NCBI RefSeq assembly: GCF_016801985.1
Contig: NZ_JAEVLS010000009.1
Span: 62,001 to 126,000, forward strand
Direction of reading: 5' to 3'
Source: Steroidobacter gossypii
GTDB taxonomy: Bacteria > Pseudomonadota > Gammaproteobacteria > Steroidobacterales > Steroidobacteraceae
Length of the DNA: 64,000 bases
Below the pieces are notes generated by a model. It was not told the origin of the DNA. It did not search any database and saw only the letters and a program-made list of their open reading frames with translations. Position numbers and translations under genes: made by a program. Positions 1 through 64,000 of the stretch are shown here, one piece after another. How positions within the stretch are numbered: position 1 is the stretch's first letter; every line of letters begins with the position of its first letter.

Positions 1-652
1 CATCGTCACTCCCAGGACTTCGGGGATTGAGAAGCTCGAAGAATTGGGCCGCGTGACGCGGTTTGCGCCGACTGAAGCCGATGCATTGGCGGGCTGGCCC
101 GGAGCGATCCAGTCCGTCGACGGTTCCCTCGTGAACTACGGGCGACTGGAGACCAGCGGAGTCGATGTTGATCTGTCGTATCGAACAGCGAGCAAACGGG
201 GACAACTACAGTTTGCGCTTTCCGCCACGTGGGTGGATGAATATGCCTCTCAGGACCTGGGTCCAGTGCAGCGATCAGATCGAGTGGGCATCGCGAGTTT
301 GGACGGCACGATTCCAGAATGGCGCTTCGTAGGGTCGCTGATATGGGAAGGAAAAGCTTCGGGTGCATCCACCACAGCGACCTTCACGCCGAGCTATTGG
401 GATGCTGACGCGAGCGGCGCTCTGAATCGGCGATTACCCTCACGTACGATCATCGATATGCAGGCCTGGGTAGAACCCGGCCGGCTCTACGAGTCAGAAG
501 CTCTCGATGGATTGAGGCTGACTGTCGGGGCACTGAACTTGTTGAATGAAGCTGTGGACTTCGCCAACGTGGGCGGATCGCTCGGCCACGATATATCGCA
601 AGGAGATCTAAGGCAGCGGTTCGCGTACTTGCGAATAACGAAGTCCTTCTAG
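1..652 (+). CDS. TonB-dependent receptor, C-terminal part (cut by window start)
   Basis: This is the last roughly 216 residues of an outer-membrane TonB-dependent receptor beta-barrel. The reading frame is open from base 2, so the start lies outside the window. It ends in YLRITKSF, the terminal-Phe barrel strand typical of outer-membrane proteins. It is a paralogue of the complete receptor at 18243-21305: both share TSGxD, SATWVxE, RxGxAS, STT, RRLPSR, a QA-containing strand and SQGxL-RFxYLRxTKxF in the same order. The gene converges on the lasso-type precursor at 715-861, with a strong hairpin between them. The ligand is unknown. By analogy with the second locus, uptake or sensing of the mature peptide is an inference. 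Confidence 0.9.
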   Translation, partial: IVTPRTSGIEKLEELGRVTRFAPTEADALAGWPGAIQSVDGSLVNYGRLETSGVDVDLSYRTASKRGQLQFALSATWVDEYASQDLGPVQRSDRVGIASLDGTIPEWRFVGSLIWEGKASGASTTATFTPSYWDADASGALNRRLPSRTIIDMQAWVEPGRLYESEALDGLRLTVGALNLLNEAVDFANVGGSLGHDISQGDLRQRFAYLRITKSF

Positions 653-667
653 TCTAGGGATCTGGCA

Positions 668-691
668 GAGGGCCCATTCGCTCGGGCCCTC
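668..691. terminator. Hairpin between convergent receptor and precursor genes
   Basis: A perfect 8-bp stem (GAGGGCCC / GGGCCCTC) with an 8-nt loop lies 15 bases after the receptor stop and 23 bases past the precursor stop on the other strand. On the plus strand it is followed by a T-rich stretch (TTAGGTTATTTTA). It probably ends transcription from both sides. Confidence 0.7.
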
Positions 692-714
692 AGTTAGGTT
701 ATTTTACTTCAACA

Positions 715-861
715 TCAGATGCCGGCATAGGTCCACGAGACGTGGTTGTCCTTGATGTCATGGATCGGATGGGGTTGCTTCGTCTCGACCATCGCATCGC
801 CCAAATCGATCATTTTCACGCCGTCGTCCTCAACCTCTCTCGCCGCGATATTCTCATTCAT
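715..861 (-). CDS. Lasso-type RiPP precursor peptide 1 (48 aa)
   Basis: A 48-residue precursor peptide. The leader ends MIDLGDAMVETKQ, which matches the proteobacterial lasso leader pattern (DLG-x-A-x-x-ET-x, Thr at the second last leader position). By that rule the core is QPHPIHDIKDNHVSWTYAGI (20 aa), with Gln instead of Gly at position 1 and Asp at positions 7 and 10. The same leader end and the same Q-to-D spacing occur in precursor 2 at 24305-24439. The start is an ATG with TGAGG placed eight bases upstream. No cyclase or leader peptidase lies next to it, so processing would have to use the enzymes at 21310-23916 or genes left of the window. The family call rests on the leader match and on those genes; the product has not been shown. 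Confidence 0.8.
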   Translation of the reverse strand: MNENIAAREVEDDGVKMIDLGDAMVETKQPHPIHDIKDNHVSWTYAGI

Positions 862-1269
862 GACGTATACCTCAGAGCGGTTCAGACGTCCTCCTGCCAG
901 CGGGTAACCTGCGCTTCCTAATGGTTAACGGCAATGCGATTTCCCCTGGGGATGAAAAACGTCGGTTAGGTGATCAGTAAGAGGGGTTAAGTTCAATTCA
1001 TTGTCCGGTCAATGTGAGCAGAGACCGAGAGATCACAAGAACCTTGGTGCTTGGTTCGCCCTTGGTGGTCCGTAGCGGGCCTCATGGAAGAGGTCCGCTG
1101 CGTATCTTGCGAACGGAGCGCCGGAAAAAATGGGGTGCAGCCTCTCAGGGATGACGGGCTGCAAGCTCCGTTGCGGGCGGCCTGAGAATCTTCACGTTTG
1201 TGAGGACCTACCACTCGGTAGGATTTCTGCGGAAACGCCGAGTCTTAAATTCCATCGGCCAGCGGCGGG
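862..1269. other. Intergenic region upstream of precursor 1
   Basis: No convincing gene is seen here. On the minus strand it holds the ribosome-binding site of precursor 1 and the conserved GCAGGAGGAC element (888-897), and it should hold the precursor promoter. A small hairpin (CCTACC/GGTAGG, 1207-1222) lies just past the end of the response-regulator gene and could be its terminator, though no T-run follows. Confidence 0.5.
888..897 (-). promoter_or_regulatory. Shared element upstream of precursor 1
   Basis: GCAGGAGGAC, read on the minus strand, ends 26 bases before the precursor 1 ATG. The same ten bases lie 25 bases before the ATG of precursor 2 (24465-24474), although the surrounding sequence is not well conserved. 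It could be an mRNA leader element, a second Shine-Dalgarno-like site or a protein-binding site. Confidence 0.45.
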
Positions 1270-2055
1270 CTACATCTGTCGGAACAGGTGCAGATAAGTC
1301 CTGCTCACCGGCAGCACTTCGCTGCGGCCTTTGAGATGAAGCTCCGCGGTTTCGTTCGCGCCGCGAGTGACGTGATCGATCGCGTTGAGGTTCACGACCA
1401 CGGAGCGATGAACCTGCGCGAAGCGTGAAGCATCCAACTGGCCGATGATGTCTTTGAGGGGCGTGCGGATCACGGCTTCGCGAGGCTGCTGTGCGTCGTC
1501 ACGCCAGGCGACAACGGTGTACTTCTCATCGGAGCGGAGGAAGTCGATGTCCTCGACGGGAATCAAGCGCACGGTTTGCCCGATGGAGGCGCGGACCCAG
1601 CGCAGAGGAGAGGACGAAGGAGCGGGGCGCAGGCGGGCCGCGAGTTGTTCCAGCAGCTCTTCGGTGTTGAGCGCTGGTTGAGCTGCGCTAAGGCGCTCTT
1701 GCAGCCGGGCCACGGTATCGGCGAGGCGTCGGGGCTCGACGGGTTTCACCAGATAGTCGAGCACGCCCTGTGAGAATGCCTGGACCGCGTATTGATCGTA
1801 GGCCGTGACGAACACCAGATGAGCGCGACGACCGATGTGCTGGGCGACCTCGATGCCCGTGACGCCAGGCATGTGCACGTCGAGAAAACAGATCGCCGGA
1901 TGCAGCGCTTCGAACTTATCGATGGCCTCGCGGCCATTGCGCGCTTGCGCGACCACGTGGAGCGCCGGCCATGCTTGCGCGAGCATGCGCTCCAGTGCGT
2001 CTCGCAGCAGCGGCTCGTCGTCGGCGATCAGGGCCGTAGGGCGCTGGGGGCTCAT
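1270..2055 (-). CDS. LytTR-family response regulator
   Basis: A 261-residue DNA-binding response regulator. The N-terminal receiver domain (about 1-125) has the acidic pocket ADDE, the phospho-acceptor Asp in CFLDVHMPG, a conserved Thr in FVTAYD and the Lys in YLVKPVE. A LytTR DNA-binding domain fills about 155-261 (RSDEKYTVV, RTPLKDI, FAQVHRSVVVNL, LPVSRTY). Its ATG overlaps the stop of the kinase gene (ATGA), so the two are translationally coupled. It presumably acts with that kinase; the target genes are not visible. Confidence 0.92.
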   Translation of the reverse strand: MSPQRPTALIADDEPLLRDALERMLAQAWPALHVVAQARNGREAIDKFEALHPAICFLDVHMPGVTGIEVAQHIGRRAHLVFVTAYDQYAVQAFSQGVLDYLVKPVEPRRLADTVARLQERLSAAQPALNTEELLEQLAARLRPAPSSSPLRWVRASIGQTVRLIPVEDIDFLRSDEKYTVVAWRDDAQQPREAVIRTPLKDIIGQLDASRFAQVHRSVVVNLNAIDHVTRGANETAELHLKGRSEVLPVSRTYLHLFRQM

Positions 2056-3131
2056 GCACGCCTCTCACGCGCGGGCAGATCGATCTCGGCGCACACGCCA
2101 TGCGGCTCGACTTCCATCAGCCGTAGCTGAGCATCGCCGCCAAAGTTCAGTTGCAGTCGCTCGCGCAAGGTCGACAGGCCCGTGCCCAAGCCTTGACTGG
2201 TGGCGTGCAGACCGACGCCGGTGTCTCGCACGCGAATCAAACAACGATCATTGCGGTGAACGACTTCGATATCGATGCGGCCGCCTTCCTCGCTCGGATC
2301 GATGCCATGCCTCACTGCATTCTCGACCAGCGTGAGCAGCGTCATCGGCGGACACTGCAGGTTCCGCGCTGTTTGATCGACGTTCAAAGTGAACTGCAGG
2401 CGATCCGGCATGCGCATCTGCATGAGCTCCAGGTACGCATGCACCAGCTCTAGTTCATCGCCGAAGGTGGTGGTCGACTCGTGCAGACGTGGCACGGCGG
2501 CGCGCAGGTAGGCAACGAGGCTGGCCAGCACCTTGGAAGCTTGCGGCGATCCTGCATCGACCAGCGCTTGGATATTGGCCAGCGTATTGAACAGGAAATG
2601 AGGCTCGACCTGCGCTTGCAGCAGTCGCATGCGAGCATCGAGCGCCTGGCGTTCGAGCTCGCTCTTCTCGAGCTCAAACGCAAGCGCCTGCTCGCGCGCG
2701 AACGTGTCGCGCTGTTTCAACATCGCGCCGACGGCGATCCAGGGCGCGAACAGCAAACCGGTGACGGTGAGCATCGCGTAGCCCATCGTTCGCTTTTCTT
2801 CTGTGGCGATCCGGGTGTTGCCACCGGTGGTGAGCCAGTATGCGAATAGTGCGCTGAACGGAATGATGGCGGCCACGCCGATGACTTGCAGCGCCGAGCG
2901 GGAGAGCCATCGCGGCAGCCGTCGAGGCCACTGCTCGAACAGGCCGAAGACCAGCATGGCCGAAAACCCGACCAGCACCGCGCGTGACACGACGATGATG
3001 GTGGCCGTCTCACTGAGCAGGCCGAGGAACAGTCCAAACAGCACCGAGACGGTGAGCGTGAAGCGCAAGCGCCGCCACCCCAGCATCAACGCCAGGCCGT
3101 GCGGCTTCGAGGGCAATGCGGCGGCGGTCAT
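2052..3131 (-). CDS. LytS/YehU-type membrane sensor histidine kinase
   Basis: A membrane sensor kinase of the His_kinase (PF06580) family. The first roughly 140 residues hold several hydrophobic segments. A linker predicted as coiled coil (EQALAFELEKSELERQALD) leads to the phospho-acceptor motif VEPHFLFNTL, and a C-terminal HATPase domain has the N-box VENAVRHG and glycine boxes DTGVGL and GTGLSTLRERL. The chosen start is the ATG at 3131; an upstream non-ATG start (3182) would add 17 residues that look unlike a signal or membrane segment. The signal sensed is unknown. Confidence 0.88.
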   Translation of the reverse strand: MTAAALPSKPHGLALMLGWRRLRFTLTVSVLFGLFLGLLSETATIIVVSRAVLVGFSAMLVFGLFEQWPRRLPRWLSRSALQVIGVAAIIPFSALFAYWLTTGGNTRIATEEKRTMGYAMLTVTGLLFAPWIAVGAMLKQRDTFAREQALAFELEKSELERQALDARMRLLQAQVEPHFLFNTLANIQALVDAGSPQASKVLASLVAYLRAAVPRLHESTTTFGDELELVHAYLELMQMRMPDRLQFTLNVDQTARNLQCPPMTLLTLVENAVRHGIDPSEEGGRIDIEVVHRNDRCLIRVRDTGVGLHATSQGLGTGLSTLRERLQLNFGGDAQLRLMEVEPHGVCAEIDLPARERRA

Positions 3132-3329
3132 GAGTGGACTATAGACGAATGCCGCGAGGCTGCCTGCGCGGCGGCCGACCAACGGACTCGCCCGGCCGTC
3201 TTTCGTCCGCCTGAAACGTGCCTGGGTGGCGATTCGCCGCGGTTCGTCGCATGCTTATCTCGTGCATGTGTGGGCTCGTCATAGTAGCGCCCGGTCCTTC
3301 AGGGCGCAGACATACAGGGAGTCCGAACC

Positions 3330-4445
3330 ATGACGCTGACAAGAAAAATCCTGGTCATCGGTCTGGCGGTGATTGCCGTTGCGGTGACATCGCTGGCCGT
3401 TGCATTGAGCTACACGGCCCCTTGCCCGGCAGCGCAGACGCCTCCGGCCGGCGCCGACGGCATGAAGGCCATCATGCAGCGCTGTTATGGACCGCCGACG
3501 GTGCTCAAGCTGGAAACCATCGCCAGGCCGTCGCCAGAGCCCGATCAGATTCTCGTCAAGGTCCACGCCGCCGCGGTCAATCCGCTGGACTGGCATTCGG
3601 TGCGCGGCGAGCCCTACATCATGCGCTTGTCATCGGGCATCGGGACGCCGAGCGATGTGAGCGCGGGCGTGGATTTCGCAGGGACCGTCGAGGCGGTCGG
3701 CAGGGACGTGAGCCGATTCAAAGTCGGGGATGCGGTATTCGGCGCCCGCGGTGGCGCGCTCGCCGAATATGTCGTGGTTCGTGAAAGCAGGTCAGTCGTG
3801 CACAAGCCGGAGAATCTGTCGTTCGAGCAGGCGGCGGCCATGCCGATTGCGGCGATCACGGCGCTACAGGCGCTGAGAGACAAGGGCAAGCTTCAGCCCG
3901 GGCACAAGGTGTTGATCAACGGCGCATCTGGCGGCGTCGGTACGTTCGCAGTGCAGATTGCGAAAGCGCTTGGCGCGGAGGTCACGGGTGTTTGCAGCAC
4001 ACGGAACATCGAACTCGTGCGCTCGTTGGGCGCCGATCGCGTCATCGACTACACGCAACAGAATTTCACCGAAGGCGGCGAGCGCTACGACTTGATTCTG
4101 GACAATGTCGGCAATCATTCATTTCTGAAGGTGCGGCGCGTGCTGAAGCCTCGAGGCACGATCGTGATCGTCGGCGGACAGAGCGATGAGCCGTTTCTTG
4201 GGCCCATGGTCCAGTTCATTGAAGGCATGGCGGTCTCGCCGTTCATCAGCCAGGAGATCGTGGGCTTCATTGCGCACATGAACTCGAGCGATCTGCAGGC
4301 GCTCGCGAACCTGGCGCGCGAGGGCAAGCTGACGCCCGTGATCGATCGGCGCTATCCCCTGGATCAGGCAGCCGAGGCCATCGCGTATCTGGAGCAGGGG
4401 CGGGCGCGGGGCAAGGTGGTCGTGACGATGCTCGATCAACAGTGA
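3330..4445 (+). CDS. Membrane-anchored quinone oxidoreductase-like MDR protein
   Basis: A 371-residue medium-chain dehydrogenase/reductase of the NADPH:quinone-reductase type. It has the catalytic-domain pattern AAAVNPLDWHSVRGE, GVDFAGTVEAVG and GDAVFGA, then a Rossmann nucleotide site INGASGGVGTFAVQIAKALGAEVTGV. The Cys/His zinc ligands of alcohol dehydrogenases are absent, as expected for this subfamily. Unusually, a hydrophobic segment (about residues 5-28) precedes the enzyme domain, which begins near residue 46. It is either a membrane anchor or a signal peptide. The start is ATG. The gene diverges from the kinase gene across a 200-base gap. Confidence 0.85.
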   Translation: MTLTRKILVIGLAVIAVAVTSLAVALSYTAPCPAAQTPPAGADGMKAIMQRCYGPPTVLKLETIARPSPEPDQILVKVHAAAVNPLDWHSVRGEPYIMRLSSGIGTPSDVSAGVDFAGTVEAVGRDVSRFKVGDAVFGARGGALAEYVVVRESRSVVHKPENLSFEQAAAMPIAAITALQALRDKGKLQPGHKVLINGASGGVGTFAVQIAKALGAEVTGVCSTRNIELVRSLGADRVIDYTQQNFTEGGERYDLILDNVGNHSFLKVRRVLKPRGTIVIVGGQSDEPFLGPMVQFIEGMAVSPFISQEIVGFIAHMNSSDLQALANLAREGKLTPVIDRRYPLDQAAEAIAYLEQGRARGKVVVTMLDQQ

Positions 4446-4559
4446 GCCATCAAATATCAGGACCGGCGCGCGAGTATTTCGATCCCCGAGATTTTTCTGC
4501 GCGGGCGCGCAGTGTAGAGTTCACTGCGGTTCAAGTTGTGCCCGCTTCGAGAGAATCAA

Positions 4560-7500
4560 TTGCTCAATCTCGGCCACGCGATTCAGCTCAGCGCGTCGGA
4601 TCTGGTGGGCTACCTCAACTGCCATCACCTGACCCATCTCGACACGCTGGTCGCCACCGGCGCTCTGGCGAAGCCCCAGCTCTGGGACCCGTCGCTAGAG
4701 ACGCTGTGGGAGAGAGGTGCGGCGCACGAGCGGGCTTATGTTGAACACCTGCGCGCACGAGGCTCGAATGTCGTTGCGATCGAAGGCATCGGCGTCGCCC
4801 CCGCGCAGGTTGAGCAGACGTTGGCGGCAATGCGCGCGGGCGCCGAAGTCATCGTCCAGGGCGCGTTTCTGCGAGGCTCGTGGAGCGGTCGAGCCGACGT
4901 GCTGATACGCGTGCCGCTGCCAAGCGCACTCGGCGACTGGTCTTATGAAGTCGTGGATACGAAGCTTGCGCGCGAGACCAAGGGCGGCACCGTGCTGCAG
5001 CTGTGCTTGTACTCGGATTTGCTCGCGACCGCTCAAGGTCGCCAGCCCGAGCAGATGCACGTGGTGATTCCGGGCTGCGGGTTCGAGCCGGTGAGCTACA
5101 GAGTCGCAGCCTACGCGGCTTACTATCGGCACGTGCGCACGGCGCTCGAGGACTCGCTGAAGACGCAGATCCCGGAAGCAACGTACCCGCATCCGAAGGA
5201 ACATTGCGATATCTGTCGTTGGCGAAGTGAATGCGACGCCAGGCGTCGACGCGACGATCATCTGTGTTTGGTCGCGGGGATCTCGGCATCGCAGATCGGC
5301 GAGCTGAACCGGCACGACGTGAGGACGCTTGCGGATCTCGCGCGCTTGCCGCTGCCTATGCCGTGGAAGCCGGAGCGAGGCTTGCCGCAATCCTACGAAC
5401 GAACTCGCGAGCAAGCGCGCGTTCAATGGGAAGCTCGGAAGGCGGGGAAGCCGATCTATGAAACGTTGCCGCTCGCCCCGCAGGTCGGGCTGCAAAGGCT
5501 GCCGCAGCCCTCGCCTGGAGATATCTTCCTGGACCTCGAAGCCGATCCCTTCGTGGGCGAGGAGGGCCTCGAGTTTCTGTTTGGCTATGTGACCGCGCAT
5601 GCCAAGGACGCCGGCCGATATGTGGCTGAATGGGCTTTCTCGCGCAGCGAAGAGCGCGCGGCCTTCGAGCGCTTCGTGGATTTCGTCATGGCCCGCTGGG
5701 CGCAGCATCCGGGCATGCACATCTATCACTACGCGCCCTACGAGCCGAGTGCGTTGAAGCGCCTGATGGGCCGCTATGCCAGCCGCGAGAATGAAATCGA
5801 TCGGATGTTGCGAGCGTCGTTGTTCGTGGATCTATACGCGATTGCAAGGCAGAGCATTCGCGCCAGTGTCGAAAGCTACTCCATCAAGAACCTCGAGCCG
5901 TTCTACGACTTCCAGCGTCATGTGCCGCTGGTCGAGGTGAGAAGTGCGCTGTCGAAGCTGCAGGCGCGCCTGGAGTTGAACGATGCCGCCGCGATCACCG
6001 AAGAGAGCAAGGAGACGGTGCTCCACTACAACCGTGATGACTGCCTCTCCGCGCAACGCCTGCGGGATTGGCTGGAGAAGATTCGCGGAGAATTGATTGC
6101 GGGAGGCGCAGCCATCCCGCGTCCCGAGGCGGGTGATCCCGAGCCCACGCCGGAGTTGGATGAACGCCAGCGCCAGGTCGCCGCGCTCATCGAGCGTCTC
6201 ACAGCCGATGTGCCTGCTGACCGAAGTGAACGCACCGCTGAACAGCAGGCGCGTTGGATCCTTGCGTATTCGCTCGATTGGCATCGACGCGAATTGAAGT
6301 CCGCGTGGTGGGAGTTCTTCCGTCTCGCCGATCTCACCGCCGAGGACTTGCTGGAGGAGCGCTTCGGCATCGCGGGGCTCGAGTACGTGGGTGCGGTCGG
6401 CGGAACGGCGCGCGCACCCGTGCATCGCTATCGCTTTCCGCCGCAGGAGGTGGAATTGCGCGGTGGCGAGACGCTGCACCTGAGCGGCGAGCAGAGACTC
6501 GGAACGGTCGACGCCATTTCTTTTGAGGAGGGCGTCATCGATATCAAAAAGCGCGGTGACACCGCGTCAGTTCATCCGCAAGCGGCCTTTGCTCACGATC
6601 TGGTGCGCACCGATGTCATCGCGGATGCGCTGCTGCGACTTGGCGCGCACGTCGCAGAGAACGGCGTGGCGGGCGCCGGCGCCTACCAGGCTGCGCGGGA
6701 TCTGTTGCTCAAGTTGCCGCCGCGTCTTGATGGCGAGCCGCTGCAGTTGCCGAACGAAACTGCAACGCAAGCCGCCGTACGAATCGCAACCAAGCTCGAA
6801 AGCGGTGTATTGCCGATTCAAGGCCCGCCGGGCGCAGGCAAAACATTCACTGCCGCGCAAATGATTTGCGCGTTGGTCAAAGCAGGCAAGACGGTGGGGG
6901 TCACCGCCAACAGTCACAAGGTGATCCGCAATCTGCTTGACAAGGTCGTGGAGCTTGCCCATCGAACCGGCATCGAGGTGCGATGTTTGCAAAAGGTGGC
7001 GGACAAAGCCGAGGACGTGCCCGGCATTCGCTTCGAGACTGATAACGACAAGACGCTCGCCGCCATCGGCTCGTGTCAGGTGGTGGCCGGGACTGCATGG
7101 CTCTGGTCTCGCCCGGAGGCTATCGCCGTCGTCGACACGCTGTTCGTCGATGAAGCTGCGCAGATGTCACTCGCCAACGTGCTCGCGGTCTCGCAGGCCT
7201 GCCGCGCCCTGGTGTTGTTGGGCGATCCACAGCAGCTCGAGCAGCCCATTCAGGGCAGCCATCCCGAGGGCACCGACGTTTCAGCGCTCCAGCATGTGCT
7301 CGATGGCGCGCCGACCATTGGCAAGTCCCAGGGTTTGTTCCTTGAAGAAACCTGGCGGCTGCATCCGGAGATCTGCTCGTTCACATCGGAGATGTTCTAC
7401 GAAGGCAGGCTGCGCTGCCATGCCGGCCTCGGTGGACAACAGGTGCGATCCGAGGGGTGCATTCGCGGCGCCGGCCTGCGCTTCTTGCCAGTGCCGCATG

Positions 7501-7967
7501 AAGGCAATCAGAACTCGTCGATCGAGGAGGCGGAGGCGATCCAGCAACTGGTCGAGGGCACTCTGGCGTCGAAGGCCACATGGATCGATCGAGAGGGTCA
7601 GGTGCGTTCCGTGACGCTCGAGGACATTCTGATCATCGCGCCGTACAACTCGCAAGTCTTCGAGATCCAGCATCGCCTGCCGCACGCCCGCGTCGGCACG
7701 GTTGACAAGTTTCAGGGCCAGGAAGCCGCCATCGTGCTGTACTCCGTGACGACGTCCTCGCATACCGATGCGCCTCGCGGCATGGAGTTCCTGTACAGCT
7801 TGAATCGTCTCAACGTTGCCGTGTCGCGCGCCAAATGTTTGTGCGTGCTGGTCGCCGCGCCGGCCATTTTCGAGCCGGCCTGCACGACGCCGCGGCAAAT
7901 GGCGCTCGCCAATGCGTATTGTCGTTATCGCGAGCTCGCGAATGCTCTACAGATCACAGAGCGTTAG
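4560..7967 (+). CDS. TM0106-type RecB-like nuclease fused to RNase H-like exonuclease and SF1 helicase
   Basis: A DNA-processing enzyme of about 1135 residues. The N-terminal third resembles the TM0106/Cas4-like RecB nuclease family, with DTKLA as nuclease core and a C-x2-C-x5-C cluster (HCDICRWRSEC) that may bind an iron-sulfur cluster. The middle is an RNase H-fold exonuclease (FLDLEADPF, YHYAPYE, HYNRDDCLSAQRL). The C-terminal half is an SF1 helicase: Walker A QGPPGAGKTF, motif II FVDEAAQ, motif III LGDPQQLEQP, and later motifs TVDKFQGQE and NVAVSRAK. The TTG at 4560 has GAGAG about eight bases upstream; a GTG at 4536 is an alternative. It probably acts in DNA repair or recombination. Confidence 0.88.
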   Translation: MLNLGHAIQLSASDLVGYLNCHHLTHLDTLVATGALAKPQLWDPSLETLWERGAAHERAYVEHLRARGSNVVAIEGIGVAPAQVEQTLAAMRAGAEVIVQGAFLRGSWSGRADVLIRVPLPSALGDWSYEVVDTKLARETKGGTVLQLCLYSDLLATAQGRQPEQMHVVIPGCGFEPVSYRVAAYAAYYRHVRTALEDSLKTQIPEATYPHPKEHCDICRWRSECDARRRRDDHLCLVAGISASQIGELNRHDVRTLADLARLPLPMPWKPERGLPQSYERTREQARVQWEARKAGKPIYETLPLAPQVGLQRLPQPSPGDIFLDLEADPFVGEEGLEFLFGYVTAHAKDAGRYVAEWAFSRSEERAAFERFVDFVMARWAQHPGMHIYHYAPYEPSALKRLMGRYASRENEIDRMLRASLFVDLYAIARQSIRASVESYSIKNLEPFYDFQRHVPLVEVRSALSKLQARLELNDAAAITEESKETVLHYNRDDCLSAQRLRDWLEKIRGELIAGGAAIPRPEAGDPEPTPELDERQRQVAALIERLTADVPADRSERTAEQQARWILAYSLDWHRRELKSAWWEFFRLADLTAEDLLEERFGIAGLEYVGAVGGTARAPVHRYRFPPQEVELRGGETLHLSGEQRLGTVDAISFEEGVIDIKKRGDTASVHPQAAFAHDLVRTDVIADALLRLGAHVAENGVAGAGAYQAARDLLLKLPPRLDGEPLQLPNETATQAAVRIATKLESGVLPIQGPPGAGKTFTAAQMICALVKAGKTVGVTANSHKVIRNLLDKVVELAHRTGIEVRCLQKVADKAEDVPGIRFETDNDKTLAAIGSCQVVAGTAWLWSRPEAIAVVDTLFVDEAAQMSLANVLAVSQACRALVLLGDPQQLEQPIQGSHPEGTDVSALQHVLDGAPTIGKSQGLFLEETWRLHPEICSFTSEMFYEGRLRCHAGLGGQQVRSEGCIRGAGLRFLPVPHEGNQNSSIEEAEAIQQLVEGTLASKATWIDREGQVRSVTLEDILIIAPYNSQVFEIQHRLPHARVGTVDKFQGQEAAIVLYSVTTSSHTDAPRGMEFLYSLNRLNVAVSRAKCLCVLVAAPAIFEPACTTPRQMALANAYCRYRELANALQITER

Positions 7968-8037
7968 GTCTTTCGGTCAGTAATATCCGCGCCCGGCATC
8001 TGGCATACATAGCCAGTCTACAAATCGGGAGGCTGCC

Positions 8038-9294
8038 TTGGACTTCAATAAACTGTTGGCTCGCGCCAAAGCCATTCTTCTCGCTCCGAAGCAGGAGTGG
8101 CCGGTGATCGCTGGAGAGCCGACCACCGTCGCGGACCTCTACAAGGGCTACATCATTCCGCTCGCCGCGATTCCGGCGATCTTCGGCTTTTTGCAGATGA
8201 GCGTGATCGGCATGTCCATGCCGTTCGCAGGCACGGTGCGCATCGGCATCGGCACGGGCCTGACCACGATGATCGTCGGCTATGCGCTGGCGCTGGTCAT
8301 GGCCTATGTAATGGCATTGATCGTCGATGCGCTCGCGCCCACCTTCGGCGGTCAGAAGAGCAACATCCAGGCACTCAAAGTCGTCGCCTACGCGTACACG
8401 GCGAGCTGGCTCGCGGGCATCGCGCAGATCGTTCCGGGCCTGGGCATCCTGATCCTGCTGGCGGGCGGCCTCTACAGCATCTATCTGCTGTACCTCGGCT
8501 TGCCTCAGACCATGAAGTGCCCGCCCGAGAAGGCTGCGGGCTACACGGCGGTGGCCATCATCATCGCCATCGTGCTCGGCTTCGTGACTGCGGCGGTGGT
8601 CGGCAGCATCGCCGGCGTCGGCAGCATGATGGCCGGATCGAGCTACTCCAGCAGCGACGAGGATGTGCAGTTCGACGAGGACAGCCCGCTGGGCAAGATG
8701 CAGCAGTGGGGCAAGCAGATGGAGGAGGCCAACAAGAAGCTCGAAGCGGCTCAGCAGTCCGGCGATCAGGCCGCGCAGGAAGAGGCGCTGAAGGCGGTGT
8801 TTGGCGCGGCGATGAGCGGCGGTAGTGGCCAGGTCGAGTCGCTCGCGCCCGATCGTCTGAAAGCATTCGTGCCCGATCAGCTCGCAGGGCTGAAGCGCTC
8901 GAGCCTGTCGGCGGAGCGCAATGGCGCGATGGGTCTGCAGGTCTCCGAGGCCGCGGCGACCTACTCGGATGATTCCGGTCGCGAGATCAGGCTTGAAATC
9001 ACCGACGCGGGCTCGGCCAAGGGCCTGCTGGGCCTCGCCGGCTGGGCCGGGGTGGAAGGCGAGAAAGAAGCGGACGGCCGTTTCGAGAAGACCTACCGCA
9101 AGAACGGTCGGCTGATCCACGAAGAATGGGACAGCAACGATTCCAGCGGTGAGTACACCGTGGTGCTCGCCGATCGGTTCACCGTCAAAGTCCAGGGATC
9201 GGCTGGCAGTGTCGGCGAGTTGCGCGCCGCGGCCGAGCAGGTGGACCTGGATGAGTTGGCCGAACTGCGCGACGAAGGCGTGAAGAATCAATAG
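8038..9294 (+). CDS. Yip1-domain membrane protein
   Basis: A 418-residue protein whose first roughly 200 residues carry several membrane segments of the Yip1 (PF04893) family, starting DFNKLLARAKAILLAPKQEW, the usual beginning of bacterial members. A low-complexity Ser/Asp linker and a charged helix follow. The C-terminal half (about 265-418) is soluble, predicted beta-rich and not assigned to a family. The TTG start is preferred because GGGAGG lies five bases upstream. Its role is unknown. Confidence 0.8.
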   Translation: MDFNKLLARAKAILLAPKQEWPVIAGEPTTVADLYKGYIIPLAAIPAIFGFLQMSVIGMSMPFAGTVRIGIGTGLTTMIVGYALALVMAYVMALIVDALAPTFGGQKSNIQALKVVAYAYTASWLAGIAQIVPGLGILILLAGGLYSIYLLYLGLPQTMKCPPEKAAGYTAVAIIIAIVLGFVTAAVVGSIAGVGSMMAGSSYSSSDEDVQFDEDSPLGKMQQWGKQMEEANKKLEAAQQSGDQAAQEEALKAVFGAAMSGGSGQVESLAPDRLKAFVPDQLAGLKRSSLSAERNGAMGLQVSEAAATYSDDSGREIRLEITDAGSAKGLLGLAGWAGVEGEKEADGRFEKTYRKNGRLIHEEWDSNDSSGEYTVVLADRFTVKVQGSAGSVGELRAAAEQVDLDELAELRDEGVKNQ

Positions 9295-9304
9295 CTAATA
9301 CGCA

Positions 9305-9331
9305 ACGCATGGCCAATGAGGGGCCATGCGT
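9305..9331. terminator. Hairpin after the Yip1-domain gene
   Basis: A perfect 10-bp stem (ACGCATGGCC / GGCCATGCGT) with a 7-nt loop starts 10 bases after the stop codon. No long T-run follows, so it is a likely but not classical terminator. Confidence 0.6.
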
Positions 9332-9702
9332 ATATGGCTGCCAGCGCTCGACAGGGATGATCGGGCGCTGCACACCCGCGAGCCCGATGCCGCTCCGGCC
9401 AGCACCCTCACAAGCTCAGCGAAATCGACTAGACCGCCCATCTCATAAATTCATCCCTAGGCATTTTCCGAATTTGCCGTTCTTTCGCCGATGCATGACA
9501 GCGGGCTCTGGTAGTTTTTGCCGGCCCTGCATCGCTGTGTATTGGTCGGGATGCCGCAGTGCGAATTGCAACCGTGGCACCGGCGTTACAGGGAAATCAG
9601 CACGGCGCCGAGTGACGGCCCTCAACGGTACCAGCACTACCAGAGGACTGATCTCAAAGGACTTTCGGCGTCGGCCAGCGGGAATGGTTGAGGGATTCGG
9701 CC
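9332..9702. other. Intergenic region upstream of luxR-type gene
   Basis: No supported gene. It contains a spaced inverted pair CTCTGGTAGT (about 9506) and ACTACCAGAG (about 9637) and should carry the luxR promoter. Nothing else is recognised. Confidence 0.4.
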
Positions 9703-10530
9703 ATGCATCAGTTCGAGGTGGCGCAGGGTTTCATAGAACAGTGTCAGGCGGGTCGCCCCGCCCAGGCGCTGGCGCGAGCCTTTCAGGCGGGCACCGAAGC
9801 GCTTGGCTTCCGTCATTTCGCGTGCTGCTCGCATGTGGATCCACTGCAGCCGCCTCGCCGGTCGGTGATGCTGCACTCCTACCCGAAGGAATGGGCGCAG
9901 CTGTTCAGCGAGGCGGAGTTCTTCGAAGTCGATCCGGTGCTGCTGCGGGCCAGCCGCTCGATGGTGCCGTTTGCCTGGAGCATGGCCGATTTCGACGAAG
10001 AGCTCAGCCCACCGCAGCAAGAGATATTTCATGAGGCGCGTCGCTATGGACTGACGCGCGGCTACACCGTACCGATTCATTCTGCGAACTCGCCTCGAGA
10101 CTTCCGCGCCTCGTGCACGGTGGTGCCCGATTCGGATCGCTTGCCCAAGGCTGCGTACTTCGCGGTCCAGCTGATGGCGTTCTACATGTATGAGGCGGCG
10201 AGCAAGGCGGCGGCCGAGAAAGATCCGCCGCCGCTGCAGAAGCCGTTGAGCAAACGCGAGCGACAGTGTCTGGAGCTGGCCGCGCAAGGCAAGAGCGACT
10301 GGGTGTCCTCGAAGATTCTCGGGCTGAGCGAGCGCACGGTTCACAACCACGTCGAGAACGCCAAGCGCCGACTGCAAGTGGCGACGCGCGTTCAGGCAGT
10401 CGTGCATGCGCTTGCCGGACAACAGATTTCGCTGGGCGATGTGGTTCGTTGCGAGCCCTCGCCGTTGAGCTTCGAGTCGGCGCGCATGGCGCGCGTCGCC
10501 GCACGAGGGCGGAGCAAAACTGCGAACTAG
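9703..10530 (+). CDS. LuxR-family quorum-sensing regulator
   Basis: A 275-residue acyl-homoserine-lactone receptor and transcription factor. The N-terminal ligand domain keeps the invariant residues: Trp in YPKEWAQLF, Asp-Pro in FEVDPVLL, Trp in PFAWSM and Gly in YGLTRGYTVPIH. The C-terminal GerE/LuxR helix-turn-helix is LSKRERQCLELAAQGK followed by LGLSERTVHNHVENAKRRL. The ATG at 9703 has TGAGGGA eight bases upstream. It sits directly before the luxI-type synthase on the same strand, so it is probably the cognate receptor. Confidence 0.93.
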   Translation: MHQFEVAQGFIEQCQAGRPAQALARAFQAGTEALGFRHFACCSHVDPLQPPRRSVMLHSYPKEWAQLFSEAEFFEVDPVLLRASRSMVPFAWSMADFDEELSPPQQEIFHEARRYGLTRGYTVPIHSANSPRDFRASCTVVPDSDRLPKAAYFAVQLMAFYMYEAASKAAAEKDPPPLQKPLSKRERQCLELAAQGKSDWVSSKILGLSERTVHNHVENAKRRLQVATRVQAVVHALAGQQISLGDVVRCEPSPLSFESARMARVAARGRSKTAN

Positions 10531-10561
10531 TAGCACGAACGTCGACCCTCACGAGCCTGCT

Positions 10562-10577
10562 TGAGCCAATTGGCTCA
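10562..10577. promoter_or_regulatory. Perfect 16-bp palindrome between luxR and luxI, possible lux box
   Basis: TGAGCCAATTGGCTCA is a perfect inverted repeat with no loop. It lies 31 bases after the luxR-type stop and 61 bases before the luxI-type start. Position and symmetry fit a binding site for the LuxR dimer controlling luxI. It is shorter than the usual 18-20 bp lux box and does not match the Vibrio consensus. Confidence 0.55.
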
Positions 10578-10638
10578 GTGCCCGAGGGGGGTGAATTCGG
10601 TCATCTTCTCTCCAGCAATGTTTGTTTGGAGAGAGTCG

Positions 10639-11271
10639 ATGATCTTGATCGTCAACGCGGAGAACCGTTCGCTGTTCGTCCCGGAGCTGATCGAAATGCA
10701 TCGCCAGCGCAAGGTGGTCTTTGTCGACAAGCAGGGTTGGAACGTGCCGGTGATCGGCGACATGGAAGTGGATGACTACGATGCCGAGGACACGACTTAT
10801 CTCATCGCCAAGGCCGACGGCGGCAGCGCCGAAGTGCTGGCCTCGGCGCGTCTGTTGCCGACCGTGCGTCCGCACCTCATGACCGATTTGTTTGCAAACG
10901 CCTGCGAGCGTCGCGCCCCGCGCGGGCCGCGCATCTGGGAGGTGTCGCGCTTCTGCGTGAGTCCGGCGATCGCAAGCCGTCGCAAACGCATCGAGCTGCT
11001 CTGGGAGACCGCCTGCGGCGTGATCGAAACCGCGCTGCTGTACGGTGTGCAGAAAGTCACATTCGTCGCCAACGCCGCCTTGTTGCCGCTCGCGCTCGAG
11101 TGCGGATGGAAGTGTGCGCGGCTTGGGCCGACGTTGCCGGATGGCGACGATGAGATCACCGCGGTGGTCGCGTCGATCACGCCGAACGGTTTGCGCGCCG
11201 TGCGTCGTCGGCTCGGCATCGATGCGCCGGTGACGCGCTTCGCTCTATCAACTGTAAAGATCGCGGCTTAA
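10639..11271 (+). CDS. LuxI-family acyl-homoserine-lactone synthase
   Basis: A 210-residue autoinducer synthase that makes acyl-homoserine lactone from S-adenosylmethionine and an acyl donor. Conserved residues are visible: the Arg and Phe in HRQRKVVFVDKQGW, Asp residues in EVDDYDAED, ARLLPT, and the Glu/Arg of IWEVSRFCV. The ATG at 10639 is preferred over 10618 because GGAGAGAG lies just upstream. The 3-base gap to the dioxygenase gene implies co-transcription. The acyl chain cannot be read from the sequence. Confidence 0.92.
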   Translation: MILIVNAENRSLFVPELIEMHRQRKVVFVDKQGWNVPVIGDMEVDDYDAEDTTYLIAKADGGSAEVLASARLLPTVRPHLMTDLFANACERRAPRGPRIWEVSRFCVSPAIASRRKRIELLWETACGVIETALLYGVQKVTFVANAALLPLALECGWKCARLGPTLPDGDDEITAVVASITPNGLRAVRRRLGIDAPVTRFALSTVKIAA

Positions 11272-11274
11272 CGT

Positions 11275-12213
11275 ATGTCGCAGGCCATTGCCCCATTGCT
11301 CGACGCGAAAGGAATGTATCTGGATCAGCTGCGATCCAAAGGATATTTCATCGTCGAGCGGCTCGCCGCGCAGGCGCTGGTCGATCGTGTGACAGAGGAG
11401 CTCGAGCCCTGGTTTCACGCGACTCCAAATTGCCGCGGCGACTTTTACGGTTGGAACACCACGCGATTCGGCGCAGTGCTGTTGAAGTCGCGCGCAAGTC
11501 ACGCTCTGGTGTTGAACGAGCTAATCCTTGCGATCATGGACGAGGTGCTCGGGCCGCACTGTGACTGGTATCAGCTCAACCTTTCTCAGGGCATTCGCAT
11601 TCATCCCGGCGAGCGTCGCCAGGCGCCACATCGCGATGAGGAGATGTGGCCCTGCGCGAAAGGTCGAGCGGAATATCTGGTGAATGTGATGTGGGCGCTG
11701 TCGGATTACACCGCCGACAATGGCGCGACGCTGCTGTGGCCGCGCAGCCAGTTCGATTCGCTGTCGCGTGAGCTGAGCGAGGTCAACGCAGACATCGCAG
11801 AGATGCCGCGCGGCTCGGCGCTCGTCTATCTCGGCTCGGTGACGCATTGTGGCGGCGAGAATCGCAGCGCTGCGCCACGCACCGGTCTCATCTTCAGCTA
11901 CAGCCTGGGATGGCTGAAGCAGTATGAGAACGCATTTCTGACCTATCCACCGCAGGTCGCGCGCGAGTTCCCCAAACCGATTCGCGACCTGCTCGGCTAT
12001 CGCATTCACAGGCCGAATCTCGGCGGCTACGAGGGGCAGGATCCCGCGGTGCTGTTCGAGACGCAGTCACACACGCTGGCGGCGGTGGACGCCATTTCGC
12101 CGGAAGTGGCTGCGGAATTACAGGCGCATTATCGCAATCGTGCTGCTGGGGGAGGAACGGCGGGACAACAGGGTGAGACGACGGCGTCTCGAAGGGTTTC
12201 ATCTTCAGGCTAA
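11275..12213 (+). CDS. Phytanoyl-CoA dioxygenase (PhyH) family oxygenase
   Basis: A 312-residue non-haem Fe(II)/2-oxoglutarate-dependent oxygenase of the PhyH family. The metal-binding His-x-Asp is in PHRDEEMW and a distal His in TLVTHCGG-like context (SVTHCGGENRS), with a downstream Arg (APRTG) placed to bind 2-oxoglutarate. The gene starts three bases after luxI, so its expression is probably under quorum control. The substrate is unknown. The last roughly 25 residues are low complexity. Confidence 0.85.
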   Translation: MSQAIAPLLDAKGMYLDQLRSKGYFIVERLAAQALVDRVTEELEPWFHATPNCRGDFYGWNTTRFGAVLLKSRASHALVLNELILAIMDEVLGPHCDWYQLNLSQGIRIHPGERRQAPHRDEEMWPCAKGRAEYLVNVMWALSDYTADNGATLLWPRSQFDSLSRELSEVNADIAEMPRGSALVYLGSVTHCGGENRSAAPRTGLIFSYSLGWLKQYENAFLTYPPQVAREFPKPIRDLLGYRIHRPNLGGYEGQDPAVLFETQSHTLAAVDAISPEVAAELQAHYRNRAAGGGTAGQQGETTASRRVSSSG

Positions 12214-12228
12214 CTAGGAGGGCGCACC

Positions 12229-12954
12229 ATGCTCTCGGCGGATCCAAGCAAGCGAATCTTTGTGTTGAAACGTGACGAAACCAGCAGTCGCAAACCCAGC
12301 AGCGATCACGCTGTGGAAGGGATTTACGATCGAATCAAAGCGCTGTTGCTGGCGCATACGCTCGCGCCCGGACAGCTGCTGCAGATTGGCACGCTGGCGG
12401 AGGAGCTCGGCGTGAGCACCACACCAGTGCGTGAAGCGTTGACGAGGCTCGCAGCGGAGCGACTGATCGTGTTCGCGCCCAAGCGCGGCTTCTTCGCCAA
12501 GACCGCGTCTGAAGATGAGTTGCGCGGTCTGTACACGCTTAATCAGACACTGCTCGATTCCGCGATCCGGGAGTGGACCGCGGCTGCGCAGGCGGAGGAG
12601 GAGGCCAGGGCGCCCTCGAAGATCTTCGCGTCCATGCCGCTGTCAGACAAACCGGAGCAACTCACGCGCACGGTGGACGATCTGTTCGTGCGCATTGCAA
12701 CGCGTTCAGGAATTGGCGAGCTGGCGGACATCGTTCGCAACTTCAACGATCGCTTGCATCACGCCCGCATGATCGAGGGCGAGATCATCGAAGATGCGGT
12801 CGAGGAGCTGTCGAACTTACGTCAACTGTATGGCGACAACGATCAGGAGCGGCTGCAGGCGGCATTACAGAAATATCATCAGCGACGTCGCGAAATGGTC
12901 TCCTCGATATGTAAAGAGCTGCTGTTTCGTCCCTTTCTTGCCGAAAACAAATAA
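12229..12954 (+). CDS. GntR-family transcriptional regulator
   Basis: A 241-residue regulator. The winged helix covers about 25-95 (VEGIYDRIKALLLAHTLAPGQLL, LAEELGVSTTPVREALTRLAAERLI), the GntR signature. The C-terminal part is helical and resembles an effector-binding domain of the FCD type, but the metal ligands are not obvious. An AGGAGGG site lies seven bases before the ATG. It is 15 bases downstream of the dioxygenase gene and may be the last gene of the luxI unit. Confidence 0.85.
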   Translation: MLSADPSKRIFVLKRDETSSRKPSSDHAVEGIYDRIKALLLAHTLAPGQLLQIGTLAEELGVSTTPVREALTRLAAERLIVFAPKRGFFAKTASEDELRGLYTLNQTLLDSAIREWTAAAQAEEEARAPSKIFASMPLSDKPEQLTRTVDDLFVRIATRSGIGELADIVRNFNDRLHHARMIEGEIIEDAVEELSNLRQLYGDNDQERLQAALQKYHQRRREMVSSICKELLFRPFLAENK

Positions 12955-12965
12955 TGAAATGCGCG

Positions 12966-12992
12966 CTCCGGAGGCATTCTTCGCCTCCGGAG
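12966..12992. terminator. Hairpin after GntR gene
   Basis: A perfect 10-bp stem (CTCCGGAGGC / GCCTCCGGAG) with a 7-nt loop starts 11 bases after the GntR stop. There is no T-run. It probably closes the luxI-dioxygenase-GntR unit. Confidence 0.6.
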
Positions 12993-13080
12993 GGCTCGCC
13001 CGGCGAGCGCTCCCGGTCAGTACCTAATGACGGATGCCGCTGCCCGGATGCACACTGGTGTGCAGCGGGTGAGAAAAGCG

Positions 13081-13103
13081 GGTTCGGCCCGATTAGACTA
13101 ATC
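13081..13103. promoter_or_regulatory. Conserved dyad upstream of sigma gene 1
   Basis: GGTTCGGCCC followed by the palindrome GATTAGACTAATC. The same block, slightly changed, lies upstream of sigma gene 2 (16082-16105). Likely a shared operator or promoter of the two sigma genes. Confidence 0.5.
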
Positions 13104-13217
13104 GTGGTTTCGAGTTAGATTCTCCAAGGTTGGCCCCTTTGCACGGGAGTTGCGTGGCCGCGTCGCCAGGTCTCACCGGCGCGCCTGGGCCGCGTTGTGA
13201 AAACATAGGGACATATC

Positions 13218-13835
13218 GTGATCGATCGTCATAAGCACCTGGGCAGAGGGGATCGCGCGACGGCGACAGTGTCGCAGCTCGAGAATGCCGGGCAGGACGT
13301 CGAGCCCGCGCCGATGATGGATACACATGCGCGCAATGGCCGCGTCAGTGTGTGGTTCGGGCGCTGGCGCAAACCGATTCGCAGCTGGTTCTCGAGCAGG
13401 GCGTCGGTGCCGCGCGCCGAAGTCGACGATCTGGCGCAGGAGGTGTTCCTGCGCCTGCTGCGTTATAGCGACGATGTGGCGGTGGAGAATCCCCAGGGCT
13501 ACCTGTTCAAGATCGCCGCCAACGTCGCCAACGAGTGGCGAGACCGCTCCCGCGTGCGTCAACCGCACGATCGCAGCTGGCTCGATGAGCTTCAGATCGA
13601 TCCGTCCGATCAGCCGGACAACGCGATGTTTCAAAGCCGCGTCAGCAATCATTTGCAAAGCGCGGTCGATCAATTGCCGCAGCGACAGCGCGAAGTGCTG
13701 TTACTGCACGTCAACGAGGGTCTGACTTACAAGCAGATCGCCGATCGGCTCGGGGTCACCTACCGGATCGTCTTGCGAGACCTGACGCGTGCCTATGCCT
13801 CATTGCGCATGCAGTTGAAGGGCCAGGACCTCTAG
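13218..13835 (+). CDS. FecI-like ECF sigma factor 1
   Basis: A 205-residue extracytoplasmic-function sigma factor. Region 2 shows VDDLAQEVFLRLLRYSDD and NPQGYLFKIAANVANEWRDR; region 4 shows DQLPQRQREVLLLHVNEGLTYKQIADRLGVTYRIVLRDLTRAY. It is a close paralogue of 16246-16872 along its whole length, including the first residues MIDR. The GTG start has AGGGAC upstream and is supported by that match. The next gene is a FecR anti-sigma, so it is expected to respond to an outer-membrane receptor signal. Confidence 0.92.
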   Translation: MIDRHKHLGRGDRATATVSQLENAGQDVEPAPMMDTHARNGRVSVWFGRWRKPIRSWFSSRASVPRAEVDDLAQEVFLRLLRYSDDVAVENPQGYLFKIAANVANEWRDRSRVRQPHDRSWLDELQIDPSDQPDNAMFQSRVSNHLQSAVDQLPQRQREVLLLHVNEGLTYKQIADRLGVTYRIVLRDLTRAYASLRMQLKGQDL

Positions 13836-13847
13836 GGAAGGGAGCCA

Positions 13848-14921
13848 GTGAGGGCAAGGGGCATGAAACACAGCAGCGACACCGAGATCGACGCGCAACT
13901 GAGCGAACAGGCGGCCGCCTGGTTCGTGCGGTTGGTCGCGAACGATCTGTCAGCGCGCGAGCGCCGCGAGTATCTCGCCTGGCTGAAAGCATCCGGCCGT
14001 CATGTCGAGGCGTTGCTCGACATCTATCGCTATCACGGCTATGGCCGCAAGGCCAAGCTGCACATGCGGGCCACGCCGAATCGCGACCCGGAGTCCAATA
14101 TCATTCCGTTCACCCCGCGCGGCGTGACGGTGCATCCTCATTCGCTGCGCGAGACGCAGCGACCCCGTCGCGGTCGATTCCCGAAGATCGCGGCGTCGAT
14201 CGCCGGTGTGATGTTCACGATCGTGGCGGCCTGGATCGTGAAGACGACCTACATCGACAACCGCATCACGACCGGGCCCGGACAGTGGGATCGCGAGCTG
14301 CTGTCCGACGGCAGCGTGCTGCGCATTGGTCCGAACACCAAGCTGCGCTGGGCGTTCGATGATTTCCAGCGCAGCATCGTGCTGAGTGAGGGCGAGGCTG
14401 TGTTCGAGGTGGCCAAGGATCCGCTGCGGCCATTCATCGTCAGTACGCACTTCGGCAACGTGCGCGCGGTGGGAACCGAGTTCGGCATCTCGCTGATGAA
14501 CGGGTCGACCGCCGTCGTCACCGTCGCGCACGGCAAAGTGGCGGTGAGCAAGCCGCACGAAGGTCGTTTCGCGATCGAGCAAAAAGCGGATGCGGTCGCG
14601 GAGCTGGTGGCCGATCAGCAGATCGTGATGTCGCTGCAAGGCGCGGAGCCCATCAAAGAGGTGGACGCATCGCGCGAGTTGCAGTGGGCGACGGGATATT
14701 ACGAGTTTCGTGGCGAGACGGTGGGCGAAGCCGTCGAGCAGTTCAATCGTCGCAACAAGCTGCAGGTGGTGATGGCGGATCCGGCCATCGGCAACATCGC
14801 GATGCCATTTACCACAGTGAAACTCGACGACCCGGAAACGTTCGTGGTGATGCTCGCCGCGCGCCCCGATGTTCAGGTCGCGTATGAAAACGCCAATGTG
14901 ATCCGGCTGCTGCCCGAGTAG
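13848..14921 (+). CDS. FecR-like anti-sigma factor 1
   Basis: A 357-residue inner-membrane anti-sigma regulator. The N-terminal cytoplasmic part (DUF4880-like: EQAAAWFVRLVANDLSARERREYLAWL) should bind the sigma factor. One membrane segment lies at about 113-132 (IAASIAGVMFTIVAAWIV), followed by a periplasmic FecR domain (DGSVLRIGPNTKLRW, EGEAVFEVAKDPLRPFIV, FGNVRAVGTEFGI) and a C-terminal STN-like tail. The GTG at 13848 follows GGGAG; the ATG at 13863 is an alternative. It lies 12 bases after sigma gene 1. Confidence 0.9.
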   Translation: MRARGMKHSSDTEIDAQLSEQAAAWFVRLVANDLSARERREYLAWLKASGRHVEALLDIYRYHGYGRKAKLHMRATPNRDPESNIIPFTPRGVTVHPHSLRETQRPRRGRFPKIAASIAGVMFTIVAAWIVKTTYIDNRITTGPGQWDRELLSDGSVLRIGPNTKLRWAFDDFQRSIVLSEGEAVFEVAKDPLRPFIVSTHFGNVRAVGTEFGISLMNGSTAVVTVAHGKVAVSKPHEGRFAIEQKADAVAELVADQQIVMSLQGAEPIKEVDASRELQWATGYYEFRGETVGEAVEQFNRRNKLQVVMADPAIGNIAMPFTTVKLDDPETFVVMLAARPDVQVAYENANVIRLLPE

Positions 14922-15042
14922 CGCTCGCAGCTGCGGAGTCCCCGTAGTCTTATGTTGAAACCCACAAGGATCGTGGGAGGCTTGTGTTCGGTCATTCTCT
15001 GTTGCGCGGTGACTCCCTCGGTGCAACTCAGCGGCCAGGAAC

Positions 15043-16047
15043 ATGAACGCGACCCCTCCGGGAACGGTGACGACGCAGGCCATCGAATGGCATCAGCGTC
15101 TGAAACAGGGTGAGATGGATGCGGCCACGCGCGCTCGATTCCGAGCATGGATGCGCTCGCCGGACCACGTCAAAGAGCTCGCGCATATTTGTTTGATCGA
15201 CGCCTCGCTCGGCGGGATCAAGCGCGAAGGCCGGGCCTTGCCCAAGAATGTCATCGACTTCGGATCGTTTGCGCCGATGGCGCGCCCGCGCACAGCACCC
15301 TCCGCTCCACATCGGGCGCGCTTGAAGTCAAAGGTTGCGGCCGCCGCCAGCGTGCTGCTCGCGGTTGCGGTCGGCTCGTTGGCGGCCCTGCTGTCCGGCG
15401 ATTCAGTCATCGTGACGCGCGAGGGTAGTTGGGACAAACGATTGCTGAATGACGGCACAGTGGTCTACGCGGGCCCGCGCACCAAGCTGCGTTTGCACTT
15501 TGACGAGCGCACTCGCGCGGTCGAGCTATTACGAGGCGAGGCGCTGTTCGAAGTGGCCAGGCAGCCCGGGCGGCCATTCGTCGTATCGACCAATGCGGGG
15601 CGAGTGCAGGCGCTGGGCTCGGCGTTCGCGGCCGCTGAAGCGGGCGATCAGGTGGTGGTCACGGTGATGAAAGGCAAGGTCGCGGTCACCGGCCATCACG
15701 GTGCGCAACCGATGGTGCCGCTCGGCGCGAACCAGCAGGTCGTGCTCTCGTCACGACGCGTGGGGGATCCTGTCACCGTGAACGCCGAAAGAGAACTCAA
15801 GTGGGTTCGTAACTGGTACGAGTACGATGGCGAGCAGGTCGGCGAAATCATCGCCGAGCTGAATCAGCGCCACGGCACCCAGATCGTCGTGGACGATCCG
15901 CAAGTGATGCCGTTGCGCATGAGCTCGCTGGCCTTCAGGCCGAGTCGGCCGGAAGAGTTCGTCGCCCAAATCAATCGCTGGTACGCCGATTATCCTCACA
16001 AGGCCGGCCGCCGCCGCGACGCCGTGCTGCACCTGCAGCGCTCCTAG
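15043..16047 (+). CDS. FecR-like anti-sigma factor 2
   Basis: A 334-residue FecR-family protein. The N-terminal sigma-binding region is EWHQRLKQGEMDAATRARFRAWM, and one membrane segment lies at about 98-120 (VAAAASVLLAVAVGSLAALLSG). The periplasmic FecR domain has DGTVVYAGPRTKLRL, RGEALFEVARQPGRPFVV and GRVQALGSAFA. It follows anti-sigma 1 in the same direction after 121 bases, with no sigma gene of its own in front and no receptor behind, which is unusual. Confidence 0.88.
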   Translation: MNATPPGTVTTQAIEWHQRLKQGEMDAATRARFRAWMRSPDHVKELAHICLIDASLGGIKREGRALPKNVIDFGSFAPMARPRTAPSAPHRARLKSKVAAAASVLLAVAVGSLAALLSGDSVIVTREGSWDKRLLNDGTVVYAGPRTKLRLHFDERTRAVELLRGEALFEVARQPGRPFVVSTNAGRVQALGSAFAAAEAGDQVVVTVMKGKVAVTGHHGAQPMVPLGANQQVVLSSRRVGDPVTVNAERELKWVRNWYEYDGEQVGEIIAELNQRHGTQIVVDDPQVMPLRMSSLAFRPSRPEEFVAQINRWYADYPHKAGRRRDAVLHLQRS

Positions 16048-16081
16048 TCCGCCGTCCGGCCGAACCGGGGTCGTTCACCAC

Positions 16082-16105
16082 GGTTCAGGCCGATTCGACT
16101 TAATC
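16082..16105. promoter_or_regulatory. Conserved dyad upstream of sigma gene 2
   Basis: GGTTCAGGCC followed by GATTCGACTTAATC, matching the block at 13081-13103 apart from small changes. It lies 140 bases before sigma gene 2. Confidence 0.5.
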
Positions 16106-16245
16106 CTGAGCTTGCGACTTCGATGCAATGCCGGAGGGATGAATCCCATCCCTGGCCCAGTCTTCTGTTCGAGGGGGGAAAGTTTTGTCTGTCTCAGACC
16201 ATTGGCCCCTGCGATTGTTGCTAGGTAAGCGCTGAGTCACAAAGC

Positions 16246-16872
16246 TTGATCGATCGGCAGAAGCAGTCGCCAGACACCCATCGTTGGCGTTCATCCACGG
16301 AGGATGAACAGGGCGAGCAGGGGGTTTGTGGGCCTCCGGAAGCCGCCGCGCGCGCTCCACGACCCAATCGCGACGGCCGGCTGATCGAGTGGTTCGGCAA
16401 GTGGCGCAAGCCGATCCGCAGCTGGCTGCGCAATCGCGCCTCGGTGCCGCCGGGCGATATCGACGATCTGGCGCAGGAAGTGTTCCTGCGCCTGCTGCGC
16501 TATAGCGACGACATCGCCGTCGACAATCCGCAAGGTTATTTGTTCAGAATCGCCGCCAATGTCGCCAACGAGTGGCGCGAGCGCTCCAGGGTACGCAAGC
16601 CGCACGACGACAGCTGGCTGGAGGAGTTGCAGATCGAAGCCGGGGACGAACCGGAGAACGCTTTTGCCAAGACGCGCGCCAACGAATATGTGCAGGCCGC
16701 GGTCGACCGCCTGCCGCCGCGGCAGCGCGAGGTTCTGTTGTTACATGTCAATGAGGGCCTGACTTACAAGCAGATCGCTCAGCAACGGGGGCTGACCTAT
16801 CGCATTGTGTTGCGAGACCTCACACGTGCCTACAGCGCATTGCGCATGCAATTGCGGCTGGAGGACCTGTGA
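16246..16872 (+). CDS. FecI-like ECF sigma factor 2
   Basis: A 208-residue ECF sigma factor and near twin of 13218-13835: IDDLAQEVFLRLLRYSDD, NPQGYLFRIAANVANEWRER, and a region 4 with DRLPPRQREVLLLHVNEGLTYKQIAQQ. The TTG start is chosen because MIDRQKQ aligns with MIDRHKH of the twin, though no clear ribosome site precedes it. Its stop overlaps the FecR gene start (GTGA), so the pair is translationally coupled. It most likely drives the receptor at 18243. Confidence 0.92.
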   Translation: MIDRQKQSPDTHRWRSSTEDEQGEQGVCGPPEAAARAPRPNRDGRLIEWFGKWRKPIRSWLRNRASVPPGDIDDLAQEVFLRLLRYSDDIAVDNPQGYLFRIAANVANEWRERSRVRKPHDDSWLEELQIEAGDEPENAFAKTRANEYVQAAVDRLPPRQREVLLLHVNEGLTYKQIAQQRGLTYRIVLRDLTRAYSALRMQLRLEDL

Positions 16873-17993
16873 CCACTTCCAGGGAAGACGAGGACGAGGG
16901 CATGAATGGATTTCTGCACGAGGGCGACCCACAACGGCGCGCCACGCACGAGTTGAGCAATGAAGCGGCCGAATGGTTCGTATTGCTGCGTGATGATCGG
17001 TTGGGCCTGCGCCACCGCCAGCGCAACGTCCGCTGGCTGAAACAATCGCCGGACCACATCGCGGAATTGCTCCGCATCCAGCAGGTCTACAAGGTGCTGC
17101 GCGCGGCCAAGCTGGAGGACCGGGAGCCACGCACTTCGCGATTGGACGACGAACCCGAATCGAATGTGATCGAGCTGGCGCGGCGCCTGCCGCCGACGCC
17201 GCCGGAGCTGCCCCGATTGCGGCCGCGCCGTCGGCCGTGGCGCGCGGTCGCGGCAGTGGGTTGCCTCGCGATCTGCATGCTCCTGGCGTTTGTGGTCAAG
17301 GGCGCGTGGCTGGATCGAACCATCGAGACCGAGTTGGGCGAATGGCGCACGGCCACGCTGAAAGACGGCACGCAGGTGCGTCTGGGGCCCGGCTCGCTGT
17401 TGCGCGTGGCGTTCAACGATGAGCGCCGGATAGTCCGCCTGGTACGCGGCGAGGCGATGTTCGATGTCGCCGAGGGCTCGCGTCCATTCTTCGTTCAGTC
17501 CGAGATGATCGGCGTGCTGGCGACGGGCACCCAGTTCCGTGTATCGCGCCGAGGCGGCGAGGACGTGGTCGCGGTCACCGAGGGCAGCGTCTCGATCTAT
17601 CGCGATGATGGTGAGCCGGTGCTGGGCTCGGTCGTCCGGCAAGCTCGGGCCAACACCGAAGTGCCGCTAGCGGCCGGAGAGCAGGTGTCGGTCACGAGCT
17701 CGCACGCGGTCGTAAAGCAAAAGATCAATGTCGATTACGAGCAGGCGTGGGCCGATGGCTGGCTGGTGTACGAGGACAAGACCATTGCCGAAGTCGCCAG
17801 CGAGTTCAATCGTCGCAACCGGACCAAGATCGTGGTGGCGGAGCCCGCCATCGCCGAGCGCCAGCTGGCCTTCTTCCGGGGCATCGCCACCGACCCTGAA
17901 TCGTTTGTCGCCGCCATCTCTCGCAGCTCGGATATCGCCGTGGTCCGCGGCGGGCCGAATGTGCTGCGGATTGAACTCAGTCCACAGAGCTGA
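16869..17993 (+). CDS. FecR-like anti-sigma factor 3
   Basis: A 374-residue FecR-family regulator. It has a cytoplasmic sigma-binding part (NEAAEWFVLLRDDRLGLRHRQRNVRWL), a membrane segment at about 125-145 (AVAAVGCLAICMLLAFVV) and a FecR domain (DGTQVRLGPGSLLRV, RGEAMFDVAEGSRPFFV, IGVLATGTQFRV). The GTG start overlaps the sigma 2 stop codon. It is next to the STN-domain receptor, so the surface-signalling set sigma 2, FecR 3, receptor is complete. Confidence 0.92.
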   Translation: MTTSREDEDEGMNGFLHEGDPQRRATHELSNEAAEWFVLLRDDRLGLRHRQRNVRWLKQSPDHIAELLRIQQVYKVLRAAKLEDREPRTSRLDDEPESNVIELARRLPPTPPELPRLRPRRRPWRAVAAVGCLAICMLLAFVVKGAWLDRTIETELGEWRTATLKDGTQVRLGPGSLLRVAFNDERRIVRLVRGEAMFDVAEGSRPFFVQSEMIGVLATGTQFRVSRRGGEDVVAVTEGSVSIYRDDGEPVLGSVVRQARANTEVPLAAGEQVSVTSSHAVVKQKINVDYEQAWADGWLVYEDKTIAEVASEFNRRNRTKIVVAEPAIAERQLAFFRGIATDPESFVAAISRSSDIAVVRGGPNVLRIELSPQS

Positions 17994-18242
17994 TTCACAG
18001 AGCTCACAGTCCACCCAAGCCCGCCTGAATCCGAACTCGCCCCGACACCGTATTGCTCAGGGGTCGAATTTGATATCAACGCATGTTTCATAGGGGCCTC
18101 CGGGCGGATTTCGTCAGGGGCGTTGAAATATATTGTGAGTCGGATCTCGCCCTAAGTAACAAAGTCGCAGCGCATTGCAGCGTCATGCGCTAGATTCCGG
18201 TTCATTGGCGGCGGGGCAGCCGTCCCCGACTTCAAAGGGATC

Positions 18243-21200
18243 TTGCTGGGGAAGATGGTCGCGAAACAGGTCATCGCCGGAGTCGTGGCGGCTGCATTCA
18301 TGGGCGGTCCGTTGCCCTTGGCTGCGCAAACCACGCTCGCGCCAAGCCAGGGGGTGACTGCGAGGAGCGACCGGGACGAGCCGCCGTCCCTGCACTACTA
18401 CACCCTGGACATTCCGCGCCTTACCATCATCGAGGCGCTGAAAGAGTTCACCACCCAGACCGGCCTGCAGATCAGCTTCTGGCCCGATGCGCAGACCGAC
18501 CAGAACATGCTGGTCGGGCCATTGCGCGGCAGGTTCACCGCGGAGGTGGCTTTGACTCGGCTGCTGGCCTCGAGCGGGCTGGCGTTCAGGAGAACCAACG
18601 ATCGCTCCCTGGTGGTGATGGCGCCCTCGCTGCTCGGGCTGCCCCGCAATGGATCATCGGCGCCAGATCAGGAGCGAAGCCGCTTGGCGGAGGGGCAGCC
18701 GCGCCTGCGTGCAGTCACCCGACCGCCGGAGCCGGAAATCCGTGCGCAAGGAGCAGCCGGTTCGAGCAGAACCGAGCGAATGTTCTCGCGTGAGTCCATC
18801 GACGAAGTTATCGTCACCGGCACTCGCATGGAGCGCAGTGGCGAAGGGCCGGCGCCGGTGCAGGTGTTCACTCGCCGGGAGATCGAAGAGCTCGGCGCGG
18901 CCTCGATTCCCGATGTCTTGCGCTATACGCCGCAGCAGCCGTTCACGCGGCCCGAGTATTACTACCAGAATGGCGGGCAGTACTCGCAGATGCGCGGCAT
19001 CGGCATCGACACCACGCTGGTGCTCATCAACGGCCGGCGGGTGGTGCCGACCTCCAACAGCCTGACGTTGAATGCGTTCGATCTGAACAGCATCCCGCTC
19101 GCCGCGGTGGAGAAGATCGAAGTGCTGTCCGACTCGGCCTCGGCCATCTACGGCGCCGACGCGATGGGCGGCGTGATCAACATCGTGCTGAGAAAAGAGA
19201 TTCCTCAACCGGTGCTCGACGTTCAGTACGGCAGCGCGAGCGGAGGGGGCGATCTGTTGCGCGGCTCGCTGAGCGTCGGCTATGCCACGGAACGTTTCAA
19301 AGCGTCGCTCATCGCCGATTATCACCAGCGCGACTTTCTGTTCGGCGTCGAGCGCGACCGCTGGCGCAATCAGGATTTCAGCCGTTACGGCGGCATCGAT
19401 TATCGAACGCCGGGCGGCGCGCCCGCCAACGTGCGCTCGAGCACCGGCCAGAATCTGCCGGGCCTGCCCAGTTCGTTTGCGACCGTGCCGGAGGGCAGTC
19501 GGGGCGTCGGACTCACGCCGGATGACTTCATTCCGACGGCCGGCATGCGCAATCACACAAGCACGCTGTCCACGCTCGCCATCGTGCCCGAATCTCGCCA
19601 GCGCAACCTCGCGCTGTTTGCAGAGTATGAGCTTGCGCCCGAGCTGAGCGCTTTCGCAGAGGTGTTGCACACCCACCGTGATGTCCTGAATCAGGATGAG
19701 CTTCCCTCGGTGGTGGGCGCGCGCGTGCCGGCGAACAATCCGTTCAACCCATTTGGCCAGGAAGTGCTCGTGGACTTCGCGCTCGGGGGCATCGGTCCGC
19801 AGCGGACTTCGGAACATTTGCAGACGACGCGCGGCGCCGCAGGCCTGCGTGGCGCGCTGAGTTCCGGCTGGCAGTGGGAGATCGCGGCTGTGGCGAGCAC
19901 TGAAACCGACGATGTCGTGATCCCCAATCGCGTGAGCGATGAGCGGGTCAGCGCGGCGCTGGCGCAAACAGATCCCGCCCGCGCGCTCAACCCCTTCGTC
20001 GACGGGCCTGGCGGCGGCCCGGAGTTGCTGGCGTCGCTCATGGATCCGTCTGTCGATCATCACTTCTCGCGCGGCCGGCAGGTATCTGCCTTCATGCGCG
20101 GCGACCTGTGGGAGCTGCCGGCCGGGCCGCTGCAAGCGGTGGTCGGCAGCGAGTGGCGCGATGAGCGAATGGTTTACGACGGCGACACCGAGTCGCTGGC
20201 GGACGGGCGCGATGTGAAAGCGCTGTTCACCGAGTTGCGCGTGCCGCTGCTCGGGTCGGCGCCCGACGCCAATGAGGACAGGTTGACGATGACGCTGGCC
20301 GCGCGGCTGGATGACTACAGCGATTTTGGCAGCACCCTGAACCCACAGATCGGCTTGATGTGGCGGACGAGCCAGGAGCTGTTGTTGCGCGGCTCGTACG
20401 GCACGAGCTTCCGTCCGCCTTCGCTGTTCGAGCTGCATTCGCCGCGCATCTCGGTGTCCAACATGACCGTGGTGGATGCCGCTCGCAATGACGCCAGAAG
20501 CAGCGTCACCATCGTTGGCGGCGGCAATCCCGATCTGCGGCCCATTGAAGCGAGATCGATGACGGCGGGCCTGGTGCTCACGCCGAGCGCCGTGCCCGAT
20601 CTGCGCCTGCTGGCCAACTACTGGAAGATCGGCGTCGACAATCGCGTGACGTACCTGCAGTTCAATTCGCTGCTTGCCAACGAGCACGTGTTCAGCGATC
20701 GAGTGCTGCGCGATGAGCCGACGCCGGCCGACATCGCCGCGGGCATCCCCGGGCGGCTGTTGCAGCTGGATATCTCGCGTATGAACTTCGGTCGGCTCGA
20801 CACGAGCGGCATCGACTTCGAGGTGAGCTATGACATCGCGACCCGCTGGGGCGATTTCACGCCGCGTCTGTCGGCGACCTGGGTGAACGAGTTCGACTCC
20901 GTCGACGAGCCGCTCGGCAACGCCGTGAATCGCGTGGGCGTCGCGAGCGTCCTGGGCTCGGTGCCGCGCTGGCGTGTGATCGGCGGCCTTGGCTGGAAGC
21001 GCAATGGACTTTCCGCCTCGACCACGATCGATTGGTTGCCCGGCTACATGGATGCGAACCGCGAGGGGCTCACCACGCGGCGACTGCCCTCGCGCATCCT
21101 GGTGGATTTCCAGGCGAGCCTCACGGTGGACGAGATGTTCGGTCCGAGCCCGCTATGGAACGATCTGAAGCTGCAGGCCGGCGTGAGGAACGCGTTCGAT

Positions 21201-21305
21201 GAGTTGCCGCCGTTTGCGGAGATCGGCTTTTCCAGCGGCTACGATTCCTCGCAGGGGGAACTGATCGGCCGCTTCGGCTACCTGAGATTGACCAAGGGCT
21301 TCTGA
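18243..21305 (+). CDS. STN-domain TonB-dependent receptor of the lasso locus
   Basis: A 1020-residue outer-membrane transducer. A signal peptide (QVIAGVVAAAFMGGPLPLAAQ) is followed by an STN signalling domain (LTIIEALKEFTTQTGLQISF to LLASSGLAFRRTNDRSLVVM), which contacts FecR. The TonB box region is DEVIVTGTR. The plug has TRREIEELGAASIPDVLRY, LINGRRVVP and SASAIYGADAMGGVINIVLR, and the barrel ends in YLRLTKGF. The start is TTG 18243 or ATG 18255; neither has an ideal ribosome site. It ends four bases from the convergent cyclase gene. Lasso clusters of the astexin type also pair a TonB receptor with FecI/FecR, so peptide uptake or sensing is the likely role. Confidence 0.93.
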   Translation: MLGKMVAKQVIAGVVAAAFMGGPLPLAAQTTLAPSQGVTARSDRDEPPSLHYYTLDIPRLTIIEALKEFTTQTGLQISFWPDAQTDQNMLVGPLRGRFTAEVALTRLLASSGLAFRRTNDRSLVVMAPSLLGLPRNGSSAPDQERSRLAEGQPRLRAVTRPPEPEIRAQGAAGSSRTERMFSRESIDEVIVTGTRMERSGEGPAPVQVFTRREIEELGAASIPDVLRYTPQQPFTRPEYYYQNGGQYSQMRGIGIDTTLVLINGRRVVPTSNSLTLNAFDLNSIPLAAVEKIEVLSDSASAIYGADAMGGVINIVLRKEIPQPVLDVQYGSASGGGDLLRGSLSVGYATERFKASLIADYHQRDFLFGVERDRWRNQDFSRYGGIDYRTPGGAPANVRSSTGQNLPGLPSSFATVPEGSRGVGLTPDDFIPTAGMRNHTSTLSTLAIVPESRQRNLALFAEYELAPELSAFAEVLHTHRDVLNQDELPSVVGARVPANNPFNPFGQEVLVDFALGGIGPQRTSEHLQTTRGAAGLRGALSSGWQWEIAAVASTETDDVVIPNRVSDERVSAALAQTDPARALNPFVDGPGGGPELLASLMDPSVDHHFSRGRQVSAFMRGDLWELPAGPLQAVVGSEWRDERMVYDGDTESLADGRDVKALFTELRVPLLGSAPDANEDRLTMTLAARLDDYSDFGSTLNPQIGLMWRTSQELLLRGSYGTSFRPPSLFELHSPRISVSNMTVVDAARNDARSSVTIVGGGNPDLRPIEARSMTAGLVLTPSAVPDLRLLANYWKIGVDNRVTYLQFNSLLANEHVFSDRVLRDEPTPADIAAGIPGRLLQLDISRMNFGRLDTSGIDFEVSYDIATRWGDFTPRLSATWVNEFDSVDEPLGNAVNRVGVASVLGSVPRWRVIGGLGWKRNGLSASTTIDWLPGYMDANREGLTTRRLPSRILVDFQASLTVDEMFGPSPLWNDLKLQAGVRNAFDELPPFAEIGFSSGYDSSQGELIGRFGYLRLTKGF

Positions 21306-21309
21306 GTTT

Positions 21310-23157
21310 TCACGCCGCCGCCCGCTGCTGCGCGCCCTGCATCCAATGCCGCGCCCACAGCTCCGTATCCAGATGTCGGAACACCTCGCCCAGATAAACC
21401 GTGTTCTTGGTGGGGCCGGCCGCGAGCACCTCCTCCAGCAACGCGCGCTTCAGCAGACCTTGGCTGGCGAGCACGCCTTCCAGCAATGTTTCTGTCAGGA
21501 AGGCGCGTTGCCGTTCGAAGATCTGGTCGTGAAAGCCTGGCGCCCGATCTTTCCACAGGCGTCGCAGAATCGGCTCGGGCACTTCCGCGGCGAACGCTTT
21601 GCGCGCGAGGCCCCGATCGCGGCCCTGATTGAAATGAACATAGATGGGAATCCGCAGCAGCAGTTCGGTCACGGGCTGCGTGTACAGCGGTGAAACGATC
21701 TCCGGGACGTCTGCGTCGGCCGGCACGGCCACGTTGTAGTAGTCGGATGCACTCGTCAGCGTGCCGATGCGCCGGATCTTGTCCCATGGCGTGCGCTGCT
21801 GGCCATGGAACCAGGGGTGCGACACGTGCATGCCGCGATAGTCCTGCTTGATGTGGTCGCTGACCAGCTGACTCGCCTCGAGAATGCGTTCGCGAGGAAT
21901 ACCGCCTTCATTGGTGAAATTGCGACGGACGGCGGTGGTCAGCACGCTCCAGGTGGATTTCTGGGTCAGAAGCGCGACCTGCGCGGCGAGTTGAAACAAA
22001 CGCGGTGTGACGCCGTGATTGCGCAGGTACTCGGGCACGGCATGGCTGATCGAGTCGGCGCAGAAGCCCGAATCGCCGCCGTCGCCGCTGAAGATGCCGG
22101 AGGCGCCGGTGCGCGCGGCAAGATCCTGTTCGATGATGGTTCGCTGGAACAACTGCAGCAGCGGCATGGGCTCGACCGAGACCGGCATGCGCGACCCAAT
22201 GCTCAGATCGAGCTCCAGCGGCGACAGAGGATATTCGGTGTGCTCGCATCCGGCGTGTTGTGCGGCGAGCCGTGCCCAGGGGCGCTCGTCGGAGCGGCCG
22301 TTCACGCTGTGATAGGTGTAGGCGCTGAAACGCCCGGTCGGAGCATCCTTCAAGCAGCCGGCGATGATGGAAGAGTCGAGCCCCCCGGACAGACGCAGTA
22401 ACAACGAACGATGTCGGCTGGCCATGCTGTGCACCGTGGACTTCACGACGCTATGCATGGCTTGCGCCGCCTGCGCGGGATCTTCGATCAGATCGCCCGC
22501 GCCATCGAATGCTATCGGGCTCCACCAATAGTGACTGGCGCTGCTCCCATCGCGTTGAAATTGGATGCACTCACCACCGCGCACCGGAGTGACTTCATTG
22601 AGCGGCGACAGCTCATGCAAGCTGCTGCTGGCCATCAGGTGCGCATGCAGGAACGCTTCGTTGATCGTGAAGCGTTGCAACCGCAGGTCCAGGCAATCGC
22701 CGACGCGTGAAAAGAAGATGCTCACGCCATGAAAAGCGGTGCGGAGACAGGGCAGAGGGCCGGTCGGGTCTTTCAAGACCCACCGGGTCTCATCCGCGCT
22801 GTCGCGGCCGAAGGCCACGTAGTTGCCCCAGGCGTGATCGATGAGCCATCGACCGCGGCTCGTGACAAACGAGTGGCGCTCGGCTGGCCCGAAAAGCATC
22901 GGCTCGTCTAGCGCCGGTGCTGACAGATCCCGATTGCGCGTGAACAACGTTCCGATGAGCGCACCAGCGCCGTCGGCGAGGCGGTGCACTTGTGATGAGT
23001 CGCTACGGGCGCCCGCGCAGAACACCTGCATTCCTGGCGTGTCGAGCTCTCGTGCCCACGCCGGGCCGAGCTGCGCAACGCGCGCACCGATCAGTCGCGC
23101 CGTTTCTTGTTGTTGCGGGTTTGTCGGGTCCCACACCAGCCCCAGGTATCGCAACAT
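21310..23157 (-). CDS. Lasso peptide cyclase (asparagine synthetase B-like)
   Basis: A 615-residue asparagine-synthetase homologue of the lasso macrolactam synthetase type. It would adenylate the side chain of an Asp or Glu in the core and close it onto the N-terminal amine. The ATP pyrophosphatase motif is LRLSGGLDSSIIAG and a second site is SGDGGDSGFCAD. The N-terminal glutaminase-like half has no Cys at position 2, so it is not a true glutamine-dependent enzyme. The ATG at 23157 has AAGGAG seven bases upstream, better than the GTG at 23163. It lies 21 bases after the peptidase gene and is surely co-transcribed with it. Confidence 0.92.
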   Translation of the reverse strand: MLRYLGLVWDPTNPQQQETARLIGARVAQLGPAWARELDTPGMQVFCAGARSDSSQVHRLADGAGALIGTLFTRNRDLSAPALDEPMLFGPAERHSFVTSRGRWLIDHAWGNYVAFGRDSADETRWVLKDPTGPLPCLRTAFHGVSIFFSRVGDCLDLRLQRFTINEAFLHAHLMASSSLHELSPLNEVTPVRGGECIQFQRDGSSASHYWWSPIAFDGAGDLIEDPAQAAQAMHSVVKSTVHSMASRHRSLLLRLSGGLDSSIIAGCLKDAPTGRFSAYTYHSVNGRSDERPWARLAAQHAGCEHTEYPLSPLELDLSIGSRMPVSVEPMPLLQLFQRTIIEQDLAARTGASGIFSGDGGDSGFCADSISHAVPEYLRNHGVTPRLFQLAAQVALLTQKSTWSVLTTAVRRNFTNEGGIPRERILEASQLVSDHIKQDYRGMHVSHPWFHGQQRTPWDKIRRIGTLTSASDYYNVAVPADADVPEIVSPLYTQPVTELLLRIPIYVHFNQGRDRGLARKAFAAEVPEPILRRLWKDRAPGFHDQIFERQRAFLTETLLEGVLASQGLLKRALLEEVLAAGPTKNTVYLGEVFRHLDTELWARHWMQGAQQRAAA

Positions 23158-23178
23158 CGCCACGCTCCTTCGCGCGGT

Positions 23179-23916
23179 TCAGATCGCCAGAATGGGGGTG
23201 TACTCGCAAACCTGTTCAGGATTGGCGTCGAGCAACAGCGTTCCCTGCTGAACCCAGCTGTGCGCGGCCCAGGGTTTGGTGCGCACGCCGATCACCCACG
23301 TGGGATACACGCTGTGGCTGGCCAGGAATCTGACCAGCGCCAGTGCATGAAACAAACATTGGTCGCGCGCGGCGAACGTATGCGGGCGCAGCCGCCGGAA
23401 GATGCCGACCAGCTCGATGGCGCGCTCGGCATCGAACGGCGCGCCAGCTGCGTTCTTCTGCTGGCCGATCTCTTCAGCCACCACATATAAGGTGCGCGAT
23501 CGCACCGAGCGACGGGCCCAGCTGCAAGCGCGCATGAATTCGACGAGATGGCGCCAGCGGATCGACGCCGTGCGCTCGACCTCGTGCCCCACGCTGGTCA
23601 GCAGACTGTCGAGATCCACTTGCGCGGGTGTGAACACCGCAGGCTCGGGCGCGCTGTTGCTGAGAAGGCCGGCGTCTACCAGCTTGTCTGCAATGCGCAC
23701 CGCGTCTTCGAGCGGCAGAGGCTCGGCGTCCGCGGCGAAGGCGGGGGCTGCGGTCGCAAAGTTCTGCCAGTTGCCGGCGAGAGAGCGCAGCACGGCGGTT
23801 TCTTTGCGGCCGACGCCAAAATATCGATTGCGACGCAGGTCGAGCAGCACGGTGCCCGTTGCTGTCGAGCACGCCCGCACGTGCGCCGGCAGCCAGTACG
23901 CTTTTTCGGTGTGCAT
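23179..23916 (-). CDS. Fused RRE and leader peptidase (lasso B1-B2 protein)
   Basis: A 245-residue protein joining the two lasso B functions. Residues about 1-85 resemble a PqqD-like RiPP recognition element (YWLPAHVRACSTATGTVLLD, LRRNRYFGVG) that would bind the leader. The C-terminal part is a transglutaminase-like B2 protease with the Cys in DQCLFHALAL, the His in AAHSWV and the Asp in LLDANPE. It should remove the leader before cyclisation. The ATG at 23916 is preferred over upstream TTG 23958, which would read into the repeat array. Fusion of B1 and B2 is common in Proteobacteria. Confidence 0.92.
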   Translation of the reverse strand: MHTEKAYWLPAHVRACSTATGTVLLDLRRNRYFGVGRKETAVLRSLAGNWQNFATAAPAFAADAEPLPLEDAVRIADKLVDAGLLSNSAPEPAVFTPAQVDLDSLLTSVGHEVERTASIRWRHLVEFMRACSWARRSVRSRTLYVVAEEIGQQKNAAGAPFDAERAIELVGIFRRLRPHTFAARDQCLFHALALVRFLASHSVYPTWVIGVRTKPWAAHSWVQQGTLLLDANPEQVCEYTPILAI

Positions 23917-23948
23917 GGCCAGGACTGCCCGAGAGATCGCCCCAGAAT

Positions 23949-24170
23949 ATCGACCCAAACATCGAGCCCGATTCGCGCCGAAGCATCGACCCAGATCATC
24001 GATTCAAATCATCGACCCAAATCATCGACCGGATCATCGAATCAGATTATCGACTCAGATTATCGACCCATATCATCGACCCGGATCATCGACTCAAATT
24101 ATCGCCCGGATCATCGACCCAACTCATCGACCCAACTCATCGACCGGTGTCATTCATGCCAGATCATCGA
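23949..24170. repeat. Tandem array of degenerate 13-bp repeats in the lasso operon
   Basis: The pentamer ATCGA (once ATCGC) recurs at 23949, 23961, 23985, 23998, 24011, 24024, 24036, 24049, 24062, 24075, 24088, 24101, 24113, 24126, 24139 and 24166. The spacing is 13, sometimes 12, bases across thirteen consecutive units. The typical unit is GATCATCGACCCA. The array lies between the precursor 2 stop and the start of the peptidase gene, inside the presumed transcript. Since 13 is not a multiple of three, the array does not encode a regular protein repeat. Confidence 0.85.
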
Positions 24171-24243
24171 TGCGAGATCACATCGGAGTATGGATGAGTG
24201 TATCGAATCGAGTATCGGTCGCAGTATCGGCGTATTTCATCAA

Positions 24244-24267
24244 CGGAGCCCGCGCTGACGGGCTCCG
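24244..24267. terminator. Hairpin after precursor 2, possible attenuator
   Basis: A perfect 9-bp GC-rich stem (CGGAGCCCG / CGGGCTCCG) with a 6-nt loop lies 37 bases past the precursor 2 stop on the minus strand. No T-run follows, so partial termination or mRNA 3' protection is more likely than a full stop. Such a structure would favour precursor over enzyme expression. Confidence 0.55.
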
Positions 24268-24304
24268 CCATCAATTATTCATTGATGTTCTTCAAGATGA
24301 CGGC

Positions 24305-24439
24305 CTATCCGTTCTCTCTCTCCCCCAGCAGAAACACCGAGTCGTAGTACTGGGGCCACAAACCCCACTGCTTGGTTTCGACGGTCGCATCACCGAGATC
24401 GAGCACCTCGATCTCCATTTCGTCCTGAACTTCGGTCAT
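24305..24439 (-). CDS. Lasso-type RiPP precursor peptide 2 (44 aa)
   Basis: A 44-residue precursor upstream of, and in the same direction as, the peptidase and cyclase genes. The leader ends VLDLGDATVETKQ, the same as in precursor 1 except for two residues. If cut after ETK, the core is 21 residues and begins QWGLWPQYYD, so Gln is at position 1 and Asp at 10. If cut after Gln it starts with Trp and the Asp is at 9, which would give a canonical nine-residue ring. The core then continues with a hydrophobic stretch and a Gly-Glu-Arg-Glu tail. GAGGGAA precedes the ATG by seven bases. The neighbouring enzymes make the lasso assignment strong; cut site and ring size are open. Confidence 0.88.
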   Translation of the reverse strand: MTEVQDEMEIEVLDLGDATVETKQWGLWPQYYDSVFLLGERENG

Positions 24440-24464
24440 GTGTCTTTCCCTCGATAAAGCAGCA

Positions 24465-24474
24465 GTCCTCCTGC
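24465..24474 (-). promoter_or_regulatory. Shared element upstream of precursor 2
   Basis: GCAGGAGGAC on the minus strand, 25 bases before the ATG, is the same ten-mer as at 888-897. Confidence 0.45.
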
Positions 24475-24813
24475 GGTGCCAACGCTGCTAGGTTTGCGAC
24501 CCCACGTCAATACACTTAGGACAACTCCGCTCGAAATTTCTTCGCAGGCAGCAACGCCGAGGCGGGTTTCTGCCGTTTCATAACAGTCCGGAGCGACTCG
24601 CGACCGGGGTTCGTTGCTCGGCAAGCAAATAGAACAACACTGTCACTTTTGGTCTTGCACGCCGCAGCGGGCGTGCGAGGCGCATGCCGCGCGCTGAAAT
24701 CGCTGGAAATAAACTGCCATATATTCGCAACGGCAGGCAGGGCGAATCGCCCAATGGCCGCGAGCTCCGTTATTGTCGCGCGTTGTGGCATGGTCGACAC
24801 AGGGAGGTTTGCC
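24475..24813. other. Divergent intergenic region between lasso operon and transporter unit
   Basis: No convincing gene. It must hold the minus-strand promoter of the lasso operon and the plus-strand promoter of the small gene at 24814. AGAAATTTCGAG and TCCTAA on the minus strand (about 24520-24545) loosely recall FecI-type promoter boxes, but the spacing is too short to claim one. Confidence 0.4.
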
Positions 24814-25047
24814 ATGACCTTGATCAAAGGTCGTCCCCTCGCCGCGCGGTGGGTTCGCCCGGAGCTGGCGCCGGCGCTGGGGAATATCGAGGACGAGCAC
24901 GGGTGCCTGCAGTCCGCAGGTGACAGCGAAACGTTTCGTTTGTCCGTGCAGTTCGCGCAGGCGCATGGCGTGCAAAGCACGGTTCGGCGAGGCGAGATCA
25001 CGACTCTGAGCAGTAGCGCGCTACTGTCCGGGGCCAGTTCGCGGTGA
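24814..25047 (+). CDS. Small protein coupled to the ABC transporter gene (77 aa)
   Basis: A 77-residue protein of unknown family, starting MTLIKGRPLAARWVRPELAP. It has one Cys (EHGCLQ), no membrane segment and a Ser/Leu-rich end. AGGGAGG lies seven bases before the ATG. Its stop codon overlaps the GTG of the ABC transporter gene (GTGA), so translation of the two is coupled, which supports it as a real gene. It may be a partner of the transporter; no lasso-type leader is visible. Confidence 0.55.
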   Translation: MTLIKGRPLAARWVRPELAPALGNIEDEHGCLQSAGDSETFRLSVQFAQAHGVQSTVRRGEITTLSSSALLSGASSR

Positions 25048-26900
25048 GTCGGACAGATGCATCGGTCGGCGCCATCGGCACATCGGAAGCTGTCCGCCAG
25101 CCTCGGCAAACCCTGCGCGAGGCTTTGCAGCTGCTCTGGTCGGCCGCCGACGGCTTTGCGAAGCGACGATTGCTGGTGGCGCTTGCCCTTGTTGCGGGCG
25201 GCTCCCTGCTGGCGGCCGCCACGCCGATCGCGCTCAAGCTGCTCGTAGATTCGCTGGCGCAGGAGGGCACGGGGGCCGGCGGCGCTGCGCTCGCAACGGC
25301 GCTGGTCTTTCTGGGGCTGTACGTGCTCGGCATGTATCTCGGTCGCGTTGTCTCCGAAGCGCGCCTCTTCTTACATTTGCGAGCCGAGCAACGCGTGCAG
25401 CGGCAGGTGGGGCGACGCCTGTTCGAACATCTGGTGCGCCTGCCGCTGCGCTTCCATCTGGAGAAGAAGACCGGCGCGATCGGCGAGACCGTGACGCAGG
25501 GCATGCGCGGTTATCAGCTGCTGCTGCAACACTTCATCCATACCTTTCTGCCGGTGATCATCGAGTTCGTCGCGGTGGCGCTGGTGCTCGCGCACTTCGG
25601 CCATGCGGAGTACATCAGCATCCTGGCCGTGGCGTCGATTGCCTATGTATATGCGTTTCAGCGCGGCGCCATTGCGATTCAAGAGCCCTCGCGTCTGGCC
25701 TCGCGCGCGCATATCGACGCGAACGCCGTGCTCACCGACAGTCTGATCAATCACGAGACGGTCAAGTATTTCGACGCCGAGCCAGTGGTGTGCAATCGTT
25801 ATGACCTGGCGCTCGGGCGCACGGAACGATCATGGGCACGCTTCTTCGCGCTGCGAGCGAAGAACAGCATTCTGGTGCACACGATCTTCGGCCTCTCGCT
25901 GGCGGTCACATCCTACTTCGCGCTGGTGGACGTCTTTCGAGGCGCCATGACGGTCGGCGACTTCGTGCTGTTGAACGCCTATGTCATCCGCCTGGTGCAA
26001 CCTTTGGAGATGATCGGACTGGCGGTGCGGGACACGGCGCAAGGGGTGGCGTTTCTGGACAGCCTGCTCGCATTGTTTCGTGAACAGACCGAGATCGAAG
26101 CGGTCAACGCACGCTCTGCCGCCGCGCCCCGTGGCGAGCTGCAATTCGACCGCGTCTGCTTCTCATATCACGAAGCGCGCGCCGTACTGCGAAATGTGAG
26201 TTTCGCCGTGCCGGCGGGCAAGACCGTCGCCGTGGTGGGCGCCAGTGGCTCGGGCAAATCGTCGCTGATCCGCTTGCTGTTTCGCCTGTACGAGCCGAAT
26301 GCCGGCGCCATCCTGCTCGATGGCACGCCGATTCGCGACCTGTCGTTGTCGGCGTTGCGCCAGGCCATCGCCGTCGTGCCGCAGGATACCGTGATGTTTC
26401 ACGACACCATCGCCAACAACATCGGCTTCGGCCGCGCCGATGCGACGTTGCAGGACATCCAGGAGGCGGCGCGGATCGCCAATCTCCACGAGTTCATCCT
26501 CACTTTGCCCGATGGCTACGACACCATGGTTGGCGAGCGTGGCCTGAAGCTCTCCGGCGGTGAGCGTCAGCGCGTCGCCATTGCGCGCGCCGCGCTCAAG
26601 AAGCCGAAGATTTTTGTCTTCGATGAGGCAACTTCATCGCTGGACACTCAGACCGAGCGGGAGATCCTGCGCAACTTGATCGAGGTGTCGGCGCACAGCA
26701 CGACCCTGGTCATCGCGCACCGCTTGTCGACCATCGTGCACGCCGACGAAATCATCGTGCTGGATCGGGGTGCGGTTCGCGAGCGTGGCACGCACGCTCA
26801 GTTGTGCGCTCGAAATGGCGCCTACGCCGGGCTATGGCAGGCTCAACAAGGGGGACTGTCTCAGCGGGAGGAACTGCCGATATCGCCTGCTCGGAAGTAG
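25044..26900 (+). CDS. Atm1-type ABC half-transporter (permease-ATPase)
   Basis: A 618-residue half-transporter with six membrane segments in about 45-330 and an ATPase domain after about 350: Walker A VGASGSGKSSL, signature LSGGERQRVAIARA, Walker B IFVFDEATSSLD, switch His in VIAHRLS. LINHETVKYFDAE is the hallmark of the Atm1/ABCB7/ABCB6 group, which exports glutathione-linked compounds or metals. It runs divergently from precursor 2. It could export the lasso peptide, as McjD-like exporters do, but the Atm1 signature argues for a separate role. A strong hairpin follows. Confidence 0.9.
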   Translation: MSRTDASVGAIGTSEAVRQPRQTLREALQLLWSAADGFAKRRLLVALALVAGGSLLAAATPIALKLLVDSLAQEGTGAGGAALATALVFLGLYVLGMYLGRVVSEARLFLHLRAEQRVQRQVGRRLFEHLVRLPLRFHLEKKTGAIGETVTQGMRGYQLLLQHFIHTFLPVIIEFVAVALVLAHFGHAEYISILAVASIAYVYAFQRGAIAIQEPSRLASRAHIDANAVLTDSLINHETVKYFDAEPVVCNRYDLALGRTERSWARFFALRAKNSILVHTIFGLSLAVTSYFALVDVFRGAMTVGDFVLLNAYVIRLVQPLEMIGLAVRDTAQGVAFLDSLLALFREQTEIEAVNARSAAAPRGELQFDRVCFSYHEARAVLRNVSFAVPAGKTVAVVGASGSGKSSLIRLLFRLYEPNAGAILLDGTPIRDLSLSALRQAIAVVPQDTVMFHDTIANNIGFGRADATLQDIQEAARIANLHEFILTLPDGYDTMVGERGLKLSGGERQRVAIARAALKKPKIFVFDEATSSLDTQTEREILRNLIEVSAHSTTLVIAHRLSTIVHADEIIVLDRGAVRERGTHAQLCARNGAYAGLWQAQQGGLSQREELPISPARK

Positions 26901-26919
26901 AGGCTGTTCCTCCCGCCCC

Positions 26920-26949
26920 TGGGGCGTTGCCGAGCCCAGCAACGCCCCA
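26920..26949. terminator. Hairpin after the ABC transporter gene
   Basis: An 11-bp stem (TGGGGCGTTGC / GCAACGCCCCA) with an 8-nt loop lies 20 bases past the transporter stop and also past the end of the convergent gene. It probably serves both. Confidence 0.65.
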
Positions 26950-26982
26950 CTCCCGCCCACTCCCTGGGGCCCCGCTATCGGG

Positions 26983-27996
26983 TCACACGCTTTGGTGTTG
27001 CCGGTCCTCGTCGTCGCCGTCTCGGGCATCGGCGGCGCCATCCCAATAGTGAACTTTGATGCTGCCGCCGATCGGCACCAGCGGCGAGATGTCGTGCATG
27101 GCCGTGATCTTGAACAGCTCCGGGCGGCGCGCGCGATAGCGACTGATGGCCATCGACAATGTCGAAGGATCGCGTCGCAGGCAACGCGCGACTTCGCTCA
27201 GCGTCGCCACGCCACGCTCGGTCGCATACCACGCGATCAACGCACGCACCAACGTGAATTCGCGTTGACGCGAATTGGACAGAACCAGATCGCGCTCGAC
27301 GCCCATGCGACAGGTGACGGTGTGAATGATCTGATCGAGCGACGCCTTGCTGCGATAGGTGCGCGAGTTGCGCGGCAGGTTCTCCAGAAATTCGGTGCTG
27401 CCGATCACGCGCAGATCGTTGGAGCCGACACGCTCGAACTGAACGACGTCTTCAGGTTCTGGACAACGCGCCATGAACGCCTCGTACTCGGTGCCGCCGT
27501 CCTTGAGCTCGAGCAGCCGCTGCGCCGTGCGCGTGGTGAGCCATGGGGTGGCGGACTGGCGCGAGTAGGCGCCATGGCTGGTATGTTCAGCCGCGCCGGG
27601 ATGCTCCGCCAGCCCGCCCAGTACCGGTACGTGATGCAGGTAGTGCAGCAGCTTGAGCAGATAATGTTTCGGATCGATCAGCACCGCCTTGTAGCGCTGA
27701 CGGAAGAAGTGTCCCGATTCGCCGATGCGTCGATGCATGCTGCGCGCATAGCGACTGGTGAGACCCTGCATGATTCGACCGACGGAGATCTCGTCGATCT
27801 GCAGGATCAGATGAATCGCTTGCGGCGTCCAGCAGTAGCCATGCACGCGAGCGTTCGTGCGACGCAGACCGGTCGCGAGCAGCCGTTCGAAGAGCGCATA
27901 GTCCTCGGGTTGCGAAAAGATGGGATGATGAGTGTTGCCATGTTGAACGACATAATAAGTGCCGCCCGCTACATGGAGCCGTTGCCGTCGAGACAT
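26983..27996 (-). CDS. REP-associated tyrosine transposase-like protein with C-terminal DnaA-like helix-turn-helix
   Basis: A 337-residue member of the Y1 transposase (RAYT) group. The N-terminal catalytic fold is recognisable (AGGTYYVVQHGN, YCWTPQAIHLILQI, HFFRQRYKAVLID, LHYLHHVPV). The HUH metal site, usually NHxHL, reads QAIHL, so the first His is replaced. The Tyr in LHYLHH is present. Residues about 205-285 resemble the C-terminal DNA-binding domain of DnaA (DQIIHTVTCRMGVERDLVLS, LSEVARCLRRDPSTLSMAISRYR). AGGAGG precedes the ATG at 27996. It may be a chromosomal DNA-binding protein rather than an active transposase. Confidence 0.82.
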   Translation of the reverse strand: MSRRQRLHVAGGTYYVVQHGNTHHPIFSQPEDYALFERLLATGLRRTNARVHGYCWTPQAIHLILQIDEISVGRIMQGLTSRYARSMHRRIGESGHFFRQRYKAVLIDPKHYLLKLLHYLHHVPVLGGLAEHPGAAEHTSHGAYSRQSATPWLTTRTAQRLLELKDGGTEYEAFMARCPEPEDVVQFERVGSNDLRVIGSTEFLENLPRNSRTYRSKASLDQIIHTVTCRMGVERDLVLSNSRQREFTLVRALIAWYATERGVATLSEVARCLRRDPSTLSMAISRYRARRPELFKITAMHDISPLVPIGGSIKVHYWDGAADARDGDDEDRQHQSV

Positions 27997-28121
27997 CCTT
28001 TCAACCTCCTGGTGTGTCTTCCCTGACTGCAGGCGCGAGCATTGCGATCGCGCTCGGTGCTGTCCGTGCCGAAGGACTCTAGTCCGTGCCAGACGGACAT
28101 GCATTCATATATTTTGTTGTG

Positions 28122-29045
28122 TCAACGCTCGCTGATGCGCGAAGGCAGCGCGCGCAAGCGTTCGGGATAGGTGATTTGCTGGGATACGCCGCTACCGCTA
28201 AACATAGGATAGTCGGCATCCCAAGGCATGACGATCATACGCTGCTCGTGTTTCACTACTTTGGGCAGCACCGGCGGCACCTCACGCTGCGCCTCGGCGC
28301 GCAGGATTGCGTCGAGGGCAATGTGTTGTCGCACGCTGGCGTCAAGCTCCATCACGTTGTAGAGCGTCGGTCGCGAAATCGACATCGAACCGTCACGAGC
28401 AGCGGCGATGAGCGCGGCCGGCGTCATCCACGAGATCTCAGTCGCTTCGATTGCGTCTACCGCCGCGCTCTGTTCGGGCGGCAGCGCGGCGACAAAGAAC
28501 CGGGTATCGAAGCGTTTCGACACGCTCGAAGGCGTGATCCAATGCGACCAGTACACCAGCCGGCGCACATCCAGTTGCAGGTGTTCTTCCTGCAGCGAGG
28601 TGGCAAACAGCTCCGGTTGTGAGACGATTGCAGGCCGTCGCTCATGCAGTCGCGCCAACCTTGCATCGCTCCCATGGCCGCCGTCGGTCGTCGTCGCCAG
28701 CAACACACCGGTCTCTTCGAACGTTTCGCGAAACGCCGCGACGGCCAGCCCCAGACACATCGTATCGGGCAACGCATTGCCGTCCAGATCGAGCAGGCGA
28801 TGGCAGCTTGCTTGCGCCGGTTCAGGGATCAGCGCAAGCGACTCTGGCGCCAGATCCGCCGGGCACAAAGCGCCGCCGGGAAACACCCAGAGACCTCCCA
28901 TGAACGCGAGATTCTGATGTCGACGCGTCAACAGAATTTCGATGGCGCCGTCTCGTTCACGCAGCAACAGCACGCTGGCTGCATGGCGGGGAACGACCGG
29001 TCCGCTGGGCGTGGTCGCGCCGCTTTGGTTGGAGTTGCTGCTCAA
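28122..29045 (-). CDS. NUDIX hydrolase (NUDT19-like)
   Basis: A 307-residue NUDIX-fold hydrolase. The motif is split over GGLWVFPGGAL and AAFRETFEETGVLL, which carries the REXXEE metal-binding core. The large insert between the Gly-rich strand and the REXXEE helix is typical of the NUDT19/RP2-like group, which acts on CoA derivatives. The TTG start at 29045 is only 17 bases from the start of the divergent gene and has no clear ribosome site, so the true start may be a little downstream. Confidence 0.82.
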   Translation of the reverse strand: MSSNSNQSGATTPSGPVVPRHAASVLLLRERDGAIEILLTRRHQNLAFMGGLWVFPGGALCPADLAPESLALIPEPAQASCHRLLDLDGNALPDTMCLGLAVAAFRETFEETGVLLATTTDGGHGSDARLARLHERRPAIVSQPELFATSLQEEHLQLDVRRLVYWSHWITPSSVSKRFDTRFFVAALPPEQSAAVDAIEATEISWMTPAALIAAARDGSMSISRPTLYNVMELDASVRQHIALDAILRAEAQREVPPVLPKVVKHEQRMIVMPWDADYPMFSGSGVSQQITYPERLRALPSRISER

Positions 29046-29062
29046 GATGTCGGATCGCTCCC

Positions 29063-30025
29063 GTGAAGCGCGCCTCTTGGATGATAGGGGTGGCGATCGC
29101 GATTCTGCTGTGGGCGGTGGTGTTCGCGCCAGCCCCTGGTGAAACCCGCTGGATCCGCACCCTGCACAACTCGGCGCATGCGCCGATTTTTGGCTGTGTC
29201 GCCTTGCTGTCGTTGCTGCTCATTCGCACGCGCCCGCGGTTCGCTGCGCTGAGCCCGCAAAAACAGTACGCATCGGCCTTGGCGATTGCGGTGGGCCTCG
29301 GCGTACTGACCGAGTTCGTGCAAATGCTGACAGGGAGGGATGCAAGCTTGGAAGATGCGCTTCATGACACCATCGGCGCCGTAGCGGTGCTCGGGCTGTT
29401 CGCGGTGTTCGATGAGCGAGTTCGCGCCTCGCCGCGCACGTCCATGGTGCGATTCGCATCTGCTGTTGTTGGGGTGGCGGCGCTCGCCGTCGCGGCCACG
29501 CCGGTCACGCGAGCTGCCATCAAGTATCAGCAGCGCGATCAGCGCTTTCCGGTGCTGGCGGATTTCAGCGAACGCTTTGATCGCTACTTCATCCTGCAGC
29601 AGTCGGCAGAAGTTGCACCGGCGCGAATGCCCGCGGCATGGGCCAGCGGGGCGGACGAGCAGGCGATGCACGTGCGCTTACTCGAAGGGCCGTATCCGGG
29701 GCTGCATTTTATCGAAGTGCCTCCCGACTGGAGTGCGTACTCGATGCTTGCTTTGGATCTCACCAATCCGACAGAGCTTGCGCTTCAATTCGTGGTGCGC
29801 GTTCACGACGCCACGCACAACAATCAGGTGGAGGATCGATTCAATCGAGTGTTCGAGTTGCCGCCTGGAACGCGGCAGATCGTCCGCATTCCATTGCGCG
29901 ACATTGCTGCCGGCCCACGGGCGCGGTCGCTCGATCTGCGCCAGGTTGCAGGCGTGATCGTGTTTCGAACCGATGAGTCGCCGCGTGCGAGCGAGCTTTA
30001 CTTCTCGCGCGCCTGGCTCGAGTGA
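29063..30025 (+). CDS. VanZ-like membrane protein with C-terminal extracellular domain
   Basis: A 320-residue protein. The first roughly 150 residues form a VanZ-like membrane domain (HNSAHAPIFGCVALLSLLL, LTEFVQMLTGRDASLEDALHDTIGAVA) with about five hydrophobic segments. Residues about 165-320 form a soluble beta-rich domain (FSERFDRYFILQ to ELYFSRAWLE) that resembles carbohydrate-binding sandwich domains; this part is uncertain. The start is GTG 29063 or ATG 29081. Confidence 0.78.
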   Translation: MKRASWMIGVAIAILLWAVVFAPAPGETRWIRTLHNSAHAPIFGCVALLSLLLIRTRPRFAALSPQKQYASALAIAVGLGVLTEFVQMLTGRDASLEDALHDTIGAVAVLGLFAVFDERVRASPRTSMVRFASAVVGVAALAVAATPVTRAAIKYQQRDQRFPVLADFSERFDRYFILQQSAEVAPARMPAAWASGADEQAMHVRLLEGPYPGLHFIEVPPDWSAYSMLALDLTNPTELALQFVVRVHDATHNNQVEDRFNRVFELPPGTRQIVRIPLRDIAAGPRARSLDLRQVAGVIVFRTDESPRASELYFSRAWLE

Positions 30026-30034
30026 TCGCTGCGA

Positions 30035-31126
30035 CTAGAGCGCGATCACGGTGCGGATCGACTCGCCCTTACGCATCAGCTCGAAGCCTTCGTTGATCTG
30101 CTCCAGCTGCAGCCGGTGCGTGACCAGTGAGTCGAGATCGATTTTTTTCTCGACATACCAGTCCACGATTTCCGGCAGCTTGGTCACGCGCGCGCCGCCC
30201 ATGTAGCAGCCAGTCCAGTGGCGGCCCATCATCAAGTGGCCGGGGTAGGAGGTGACCTCGGCCCCTTGCGGGGCGACGCCGACCACATAGCTCGTGCCCC
30301 AGGCCGGATTGGTGCATTCGAACGCCTGTCGCATCACCTGCGGATTGCCGATGCATTCGAAGGTGTAGTCGGCGCCGCCGCCGGTGAGCTTCATCAGATG
30401 GCTGGTCAGCTTCTCGACCGTCTTGGGATTGACGAAGTCGGTGGCGCCAAACTGGCGTGCCACCGCTTCCTTGGCGGGATTGGTATCGACGCCGATGATC
30501 TTCTTGGCGCCGGCCAGTCGCGCACCCTGCACCACATTGAGCCCGATGCCGCCCAGACCGAACACTACGACCGAGCTGCCAGGCTCGACTTTCGCTGCGA
30601 ACAACGCCGCGCCCAGGCCGGTGGTCGCGCCACAGCCGATGTAACAGATCGGATCGAACGGCGCATCGTCACGCACCTTGGCCAACATGTTCACCGGCAG
30701 CACCGAATAGTCGGCGAACGTGCCCAGTCCCCACAACTGCGTGACCGGCTTGCCGTTCAGGGAAAAGCGCGACTCGCCCGGCTTCAGGCGCGTGAACGCC
30801 TCGACGCACAGATTGGTTTTGGGCGAATGGCAGTAGCCGCACTTCTCGCAATGAGGGATCAAGAACGGAATGACGTGATCGCCGGGCTTGAACCTGGTCA
30901 CCCCAGGGCCGCATTCCACCACCACGCCGGCGGCTTCGTGCCCGAGCAGCGCAGGAAATTGCCAGGGCAACTTGCCCTCGAACACGTGCAGATCGGAATG
31001 ACACAGGCCGGTGCTCTTGATGTGCACCAGGACTTCACCCTCGCGCGGCCCTTCCAGTTGCAAGGTCTCGATCACGAACGGCTGGTTGGGGCCATGCACG
31101 ACGGCGGCGCGGACTTGCAGTGTCAC
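30035..31126 (-). CDS. Zinc-dependent alcohol dehydrogenase, class III-like
   Basis: A 363-residue medium-chain alcohol dehydrogenase. Catalytic zinc ligands are visible (GLCHSD, LLGHE and a later Cys in IGCGATTG) together with the structural zinc loop CEKCGYCHSPKTNLC. The NAD site is FGLGGIGLNVVQGARLAGA with an acidic residue after it (GVDTNP), pointing to NAD. The layout fits the glutathione-dependent formaldehyde dehydrogenase or NDMA-dependent alcohol dehydrogenase groups. The physiological substrate cannot be fixed. The GTG start is preceded by GGGGGAAA. Confidence 0.88.
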   Translation of the reverse strand: MTLQVRAAVVHGPNQPFVIETLQLEGPREGEVLVHIKSTGLCHSDLHVFEGKLPWQFPALLGHEAAGVVVECGPGVTRFKPGDHVIPFLIPHCEKCGYCHSPKTNLCVEAFTRLKPGESRFSLNGKPVTQLWGLGTFADYSVLPVNMLAKVRDDAPFDPICYIGCGATTGLGAALFAAKVEPGSSVVVFGLGGIGLNVVQGARLAGAKKIIGVDTNPAKEAVARQFGATDFVNPKTVEKLTSHLMKLTGGGADYTFECIGNPQVMRQAFECTNPAWGTSYVVGVAPQGAEVTSYPGHLMMGRHWTGCYMGGARVTKLPEIVDWYVEKKIDLDSLVTHRLQLEQINEGFELMRKGESIRTVIAL

Positions 31127-31356
31127 GATGCAGTTTCCCCCGAAAGCTTGCGAGATCCAAAGCGGCTGCCGAGCCTACTCACATCGTCGGGGTGGAGCAA
31201 TCGGTCAGCGCGCCGCGCTACCGGATATTGATGAATCTCGACGCTCGCCGGTGCGCTCTGCGGAAGACAGCAGGATTGGGCAACACGACGGCAGCCACCG
31301 CAGAGTAAGATTCGCCGCACTTTCCCCGGTAGCCCATCGCCAATTCCGAGGTTTCC

Positions 31357-31815
31357 ATGATCAATCTTGACATCAACGGACAGAAAGTCGAGACCGACGC
31401 CGAGCCCGATACGCCGCTGCTGTGGGTACTGCGCGATCACCTCAGCATGACCGGCACCAAGTACGGTTGCGGCAAAGCGCTGTGCGGGGCCTGCACCGTG
31501 CACGTCGATGGCAATCCCACGCGCAGCTGCGTGCTGCCGCTCGCCGCCGTCGCCTCCAGCAAGATCACCACCATCGAAGCGGTCGGCGAATCGAAGATCG
31601 GCAAGGCCGTGCAGGACGCCTGGATCGCCGAAGATGTGCCGCAGTGTGGGTACTGCCAGTCGGGCCAGATCATGAGCGCCAGCGCCTTGCTCGCAAGCAA
31701 CAGCAAACCCACCGACGCGGATATCGATGCGGCCATGGCGGGCAACGTGTGTCGTTGCGCCACGTATGTGCGCATTCGCTCGGCAATCAAACGCGCCTCG
31801 GGCTCGCTCGCTTGA
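31357..31815 (+). CDS. iorA: 2Fe-2S small subunit of a molybdenum hydroxylase (isoquinoline 1-oxidoreductase-like)
   Basis: A 152-residue iron-sulfur subunit with the two clusters of the xanthine-oxidase family: a plant-ferredoxin-like site with Cys 38, 43, 46 and 58 ([17 protein letters not shown]) and a second site with CGYCQSG and NVCRC. It would pass electrons from the large subunit, encoded 16 bases downstream, to an acceptor. The symbol follows the isoquinoline oxidoreductase pair; the substrate is not known. Confidence 0.9.
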
Positions 31816-31831
31816 GCGCAAGGAGATCACC

Positions 31832-34015
31832 ATGAGCGCAGCAGAACGAGATGCAGTGATTCAGGCTTCACGTCGTGACATCCTCAAAGGCGGCGGCGCG
31901 TTGACCGTGGCCATGTGGTTGCCGACCGGTGGCGCGCGAGCGAACGATGCTGATGTGAAGAAAGCCGGCGCGTTCGCGCCCAACGCTTTCGTGCGCATCG
32001 ACAAGGACAGCACGGTAACGGTGTTGTCCAAGCACACCGAGATGGGGCAGGGCGCGTACACGGGTCTTGCCACCATCGTCGCCGAAGAGCTCGACGCCGA
32101 TTGGAGTCAGATCCGCGTGGAAGGCGCACCAGCCGACGCGAAGCTCTATAACAATTTCGCGTTCGGTCCGTTCCAGGGCACCGGCGGCAGCACGGCGATC
32201 TCGAATTCTTACGATCAGTTGAAGACGGCGGGCGCGACGGCGCGCGCGCTGCTGGTGACGGCGGCGGCGAATCGTTGGCAGGTGCCGGCGAGCGAGATCA
32301 CCATCGCTTCAGGCGTCGTGCAGCACAAGTCAGGCAAGTCGGCGCGCTTCGGCGAGCTCGTGGCCGATGCCGCGAAGCTGCCGGTGCCCACCGATGTGAA
32401 GCCGAAGGATCCCTCGACTTACAACCGCATCGGCAAAAGCGCGCCGCGTGTCGACAGCCGCGCCAAGTCGACGGGCAAGGCGATCTTCACGCAGGACTTC
32501 AAGTTGCCCGGCATGTTGACCGCCGTGGTGGTGCATCCGCCTCGCTTCGGCGGCAAGGTCAAGAGCTTCGATGCGAGCAAGGCGAAGCAGGTGAAGGGCG
32601 TGAAGGCGGTGGTGTCCTTCGAGACCCCCGCGCGCTCGGGCGTCGCGGTCGTTGCCACCGATTTCTGGTCGGCGAAGAAGGGGCGCGATGCGTTGAGCGT
32701 CGAGTGGGACGAGTCGAGCGCGTTCAAACAAAGCTCCGATGAGCTGCTGAAGCAATATCGCGAGCTCACTCAGAAACCGGGCGACATCGCCAGGAAGGAA
32801 GGCGACGTCGAGACAGCGTTCGCGTCGGCCGCGCGGACCTTCGAGGCGACGTATGAGTTCCCGTATCTCGCGCACGCCGCCATGGAGCCGATGAATTGCG
32901 TCGCGAAGATCGGCCAGGGCTCGTGCGAGATCTGGAACGGCGAGCAGTTCCAGACGGCCGATCAGATGGCCATCGCCAAGCTGCTGGGCATCGCGCCCAA
33001 GGACGTGAAGATCAATCAGCTGTATGCCGGCGGCAGCTTCGGCCGTCGTGCGAATCCGTTGTCGGATTACCTCGTGGAGACGGTGGCCATCGCCAAGGCG
33101 ATGGGGACGACGGATCCGGTGAAGCTGGTGTGGACGCGCGAGGACGACATGCGGGCGGGGTACTACCGGCCGATGTATGTTCATTGGATGAAGGCCGGTG
33201 TCGATGCGCAGGGCAAGCTCATTGCCTGGCAGCATCGCATCGTCGGTCAGTCGATCACGGCGGGCACGCTGTTTGCGTCCAAGGATCCGATCGACTTCAC
33301 GTCGGTGGAAGGCGCAAAGAATTTGCCGTATCACGTTCCCAATCTGCAGGTGGAACTGCATACGACGAAGCCGCAGGTGCCGGTGCTGTGGTGGCGCTCG
33401 GTGGGTTCGACGCACACGGCGTTCGCGACGGAATGTTTCCTCGACGACATTGCGCGTGCGACCAAGCAGGATCCGTACGCGTTGCGGCGGTCGTTGCTCG
33501 AGAAACATCCGAGGCATGTCGGGGTGCTCGATCTGGTCGCGGAGAAATCGGGCTGGAAGAAAAAGCGCGCGGCCGATGAGGTGTATGGGCTGGCGTTGCA
33601 CGAGTCGTTCAACAGCGTGGTCGGTCAGGTGGTCAAGCTGAAGAAGACGCCGAACGGGCCCAAACTGGTCAGCGTGGTGTGCGCGGTGGACTGCGGGATC
33701 GCGGTCAATCCGAATATCGTGGCCATGCAGATGGAGTCGGGCATCGGGTACGGGCTGTCAGCGGCGCTGACGGGCGCGGTGACGTTCAAGGAAGGCCGGG
33801 TCGAGCAGGGCAACTTCGATGACTATCCGGTGTTGCGGATCAACGAAATGCCTGCGGTCGAAACTCACATCGTGCCTTCCAAGAACAAGCCTACCGGAGT
33901 GGGTGAGCCTGGTACGCCTGTGATCGCACCGGCTTTGGCCAATGCGCTGGCTCTGATTGACGGTAAGCCGGTGCGGTCGCTTCCTCTGTCTTCTGCTGGA
34001 GTTCGATTGGCTTAA
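31832..34015 (+). CDS. iorB: Molybdopterin-binding large subunit of a molybdenum hydroxylase
   Basis: A 727-residue catalytic subunit of the xanthine-oxidase family, IorB-like in being a single polypeptide without an FAD subunit nearby. It begins with a twin-arginine signal (SRRDILKGGGALTVAMWLPTGGARA), so it should be exported folded to the periplasm. Molybdopterin-family motifs include HTEMGQGAYTGL, FGPFQGTGGST, LYAGGSFGRRANPL, WWRSVGSTHTAFATECFLDD and GVGEPGTPVIAPALANA, whose Glu is the likely catalytic residue. AAGGAG lies six bases before the ATG at 31832. Confidence 0.92.
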   Translation: MSAAERDAVIQASRRDILKGGGALTVAMWLPTGGARANDADVKKAGAFAPNAFVRIDKDSTVTVLSKHTEMGQGAYTGLATIVAEELDADWSQIRVEGAPADAKLYNNFAFGPFQGTGGSTAISNSYDQLKTAGATARALLVTAAANRWQVPASEITIASGVVQHKSGKSARFGELVADAAKLPVPTDVKPKDPSTYNRIGKSAPRVDSRAKSTGKAIFTQDFKLPGMLTAVVVHPPRFGGKVKSFDASKAKQVKGVKAVVSFETPARSGVAVVATDFWSAKKGRDALSVEWDESSAFKQSSDELLKQYRELTQKPGDIARKEGDVETAFASAARTFEATYEFPYLAHAAMEPMNCVAKIGQGSCEIWNGEQFQTADQMAIAKLLGIAPKDVKINQLYAGGSFGRRANPLSDYLVETVAIAKAMGTTDPVKLVWTREDDMRAGYYRPMYVHWMKAGVDAQGKLIAWQHRIVGQSITAGTLFASKDPIDFTSVEGAKNLPYHVPNLQVELHTTKPQVPVLWWRSVGSTHTAFATECFLDDIARATKQDPYALRRSLLEKHPRHVGVLDLVAEKSGWKKKRAADEVYGLALHESFNSVVGQVVKLKKTPNGPKLVSVVCAVDCGIAVNPNIVAMQMESGIGYGLSAALTGAVTFKEGRVEQGNFDDYPVLRINEMPAVETHIVPSKNKPTGVGEPGTPVIAPALANALALIDGKPVRSLPLSSAGVRLA

Positions 34016-34058
34016 GAGTTTTGGTTGGATAGCGCGGTGGGTGGCAGCGCCAGGGGGG

Positions 34059-34182
34059 GTATCTCCTCCCTGGCACCGCTCCACCCGCCGACGCGTCGTT
34101 ATCGCTCGCGCGTTGCTTGTACATCCTTGTAGCGCTAATGGGCCGACATCCCTGTCGGTCCCATTTGCCGGGGAGGAGATAC
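34059..34182. repeat. Spaced 12-bp inverted repeat
   Basis: GTATCTCCTCCC at 34059-34070 and its exact complement GGGAGGAGATAC at 34171-34182 enclose 100 bases that contain the 34137 hairpin. Confidence 0.7.
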
Positions 34183-34330
34183 TTTACCCTGACGCTGCCA
34201 CCACGTCCGTGGAGCGTCGAGCCAAATCGAAGAATACAGATCGACAGCAAACCTTTTTGTTCTGACGAGTGCTGCCGATCGATCGAGCGCTACCGAGCGA
34301 ATCACCAGCCCACGTTTCGGCGGCGTCGGG

Positions 34331-34459
34331 AGTGTCCTAACTCCTTCCGGCAGCGTCGAGAAAGAGGGACCTTTTCGGCGCAGTGCGCCCAGGGACGGGA
34401 CCCCTCGGGCGCGCTTGCGCGGCCGAGGGGAGCACGGTGCCGGAAGGAGTTAGGACACT
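34331..34459. repeat. 129-bp palindromic element with 22-bp perfect arms
   Basis: The arms 34331-34352 (begins AGTGTCCTAACTCC) and 34438-34459 are exact reverse complements. Inside, 34401-34430 forms a second hairpin (CCCCTCGG / CCGAGGGG with an inner CGCG stem). The shape recalls a REP/BIME unit or a small non-coding mobile element. No target-site duplication was found. Confidence 0.75.
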
Positions 34460-34463
34460 TCCG

Positions 34464-34546
34464 GCGACGCGAGCCACCGCGCCTCTGTCGACGCCGAGTG
34501 ATTCACCCGCAGCGACGCCAGCCACCGCGCTTCTGGCGAGGCCGAG
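34464..34546. repeat. Two 35-bp imperfect direct repeats
   Basis: Units 34464-34498 and 34512-34546 agree at 31 of 35 positions; both start GCGACGC and share AGCCACCGCGC. Their period is 48 bases. They directly follow the palindromic element. Confidence 0.7.
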
Positions 34547-34620
34547 ATCGAGGGTGAGGGTGAAGCAGTGGAGACCTCGCCTCTTTGCGAGAGGTAGGAG
34601 CGTCGTGGCAGGATGCCTGG

Positions 34621-36906
34621 ATGACTCCAGCCAATACTGTCTCCCGTCGGAATTTTCTACTCGGTGCGTCCTCGCTCACACTGCTTGCATGGGCGCAGCG
34701 GAGAGCGCTCGCGAGTTCGCTCAGTGCGCGAGCGGAGGCGCATATCGAGGCGCTGATTGCGCAGATGACCATCGAGGAGAAGGCGGGGCAGCTCAGTATC
34801 TTTTCCGATATGACACGCCTGACTCCCCAGGCGGCGATCAATCCCGAAGCAGGTCCTCCCGTAGACAAGAACCTTGCGCAGCGAGTGCGTGAGGGGCGAT
34901 TGATCGGTGTGTTCAATGGCCTCGGCGCCGCTGGCGCAAGGGCCATTCAGAGGATCGCGGTCGAAGAGTCGCGAATGAAAATCCCGCTGATCTTCGGCGC
35001 AGACGTACTGCACGGTTTATACACCGTGTTTCCGATTCCGCTGGGAGAAGCAGCCAGCTTCGACCCGCAACTGGCCGAGCGCACGGCGCGAGCCGCGGCG
35101 ATCGAATCGACGGCGGCTGGCTTGCATTGGACCTTCGCTCCGATGGTCGACATCGGCCGCGATCAGCGCTGGGGTCGCGTCGCCGAAGGCTCAGGGGAAG
35201 ATCCCTATCTGGGATCCCAACTGGCCGTGGCGCGCGTGCGTGGCTTCCAAGGAAAGAGCCTCACCGATGAGGACAGCATGCTTGCCTGTCCCAAACATTT
35301 CGTAGCGTATGGCGCAGCCTCCGGCGGCATGGATTACAACAGCGTCGAGATGTCCGAGCAGACCTTGCACGAGGTGTATCTGGCGCCGTTCAAAGCGGCG
35401 TTCGACGCCGGCGCACTGTCCACGATGAGCTCGTTCAACGACATCAACGGCGTGCCCATGTCCGCCAATCGCAAACTCATGACTGAACTTCTGCGCGAGC
35501 AGTGGAAGTTTCGAGGCATGGTGGTGTCCGACTACACGGCGGACCAGGAGCTGATCAAGCACGGTGTCGCCAGGGACGACCGCGAGGCTGCCAAGATTGC
35601 GATTCTGGCCGGCGTGGACATCAGCATGCAGAGCGATCTCTACAATCTGCATCTGCCGGGCCTGGTGAAAAGCGGCGAGCTGCCGATGGCGGTGGTCGAT
35701 GAGTCGGTGCGCCGCGTGTTGCGCACGAAATATCTGCTGGGCTTGTTCGACAATCCTTATCGATCGCTCGATCCGGAAGTCGAGAAGCGCAACATCATGA
35801 CGCCGCAATTGCGCGCCGTGGCTAGAGAGAGTGCGCGCGCCTCTATCGTCCTCTTGAAGAACGAAAGCAATCTGCTGCCGCTCGCCAGGTCAGGCCAGAA
35901 GATCGCATTGATCGGTCCGTTTGGCGCCGATATCAAGAATCTCGCCGGCCCGTGGGCGCCCTTCGGCAAGTCCGATCATGTGGTAAGCGTGGAGCAGGGC
36001 ATGCGAGCCGTGCTCGGGGACAAGGCATCGCTCACGGTCACGCCGGGCTCGCTCATCGAGAAACCGCTCGAGGGCGGGATCGAAGCGGCCGTTGCAGCGG
36101 CGCGCGCGGCGGATGTGGTGGTGCTCGCGATTGGCGAAGGGCAGGACATGTCCGGCGAGGCTCAATCGCGCACGCAGATCGTCGTGCCCGAGCCTCAGCA
36201 ACAACTCGCGGAAGCGGTCGCGAAAGTCGGCAAGCCGATGGTGGTGCTCCTTCGCAATGGTCGCGCGCTGGCACTCGAAGGGGCCGTGCGCGATGCGCAG
36301 GCCATTCTCGTCACATGGTTTCTTGGAACAGAGACGGGCAGCGCCATCGCCGACGTTTTGTTTGGCGACTACAGCCCGAGCGGACGACTGCCGGTGAGTT
36401 TCCCGCAGGACTCGGGACAGCAGCCCTATTTCTACAACCGACGAACCACCGGCCGGCCGCAAGGCGATGGCCCGCCGGCGTTCAAGGCGCGGTATCGAGA
36501 AGTGTCCAATGAAGCGTTGTATGCCTTCGGTCACGGGCTGACTTACTCGCGCTTCAATTATGAGCGGCCGCGGCTGAGCACCGAGAGGTTGCCTTGGAGC
36601 GGAACGCTGACGGTGACGGCAAAGATCACCAACACGGGCGAGCGAGAGGCGGAGGAGGTCGTGCAGCTATACATTCGCGATTGTGTGGCCAGCATGACGC
36701 GCCCCATCCGTGAGCTCAAAGGTTTTCGCAAGGTTCGATTGCCGCCTGGCGCGTCCACGGACGTGCAGTTCACCCTGACGCGCCAGGACCTCGCGTTCTA
36801 CAACTTGGAGATGCAATTCGTGGCCGAGCCCGGCGAGTTCGACGTGTGGGTCGCGCCGTCCGCCACGACCGGTGTCAGCCGTCGATTCGTGTTGAACGCG
36901 AGCTGA
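34621..36906 (+). CDS. bglX: Glycoside hydrolase family 3 beta-glucosidase-like enzyme
   Basis: A 761-residue exported glycosidase. It starts with a twin-arginine signal (SRRNFLLGASSLTLLAW). The GH3 N-terminal domain has MTIEEKAGQLS, IFGADVLHG, APMVDIGRDQRWGR, CPKHFVAYG and the nucleophile Asp in VVSDYTAD. The C-terminal GH3 domain has LLKNESNLLPL, IALIGPFG and FLGTETGSAIADVLFGDYSPSGRLPVS, and a fibronectin-III-like domain closes the protein. It should remove glucose or a related sugar from oligosaccharides in the periplasm. The ATG at 34621 is preferred for the AGGA site and the signal peptide. Confidence 0.92.
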   Translation: MTPANTVSRRNFLLGASSLTLLAWAQRRALASSLSARAEAHIEALIAQMTIEEKAGQLSIFSDMTRLTPQAAINPEAGPPVDKNLAQRVREGRLIGVFNGLGAAGARAIQRIAVEESRMKIPLIFGADVLHGLYTVFPIPLGEAASFDPQLAERTARAAAIESTAAGLHWTFAPMVDIGRDQRWGRVAEGSGEDPYLGSQLAVARVRGFQGKSLTDEDSMLACPKHFVAYGAASGGMDYNSVEMSEQTLHEVYLAPFKAAFDAGALSTMSSFNDINGVPMSANRKLMTELLREQWKFRGMVVSDYTADQELIKHGVARDDREAAKIAILAGVDISMQSDLYNLHLPGLVKSGELPMAVVDESVRRVLRTKYLLGLFDNPYRSLDPEVEKRNIMTPQLRAVARESARASIVLLKNESNLLPLARSGQKIALIGPFGADIKNLAGPWAPFGKSDHVVSVEQGMRAVLGDKASLTVTPGSLIEKPLEGGIEAAVAAARAADVVVLAIGEGQDMSGEAQSRTQIVVPEPQQQLAEAVAKVGKPMVVLLRNGRALALEGAVRDAQAILVTWFLGTETGSAIADVLFGDYSPSGRLPVSFPQDSGQQPYFYNRRTTGRPQGDGPPAFKARYREVSNEALYAFGHGLTYSRFNYERPRLSTERLPWSGTLTVTAKITNTGEREAEEVVQLYIRDCVASMTRPIRELKGFRKVRLPPGASTDVQFTLTRQDLAFYNLEMQFVAEPGEFDVWVAPSATTGVSRRFVLNAS

Positions 36907-37080
36907 TGGGGCAGCGGCAACCAGGGGCGGAGCTTTGCCGTGGTGTCGGGGTTCTTGCCAGCTTGCCGGCGGCAAGACTTTGCCATGCAGCGAAAATGCC
37001 CGTGTTTCCCGGGCACTCACGCCGCCGGCATGCTAATTGCTCCAGCTGAGCAGTCTCAAGTCGAGCCGCGATTCGCATTC

Positions 37081-37695
37081 ATGAAACACGCTTCGAGCTT
37101 CGTACGCGCCTTCGGTCGAGTCATTGCCCAGGTTGTCGCTCCGGTCCTGTTGATCGCGGTCAGTACGCAGGCGGCCCACGCCACCTCGGGCGCCGCCGAG
37201 GTGCTCGAGGGAATGTGGTGTAGCGAGGATGCGAACCGGGGTGCGACCATCGTGCAGTACTCGGCCGCCGGCTCCGACATCACCACGTTCACGGTGCTCT
37301 CCGAAGCGGATCCTCGCCGCATCGGCGCTCAGTCATCGATGCATCTGACGGCTGAAGCGCCCAATGTATTCACGCGTCGTTCGTTCGACGGCGCCGACCA
37401 AATCCTGAGCGTGCACAGCGGGCGGCTCACAGTGAACTCGCTGCGGATCTGGAATCGCGGCACCCGTGACGAGACGCGGCAGGTATTGGACACGCAGACC
37501 TACTACAAGTGCGACGTGGGCCAGGCACTGCGACGGGCGCAGGCATTCCTGTCCTCGCCCAAAGCCGAAGAAGCCACGCGGCTTGCGCTTCAGCGCGACG
37601 CCGACGCCGAGTTGGAGGAGCGTCGGAACGCCAGTAAAGATGCGTACTACGCTGGCCTGATCCGTCAGCTGAATCAGGCTCGCATCACGCGCTAA
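37081..37695 (+). CDS. Secreted hypothetical protein
   Basis: A 204-residue protein of unknown family. Residues about 10-35 look like a signal peptide (VIAQVVAPVLLIAVSTQAAHA). The mature part has two Cys (GMWCSED and YYKCDVG), a predicted beta-rich middle and a charged helical C-terminus. The ATG at 37081 fits the signal peptide. It converges with the CheW-domain gene and overlaps it by four bases. Confidence 0.65.
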   Translation: MKHASSFVRAFGRVIAQVVAPVLLIAVSTQAAHATSGAAEVLEGMWCSEDANRGATIVQYSAAGSDITTFTVLSEADPRRIGAQSSMHLTAEAPNVFTRRSFDGADQILSVHSGRLTVNSLRIWNRGTRDETRQVLDTQTYYKCDVGQALRRAQAFLSSPKAEEATRLALQRDADAELEERRNASKDAYYAGLIRQLNQARITR

Positions 37696-40181
37696 CCCTC
37701 GCTCGGCGGGAGTTTGAAGCCCGCCGCGCCAGCAAACATCAGCAACTGCTGGATGTTCATCAGCATGAGCGCCGGCTCTTCGGCGCGCTCCGGGCGAATC
37801 GCGCGATCGAGGATGGCTGCTCCGCGCGTGTTCAAGTCGCCCACGGGCAGGATGCGGCTCACTTCGATCTCTGGAATATCCGCCAGCTCCTCGACGAGCA
37901 AGCCGAAGAGTTGCGTCCCCGCTGCCCGCACCACGATTACATTGCGAGCAGCGGCGTGCTGACCGGTGTTGAGCAGGCGGCCCAAGTCGATCACCGGCAG
38001 CGGCGTGTCCCGGTACATCAACAAGCCTGCGTGCCAAGCAGGCGCATTCGGAATCGGGCGAAGGTGAGCGCCATCGAGCGCTTCGACGATCTCATCGCGC
38101 AGCAGGCCGAGGCGTTGCTGGCCGCAATAGAAGGTTGCGATATCGATCATTCGTTCCTGCGTGAGGCCGCGTCGATGGTTCTGCGGCTCGGAGCGACGCA
38201 CGGCGACCTGCTCAATCGCCTGACCCAGCGGAATCAGGATCAGGCTGAACACGCCCATGCCGGTATATTCACGATAACCTGAGCTCTTGCGCACGCCGAT
38301 TCCGTAGTGCACGCCATTCATGCAGATCGTCTGCGGCGGGTGGCGCTCCGCGCCTAGCAGATCACGTGGCAACGCGATCGTATCGCCGGGCTCATAGTCG
38401 GAGGTGGCGGCGACCACGGTCATGCGGGCATCGACGAACAAGCCGATGCTGCCGCTCACGACCTCGCCCGATTCCGTGCGAGGCAGCGCATCTCGCAGCA
38501 TGGCTTTGAACTGGGGCGCCGAATCAAAAACGACGCCGATGCCGCCGAGCACTCGCCGCGATTCGTCGCGAATGGCCGCGCTGTAGATCAACGTGTGCCG
38601 GGCCTCATATAGCTCGCTCGGAGCAAATGAAGACACGGCGTACTGCTGTGAGTCGCGCAGCTCCAGCGTGGCGGCAATCCATGGGGCGGCGATCGTCTCG
38701 CCGACCTTGTGAGCGTGCGCCGGATTGGAAACGGCAACGATGCGGCCGGCGCTGTCGAACAAGACGATATCGTGATAGACCGTGTAGAGACTATTGATGT
38801 GGCGGAGGATCTCGCCCGCATCGCCGCCCGCGGCGCTGAGGCAGCGACTCAGCGCGCCGTTCAGTGCCCACCAGCGACAGTCATTGGCGCGCTCGTAGAG
38901 ATTTCGATCCAGCACGTCGACGGCGAGCGAGGCGAGCAGCTGCGCGTCCTCGAGAATGGCGGATACCACCGTTTCCTGCAGCTCGCTGATCGAACGCTCG
39001 AATGTTTCCTGTGTGCGGCGACCGGCATTGCCGATCTCGCGCAGCAGAACTTTGGTGAAGTCGCTGTTGTGATCCGCGCTGGTCGCAAGTCGCACGTTGC
39101 CGTTCCAGACCGTGCGATTGAGCTCGCGTTGAATGCCGTCGGCCTGCACGGGGATCTTGCGCAGGGAAGCGGAGAAGATGGTATGACTCTCACGCAATTC
39201 GGCGAGCAGTTGCCGGGAGATGGACCGGGTGCCCTCGACCGTCTGGCTGTTGAAAGCATGCTCGATCGGCAGCATGGCGTGACCGAACCAGCCGGGCCCC
39301 AGATAGCCCTGATAGCCTTGCGTCCGGCAGGTGATAGCGAGGTACTCGCGACCTGCGAAACGCACGATGCGGCCGCCTTCATCGAGGGCCATCGGCAGCG
39401 GCGCGCCGATGGGTATCTGCCAGGCATCGCTGCTCGCGATCACTCGTGCTCGCCGGTCGAGGAAACAAAACAGGGTCCAGTCGTCCGGCGCGCGCAGCTT
39501 GGCGAAAATGCCCTCGACTTCGTCCTCGAAGCGAAAGCACAGACACAACACGCCGTCGGTGCGGGCGCCGTCGCCCACCCGGAATGAATAAACCAGATTG
39601 CGCTCGCTATCGGGCAGCAGATCGATGCGACCGTAGCTTTCGACGTAACCCTGGCGCGTCGTGAGCGTATGTTGCAGCAGTTCGTGCGACGTGCGAGGCA
39701 CATTGTACTGCTCATCGAGTCTCACCAGGACAGAGCCGTCGATATCCAGCAGCACGACGTCGTGATACACGGAATATTTGCCGACGTACTCGCGAAAGCG
39801 ACCGCGCAGGCGCTCGTTCAATTTGTTGACCGGCGCGTCCTTGGCCCGGCGCTGGCGCAGGTAGTCACGAATGCCATCGTCCGTGGCGAGAAAGCCGATG
39901 TCGGCCGTGCGCTCGAACAGATTGCGCACCATCACGTCGATGGCGATCTGGGCTTTGGCTCGCAGCCCCAGCAGCGCCTTCTTGTATGTTTCCTCGCCGA
40001 GGCTGTGAATCAGATCATTGGCCAGAGCTTCGAACGCCTGGCGCGTGCCGCTCATGTCCGCGCCGTCGCCACGCAAGTGAGACAGCAGCGACAGCGTATC
40101 CCACGAGCCTTGCAGGCTGGCCAGGCGCGTGCGGTAGTCCTCGACCGAGGACATGTGACGTACCACCGCTGCCTTGACCAT
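37692..40181 (-). CDS. Large CheW-domain protein with two Cache-like sensor regions
   Basis: An 829-residue signalling protein. Two related sensor-like regions can be seen: KYSVYHDVVLLDIDGSVLVRLDEQ near residue 130 and LYTVYHDIVLFDSAGRIVAVSNP near 470, each followed by an element like YSFRVGDG or YSAAIRDES, the pattern of Cache/PAS-like ligand domains. The last roughly 150 residues form a CheW domain (IATFYCGQQRLGLLRDEIVEAL, LPVIDLGRLL, VVRAAGTQLFGLLVEELADI). No transmembrane segment is evident, so it may sense cytoplasmic ligands. The ATG at 40181 follows AAGGAA. Confidence 0.78.
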   Translation of the reverse strand: MVKAAVVRHMSSVEDYRTRLASLQGSWDTLSLLSHLRGDGADMSGTRQAFEALANDLIHSLGEETYKKALLGLRAKAQIAIDVMVRNLFERTADIGFLATDDGIRDYLRQRRAKDAPVNKLNERLRGRFREYVGKYSVYHDVVLLDIDGSVLVRLDEQYNVPRTSHELLQHTLTTRQGYVESYGRIDLLPDSERNLVYSFRVGDGARTDGVLCLCFRFEDEVEGIFAKLRAPDDWTLFCFLDRRARVIASSDAWQIPIGAPLPMALDEGGRIVRFAGREYLAITCRTQGYQGYLGPGWFGHAMLPIEHAFNSQTVEGTRSISRQLLAELRESHTIFSASLRKIPVQADGIQRELNRTVWNGNVRLATSADHNSDFTKVLLREIGNAGRRTQETFERSISELQETVVSAILEDAQLLASLAVDVLDRNLYERANDCRWWALNGALSRCLSAAGGDAGEILRHINSLYTVYHDIVLFDSAGRIVAVSNPAHAHKVGETIAAPWIAATLELRDSQQYAVSSFAPSELYEARHTLIYSAAIRDESRRVLGGIGVVFDSAPQFKAMLRDALPRTESGEVVSGSIGLFVDARMTVVAATSDYEPGDTIALPRDLLGAERHPPQTICMNGVHYGIGVRKSSGYREYTGMGVFSLILIPLGQAIEQVAVRRSEPQNHRRGLTQERMIDIATFYCGQQRLGLLRDEIVEALDGAHLRPIPNAPAWHAGLLMYRDTPLPVIDLGRLLNTGQHAAARNVIVVRAAGTQLFGLLVEELADIPEIEVSRILPVGDLNTRGAAILDRAIRPERAEEPALMLMNIQQLLMFAGAAGFKLPPSEG

Positions 40182-40299
40182 CGAACGCGCGTTCCTTTTG
40201 TCGTCGCCTGATCTCCGATGTAACGGCGCGCGATGCAGCAAGCTTGAAAAGTAAATTGCGGGCTGGTTCGCGATTTCTCGCGTCCAAAACGGTGCAGGC

Positions 40300-40998
40300 T
40301 CAGCGGTAGGTGATCAGCGAGCGCAGCTCTGCACGATCCAGGTGCGGCAGGCCGTTGAACATGGACAAAGAAACTTTATCGGCGTTGTAGATCAGCCGTG
40401 TGATCGAGGCGTTGTGAACGGCCCAGTTGAGCTCGATGCCGACGTGATTGGACAACCCCATCAGGTGCGCCACCAGGGTGCCGATGACGCCGCCGGAGGT
40501 GCTCACGATCAGGGTCTTGGAGCGGCCTTCGTTGCGCATGATGGATTCCATGGCGCCGGTGATCCGGCCGTGAAAGCCGCGCCACGACGTCATCTCTTCG
40601 GCTTCGATCTGCGCCTCCACCCAGGCGCGGGCGGCGCGCTCCAGGAAGAACTGAAACTTGCGTCGATCGGCGCGCAGCTCGGGCCAGCCGGCCTCGGCCA
40701 GTTGCTCTGGGGTCAGCGACTTCGCGAACGTATGCAGGATGACGTCGCTGTCGTACTCGTCGAACGCGTGCTCGATGGCAATGGGCGGGGCTGAATCGCC
40801 GAAGGCCGCGGCGATGATCTGCGCCGTTTCGGTCTGTCGGGACAGCGAGCCGGAGTAGATGCGGTCGATGCGCTCGCCGAGTTCTGCGAAGTAGGCGGCG
40901 AGATGGCGGATCTGCTCACGGCCCGTGGCCGAAAGTCGATCGTAGTTGTCGGTGCCGAACGAAGCCTGCCCGTGGCGGACCAGATAGATCGTGCTCAT
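40300..40998 (-). CDS. Histidine phosphatase family protein
   Basis: A 232-residue phosphatase of the phosphoglycerate-mutase fold. The catalytic RHG is in YLVRHGQASFG, the second Arg in SGSLSRQTETAQ, the Glu region in EHAFDEYD and the final motif around VSTSGGVIGTLV, where Ser replaces the usual second His. If that is right, activity may be changed. The ATG at 40998 begins directly with the first strand (MSTIYLVRHG). Confidence 0.82.
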   Translation of the reverse strand: MSTIYLVRHGQASFGTDNYDRLSATGREQIRHLAAYFAELGERIDRIYSGSLSRQTETAQIIAAAFGDSAPPIAIEHAFDEYDSDVILHTFAKSLTPEQLAEAGWPELRADRRKFQFFLERAARAWVEAQIEAEEMTSWRGFHGRITGAMESIMRNEGRSKTLIVSTSGGVIGTLVAHLMGLSNHVGIELNWAVHNASITRLIYNADKVSLSMFNGLPHLDRAELRSLITYR

Positions 40999-41072
40999 TC
41001 GCCGAGTGTAGCTGGCGCACGGCGTCGGCCGTATATTGTCGACCCTAGCGCTATTGGCAGGAGCCGACTGGA

Positions 41073-41393
41073 ATGTCCCTGACCCGCATCGACGCGTATG
41101 AAGTCTTCTACTCTGCAAACGCGTATCCACCAAGGATCGCGCTGAAGGGCGCGGGCAACTACATCGGCATGATGGTGTTTCTGCCGAACGGCGCTACTTT
41201 GCCGGCGGACACGCTGACCAAGGGACAGGTGGTGCTGTACTACCACCTGGATCACTATCACAACGCCATCGACTTGCTACGGAACGAGAAGCCTGTGTAC
41301 TTGTTTTACAACGGCTCCGGGCCGGGCTTCGAGAACGGCATCAAGACCATGGTCGAAAAGGTCGGCGAAGGAGAAATCACGCCCACGCAGTGA
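41073..41393 (+). CDS. Small hypothetical protein (106 aa)
   Basis: A 106-residue soluble protein of unknown family, rich in aromatic residues (YLFYNGSGPGFENG). AGGAG lies 12 bases before the ATG. It is divergent from the phosphatase gene. No signal or membrane segment is seen. Confidence 0.6.
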   Translation: MSLTRIDAYEVFYSANAYPPRIALKGAGNYIGMMVFLPNGATLPADTLTKGQVVLYYHLDHYHNAIDLLRNEKPVYLFYNGSGPGFENGIKTMVEKVGEGEITPTQ

Positions 41394-41441
41394 GGCGGGC
41401 GCGTGAGGGCGCCTGCAGGGCGAATCGATCGCGGGTCGCTG

Positions 41442-41651
41442 TTATCGACTCGCGGTGCGCTTTTCAGGCGTCGGCTCCACCGGGCCGAGATCGGTGATCT
41501 CCACTGCCCAGGAGCGCTCGGGCAGCTGATTGATCTCGACGCTCCCGGAGGTCTTTGGCGGAGCCATCAGGGCCGACGAGGCCCACACGGCTGCGCCCAC
41601 CAGCGCGAACGCGCCAGCAATTCCGACGATTTGTTGAGACGTGATCGCCAT
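41442..41651 (-). CDS. Small single-pass membrane protein (69 aa)
   Basis: A 69-residue protein with one hydrophobic segment at about 9-29 (VGIAGAFALVGAAVWASSALM) and a short acidic/Pro-rich tail. GGGAG lies eight bases before the ATG at 41651. Function unknown. Confidence 0.55.
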   Translation of the reverse strand: MAITSQQIVGIAGAFALVGAAVWASSALMAPPKTSGSVEINQLPERSWAVEITDLGPVEPTPEKRTASR

Positions 41652-41780
41652 GACACTCACTCCCTAATTGGCGAGGTCAATACCGGACCTACTCGTTACA
41701 AGCTCATCGACGTTGCAACAGTAGCTTGTTGACGATTCTTGACCGTGCGTCAGGTCACACCGCTCCGCGAAATGCAATGC

Positions 41781-41811
41781 AAAAAAAATTGAACTGAGAC
41801 GCGCTTCTCAG
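41781..41811 (-). terminator. Rho-independent terminator after the CheY/CheZ-like unit
   Basis: On the minus strand the stem CTGAGA / TCTCAG (41794-41811) is followed by TTCAA and a run of eight T (41781-41788). It is the clearest intrinsic terminator in the window and closes the unit at 41925-42906. Confidence 0.7.
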
Positions 41812-41924
41812 CTTGCAGTGCAGCGATTGTCACATGCAAAGAAATATTCGCAGCTGCCGCTGCTACACAACCAGCCTCGTCGGAGGCTTCGGCGGCGCCA
41901 GCGACCCTGTTGATCCGATCCGAA

Positions 41925-42503
41925 TCAGAACAGCTCGATCTCGCCCGCGTTGCCGACGCGGATGGTCTGGGTGCTCTGGTGGATATGGTCGCGCGCTTCG
42001 TCGGCGGACGCGCCTTCCACCATCATCTGGAAGATCTGCTTCTCTTCTTCAGTGCGATACAGGCGCTTCAGCGTGGTGAACAAACGTCGCCACTGATCGC
42101 GCTGACTCGCCTGGGCGCGGTCGCAAACGAACAGCGCCAGCGTCGACAGGCTGTAACGCACGTGACCGAGCCGCTGCGTGAGCTTGTCATAGAACTGGAA
42201 GGCGACCACGGCCGAGGTCATCTGCCGCTCGATCGACTCCATCTGTGTGTTCAAATCCAGATCGCCGAGCGCCTCGCGCTGTTCCGGCGTGAGCTTGGCG
42301 GCGGCGACTTTCATCGACCGCGCGGTATCCGCGAGGCCGGAGAACGCCTTGACCAGCGAGTCGACCGCGAGGTCGGATTCGCACATCGCCGATTCCATCT
42401 GCGCCTCGCACAGCTCGAGCATGTGCGCGATCTGTTGTTCGGGCGTCCAATCGGCGAGCGGCGCTGCTTCGGCGTTGGAGATTTCTATTGAGTTCGGCAG
42501 CAT
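41925..42503 (-). CDS. CheZ-like chemotaxis-associated protein
   Basis: A 192-residue, largely helical protein. The stretch MTSAVVAFQFYDKLTQRLGHV resembles the CheZ-type helical region that contacts CheY, and the gene follows a cheY-like gene 31 bases downstream in the same direction. Full CheZ identity is not shown. Start: ATG 42503; GTG 42515 is possible; neither has a good ribosome site. Confidence 0.6.
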   Translation of the reverse strand: MLPNSIEISNAEAAPLADWTPEQQIAHMLELCEAQMESAMCESDLAVDSLVKAFSGLADTARSMKVAAAKLTPEQREALGDLDLNTQMESIERQMTSAVVAFQFYDKLTQRLGHVRYSLSTLALFVCDRAQASQRDQWRRLFTTLKRLYRTEEEKQIFQMMVEGASADEARDHIHQSTQTIRVGNAGEIELF

Positions 42504-42534
42504 GGACGGATACACGCGGGCTTGGGGCCGTGGG

Positions 42535-42906
42535 TCAGAGCACCCGGGCGATGGTGGCCAGCAGCTGGTCCGGATTGAACGGCTTGACGATCCAGCCGGT
42601 CGCGCCCGCCTGTTTGCCGCGCATTTTGGTTTCCGGACCCGATTCGGTGGTCAGCACCAGCATCGGCGTGAACTTGTACGAATCCAGGCCGCGCAGTTCC
42701 TTGACCAGCGTGATGCCGTCCATGCGCGGCATGTTCACGTCGGTGAGCACCAGATCCACGCCGCGTGTTTTGGCGAGGTCCAGCGCTTCGACGCCGTCGG
42801 CGGCCTGGATCACTTCATAGCCGGCACCTTCCAGGGTGTAACGAACCATCTGGCGCATGGACGCGGAATCGTCCACCGCAAGAACTGACTTCGAGGCTCC
42901 AGACAT
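42535..42906 (-). CDS. Single-domain CheY-like response regulator
   Basis: A 123-residue receiver domain: acidic pair AVDDSASM, phospho-acceptor Asp in LVLTDVNMPRMDG, Thr in LVLTTESG and Lys in WIVKPFNPDQLL. The length and lack of an output domain fit a CheY-type response regulator acting on the motor or on a partner. GGAG precedes the ATG. Confidence 0.9.
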   Translation of the reverse strand: MSGASKSVLAVDDSASMRQMVRYTLEGAGYEVIQAADGVEALDLAKTRGVDLVLTDVNMPRMDGITLVKELRGLDSYKFTPMLVLTTESGPETKMRGKQAGATGWIVKPFNPDQLLATIARVL

Positions 42907-43241
42907 TTACACGCGCTCCAATTGCACAGAATCTGCCTTATCGCGCCCGGGCCAGGGCGGCGACATCATCGTTTCACGCTATTAACGGCGGCTGTTCGGG
43001 GGAGTTGAGTAGGGGCTTCCCGGAATGAGCGGCCGGTCGCAGTCCGGGGGGCGTTTCTGAATGCGCAGCTGAACGGCGGCCCATGCAGCTGCATCCATCC
43101 CGGCCCGCCGGTTCGAAACTGCCAACTGCTCGGCAGAGCCGCAAAGTGTGACGCAGTACAGTCCCCGAGCAGACCAGACATAAGGATGGGCGCTCGCCCG
43201 CATTCATGAGGCCGCGGGGCGGCGCAAACCTCTAGGGACTT
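42907..43241. other. Intergenic region with divergent promoters expected
   Basis: A 335-base gap between the divergent cheY-like gene and the gene at 43242. No gene or clear repeat is seen. Confidence 0.5.
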
Positions 43242-44123
43242 ATGGACCTTTCCGAAACCATCATGGCGGCGATGATCGGCGCCTTGGCCACCGTCACCAC
43301 CGCGCTGTTTCAGCTGTTCAGCACCATCAAGGAAAAGCGCACCCCCAGCAAGGTCGACGTGCGTCCCAAGAAAGGCTCGACCATGCGCTCGGTGCTGGCC
43401 GTGCTGGCGCTGATGGTGGCGTCCGCGGCCGGCGGCTTTCTGTATTCGGAATTGATCAAGCAGCGTTCGGAGGAAGACATCAGTGCAATGCGCGGCGAGC
43501 TGAAGGAACTGCGCACCCTGATTGCGAATGAAAAAGAAGCGGCGCGCGTCGAAGCGGCCAAAATGGCCGAGCCAGTGTCGGAGCCTGCTCGCCCGCTGAT
43601 GGTGCCGGCAGCTGCCGAAGGCGTGTCGGACAGCGTCGAGTCCGTCGTTTATATCCCCGCTTGCCGCGCCGTTGGCGCGACCGCGTGTGGCGAGCAGGAT
43701 GCGCAGCGAATCGCGCTGTGCGGGACGATCCCTTCCTATGCACGCGTCGAGGGCATCCAGCTGTTCGCCCAGCCGAACGCCATGCAACACCCTTGGGAGC
43801 AGCATCAGGTCAGCTTCGAGCAGGACCTGGGCGGCGCGCGTTTCACCGGCAATTCATTCGAATATGCGCAGGGCGCCGATCTCAAAGCGGTGTGCGTGAA
43901 CTTCATGCAATGGAGCAGCGAGCATCCGCACATCGCGCGCATCGTCGTGCAGTTTGGTTTCGGCGCCGCTGCCGCGGATCAGCCGACGCCGGCGGCGCCG
44001 CCGATTCAGCCCATTCCATCGCCAGCGACCACGCCAACGTCTCCGCAGGCGCCGACGGTTATTGCCGCCGAGTCGCTGCACACTGTGCCCACCGCCGCCG
44101 CGCTCAGCACCACCTCGCCCTGA
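43242..44123 (+). CDS. Hypothetical two-pass membrane protein
   Basis: A 293-residue protein of unknown family. Two hydrophobic segments lie at about 6-24 and 50-70, a short coiled coil follows (EEDISAMRGELKELRTLIANEKEAARV split over about 76-105), then a compact domain with three Cys (IPACRAVGATACGEQDAQRIALCG) and a Pro/Thr-rich tail. Confidence 0.65.
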   Translation: MDLSETIMAAMIGALATVTTALFQLFSTIKEKRTPSKVDVRPKKGSTMRSVLAVLALMVASAAGGFLYSELIKQRSEEDISAMRGELKELRTLIANEKEAARVEAAKMAEPVSEPARPLMVPAAAEGVSDSVESVVYIPACRAVGATACGEQDAQRIALCGTIPSYARVEGIQLFAQPNAMQHPWEQHQVSFEQDLGGARFTGNSFEYAQGADLKAVCVNFMQWSSEHPHIARIVVQFGFGAAAADQPTPAAPPIQPIPSPATTPTSPQAPTVIAAESLHTVPTAAALSTTSP

Positions 44124-44192
44124 CCGAACAGCCTTCTCACGGCATTTGTGGTATCACTTCGGATACTACAAAGATCCACCGGGGGAACGGCG

Positions 44193-45824
44193 ATGTTCGG
44201 ACAGATGATGGATCGGCCGCTGCTCATCAGCAGCATCGCGCGCCACGCAGAACTGCAACACCCGCGGCGAGAGATCGTCTCGATCACTGCCGACAATCCC
44301 AGACATCGTTACACCTACCGTGACGCGTTCGCACGCGCTCGCAAACTTGCCAATGCGTTGCAGCGTCTCGAGTTGCAGCGGGGCGATCGCATCGCCACCC
44401 TGGCCTGGAACGACTATCGTCACTTCGAAACCTACTATGGGGTGTCCGGCTCGGGCCTGGTCTGTCACACCATCAATCCGCGACTGTTCGAAGACCAGAT
44501 CGCTTTCATCATCAATCACGCCGAGGATCGCTGGCTGTTCGTCGATCCGGTGTTCGTGCCGCTGGTGGAGAAGTTGCAGTCACGCCTGCCGAAGCTCGAA
44601 GGCTGCGTGGTCATGACTGACGATGCTCACATGCCGCGGACGCAGCTGCCGCGGGCTCGCAGCTACGAATCCTTGATCGCCGACCAGAGCGATGATTTCG
44701 AATGGCCCGAGTTCGACGAGCGCACCGCCAGCTCGCTTTGTTACACGTCCGGCACGACGGGCGATCCCAAGGGCGTGCTCTACAGCCATCGCTCCACCGT
44801 CCTGCACTGTTATGCCGCCGCCTTGCCGGACGCCATGGCCCTGTCGGCGCACGAGGTGGTGATGCCGGTCGTGCCGATGTTTCATGTCAACGCCTGGGGT
44901 CTGCCGTATTCGTGCCCCATGGTAGGCGCGAAGCTGGTGTTTCCGGGATCGAAGATGGGCGATGCCGAGACCCTGCAGGCGCTCATCGAAGAAGAGCAGG
45001 TCACCTTCTCGGCCGGTGTGCCGACCGTGTGGCAAGGCTTGGTCGCGTACCTGGAGAAGACCGGCAAGCGCGTCGACAGTCTGTCTCGTGTAGTGAGCGG
45101 CGGCTCGGCGGTGCCAATCGCGCTGATGGATCAATTGCGTGAACGTCACGGTGTGGAGGTCGTGCATGCATGGGGCATGACCGAAACCAGCCCGATCGGC
45201 ACGATTCGCTGCCAAACGCCCGAGGCGGGAGCATTGCCGGAGGAGCGTCGCGAAGCATTGCGGGCGCGACAGGGGCGCACGGTGTTTGGCATTGAATTGA
45301 AAGTGGCGGGCGAGGATGGGCAGGAAGTGCCGCGCGATGGAAAAACGTTCGGTGCGCTGAAGGTGCGTGGCCCGTGGGTCGCGGCGGGCTACTACAAACG
45401 CGAGAGTGACGATGTGTTCGAGGAGGACGGCTGGTTCAACACCGGCGACGTCGCGACCATCTGCCCGCTGGGCTACATGCAGATCACTGATCGCACCAAG
45501 GATGTCATCAAGTCGGGCGGCGAATGGATCAGCTCCATCGAGCTGGAGAACCTGGCGGTCTCGCATCCGGCGGTGGCGCAGGCGGCGGCGATCGCGATTC
45601 CTCATCCAAAGTGGCAGGAGCGGCCGCTGCTCGTCGCGGTGTTGAAGCCGGGCTCCGCGCTGACGGCCGAGGAGCTGCTGCAGTTCTTCGCGGGGAAAGT
45701 GGCGAAGTGGTGGATTCCGGATGACGTAGTGTTCGTCGAGAAGTTGCCGCTGACCGCGACCGGCAAGCTGAGCAAGCTGCAACTGCGACAGCAGTTCGCG
45801 GGATATCAGTTTCCACAGACGTGA
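44193..45824 (+). CDS. Long- or medium-chain fatty-acyl-CoA ligase
   Basis: A 543-residue AMP-forming acyl-CoA ligase. The ATP-binding motif is [21 protein letters not shown], followed by [39 protein letters not shown] and the catalytic Lys in [12 protein letters not shown]. The residue pattern fits the FadD3/AlkK type. GGGGAA precedes the ATG at 44193. It activates fatty acids or related acids; the chain length is not predictable here. Confidence 0.9.
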
Positions 45825-45827
45825 AAA

Positions 45828-45855
45828 GGCCACCTCCCCAGCCGGGGAGGTGGCC
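45828..45855. terminator. Hairpin between ligase and OmpA-family genes
   Basis: A perfect 12-bp stem (GGCCACCTCCCC / GGGGAGGTGGCC) with a 4-nt loop; on the minus strand it is followed by TTTT, so it should terminate the OmpA-family gene and probably the ligase gene. Confidence 0.75.
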
Positions 45856-45868
45856 GCATCGTCACACG

Positions 45869-47014
45869 TTATCGTCCCTCGACCTTACCTGCACCCTCGA
45901 CTTGCACGTCGCTGGGGTTGTCGAGCACGTACATCACCACGCGGCGATTCAGTGCGCGACCGGCTTCGGTGGTGTTGTCTTCGATCGGCTGCGTCTCGCC
46001 ATAGCCTTTCGCAGTCAGCTGACCGGCGGGCACGCCTTGATCGAGCAAGTAGGTGCGTACCGCATCGGCGCGCTGCTGTGACAACTTCAAGTTGTACGCA
46101 TCCGAACCTTTGTCATCCGTGTGACCCTGCAGCTCGATCTGCAAGCGCGGATATTTCCTCAGATCCGTGGCCACGGCATCGAGCGCGGTGCGCGACTCAG
46201 GCTTCAGACGCGCCGAGTTGTACTCGAACGTCACACCTTCGAGTGTGATGGACCCCTTGCGCGTGCAACCGTAAGCATCCACTGCCACGCCTGCGGGCGT
46301 GTCGGGGCACTTGTCGATGTTGTCGAGCACGCCATCCTTGTCCTGATCTCCCGGAGGCGGCGGCGGAGGCGGCGGGGGCGGGGCCGGCGGTGGCTCTGGT
46401 GCGGGAGGCGGTGTCTGCACGGGCTTGGCAGCCGGCGAGCCAAACGAGAACTGGAAGCCGAGCAGGCCGAGGTAGTCCCGGTTGTTGTCGGGAACGCCGT
46501 CTTCGTCCACGCGCATCTTCAGTTCGGGGCGCAGCGCGAAGCTGCTGGAGCCGTCGGCGCTTTCCCACGCCTTCCAGAACACGCCCGCACCGACCTGTCC
46601 CATGAGATTGGTCGCGTTGGTGCCCGGGCTGCGCTCGGCTTGCAACGCGCCGACGCCGAAGGTCAGGAATGGCTCGATCCGGCTGCCGCGATTGAACACG
46701 GTCAATACATCGAGCGATCCGCCGTACAGGCTCAGATCGCTGCGAGCCGGGCCGCCGCCGATCTGCGAGCCATTGAGGTTCAATTCGAGACTGATGAGCT
46801 CGCTCAGGTGTTTGCCAATGGCGACACCATACAGCCAGTCCTTGTCTTGCACCGGCCGATCGTTATCGACGGAAATGCCGCCAATCTGCGGTGTGAGATA
46901 CCAGTGGCCGACATCGTCAGCTCCGGCGACGCCCGGCGCGGCGATGACGAGCGCGGGCACGGCCCAGCGCAGCGCCGGCCTCATCCGAGCACGTAACGCG
47001 TGAAACACCTTCAT
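45869..47014 (-). CDS. OmpA-family outer-membrane protein
   Basis: A 381-residue outer-membrane protein. A signal peptide (about 1-32) precedes an N-terminal beta-barrel (HWYLTPQIGGISVDNDR to FQFSFG). A Pro-rich linker with ten or more Pro in a row and a calcium-binding-like repeat (DQDKDGVLDNIDKCPDTPAG) leads to the peptidoglycan-binding OmpA_C domain (LQGHTDDKGSDAYNLKLSQQRADAVRTYL, NRRVVMYV). Confidence 0.93.
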   Translation of the reverse strand: MKVFHALRARMRPALRWAVPALVIAAPGVAGADDVGHWYLTPQIGGISVDNDRPVQDKDWLYGVAIGKHLSELISLELNLNGSQIGGGPARSDLSLYGGSLDVLTVFNRGSRIEPFLTFGVGALQAERSPGTNATNLMGQVGAGVFWKAWESADGSSSFALRPELKMRVDEDGVPDNNRDYLGLLGFQFSFGSPAAKPVQTPPPAPEPPPAPPPPPPPPPPGDQDKDGVLDNIDKCPDTPAGVAVDAYGCTRKGSITLEGVTFEYNSARLKPESRTALDAVATDLRKYPRLQIELQGHTDDKGSDAYNLKLSQQRADAVRTYLLDQGVPAGQLTAKGYGETQPIEDNTTEAGRALNRRVVMYVLDNPSDVQVEGAGKVEGR

Positions 47015-47123
47015 ATCGATTCCTCTTGTTTATTCGACGTTGCCGCAACAACCAAAGTCGGCGAATGTTCCGGCAGGCGCCACCTTAGCGGCATAAATCC
47101 AACGAACAAGCTTTGATAACCGA

Positions 47124-47142
47124 AGTACCGGAATACGGTACT
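47124..47142. promoter_or_regulatory. Dyad operator between OmpA-family gene and its divergent regulator
   Basis: AGTACCG-GAATA-CGGTACT is a perfect 7-5-7 inverted repeat, 40 bases before the regulator start. Probably an autoregulatory operator. Confidence 0.5.
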
Positions 47143-47181
47143 CTAGGGATCGCTCCCCAAGTCCTGTCGGAATTTGTTGCA

Positions 47182-47928
47182 GTGAACGAGACCAAACATC
47201 TGCTGGAAACTTTGAAGCGTTGCTTGCGCGCGCGTGGCATGACGTATCAGCGACTCGGTCGCACGCTGGGTCTGAGCGAGTCCTCCGTGAAACGTTTGTT
47301 TTCGGATGAATCTTTTACATTGGTGCGACTCGAGCGCGTGTGCGCGGCCATCGACATGAGTGTCGCCGATTTGGTACGCATGGCGTCCGGACCGCGCGAG
47401 GTACAAAGCTTCAGCCTGTCGCTGGAGCAGGAACGCACGCTCGCCAGCGATGCATCGTTGCTGGCGTTGTTTTATTTGCTATTGAACGGCCGCTCGGTCG
47501 AGGCGGCGGAGCGTCGGCTCGGGCTCAACGCTCGCACCATGCGTGGTCTGTTGACGAGACTGGTGGAGGCGCAGCTCATCGACGTCGACGCCAAGCGCCG
47601 AGTGCATCTGCATGCGCGCCTGCCGATCGCGTGGCGACCGGATGGGCCGGTGCGTAAGCTATATGAGCGCCAGGTGCGGGCAGAATTTCTGCAAGGTCCC
47701 TTCACCGGCAGCAACGAAACCCTGTCGTTTCATTCGGCGGAGCTGTCACCGGCGTCGGTGCGCATCCTGCTCAAGAAGATCGACAAGCTGGCGGCGGACT
47801 TTGCCGACCTCGCGGCGCTCGACATGCAGGCGCCGACGCGCGACAAGAGCAGCGTGGCGCTGCTGCTGGCGTGCCGGCCGTGGGTGTTCTCGATGTTCTC
47901 GGCGTATCGAGCCAAAGCGGCCGCCTGA
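47182..47928 (+). CDS. Helix-turn-helix transcriptional regulator (XRE-like)
   Basis: A 248-residue regulator with an N-terminal Cro/C1-type helix-turn-helix (LKRCLRARGMTYQRLGRTLGLSESSVKRLFSDE) and a second helical domain with a winged-helix look (SLLALFYLLLNGRSVEAAERRLGLNARTMRGLLTRLVEAQLI). The GTG at 47182 is chosen because a start at 47113 would put the dyad operator inside the gene. It is divergent from the OmpA-family gene. Confidence 0.75.
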   Translation: MNETKHLLETLKRCLRARGMTYQRLGRTLGLSESSVKRLFSDESFTLVRLERVCAAIDMSVADLVRMASGPREVQSFSLSLEQERTLASDASLLALFYLLLNGRSVEAAERRLGLNARTMRGLLTRLVEAQLIDVDAKRRVHLHARLPIAWRPDGPVRKLYERQVRAEFLQGPFTGSNETLSFHSAELSPASVRILLKKIDKLAADFADLAALDMQAPTRDKSSVALLLACRPWVFSMFSAYRAKAAA

Positions 47929-47969
47929 GGCTCACCGCGGTCTGGATTTCGATACTTTGTAAATTCGGC

Positions 47970-48407
47970 TCACGCGGTCAGCAAGCGCGCGGCAAAGATC
48001 GCCCACATCACAAACAGCACGATGCTGCTGGCGAAAAACAGCTGAAAGCGACGGATGACGATATTCGAGGTGAGATGCACGTAGGTGTGAGCCGCGCGCA
48101 GAGCGACGTAGCCCCACGCGCAAGCCAGCAGCAGATGATTGGTCAGCTGCGTGATCGCCAGGAAGCCGCACAGTGCATAAAACAGCACCGGCACTTCGAA
48201 CATGTTGCGGAAGTGGTCGGACGCGGCCACGTTCTGCAACGTGTCCTGCGCCTGCTTGGCGGACGCCAGGTGCTGTGGATGAATGCGACGCGCGCGGATC
48301 TCGGCGATGCGGTCTCGATACAGCCGCGCGAATACGAATGCGGTGATCAAGGCGAGGGCGGTGGGCGGCAACAGGATCGCGTACTTGATCTGCATCGGTC
48401 CATCCAT
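47970..48407 (-). CDS. MAPEG-family membrane protein
   Basis: A 145-residue integral membrane protein of the MAPEG family (four hydrophobic segments; RNMFEVPVLFYAL and RAAHTYVHLTSNIVIRR are typical). Members handle glutathione-linked or lipid substrates. AAGGAG precedes the ATG, and the gene is 31 bases downstream of fumarase in the same direction. Confidence 0.88.
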   Translation of the reverse strand: MDGPMQIKYAILLPPTALALITAFVFARLYRDRIAEIRARRIHPQHLASAKQAQDTLQNVAASDHFRNMFEVPVLFYALCGFLAITQLTNHLLLACAWGYVALRAAHTYVHLTSNIVIRRFQLFFASSIVLFVMWAIFAARLLTA

Positions 48408-48438
48408 CGCCTCGCTCCTTCTTCGTTAGCAGGTGACC

Positions 48439-49965
48439 TTACATGACCTTCACGGGGATGCCGGCGATGCGCTGACGCCATTCGGCAGGGCCGGTCTCAT
48501 GCACCGATTCGCCGCGCGCGTCCACCGCGACCGTCACAGGCATATCGCGAACCTCGAATTCGTAGATCGCTTCCATGCCCAGATCGCCGAAAGCGACCAC
48601 GCGGCTGGAGCGAATCGCTTTGGACACCAGGTAGGCCGAGCCGCCGACCGCCATCAGATAGGCGGCTTTGTGCTTGCGAATCGACGCGATGGCTTCGGGG
48701 CCGCGCTCGGCTTTGCCGACCATGGCGATCAGGCCGGTCTTGCCGAGCATCATCTCGGTGAACTTGTCCATGCGCGTGGCGGTGGTCGGGCCGGCGGGAC
48801 CGACCGCCTCGCCCTTGACCGGGTCGACCGGGCCGACGTAATAGATCACGCGGTTCTTGAAATCCAGCCCCGGCGGCAGCGGCTGGCCCGACTCGATCAG
48901 GGTGCTGAGGCGCTTATGCGCAGCGTCGCGACCGGTGAGCATCTTCCCGGACAACAACAAACGTTCGCCGGGCTTCCAGGAGGCCACATCTTCGCGCGTC
49001 AGGGCGTCGAGATTCACACGACGCGAATCGGCGGACGCTTGATAGGTGAGCTTGGGCCACAACTCCAGATCCGGCGGATCGAGTTTCGCGGGACCCGAGC
49101 CATCGAGCACGAAATGCGCATGGCGGGTCGCGGCGCAGTTTGGAATCACCGCGACCGGCAGCGATGCGGCATGCGTCGGGTAATGTTTGATCTTCACATC
49201 CAGCACCGTGGTCAGGCCGCCGAGGCCCTGCGCGCCGATGCCGAGCGCGTTGATCTTGTCCATGATCTCGAGTCGCAGCGCTTCGAACTTGTCCTTCGGG
49301 CCGTGCTCGCGAATCTCGTGGATGTCGATCTCTTCGAACAAAGCTTCCTTGGCCAGCACCATGGCTTTTTCGGCCGTGCCGCCGATGCCGATGCCGAGCA
49401 TGCCGGGCGGACACCAGCCCGCGCCCATCTGCGGCACGGTCTTCACCAGCCAGTCGACCAGGGAGTCGGACGGATTCAACATCGTGAGCTTGGCTTTGTT
49501 CTCCGAGCCGCCACCCTTGGCGGCAAGCTGGATGTCGAGCTTGTCGCCCGGCACCACTTCCATATGGATGACGGCGGGCGTGTTGTCCCTCGTGTTTTTT
49601 CTATCGAACAACGGATCGCCGACGATGGAGGCGCGCAGCGTGTTGTCCGGATGGTTGTAAGCGCGGCGCACGCCTTCGTTGATCATGTCGCTCAACGACA
49701 GGGTGGCGTCGCCCCACTGCACGTTCATGCCCACCCTGACGAACACCGTGACGATGCCGGTGTCCTGGCAGATGGGCCGGTGACCTTCGGCGCACATGCG
49801 CGAATTCACCAGAATCTGTTTGATCGCGTCTTTCGCCGCCGCGCTTTCCTCGCGCTCGTAGGCGGCCGCCATGGCCTGAATGAAATCCGGCGAGTGGTAA
49901 TAAGAAATGTACTGCAGGGCGTCCGCGACGCTCTGGATCACATCGTCTTGTTGGATGGTCGGCAT
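48439..49965 (-). CDS. Class I fumarate hydratase
   Basis: A 508-residue iron-sulfur fumarase interconverting fumarate and malate in the citric acid cycle. Cluster Cys are in RPICQDTGI, GAGWCPPGML and PNCAATRH; other family motifs are KGGGSENKAKLTM, IGGTAEKAMVLAKE and VGKAERGPEAI. Length and motifs fit the single-chain FumA/FumB type. It precedes the MAPEG gene. Confidence 0.95.
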   Translation of the reverse strand: MPTIQQDDVIQSVADALQYISYYHSPDFIQAMAAAYEREESAAAKDAIKQILVNSRMCAEGHRPICQDTGIVTVFVRVGMNVQWGDATLSLSDMINEGVRRAYNHPDNTLRASIVGDPLFDRKNTRDNTPAVIHMEVVPGDKLDIQLAAKGGGSENKAKLTMLNPSDSLVDWLVKTVPQMGAGWCPPGMLGIGIGGTAEKAMVLAKEALFEEIDIHEIREHGPKDKFEALRLEIMDKINALGIGAQGLGGLTTVLDVKIKHYPTHAASLPVAVIPNCAATRHAHFVLDGSGPAKLDPPDLELWPKLTYQASADSRRVNLDALTREDVASWKPGERLLLSGKMLTGRDAAHKRLSTLIESGQPLPPGLDFKNRVIYYVGPVDPVKGEAVGPAGPTTATRMDKFTEMMLGKTGLIAMVGKAERGPEAIASIRKHKAAYLMAVGGSAYLVSKAIRSSRVVAFGDLGMEAIYEFEVRDMPVTVAVDARGESVHETGPAEWRQRIAGIPVKVM

Positions 49966-50063
49966 GTTGGCGGATGGCTGGCGCGAAGGCGCGAGATCGA
50001 GAGGTGGCGGAATCTACCATCCAGGTCCTGGCCCGGCCACCACGCGGTCCACGAACGCAGGTA

Positions 50064-50513
50064 TCACCGGATGCGAAGGCCCGCCAGACCCTGCACACGG
50101 CGCAAATAAGCCTGCTCATCGGGCGGCCGGCCGGCGCGCTGCGCTTCCCACAACGCCTCTGCGAGGCATTCGATGATCTGATGTTCGGCGTCGTGCGGCG
50201 TGCCCGTGCGCGCCGCCAGCGCCTCGAATGCCGCCCGTATGCCAACGGGACGATCGGTACCAATCTGATCGCGCACTGCCAGGTGCAGCCCCATGTGCAG
50301 AAACGGGTTGGATTGCCCGCTCTCCGGGCTGTAATCGCGGTCGAGCACCTGGTCCGGGCGCTCAAGCTCCGCCTGATATTCAGGATGAAGCGCGACCACG
50401 TCGGCGATCTGCGCCTCGAGCGGCTCCATGGGCACGCCCTCGCGATGCTTGCGCCACGCCTCGATGTACATCTGGCGCAGCTGATCGCGGGACTGGGTGT
50501 CGAAAATCGGCAT
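50064..50513 (-). CDS. DUF1841 family protein
   Basis: A 149-residue soluble protein matching the DUF1841 family common in Beta- and Gammaproteobacteria: RDQLRQMYIEAWRKHREGVPMEPLEAQI, NPFLHMGLHLAVRDQI, EHQIIECLAEALWEAQR. The family function is not known. It lies 98 bases upstream of fumarase in the same direction. Confidence 0.9.
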   Translation of the reverse strand: MPIFDTQSRDQLRQMYIEAWRKHREGVPMEPLEAQIADVVALHPEYQAELERPDQVLDRDYSPESGQSNPFLHMGLHLAVRDQIGTDRPVGIRAAFEALAARTGTPHDAEHQIIECLAEALWEAQRAGRPPDEQAYLRRVQGLAGLRIR

Positions 50514-50751
50514 GCGGCGATTCTAGCCGCTTCCGCCGAGCCGAGTCTCCGGGCAATGTCACCGAGTACAACGTGTCGCTGCGCCCTGTCAGGAAATGCG
50601 CGACGCCGTTGGCGTGTCACATAGGCGCAGTGCTGTCGAGCCACAGTCGCTCACCGCGCGCCGGGCTCAACACCTGGCCGTCTTCACCTCAAATGACCTG
50701 GCCGTCGTTCAGCACAAAGGCGGACCTCGGGCTGCAACGTCACGTGTCGGG

Positions 50752-51702
50752 TCAGGCGAGGTGGTCTCTTGTCAATTCGGTCGACACTTGCCAGAGCTTC
50801 GCGGCCATGGCGCGGTTTGTCTGATCTGCGCTCTGCGGGGCAGGCTTGCAGTCGGAGAAGTATTCGCCGCTGACGTGCTTCAGGCTCGGATGGGCGGCGA
50901 CGTAACAAACCGTGGCGGCGCCTTGTGCGGGTGACTTGAGATTGGCCGGCGCCGAGCTGGCCGGAAGATCGCGACGAATGTTGGTGTCCACTGGCCCCGG
51001 CGTGAGGCAGTTCGAGGTCGCGCGCGTGCCTCGCAGCCGTTGTGACAATTGCAAAGAGAACAGGCCATTGGCCAACTTTGAATGAGCGTAGCCTCGTTTG
51101 TACCAGCCACGGCCGGACAGATCGTCGAACTGAATGCCGCCGGCCGGCGCGTCGCGATGATTGCCGCTGCCGACCACGACTACGCGGCCTTGCTCAGCGG
51201 CGGTGACGCGATCGAGCAGACGCTGCGTGAGAATGAAATGGCCAAGATGATTCACGACGAACTGTTTTTCGAGCCCGTTCACCTGCTGCCAATCGTCGAG
51301 AACGATGCCGGCGTTCAGGATCAGCATGTCGACGCTCGCGACCATGTCGCGAATCGCCTTTGCGCATGCGGCGACGGAATCGAAGTCCGTGAGCTCCAGC
51401 ACGACCGGTATGGCCTCGCCCTTGATTCGGGCGCACGCCTCCTTGCCTTTATCGAGCGTGCGCGCCGTACCAATGACATGCGCGCCGCACAAGGCGAGCA
51501 CGCGCATGGTCTCGAATCCGATGCCGGAGTTGCATCCAGTCACGACCGCAACCTTGCCTGTGAGCTCCAGACCCTTCGTGACTTCCTCGGCCGTTGAATC
51601 GCGATTGCATCGAGCTGGCGCCGTGGTTGCCTGCGTCGTGAAAGGCAGGTGAGCCGCGACGCCAGCAATCGCGACTTGTCGAATGAAAGCGCGTCGATGC
51701 AT
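50752..51702 (-). CDS. Exported short-chain dehydrogenase/reductase
   Basis: A 316-residue SDR enzyme. After an apparent twin-arginine signal (RRAFIRQVAIAGVAAHLPF) it has the nucleotide site VTGCNSGIGFET, the NAG motif in LILNAGIV and the catalytic Tyr/Lys in GYAHSKLAN. It resembles retinol-dehydrogenase-like SDRs. A nucleotide-dependent enzyme with an export signal is odd but known. Confidence 0.85.
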   Translation of the reverse strand: MHRRAFIRQVAIAGVAAHLPFTTQATTAPARCNRDSTAEEVTKGLELTGKVAVVTGCNSGIGFETMRVLALCGAHVIGTARTLDKGKEACARIKGEAIPVVLELTDFDSVAACAKAIRDMVASVDMLILNAGIVLDDWQQVNGLEKQFVVNHLGHFILTQRLLDRVTAAEQGRVVVVGSGNHRDAPAGGIQFDDLSGRGWYKRGYAHSKLANGLFSLQLSQRLRGTRATSNCLTPGPVDTNIRRDLPASSAPANLKSPAQGAATVCYVAAHPSLKHVSGEYFSDCKPAPQSADQTNRAMAAKLWQVSTELTRDHLA

Positions 51703-51812
51703 GCAATCTTCCTTGGGATCCGGCGGATTCAGGGGATGTCGTACGATACAACGCGCCGGGCTGGCGAGCGAGCAACATACGACGCAAGCATCGTGCGTAT
51801 CTGAAACTCCTG

Positions 51813-52523
51813 TCAGGCGCGCTTCTTACCAAGCTTGCGCGCAAGCTTGGGTTTGGTCGCGAAGATGCTGCGTTTCTCGGGCTGGGTCTCCGGCGGCGTC
51901 TTTGCTTCGTATTCGCACAGATCGAGAATCACGCACTCGGGACATTTCGGTTTGCGAGCGATGCATGTGTAGCGGCCGTGAAGGATCAGCCAGTGATGCG
52001 CGTCGTGCGCGTACTTCGGTGGCACGACCTTCAGCAAGTGATCTTCAACCATGCGCACGTTGTCGCCTGGCGCGAGGCCGGTGCGATTCGAGACGCGGAA
52101 GATGTGCGTGTCGACCGCGATGGTGGGATGACCGAAGGCGGTGTTCAAAATCACATTGGCGGTCTTGCGGCCGACGCCGGGCAGGGCTTCCAAGGCTTCG
52201 CGCGACTCGGGAACCTGGCCGCCGTGCTGTTCCACCAGGATCTTGCAGGTTGCGATCACGTTCTTGGCTTTGGTGTTGAACAAACCGATGGTCTTGATAT
52301 AGCGCGACAGTCCTTCCACGCCCAGTGCCAGGATGGCCTGCGGCGTATTGGCATGTTTGTACAGTTCGCGCGTGGCGAGATTGACGCTCTTGTCGGTGGC
52401 TTGAGCGGACAGGATCACGGCGATCAGCAACTCGAACGGCGTGGAATATTCCAGCTCGGTGGTCGGCTTGGGATTGGCGGCTTTGAGGCGCTCGAAGATC
52501 GCGGAGATTTTCTTTCGGTTCAT
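51813..52523 (-). CDS. nth: Endonuclease III
   Basis: A 236-residue DNA glycosylase/AP lyase for oxidised pyrimidines. The helix-hairpin-helix is LPGVGRKTAN with the catalytic Lys, the catalytic Asp is in VDTHIFRV, and the 4Fe-4S cluster Cys are in CIARKPKCPECVILDLC. The C-terminus is Lys-rich and about 20 residues longer than usual. Confidence 0.95.
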   Translation of the reverse strand: MNRKKISAIFERLKAANPKPTTELEYSTPFELLIAVILSAQATDKSVNLATRELYKHANTPQAILALGVEGLSRYIKTIGLFNTKAKNVIATCKILVEQHGGQVPESREALEALPGVGRKTANVILNTAFGHPTIAVDTHIFRVSNRTGLAPGDNVRMVEDHLLKVVPPKYAHDAHHWLILHGRYTCIARKPKCPECVILDLCEYEAKTPPETQPEKRSIFATKPKLARKLGKKRA

Positions 52524-52547
52524 GCGTCGAGCCAGCTTCAGGTCGGC

Positions 52548-52586
52548 GATTCATCATGTCCATTCATCATGCCGACTCATCATATA
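52548..52586. repeat. Three 13-bp direct repeats upstream of nth
   Basis: GATTCATCATGTC, CATTCATCATGCC and GACTCATCATATA follow each other without gaps, starting 25 bases before the nth start codon. The unit length equals that of the 23949 array but the sequence differs. Confidence 0.6.
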
Positions 52587-53059
52587 GAGAAGAGACAATC
52601 CGAGCGAGCGGCTCGCGAGTCATGCAATCTCGTCGAAGAGCTGGTTGCGCGCCGATGTTTGATCCCGAAATGGAATGTACGCGTCACGCGCCGCTGTTAT
52701 GTCCGTTCAGTGAAAATTGAGCTCGATGGGTTGGCGCAGTGCGCAATTTCTACTATCATGTCTCCAGACGGCTGCAGAATCGTGGCCATAACACACGAGC
52801 GGCCGGATTATGCATCCGGCACGCCGATCTGTGACCGCACGCAGCGAGTACGCGCGCGGCGGCACTAACAACAATCTGGTGGCATGCTCACCCCGAATTG
52901 CGGGTATGCCTTAGCCGAAGCGGCGTCGATCCTCTTATCGGCGGTGGTTCGTTGACAACTCAAAGTCCGCTGGCGCGCGCCTGACCGCACGCGCATCGAG
53001 CAGTGGGCCTTCCGAGTGGACTTGCCGAAGTCCCGAATCCTGAACAAGGAGGCTTGTCG
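52587..53059. other. Intergenic region between nth and the polyol ABC operon
   Basis: No gene is supported. It contains a hairpin at 52802-52820 (GCCGGAT / ATCCGGC, 5-nt loop) and should hold the operon promoter. Confidence 0.5.
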
Positions 53060-54379
53060 ATGACAATGAGCAAACGGCTGCTCGCGCTGAGCGTGGGTTT
53101 GGCCTCGATTTTCACGGCGTGGGCCAGCGCCGATACGCTGACCATCGCCACCGTGAACAACGGTGACATGATCCGCATGCAACGCCTGGCGGTTGAATTC
53201 ACGCGCCAGTACCCCGAGATCGAGCTGCGCTGGGTCACGCTGGAAGAGAACCTGCTGCGTCAGCGCGTCACCGTCGATGTGGCCACCCAGGGCGGCCAGT
53301 ACGATGTGATGACGGTCGGCAACTATGAAGTGCCGATCTGGGCTGCGCAGAATTGGCTGGTGCCGCTCGAGGATCTCGGCGAGGACTTCGCGAGCGACGA
53401 CCTGCTGCCTGCCATCGCCGATTCTCTGTCCTATGAAGGCAAGCTCTACGCGGCGCCTTTCTACGCCGAGAGCGCGCTCACCATGTATCGCACCGATCTG
53501 TTCGAGCAGGCCGGTCTGACGATGCCGAAGCATCCGACCTGGAGTTTCATTCGCGAGGCCGCCGAGAGAATCACCGATCGCGACAACGGCATGTATGGCA
53601 TTTGTCTGCGCGGCAAAGCCGGGTGGGGCGAGAACATGGCGTTTGTTTCTTCGCTGGCGCACTCCTGGGGCGGTCGCTGGTTCGATATGAACTGGCAGCC
53701 GCAGCTGCAATCCACGGCCTGGCGCGACGCCGTGTCCTTCTATGTGGGTCTGTTGAGGGAGTACGGCCCGCCGGGCGCGTCGACCAACGGTTTCAACGAA
53801 AACCTGGCGCTGTTTCAGGGCGGCAAGTGCGGCATCTGGATCGACGCTTCGGTGGCCGCGTCCTTCGTTTCGGATCCGCGGCAATCCTCGGTTCACGATC
53901 GAGTGGACTTCGCATTGTTTCCTTCGCGCGTCCAAGTGCAGAACCATGGCAACTGGCTGTGGGCCTGGAGCTTCGCCATTCCAGCGGCCTCGCAAAACAT
54001 CGATGCCGCCAAGCGCTTCGTCGCCTGGGCGACCGGCAAGTCCTATCTGCGCTTGGTTGCGGCTGAATCCGGCTGGGCGGACGCGCCGCCTGGAACGCGT
54101 CAGTCGCTGTATGCGAGCGCGGAGTATCAGCAGGCCGCGCCGTTCGCAGACATCGTATTGCAAGCCATCGAAGCGGCCGATACCCACAGCCCTTCGGTGC
54201 TCGAGACGCCGTACGTCGGCGGCAATTTTGTTTCCATCGCGCCCTATCAGGGGATCGGCACCGTGGTCGGTCAGCAGCTCTCGGCCGCGGTGGCGGGGCA
54301 GATAACCACGCGCGAGGCGTTGGCCAACGCGCAGTACGTCGCCGAGCGTGAGATGGCTCGCGCCCGTTATATCGACTAG
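53060..54379 (+). CDS. ABC transporter solute-binding protein, sugar or polyol type
   Basis: A 439-residue periplasmic binding protein. A signal peptide (KRLLALSVGLASIFTAWASA) precedes the family 1 fold (VDVATQGGQYDVMTVGNYEVPIWAAQNWL, FYAESALTMYRTDLFEQAGL). AAGGAGG lies seven bases before the ATG. It heads an operon with two permeases, an ATPase and a mannitol-phosphate type enzyme, the layout of polyol importers such as SmoEFGK. Confidence 0.9.
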   Translation: MTMSKRLLALSVGLASIFTAWASADTLTIATVNNGDMIRMQRLAVEFTRQYPEIELRWVTLEENLLRQRVTVDVATQGGQYDVMTVGNYEVPIWAAQNWLVPLEDLGEDFASDDLLPAIADSLSYEGKLYAAPFYAESALTMYRTDLFEQAGLTMPKHPTWSFIREAAERITDRDNGMYGICLRGKAGWGENMAFVSSLAHSWGGRWFDMNWQPQLQSTAWRDAVSFYVGLLREYGPPGASTNGFNENLALFQGGKCGIWIDASVAASFVSDPRQSSVHDRVDFALFPSRVQVQNHGNWLWAWSFAIPAASQNIDAAKRFVAWATGKSYLRLVAAESGWADAPPGTRQSLYASAEYQQAAPFADIVLQAIEAADTHSPSVLETPYVGGNFVSIAPYQGIGTVVGQQLSAAVAGQITTREALANAQYVAEREMARARYID

Positions 54380-54411
54380 CCCGCTGTCGGGCCCCCCTTT
54401 CGAGGAGAGAC

Positions 54412-55284
54412 ATGGCTAGCATCCACTCCCGGGCCACGGCCCGCCTCATGCTTTCGCCAGCGGTGATCCTGCTGCTGGTCTGGATGGCCGCTCCCCTGGT
54501 CATGACGCTCTGGTACTCGTTGCACGACTATCAGCTGCTCATGCCGCGTGGCAATCCGTTCCTCGGACTGGAGAACTACGCCTACTTCCTGAGCGACCCG
54601 GGGTTCCTGCAATCGATCGGCAATACTTTCATGTTGGTGATGGGCGTGTTGTTGATCACTGTGGTCTGCGGCGTTGGGCTCGCGCTGTTGCTCGATCAGC
54701 CCATGTACGGCCGAGGCGTCGTGCGCGTGCTGGTGGTGGCGCCATTCTTTGTCATGCCCACGGTCTCGGCGCTGGTGTGGAAGAACATGTTCATGAATCC
54801 GGTGAACGGACTGTTCGCGTGGATGGCGCAAATGTTCGGAGCGGACGCCATCGACTGGCTGGCGCAGGTGCCGCTGCTGTCGCTCACCTTGATCGTCGCA
54901 TGGGGCTGGTTGCCGTTCGCAACGCTGATTCTGCTCACGGCGCTTCAATCACTCGATACGGAGCAGAAGGAAGCGGCGGAGATGGACGGTGCGAACGCAT
55001 GGGCCCGATTCCTTCACATCACGCTGCCGCATCTGTCGCGCGCGATCACTGTGGTGATTCTGATCCAGACCATCTTTCTGCTGTCGCTGTTCGCCGAGAT
55101 CTTTGTCACCACCAATGGCGGGCCGGGCACTCAGAGCAGCAACCTGGCCTATCTGGTGTATTCGCATGCGCTGCTGCGTTTCGACGTCGGCAGCGCGTCG
55201 GCCGGTGGCGTGATCGCGGTGGTGGCGGCGAACATCCTGGCGCTGTTGCTCATGCGCCTGGTGGGCAAGAGTCTGGAGGTCTGA
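54412..55284 (+). CDS. ABC sugar/polyol permease, MalF-like
   Basis: A 290-residue inner-membrane permease with six hydrophobic segments and the EAA loop that contacts the ATPase (EAAEMDGANAWARFLHITLPHL). GAGGAGAG precedes the ATG. One base separates it from the next permease gene. Confidence 0.9.
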   Translation: MASIHSRATARLMLSPAVILLLVWMAAPLVMTLWYSLHDYQLLMPRGNPFLGLENYAYFLSDPGFLQSIGNTFMLVMGVLLITVVCGVGLALLLDQPMYGRGVVRVLVVAPFFVMPTVSALVWKNMFMNPVNGLFAWMAQMFGADAIDWLAQVPLLSLTLIVAWGWLPFATLILLTALQSLDTEQKEAAEMDGANAWARFLHITLPHLSRAITVVILIQTIFLLSLFAEIFVTTNGGPGTQSSNLAYLVYSHALLRFDVGSASAGGVIAVVAANILALLLMRLVGKSLEV

Positions 55285-55285
55285 A

Positions 55286-56119
55286 GTGACGGCGCGCGCA
55301 ACCGACCGCCAGCGCAAGCTGGCCTTCACCTTCGTTGCCTGGGCCGTGGCGACGTTGATCTTCTTTCCCATTCTGTGGACCGTGCTCACGTCGTTCAAAA
55401 CCGAAGCCGACGCCGTGGCGATCCCGCCGAAGTTCCTTTTCTTCGACTGGACCACCGACAACTATGCGGAAGTGTGGGAGCGCACCGACTATCTGCGGCA
55501 CTTTCGCAATTCCGTGATCATTTCACTTGGTTCCTCGCTGATCGGTCTGTGCATCGCCATTCCCGCCGCGTGGGCCCTGGCGTTCTCGCCAACGCGGCGC
55601 ACGCGCGGCGTGCTGATGTGGATGCTGTCGACCAAGATGTTGCCGGCCGTCGGCGTGCTCGTGCCGATCTATCTGCTGTTCAAGCGCGCCGGTCTGCTCG
55701 ACACCCGCACCGGCCTGGTGATCGTGCTCATGCTCAGCAATCTGCCCATCATGGTCTGGATGCTGTTCACGTACTTCAAGGAGATTCCTCGGGACATCCT
55801 CGAAGCGGCGCGCATGGATGGGGCGACGCCCGGCCGCGAACTGCTGCATATTTTGACGCCCATGGCGTTGCCTGGCATCGCCTCGACGCTGCTGCTCAAT
55901 GTCATCCTGGCGTGGAACGAATCCTTCTGGACGTTGAATCTCACCGCGGCCAGCACCGGCCCGCTGACCGCATTCATCGCTTCGTTCTCGGCGCCCGAAG
56001 GGCTGTTCTACGCGAAGCTGTCCGCGGCCTCGACGCTGGCGATCGCGCCCATCGTGATCCTTGGCTGGCTGTCGCAGAAACAACTGGTGCGCGGCCTGAC
56101 GTTCGGCGCGGTGAAATAG
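55286..56119 (+). CDS. ABC sugar/polyol permease, MalG-like
   Basis: A 277-residue inner-membrane permease. Its EAA loop is [25 protein letters not shown]. It starts with GTG after GGAGG inside the end of the previous gene and pairs with the MalF-like permease. Confidence 0.9.
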
Positions 56120-56129
56120 GGGAGCCACG

Positions 56130-57152
56130 ATGACCAGCATTGCACTGAAGAATGTTTCCAAGCGCTATGGCGCACACGAGGTCATTCCGGGACTCGACCT
56201 CGAGATCGAGGCGGGCGAACTGGTGGTGTTCGTCGGCCCTTCGGGCTGCGGCAAGTCGACGTTGCTGCGGTTGATCGCGGGGCTGGAGGATGTGAGTTCC
56301 GGTCAGTTGCTCATCGACGGTCGCGACGCCACCCGGCTGCCGCCGGCGCAGCGCGGCCTCTCCATGGTGTTCCAATCGTATGCGCTGTATCCGCACATGA
56401 GCGTGCGCGACAACATCGCGTTCCCGCTGAAGATGGCGCGCCGGAGCAAATCTGTGATCGAGCGCAAGGTGAACGATGCCGCGCGCGTGCTGAACCTGCA
56501 GGAATATCTGGATCGCAAGCCGCGGGAGCTTTCAGGCGGTCAGCGCCAGCGTGTGGCCATCGGTCGCGCCATCGTGCGCGAGCCGGTCGCATTCCTGTTC
56601 GACGAGCCGCTGTCGAATCTCGACGCCGCTCTGCGCGTCAACATGCGCATGGAGATCGCCGGGCTGCACCAGCAACTCGGCGCGACCATGATCTACGTAA
56701 CACACGACCAGGTCGAAGCGATGACACTCGCCGACCGTATCGTGGTGTTGAACGCCGGCAGAGTGGAGCAGGTCGGCACGCCGTTGGAACTCTATCGCAG
56801 TCCCGCCACGCTGTTCGTCGCGGGCTTCATTGGCTCGCCGCGCATGAATCTGCTCGGCGGCTTCGAGGCGCGCCAGTATGGCGCAGCCACGATCGGCATA
56901 CGCCCCGAGCACGTGGCGCTCTCGAGCAGCGAGGGTCGCTGGCGCGGCAAGGTGAGTCTCGCCGAGCATCTCGGTTCCGACACGTTTGTTTATGTGGATG
57001 TCGACGGTTTGGGAACGATCACCGTTCGCACCACCGGCGATGTCGATGTGCGACCTGGCGATTCACTCTGGGTGACGCCTGAGGAGACCTGCCTGCATCG
57101 TTTCGACGAGCACGGCCGGGCCATCCGCCAAGGACCCCCTCAACGCCACTGA
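56130..57152 (+). CDS. ABC importer ATPase, UgpC/MalK-like
   Basis: A 340-residue ATPase that powers the importer. Walker A is [13 protein letters not shown]-loop [14 protein letters not shown], signature [15 protein letters not shown], Walker [17 protein letters not shown], switch His in [14 protein letters not shown]. The C-terminal TOBE-like region begins about residue 235 ([13 protein letters not shown]). Confidence 0.92.
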
Positions 57153-57183
57153 AGGCATCAACCCACAGAGGTGACGAATCCTG

Positions 57184-59418
57184 ATGATCAATTTTCTCGG
57201 CAAGCGAATCGAAAGCGCCATCTTCGACATGGATGGCACCATGTTCGACACGGAGCGGTTGCGTTTCCAAACCATCCGCCAGGCTTCAGTGGAGCTGGCG
57301 GGCCGGCCGATCGAGGATCGCACGCTGATCGGCTCCCTGGGGCTGAGCGCGGTGCGGGCCGAGGCTCTCGCGAAAGAGCATTACGGCGAGGACTATCCCT
57401 ATCGCGAGATCCGCCGTCGCGCCGATGAGCTGGAGCTCGAGCACGTGCGAACTCACGGTGTACCGGTGAAGGTCGGTCTGTTGCAGGTGCTGGAGCGGCT
57501 TCGCCGCAGCGGTCTCACCATGGCCGTGGCGACTTCCAGTCGCCGCGCCATCGCCGAGGAATATCTGATCAATGCCAATGTTCTGAAGTACTTCGACATC
57601 ACCGTGTGCGGCGATGAAGTGCAACGGGGCAAGCCCAACCCGGAGATCTTCCTGCGCGCCGCCGCCGAGCTGAGCCGCTCGCCGGAACATTGCCTGATGG
57701 TGGAGGACTCGGAGAACGGCCTGCTGTCGGCCAGCGACGCCGGTGGCCAGCCGATCCTGATTCACGACATCAAGCCGCCGCGTCCGGAGATCGAAGCGCG
57801 TGCGTTCCGCAGCTATCCGAGCATGTTGGACTTCCTGTCCGATCTCGCGGGCTGCGTGCCGAAGCTCGGCGTGCCGGCGGTGACTGATCCGTTTCCGCAA
57901 GCGATCAATCAGATGCGCGTCGGCATCCACGGTTTCGGCGCGATGGGCGGCGGTTATCTCACGCAAGTGTTCTCACATTGGGATGGCTATACGCGCCCGT
58001 GCGAAATCGTCGGTGTGACCGGGGATCGCTTGCTGCACGATGCGGTCAATGCTTTCGGCAAGATCAGTGTGCGCTATGGCAAGTATGCGTTCGATCAGAC
58101 CATCGATCGGCTGCGGCTGATTCACATGGCCGACGAGGACGCCATCGTGAAGATGTATTGCGACTCGTTGATTGTCGGTCTCGCGTTGCCAGAGCAGGCC
58201 ATCCGGCAACAAGCGCGCTTGATTGCGCGCGGCTTGCTGCGCAGGTTCGAGCAAGGCTTGGGCGAGTTGACCATCCTAGTGGTGCTCAACAAAGTCGGCG
58301 GCGCGAGCTTCGTCCGTAGGCACATCGAGGCGGCGCTGCTCGGGCTGACCAGCTCGGCGGAATGCGCGAAGATTCTGTCGAACACGCATTTCTCGGAGTC
58401 GGTGGTGAGTCGCATCGTCACGCGCCTCGGGCGTGAGTCGCTGCTGCGGCAGTTGCGGATCAAGACCGAGCTGTTCGAAAAGAATCTGGCCGAGGCGCAC
58501 AAGGCCGATGACGCGGCTGCGCAGGCGCCGGGCGATGTGGCGCATCCGGAGATCGAGCGGCGCGTCAGTCTGTTGCGAGACGCGTCGCGTCCGGCGCAGG
58601 CGCTCAGCGATCTGCACCTGATCCTGTTCAATAGCGAACCCGACATGCTGCTGTATGCGCAAGGCGGCGGGGCGGTGCTGCGCCAGTTACGGCAGGTGAA
58701 GACGGTCGAGGATATTGCCCAGATCCAGACGATCAAGAATCGCCTCTGGAACGGCACGCATGCCATCGTGGCCTGGTATTCGAGCCTGCTCGGCTACTCG
58801 ACCATCGGACGTGGCATGGGCGATGAACGGGTCGTGGCGCTGGTCCAGCAGCTGATCGAAAACGAGATCAAGCCGGCGCTGCTGCGAGAGACGCCGGAGC
58901 TCGAAGGCGTGATCACCATGCTGATGCGACCGTTCATCGAGCGTTGCCGCTCCTCGTTCAAGGACCCGTGCAAGCGGGTGGGACGCGATCCGTTACGCAA
59001 GCTGCGGCGGAGCGAGCGCATCCTCGGCAGCATCGCGCTTGCGCGCAAACACGGCATTGCCACGCCGGGGCTGGAGTTCGCCATTGCGCTTGCGATTCGT
59101 TATGCGTTGAGCGATGAGGCCCACGAGGATCTGGAATGCGAACTGATCCGGGGGATCTACTCGCGTACGCCGAGCGTCGAGGCGGTGCTGACCTATCGTG
59201 GCAGCTACAACGGTCATCCGTATCAAGGTCTCGATCCGGTGGCGGATGCTTCGTTGATCGCAGCAGTGACGGATCATTTCGAGAAGCTCGCTGATCGGAA
59301 CAGTCCGCATTGGCAATGGCCGCTGGCGGCCAGGCGACGCTTCACGGATAATCGCGACCTCGAATCCACCGCGGCGGCGAACGACGCCATCATTCCCGTG
59401 ACCGCGTGCGCCTCGTGA
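57184..59418 (+). CDS. HAD phosphatase fused to mannitol-1-phosphate dehydrogenase-like domain
   Basis: A 744-residue two-part enzyme. Residues about 1-220 are a HAD phosphatase of the beta-phosphoglucomutase group (FDMDGTMFDTE, ATSSRRAIAEE, GDEVQRGKPNPEIF, MVEDSENGLLSA). From about 245 a mannitol dehydrogenase-type Rossmann domain begins (VGIHGFGAMGGGYLTQVF) followed by a helical C-terminal domain. The same fusion in Acinetobacter (MtlD) makes mannitol from fructose-6-phosphate via mannitol-1-phosphate; that role is inferred here. The gene follows a polyol-type ABC importer, 31 bases after the ATPase gene. Confidence 0.85.
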   Translation: MINFLGKRIESAIFDMDGTMFDTERLRFQTIRQASVELAGRPIEDRTLIGSLGLSAVRAEALAKEHYGEDYPYREIRRRADELELEHVRTHGVPVKVGLLQVLERLRRSGLTMAVATSSRRAIAEEYLINANVLKYFDITVCGDEVQRGKPNPEIFLRAAAELSRSPEHCLMVEDSENGLLSASDAGGQPILIHDIKPPRPEIEARAFRSYPSMLDFLSDLAGCVPKLGVPAVTDPFPQAINQMRVGIHGFGAMGGGYLTQVFSHWDGYTRPCEIVGVTGDRLLHDAVNAFGKISVRYGKYAFDQTIDRLRLIHMADEDAIVKMYCDSLIVGLALPEQAIRQQARLIARGLLRRFEQGLGELTILVVLNKVGGASFVRRHIEAALLGLTSSAECAKILSNTHFSESVVSRIVTRLGRESLLRQLRIKTELFEKNLAEAHKADDAAAQAPGDVAHPEIERRVSLLRDASRPAQALSDLHLILFNSEPDMLLYAQGGGAVLRQLRQVKTVEDIAQIQTIKNRLWNGTHAIVAWYSSLLGYSTIGRGMGDERVVALVQQLIENEIKPALLRETPELEGVITMLMRPFIERCRSSFKDPCKRVGRDPLRKLRRSERILGSIALARKHGIATPGLEFAIALAIRYALSDEAHEDLECELIRGIYSRTPSVEAVLTYRGSYNGHPYQGLDPVADASLIAAVTDHFEKLADRNSPHWQWPLAARRRFTDNRDLESTAAANDAIIPVTACAS

Positions 59419-59550
59419 TCCACTGACTGGTATTTCAATCCTGCTGACGTAGCGGCGTTGCTTCGCATCGCCGCCGCGTCAATTCTCCAAACTCTCACAT
59501 ACGCGTTGACGCGCGTCCACCCGGCGCGTCCATACATCCCCGTTTATCTC

Positions 59551-61026
59551 ATGTTGAAATCTCTGCACCAGGAGTGGTTCGCCAATGTTCGCGGCGATCT
59601 GCTCTCCGGCACCGTCGTCGCACTCGCGCTCATTCCCGAAGCGATTGCATTCTCACTGATCGCGGGCGTCGACCCTAAAGTGGGACTGTATGCCTCATTC
59701 GCCATCGCCGTCGTCATTGCGTTTGCGGGCGGTCGGCCCGCCATGATCTCGGCGGCAACCGGCGCAATGGCGCTGGTGATGGTGACGCTGGTGAAGGAGC
59801 ACGGATTGCAGTACCTGCTGTTCGCCACGCTGCTGACGGGCGTATTGCAGATCATCGCCGGTGTGCTCCGCCTGGGCTCGCTGATGCGCTTCGTGTCGCG
59901 GTCGGTGATCACGGGTTTCGTCAACGCGCTCGCCATCCTGATCTTCATGGCGCAACTACCCGAGCTGGCCGGAGGCAACTGGATGGTCTACGCGATGGTC
60001 GCGGCCGGGCTCGCCATCATCTATTTATTTCCATACCTCACGCGTTCCATACCCTCGCCCCTGGTGTGCATCGTCGTACTCACCAGCATCGCCATCTGGC
60101 TGGATGTAGACGTGCGTCGCGTCGGCGACATGGGAGAGCTGCCGGATGCCTTGCCGATCTTCCTGTTGCCGCAAGTGCCGCTCAACTGGGAGACCTTGCT
60201 GATCGTGCTGCCCTATTCGGTGACGCTTGCCGTGGTGGGCTTGCTCGAGTCGCTCATGACCGCCGCCATCGTCGATGACTTCACCGACACGCCGAGCAAC
60301 AAGAACCGCGAGTGCGCCGGCCAGGGCGTCGCGAACATCGCCTCCGGCCTGTTGGGCGGCATGGCTGGCTGCGCCATGATCGGCCAGTCGGTGATCAACG
60401 TGAAGTCTGGCGGTCGCGGCCGGCTGTCGACCCTGACGGCGGGCGTGTTTCTGCTGGTGCTGATCGTGTTCCTGAGCGACTGGGTGGAGCGCATCCCGAT
60501 GGCCGCGCTGGTGGCCGTCATGATCATGGTTTCGATCGGCACGTTCCGGTGGGACTCGCTGCGCAATCTGCGCGTGCATCCGAAGAGCTCGAGCATCGTG
60601 ATGATCGCCACGGTCGTGGTGGTAGTGTTCACCCACGATCTGGCCAAGGGCGTGCTGGTCGGGGTCCTGCTGAGCGGCGTGTTCTTCGCTCGCAAGGTCG
60701 GGCAGGTGCTGCATGTGGATTCCAGCACCGCCGATGCGGGCAAGGCCCGCAGCTATGTGGTCGCCGGTCAGGTGTTCTTCGCGTCGGCCGATGCGTTTGT
60801 CAAAGCGTTCGATTTCAAAGAAGCGATCGAGCGAGTGCGCATCGATGTGTCGCGCGCGCATTTCTGGGATATCACTGCGATCACCGCGCTTGACCGGGTC
60901 GTGCTGAAGTTCCGCCGTGAGGGCACGACAGTCGACATCGTCGGCATGAATGAAGCGAGCGCGACGCTGGTCGGCAAACTTGCGGTGCATGACAAACCCG
61001 ATGCCGAGCGCCTGGTGGGGCACTGA
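59551..61026 (+). CDS. SulP-family anion transporter
   Basis: A 491-residue transporter with about ten membrane segments ([47 protein letters not shown]) and a C-terminal STAS domain (about 385-485, [25 protein letters not shown]). Substrate could be sulfate or bicarbonate. The ATG at 59551 is preferred over an upstream TTG. It converges on rnfE, 17 bases apart. Confidence 0.88.
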
Positions 61027-61043
61027 CGGGTAAGCGGCGTGTC

Positions 61044-61727
61044 TCAGGCGCTGTCTTGCTTTCGGCGAGACAGCCAGTTACGAGCGGCGATCAGCAGCCC
61101 GAGCGAAATGAATGCGCCGGGCGGCAGCATGGCGAGCAGGAAGCCCATGTCGACGCTGAAGACCGCGAGCTCCATGCGTTCCGCCCAGCTTCCCAACAGC
61201 GCGCTCGCGCCATTTAACAGCGAGCCGCGGCCGACGAGTTCACGAGCGAAGCCGAGCGCGAGCAGACTGAGCGCGATGCCGATGGCGATTTGCACGCTGC
61301 GTGCGATGGCTTCGCCGCGGGTTCGGTCGGGCGCCTGTATGTCGTCGATCACGACGATGTTCACGGCCAGCAAGGACAGGAAGACGCCGAACGACTGTCC
61401 CAGGTCGTGAAAGAAAGCCCGCATCAACAACTCGGCCGCGGTCACCAGGCCGGCGGTGATGAGCAGGCTCGCCGGCAGCACGATGCGATCGTCGACCCAG
61501 CGGCGAATGCCGCCCATGAGCAGGGTCGCGAGCGGAAGCAGAATCAGAACGACGCCGCTGAAGCCCACGGCCTTGACGACCGTGTCGCTGACGGCGAGTA
61601 AAGGACACAGCGCGAGCAACTGGATCGTGCTGTTGAATGCGACGGGGCTGCGATCCATGTGAGCTCTGCGCTCGGCGCCGCCGCCCGGCGCAACATGGGT
61701 GACCATGTTCGGATCCGGCGTGCTCAT
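61044..61727 (-). CDS. rnfE: Rnf electron transport complex subunit E
   Basis: A 227-residue membrane subunit of the ion-pumping or SoxR-reducing Rnf complex: NSTIQLLALCPLLAVSD, FGVFLSLLAVNIVVI and PPGAFISLGLLIAARNW. The N-terminus is longer than usual by about 20 residues. Its ATG overlaps the rnfG stop. Confidence 0.92.
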   Translation of the reverse strand: MSTPDPNMVTHVAPGGGAERRAHMDRSPVAFNSTIQLLALCPLLAVSDTVVKAVGFSGVVLILLPLATLLMGGIRRWVDDRIVLPASLLITAGLVTAAELLMRAFFHDLGQSFGVFLSLLAVNIVVIDDIQAPDRTRGEAIARSVQIAIGIALSLLALGFARELVGRGSLLNGASALLGSWAERMELAVFSVDMGFLLAMLPPGAFISLGLLIAARNWLSRRKQDSA

Positions 61728-62362
61728 TGCGGCTTGCCGTCCTGATACAAGCGATCCTCGTTGCCCCGGTAGTACTCCAACGTGCGACGCACTGCTTTTA
61801 CGATTGCGCGCGGGGTGATGGTGGCGCCAGTGAACGCGTCAAAGTCGCCGCCATCGCGACGCACGCTCCAGCGCTGCTGTGGCGGATTGCTCAGCGACAA
61901 TCCGCGGAAGCGATCGAGCCAGCCGGCGTCGCGATTTTCGAACGCATCGCCCAAGCCCGGGGTTTCATTGTGGCGGATCACCTGCACGCCGAGCAGCTGG
62001 CCGCCCGGCGCGATCGCCACCAGCAGTTCCAGCGGACCGCGATAACCGTCCGGTGCGATCGAGCGGAGGGCGACTGCAACCGGCGCTCCTGCCTTGCGCA
62101 TGCGATAGGCCGTCACCGGGCCCGCCGTGCCGAGCAAGTCGGGCGCGCTGACTTCAGTCGTATCGGTCAGCGGATCGTTGTCGTAGTTCTGAGGCGCAAC
62201 GAGCGCGTCCAGATGTTCCTTGATCCACGCTTCCTGATTGCGCGCGATGCGCTCGCGGGTGACGTTTGCGATCACGACCAGCCCAATCGTAAACACCGCG
62301 GCGATGATGGCCAGGGTCGCCGCGGGGCCGGCGATGTTGCGCTTGTCAGCGGGCGTGGCCAT
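61724..62362 (-). CDS. rnfG: Rnf electron transport complex subunit G
   Basis: A 212-residue periplasm-facing subunit with one N-terminal membrane segment and a covalent FMN site at the Thr of FTGATITP. NETPGLGD is also conserved. It overlaps rnfD by 17 bases and rnfE by four. Confidence 0.93.
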   Translation of the reverse strand: MATPADKRNIAGPAATLAIIAAVFTIGLVVIANVTRERIARNQEAWIKEHLDALVAPQNYDNDPLTDTTEVSAPDLLGTAGPVTAYRMRKAGAPVAVALRSIAPDGYRGPLELLVAIAPGGQLLGVQVIRHNETPGLGDAFENRDAGWLDRFRGLSLSNPPQQRWSVRRDGGDFDAFTGATITPRAIVKAVRRTLEYYRGNEDRLYQDGKPQ

Positions 62363-63383
62363 AGATGCGAGGAATCGTATAACGATCGATCAGCGGCACG
62401 GATAGGTTCATCAGCAGCACGGCGAACGCGACGCCGTCCGGATAGCCGCCCCACGTCCGAATGACGTAGGTCAGCAGGCCGATGCCTGCACCATAGATCA
62501 GCCGACCGCGATCGCTGGTCGCCGCCGAGATCGGATCGGTGGCGATGAAAAACGCGCCGAGCACGCTCGCGCCCGAGGTGAGATGAAAGATAGGGCCCGC
62601 GTAGGCGCCGGGATCGACGACGTACATGAACGAGGCGCACACGACGATGGCGCTCAACATGGCGACCGGAATGTGCCAGCGAATGACCCGAAGCGCGAGC
62701 AGCGCGATGCCGCCCGCGAGCGTCGCAAGATTGATCCATTCCCAACCACGCCCGCCCCACGTGCCGAAGATCGGCGCCGCCTGCGCTTCGGCCATGGTCA
62801 TGCCCATGTTCAAATTCGTGCGTAGTGCATCGAGCGGCGTCGGCGAGGTGACTGCATCCCACGTCAAGCGCGATGGCAGCGAGCCGGTGAGAATGGTGCT
62901 CAATGTTTCACCGACTGTGAGTTTGACCTGCTCGATCTCCATGCCCGCCGGCGGCAGCCATTGCAGCAGTTGCACAGGAAACGAAACCAGCAGCACGGCG
63001 TAACCCACCATCGCGGGATTGAACGGGTTCGCGCCCAGGCCGCCATACAAATGTTTGGCGAGCAGGATGGCGAACGCCGTGCCGCTCACGATGAGCCACC
63101 AAGGCGCAAGCGGCGGCAAGCACAGCGCCAGCAAAATCGCTGTGAGAATGGCGCTGCCGTCTGTCAGGAACGGCGCCACGGGTTTGCGCCTCAGTCGCAA
63201 CGCCACCGCTTCGGCGATCAGCGCAGTCACCGATCCCAGCGCAATCTGCACCAACAGCCCGACACCGAAGAACGCAACGTGCAGAACCACCGTCGGCACA
63301 AGTGCATAGATGACGATGCGCATGACGCGCGCCACGCCCGTGTGCGCGACGACGTGCGGTGCGGGTGCGGTGCCGAAGGTCAT
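62346..63383 (-). CDS. rnfD: Rnf electron transport complex subunit D
   Basis: A 345-residue membrane subunit. The FMN-linking Thr region reads VTSPTPLDALRT, where SGATPL is usual, so Thr is kept but its neighbours differ. NPAMVGYAVLLVSFP and GAFFIATDPISAAT are other family motifs. Its ATG overlaps the rnfC stop. Confidence 0.92.
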   Translation of the reverse strand: MTFGTAPAPHVVAHTGVARVMRIVIYALVPTVVLHVAFFGVGLLVQIALGSVTALIAEAVALRLRRKPVAPFLTDGSAILTAILLALCLPPLAPWWLIVSGTAFAILLAKHLYGGLGANPFNPAMVGYAVLLVSFPVQLLQWLPPAGMEIEQVKLTVGETLSTILTGSLPSRLTWDAVTSPTPLDALRTNLNMGMTMAEAQAAPIFGTWGGRGWEWINLATLAGGIALLALRVIRWHIPVAMLSAIVVCASFMYVVDPGAYAGPIFHLTSGASVLGAFFIATDPISAATSDRGRLIYGAGIGLLTYVIRTWGGYPDGVAFAVLLMNLSVPLIDRYTIPRIYGHAR

Positions 63384-64000
63384 GATGAGGACGGTCCGAT
63401 CTTCGGGCGTCGCTTCTCAGCGAGCTTCGCACGATGCTCCGCTTCCAGGCGCTCAAGACGAGCATTGCGAGCGTGGAAACGGGCGCGAGCGGCGTCGGCA
63501 TCGCGGCGGCTGTCGAGCTCGCGGATCAGCACTGGCTTGGTTTCGCGAAAGCGCTCGGCGAGTGGGATCTGGCTCGGACACACGAAGTCGCAGCAGCCGC
63601 ATTCGATGCAATCGAGCAGGCCATGGCGCTGCAACTGCTCGCTGTCGTATGGATGCAAGTACCAATGCAACTGTTGCGGAAGCAGATAAGCCGGGCAGAC
63701 ATACGAGCAGGCGCCACAACGAATGCACGGCATCTCGGCGCCGCGTGGCTGCAGATCGAGCGCCGAGGCGGCGACGATGCAGTTGGTCGCTTTGATCACG
63801 GGCAGATCGTCATGAGGCAGCGGTGCGCCCATCATGGATCCACCCATGATCAGACGTGACATCCGCTCCGTATAACCGCCGCCGTCTGCGATAAGGCTCG
63901 CAAACGGTGTGCCGATGCGTGTCTCGAGATTGGCCGCGTCACGTACGCCGTCACCGGTGACGGTGACGATGCGACTGATCAACGGCTGACGATCGCGAAT
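63380..64000 (-). CDS. rnfC: Rnf electron transport complex subunit C, C-terminal part (cut by window end)
   Basis: The last roughly 205 residues of RnfC; the frame is open to the window edge. Two 4Fe-4S clusters are visible: CIRCGACSYVCP and CIECGCCDFVCP. An Arg/Ala-rich helical tail ends it. It is the first visible gene of the overlapping run C, D, G, E; A and B should lie to the right. Confidence 0.93.
   Translation of the reverse strand: MRDRQPLISRIVTVTGDGVRDAANLETRIGTPFASLIADGGGYTERMSRLIMGGSMMGAPLPHDDLPVIKATNCIVAASALDLQPRGAEMPCIRCGACSYVCPAYLLPQQLHWYLHPYDSEQLQRHGLLDCIECGCCDFVCPSQIPLAERFRETKPVLIRELDSRRDADAARARFHARNARLERLEAEHRAKLAEKRRPKIGPSSS

Follow-up and report, generated by a model that had tools for sequence, protein, structure and literature searches.

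Lasso peptide precursors with conserved Gln1 and Asp10 in Steroidobacter gossypii and its relatives, and the ten-residue ring that they predict

The natural lasso rings that have been structurally characterised contain seven, eight or nine residues only (June 2026 review, PMC13352647), and reviews place the acceptor Asp or Glu at core position 7-9 (PMC9266682). A ten-residue ring can nevertheless be made: the enzymes of fusilassin/fuscanodin (Thermobifida fusca), which differ from those described here by their actinobacterial split B1/B2 and by a native ring of nine residues, tolerate engineered rings of 7-10 residues, and in other systems a change of ring size by one residue usually lowers production (PMC13352647). 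The caulosegnins of Caulobacter segnis illustrate that one enzyme set can close two ring sizes, 8 and 9, but all three of their precursors lie in one cluster and none has a ten-residue ring (PMC13352647). Metanodin (BGC 89, from a Steroidobacterales metagenome) has an MS/MS-supported Asn1 behind a Thr at position -2; its authors predicted Gln1 for a related cluster, and its precursor had been missed by antiSMASH (PMC12670498).

We describe here a lasso system in a stretch of 64,000 nucleotides (hereafter, the window) from the 7.1 Mb genome of Steroidobacter gossypii. It shares with metanodin the bacterial order, a first residue with a carboxamide side chain (Asn1 there), a Thr at -2 and an Asp acceptor; it differs in that metanodin has a nine-residue ring (inferred from nine reported ring-opened forms), an isopeptidase gene and a precursor within the cluster. 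The leaders of the two window precursors also resemble those of the subterisin and benenodin families up to the T-K junction, where these weak matches stop, and the scores of both remain below the family cut-offs (22.1 and 17.6 bits against a gathering cut-off of 27 for PF24178, subterisin; 16.4 and 18.7 bits against 33 for NF033522, benenodin). The known products of these two families begin with Gly. Among the relatives of the window precursors introduced below, 15 of 26 are matched by NF033522 at E 0.01 or better.

The main cluster and a distant precursor

The genes are listed in Table 1. The candidate LasB scores 61.4 bits against NCBIfam lasso_biosyn_B2 (NF033537, cut-off 33) and combines the RRE/PqqD domain (a match under the cut-off of that domain) with the transglutaminase-like Cys-His-Asp of the class, its candidate Cys201-His233-Asp244 being invariant in an alignment of 11 relatives. 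LasC is asparagine-synthetase-like and carries the expected SGGLDS motif. A search of the PDB gave no relative for LasB and only a marginal one for LasC. Orthologues of LasB that are 82-85% identical occur in Peristeroidobacter agariperforans, P. soli, Steroidobacter agaridevorans and one Steroidobacter MAG.

Table 1. Features of the window; leaders and cores are divided at the predicted cut before Gln.
Feature	Position	Strand	Basis or remark
TonB-dependent receptor, 3' end, convergent with precursor 1	1-652	+	L018:13903-16653
Precursor 1 (second precursor), 48 aa	715-861	-	syntenic orthologues L200, L203, L206
Precursor 1 core	718-777	-	QPHPIHDIKDNHVSWTYAGI
Precursor 1 Asp10 codon	748-750	-	
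Precursor 1 Gln1 codon	775-777	-	
Precursor 1 leader	778-861	-	MNENIAAREVEDDGVKMIDLGDAMVETK
ECF-type sigma factor (FecI-like), upstream of receptor	16246-16872	+	Pfam Sigma70_r2, r4_2
FecR-like anti-sigma/transducer	16869-17993	+	Pfam FecR, 67.6 bits
TonB-dependent receptor, convergent with the A-B-C genes	18243-21305	+	Pfam TonB_dep_Rec, Plug; STN weak, below cut-off
LasC, asparagine-synthetase-like macrolactam synthetase	21310-23163	-	Pfam Asn_synthase, 86 bits; SGGLDS motif
LasB, PqqD-like RRE fused to B2 leader peptidase	23179-23958	-	probable ATG start 23916
Lasso precursor A, 44 aa	24305-24439	-	ORF; profile family of 26 relatives
Precursor A core	24308-24370	-	QWGLWPQYYDSVFLLGERENG
Precursor A Asp10 codon	24341-24343	-	
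Precursor A Gln1 codon	24368-24370	-	
Precursor A leader	24371-24439	-	MTEVQDEMEIEVLDLGDATVETK; ends in DLGDATVETK
ABC transporter, probable LasD-like exporter	25044-26900	+	Pfam ABC_membrane, ABC_tran

The receptor paired with precursor 1 has 916 aa at full length, and its own ECF sigma and FecR genes precede it to the left of the window, so that FecI and FecR genes accompany the receptor of both window precursors. We considered whether precursor 1 had lasso genes of its own to the left of the window; none is there, and no LasB lies nearby.

Some further features of the neighbourhood may be recorded. Most of the intergenic gap between precursor A and LasB is occupied by a 13-bp tandem repeat (CATCGACCCAGAT, 12.6 copies, at 23984-24145). 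Upstream of the ECF sigma and FecR genes of the cluster lies another such pair (13218-13835 and 15043-16047), with no receptor directly adjoining, and precursor 1 is adjoined by a LytTR response regulator and histidine kinase pair (1270-3182). The only match to the window ABC transporter near the cluster in close relatives is a half-length ORF of P. soli (L051:9248-10138; 296 aa, 62% identical).

Conservation of the cores and predicted position of the cut

Both window precursors read DLGDAxVETK-Q-x8-D around the leader-core junction, as the preliminary description of this DNA had stated, and a third precursor of the same genome, located outside the window, has equal spacing (QHWISQEYPD). A profile search of the 14 genomes of the genus yielded 26 precursors with the same leader, and scans based on LasB added one from a Candidatus Accumulibacter MAG, for a total of 27; these relatives come from one genus and a few outliers, and most of the genomes are drafts. 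The precursor profile found no match outside the genus in 217 genomes of the family and 369 drawn from the class. The Thr is invariant in 26 of 26 aligned precursors and is the penultimate leader residue, as in the lasso class generally, given Gln as core residue 1.

This first residue is Gln in 22 of the 27 cores, Glu in three, Cys in one and Gly in one. With the residue two places past the Thr taken as position 1, Asp is at position 10 in 20 of 27, at 9 in five and at 8 in two. The Asp10 spacing is not due to chance: in 20,000 shuffles of the core residues, the column richest in acids reached 5.9 sequences on average and 12 at most, against the 20 observed, and, as the 27 cores include syntenic orthologues, a test with one core per group (which covers this for the Asp10 groups only) gave 10 of 10 with Asp10, against a shuffle mean of 2.7 and a maximum of 7. 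Asp10 is the sole acidic residue in seven cores, for example QIPIIPLFFDNLSAFGLLPF. Other common features are an aromatic residue at 13 and a Gly at 16. The ratio of nonsynonymous to synonymous change across syntenic orthologues indicates strong constraint on the leader (0.22-0.23) and weaker constraint on the core (0.51-0.56; for precursor A, with five syntenic orthologues, 0.22 and 0.56, respectively), and Gln1/Glu1 and Asp10 are retained among these orthologues despite the weaker constraint on the core.

It had been left open whether the leader is cut before this Gln, giving a ten-residue ring, or after it. The comparative evidence supports the former well, which places Thr at -2. No site of the 27 cores varies less than position 1 (0.95 bits), whereas position 2 (3.38 bits) ranks with the most variable ones and is Pro in several of the cores. 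Only under the rule of a Thr at -2 do relatives that share this leader come out with ordinary rings: Povalibacter uvarum (G-KVGPER-D) would then be Gly1-Asp8, and the Accumulibacter MAG (Q-PPLVGF-D) Gln1-Asp8. Gln1-Asp9 is likewise read in one MAG, as well as in another genus of the family, where the leader is more distant. Some thirty further lasso loci of the bacterial family obey the same rule; most have Gly1 and an Asp or Glu at 7-9, and starts on Ala, Ser, Asn, Asp, His or Lys are scattered among them. The rule is also obeyed by metanodin, whose Asn1 speaks for a cut before Gln and against one after it, since Thr at -2 is retained there.

One may argue that the LasB of this clade instead cuts after Gln or Glu, with Thr at -3, which would bring the Asp10 and Asp9 cores to nine- and eight-residue rings, within the known natural range, with a variable first residue. 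We think that this is unlikely. The first residue would be almost random and, as the preliminary description had remarked, would be Pro in precursor 1 (we find the same in several relatives), the Accumulibacter and Povalibacter relatives would become Pro1-Asp7 and Lys1-Asp7, and the conservation of Gln would have to be put down to a protease preference at a site that elsewhere is mostly K, R, Q or M. With Pro as the first residue, the nucleophile would be a secondary amine.

In an unrelated LasB lineage (L184:1673-1918), a precursor with the sequence ETK-DQSPFTAPLD would be Asp1-Asp10 under the Thr(-2) rule, possibly an independent ten-residue ring, or Gln1-Asp9 if the cut were one residue later.

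Predicted ring size and ring closure

With the cut placed before Gln, the products are most likely Gln1-Asp10 macrolactams, with a predicted ring of 31 atoms (27 of the backbone plus N, CA, CB and CG of Asp), to be compared with 29 for a nine-residue Glu ring. This is one residue above the largest natural lasso ring of known structure. The predicted acceptor of precursor A stands outside the range of positions 7-9 given for the class; however, this range is empirical rather than a mechanistic requirement, and since an engineered ten-residue ring exists, we treat precursor A as a variant of the lasso class and not as excluded from it. A search of the open literature, which takes in only a minority of subscription papers and no bioRxiv preprints, gave no natural lasso ring of ten residues. 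The predicted ring is therefore new as far as this literature shows, and it is chemically plausible. The two genes had previously been presented as departing from lasso rules in any reading; this view holds for the predicted ring, which is without known natural precedent, and less so for the start, given the Asn1 of metanodin and the Gln1 predicted by its authors for a related cluster.

A product closed at an earlier acid, after the same cut before Gln, would have a seven-residue ring of a known size, and precursor 1 does have an Asp7 and three relatives (the QHW group) a Glu7. This reading is inapplicable to precursor A, in which Asp10 is the only acidic residue ahead of position 17, and in the syntenic orthologues of precursor 1 Asp7 is not conserved, being replaced by Val or Ile, whereas the later Asp is retained; we therefore consider closure at Asp7 or Glu7 very unlikely. 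We find it highly improbable, too, that the products are unthreaded branched-cyclic peptides or linear pyroglutamyl peptides. A free N-terminal Gln can become pyroglutamate, which would block ring closure, and 25 of the 27 cores begin with a pyroglutamate-forming Gln or Glu. Yet pyroglutamate would block the very amine needed by LasC, LasB and LasC are complete with their motifs conserved, and members with Cys1 and Gly1 share the same leader.

The preliminary description had named homologues that share the leader but lack a conserved Asp at this spacing as evidence against it. This is partly the case: the Asp stands at 10 in 20 cores, but at 8 or 9 in seven relatives with this leader, and ring size is therefore not set by the leader. 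Within the group syntenic to precursor 1, Asp10 is found in two genomes and Asp9 in two, and the LasB of these genomes is more than 80% identical to that of the window, which suggests that the enzymes probably accept both substrates, much as the caulosegnin enzymes do for rings of 8 and 9 (PMC13352647), and that a strict ten-residue requirement is unlikely. The relatives with Asp8 or Asp9 behind this leader, the Asp7 of precursor 1 and the precursor loci distant from LasB were not part of the preliminary description.

All Gln1/Glu1 loci, together with the Gly1 locus of Povalibacter, form one clade in the LasC tree (support 100/100) and one in the LasB tree (99/97). Ring sizes 8 and 9 appear on several branches; Asp10 is found in the subclade of the window and at a few further loci. 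An S9-type (isopeptidase-like) gene lies beside LasC at Asp8/Asp9 loci; none was seen at the Asp10 loci examined. Asp8, Asp9 and Asp10 substrates within a single enzyme clade would make a comparison series for the determinants of ring size.

Scattered precursors and a proposed pathway

No LasB lies near 15 of the precursors in the genus, precursor 1 among them, and every one of these 15 converges with a gene for a TonB receptor. The receptor is immediately convergent in 13 of the 15 (the reading frame of the receptor at L201 appears split); in the other two, a LasC without LasB lies between precursor and receptor, and the loci syntenic to these two in two other genomes are without this LasC. 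A genome may contain up to five such LasB-distant precursors, and the well-assembled genomes have one LasB of the clade. Conversely, one MAG has a LasB-LasC pair without an adjoining precursor. Processing in trans is the simplest reading of this arrangement, and a likely one.

We propose that the PqqD-like domain of LasB binds the DLGDAxxET[KR] leader and that LasB cuts two residues past the conserved Thr, which would free Gln1; LasC would then activate Asp10 by adenylating its side chain, and attack on it by the alpha-amine of Gln1 would give a ten-residue ring of 31 atoms that encloses the C-terminal tail. The LasB and LasC of the window would probably also process, in trans, precursor 1 and the distant third precursor of this genome, and the ABC transporter of the main cluster would export the mature peptides. 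Every precursor has a TonB receptor gene as its partner, and the two window precursors have FecI and FecR genes too, so these peptides probably serve as signals or ligands that the producer itself recognises. The sequences themselves show the genes for precursors, enzymes and receptors, the conservation of Gln1 and Asp10 and the scattered layout; the cut site, the ring and its threading, processing in trans, export and the part played in signalling are inferred from them. For this explanation taken as a whole (Gln1-Asp10 lassos made by LasB and LasC in cis and in trans, exported, and acting as receptor-paired signals) we would give a probability of roughly 0.78.

A broader proposal, to which we give even odds, is that the genus has a natural class of ten-residue lassos starting with Gln or Glu, produced in trans by one LasB/LasC pair from scattered precursors, each with a private TonB receptor (several with FecI-FecR). 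If this were true, one enzyme set would supply several private peptide-receptor channels, the natural range of ring sizes would extend from 7-9 to 10, and Gln and Glu would be added to the natural first residues. We found no report of such a shared-enzyme, many-ligand arrangement in the literature searched. Mining rules that expect Gly1 and an Asp or Glu at 7-9 inside the cluster could miss precursors of this kind.

A few observations on individual loci can be added. A Steroidobacter MAG has a LasB-LasC pair (L054:3415-6039) with no precursor or receptor nearby, and on another contig a precursor without LasB (L209). The relatives of precursor 1 (L200, L203 and L206) contain an adjacent Cys-Cys, and the cores at L204, L207 and L210 have Cys at 11 and 21 (for example QLSSLPVYPDCYFVWGAKFGC), a pattern that suggests a disulfide behind the ring.
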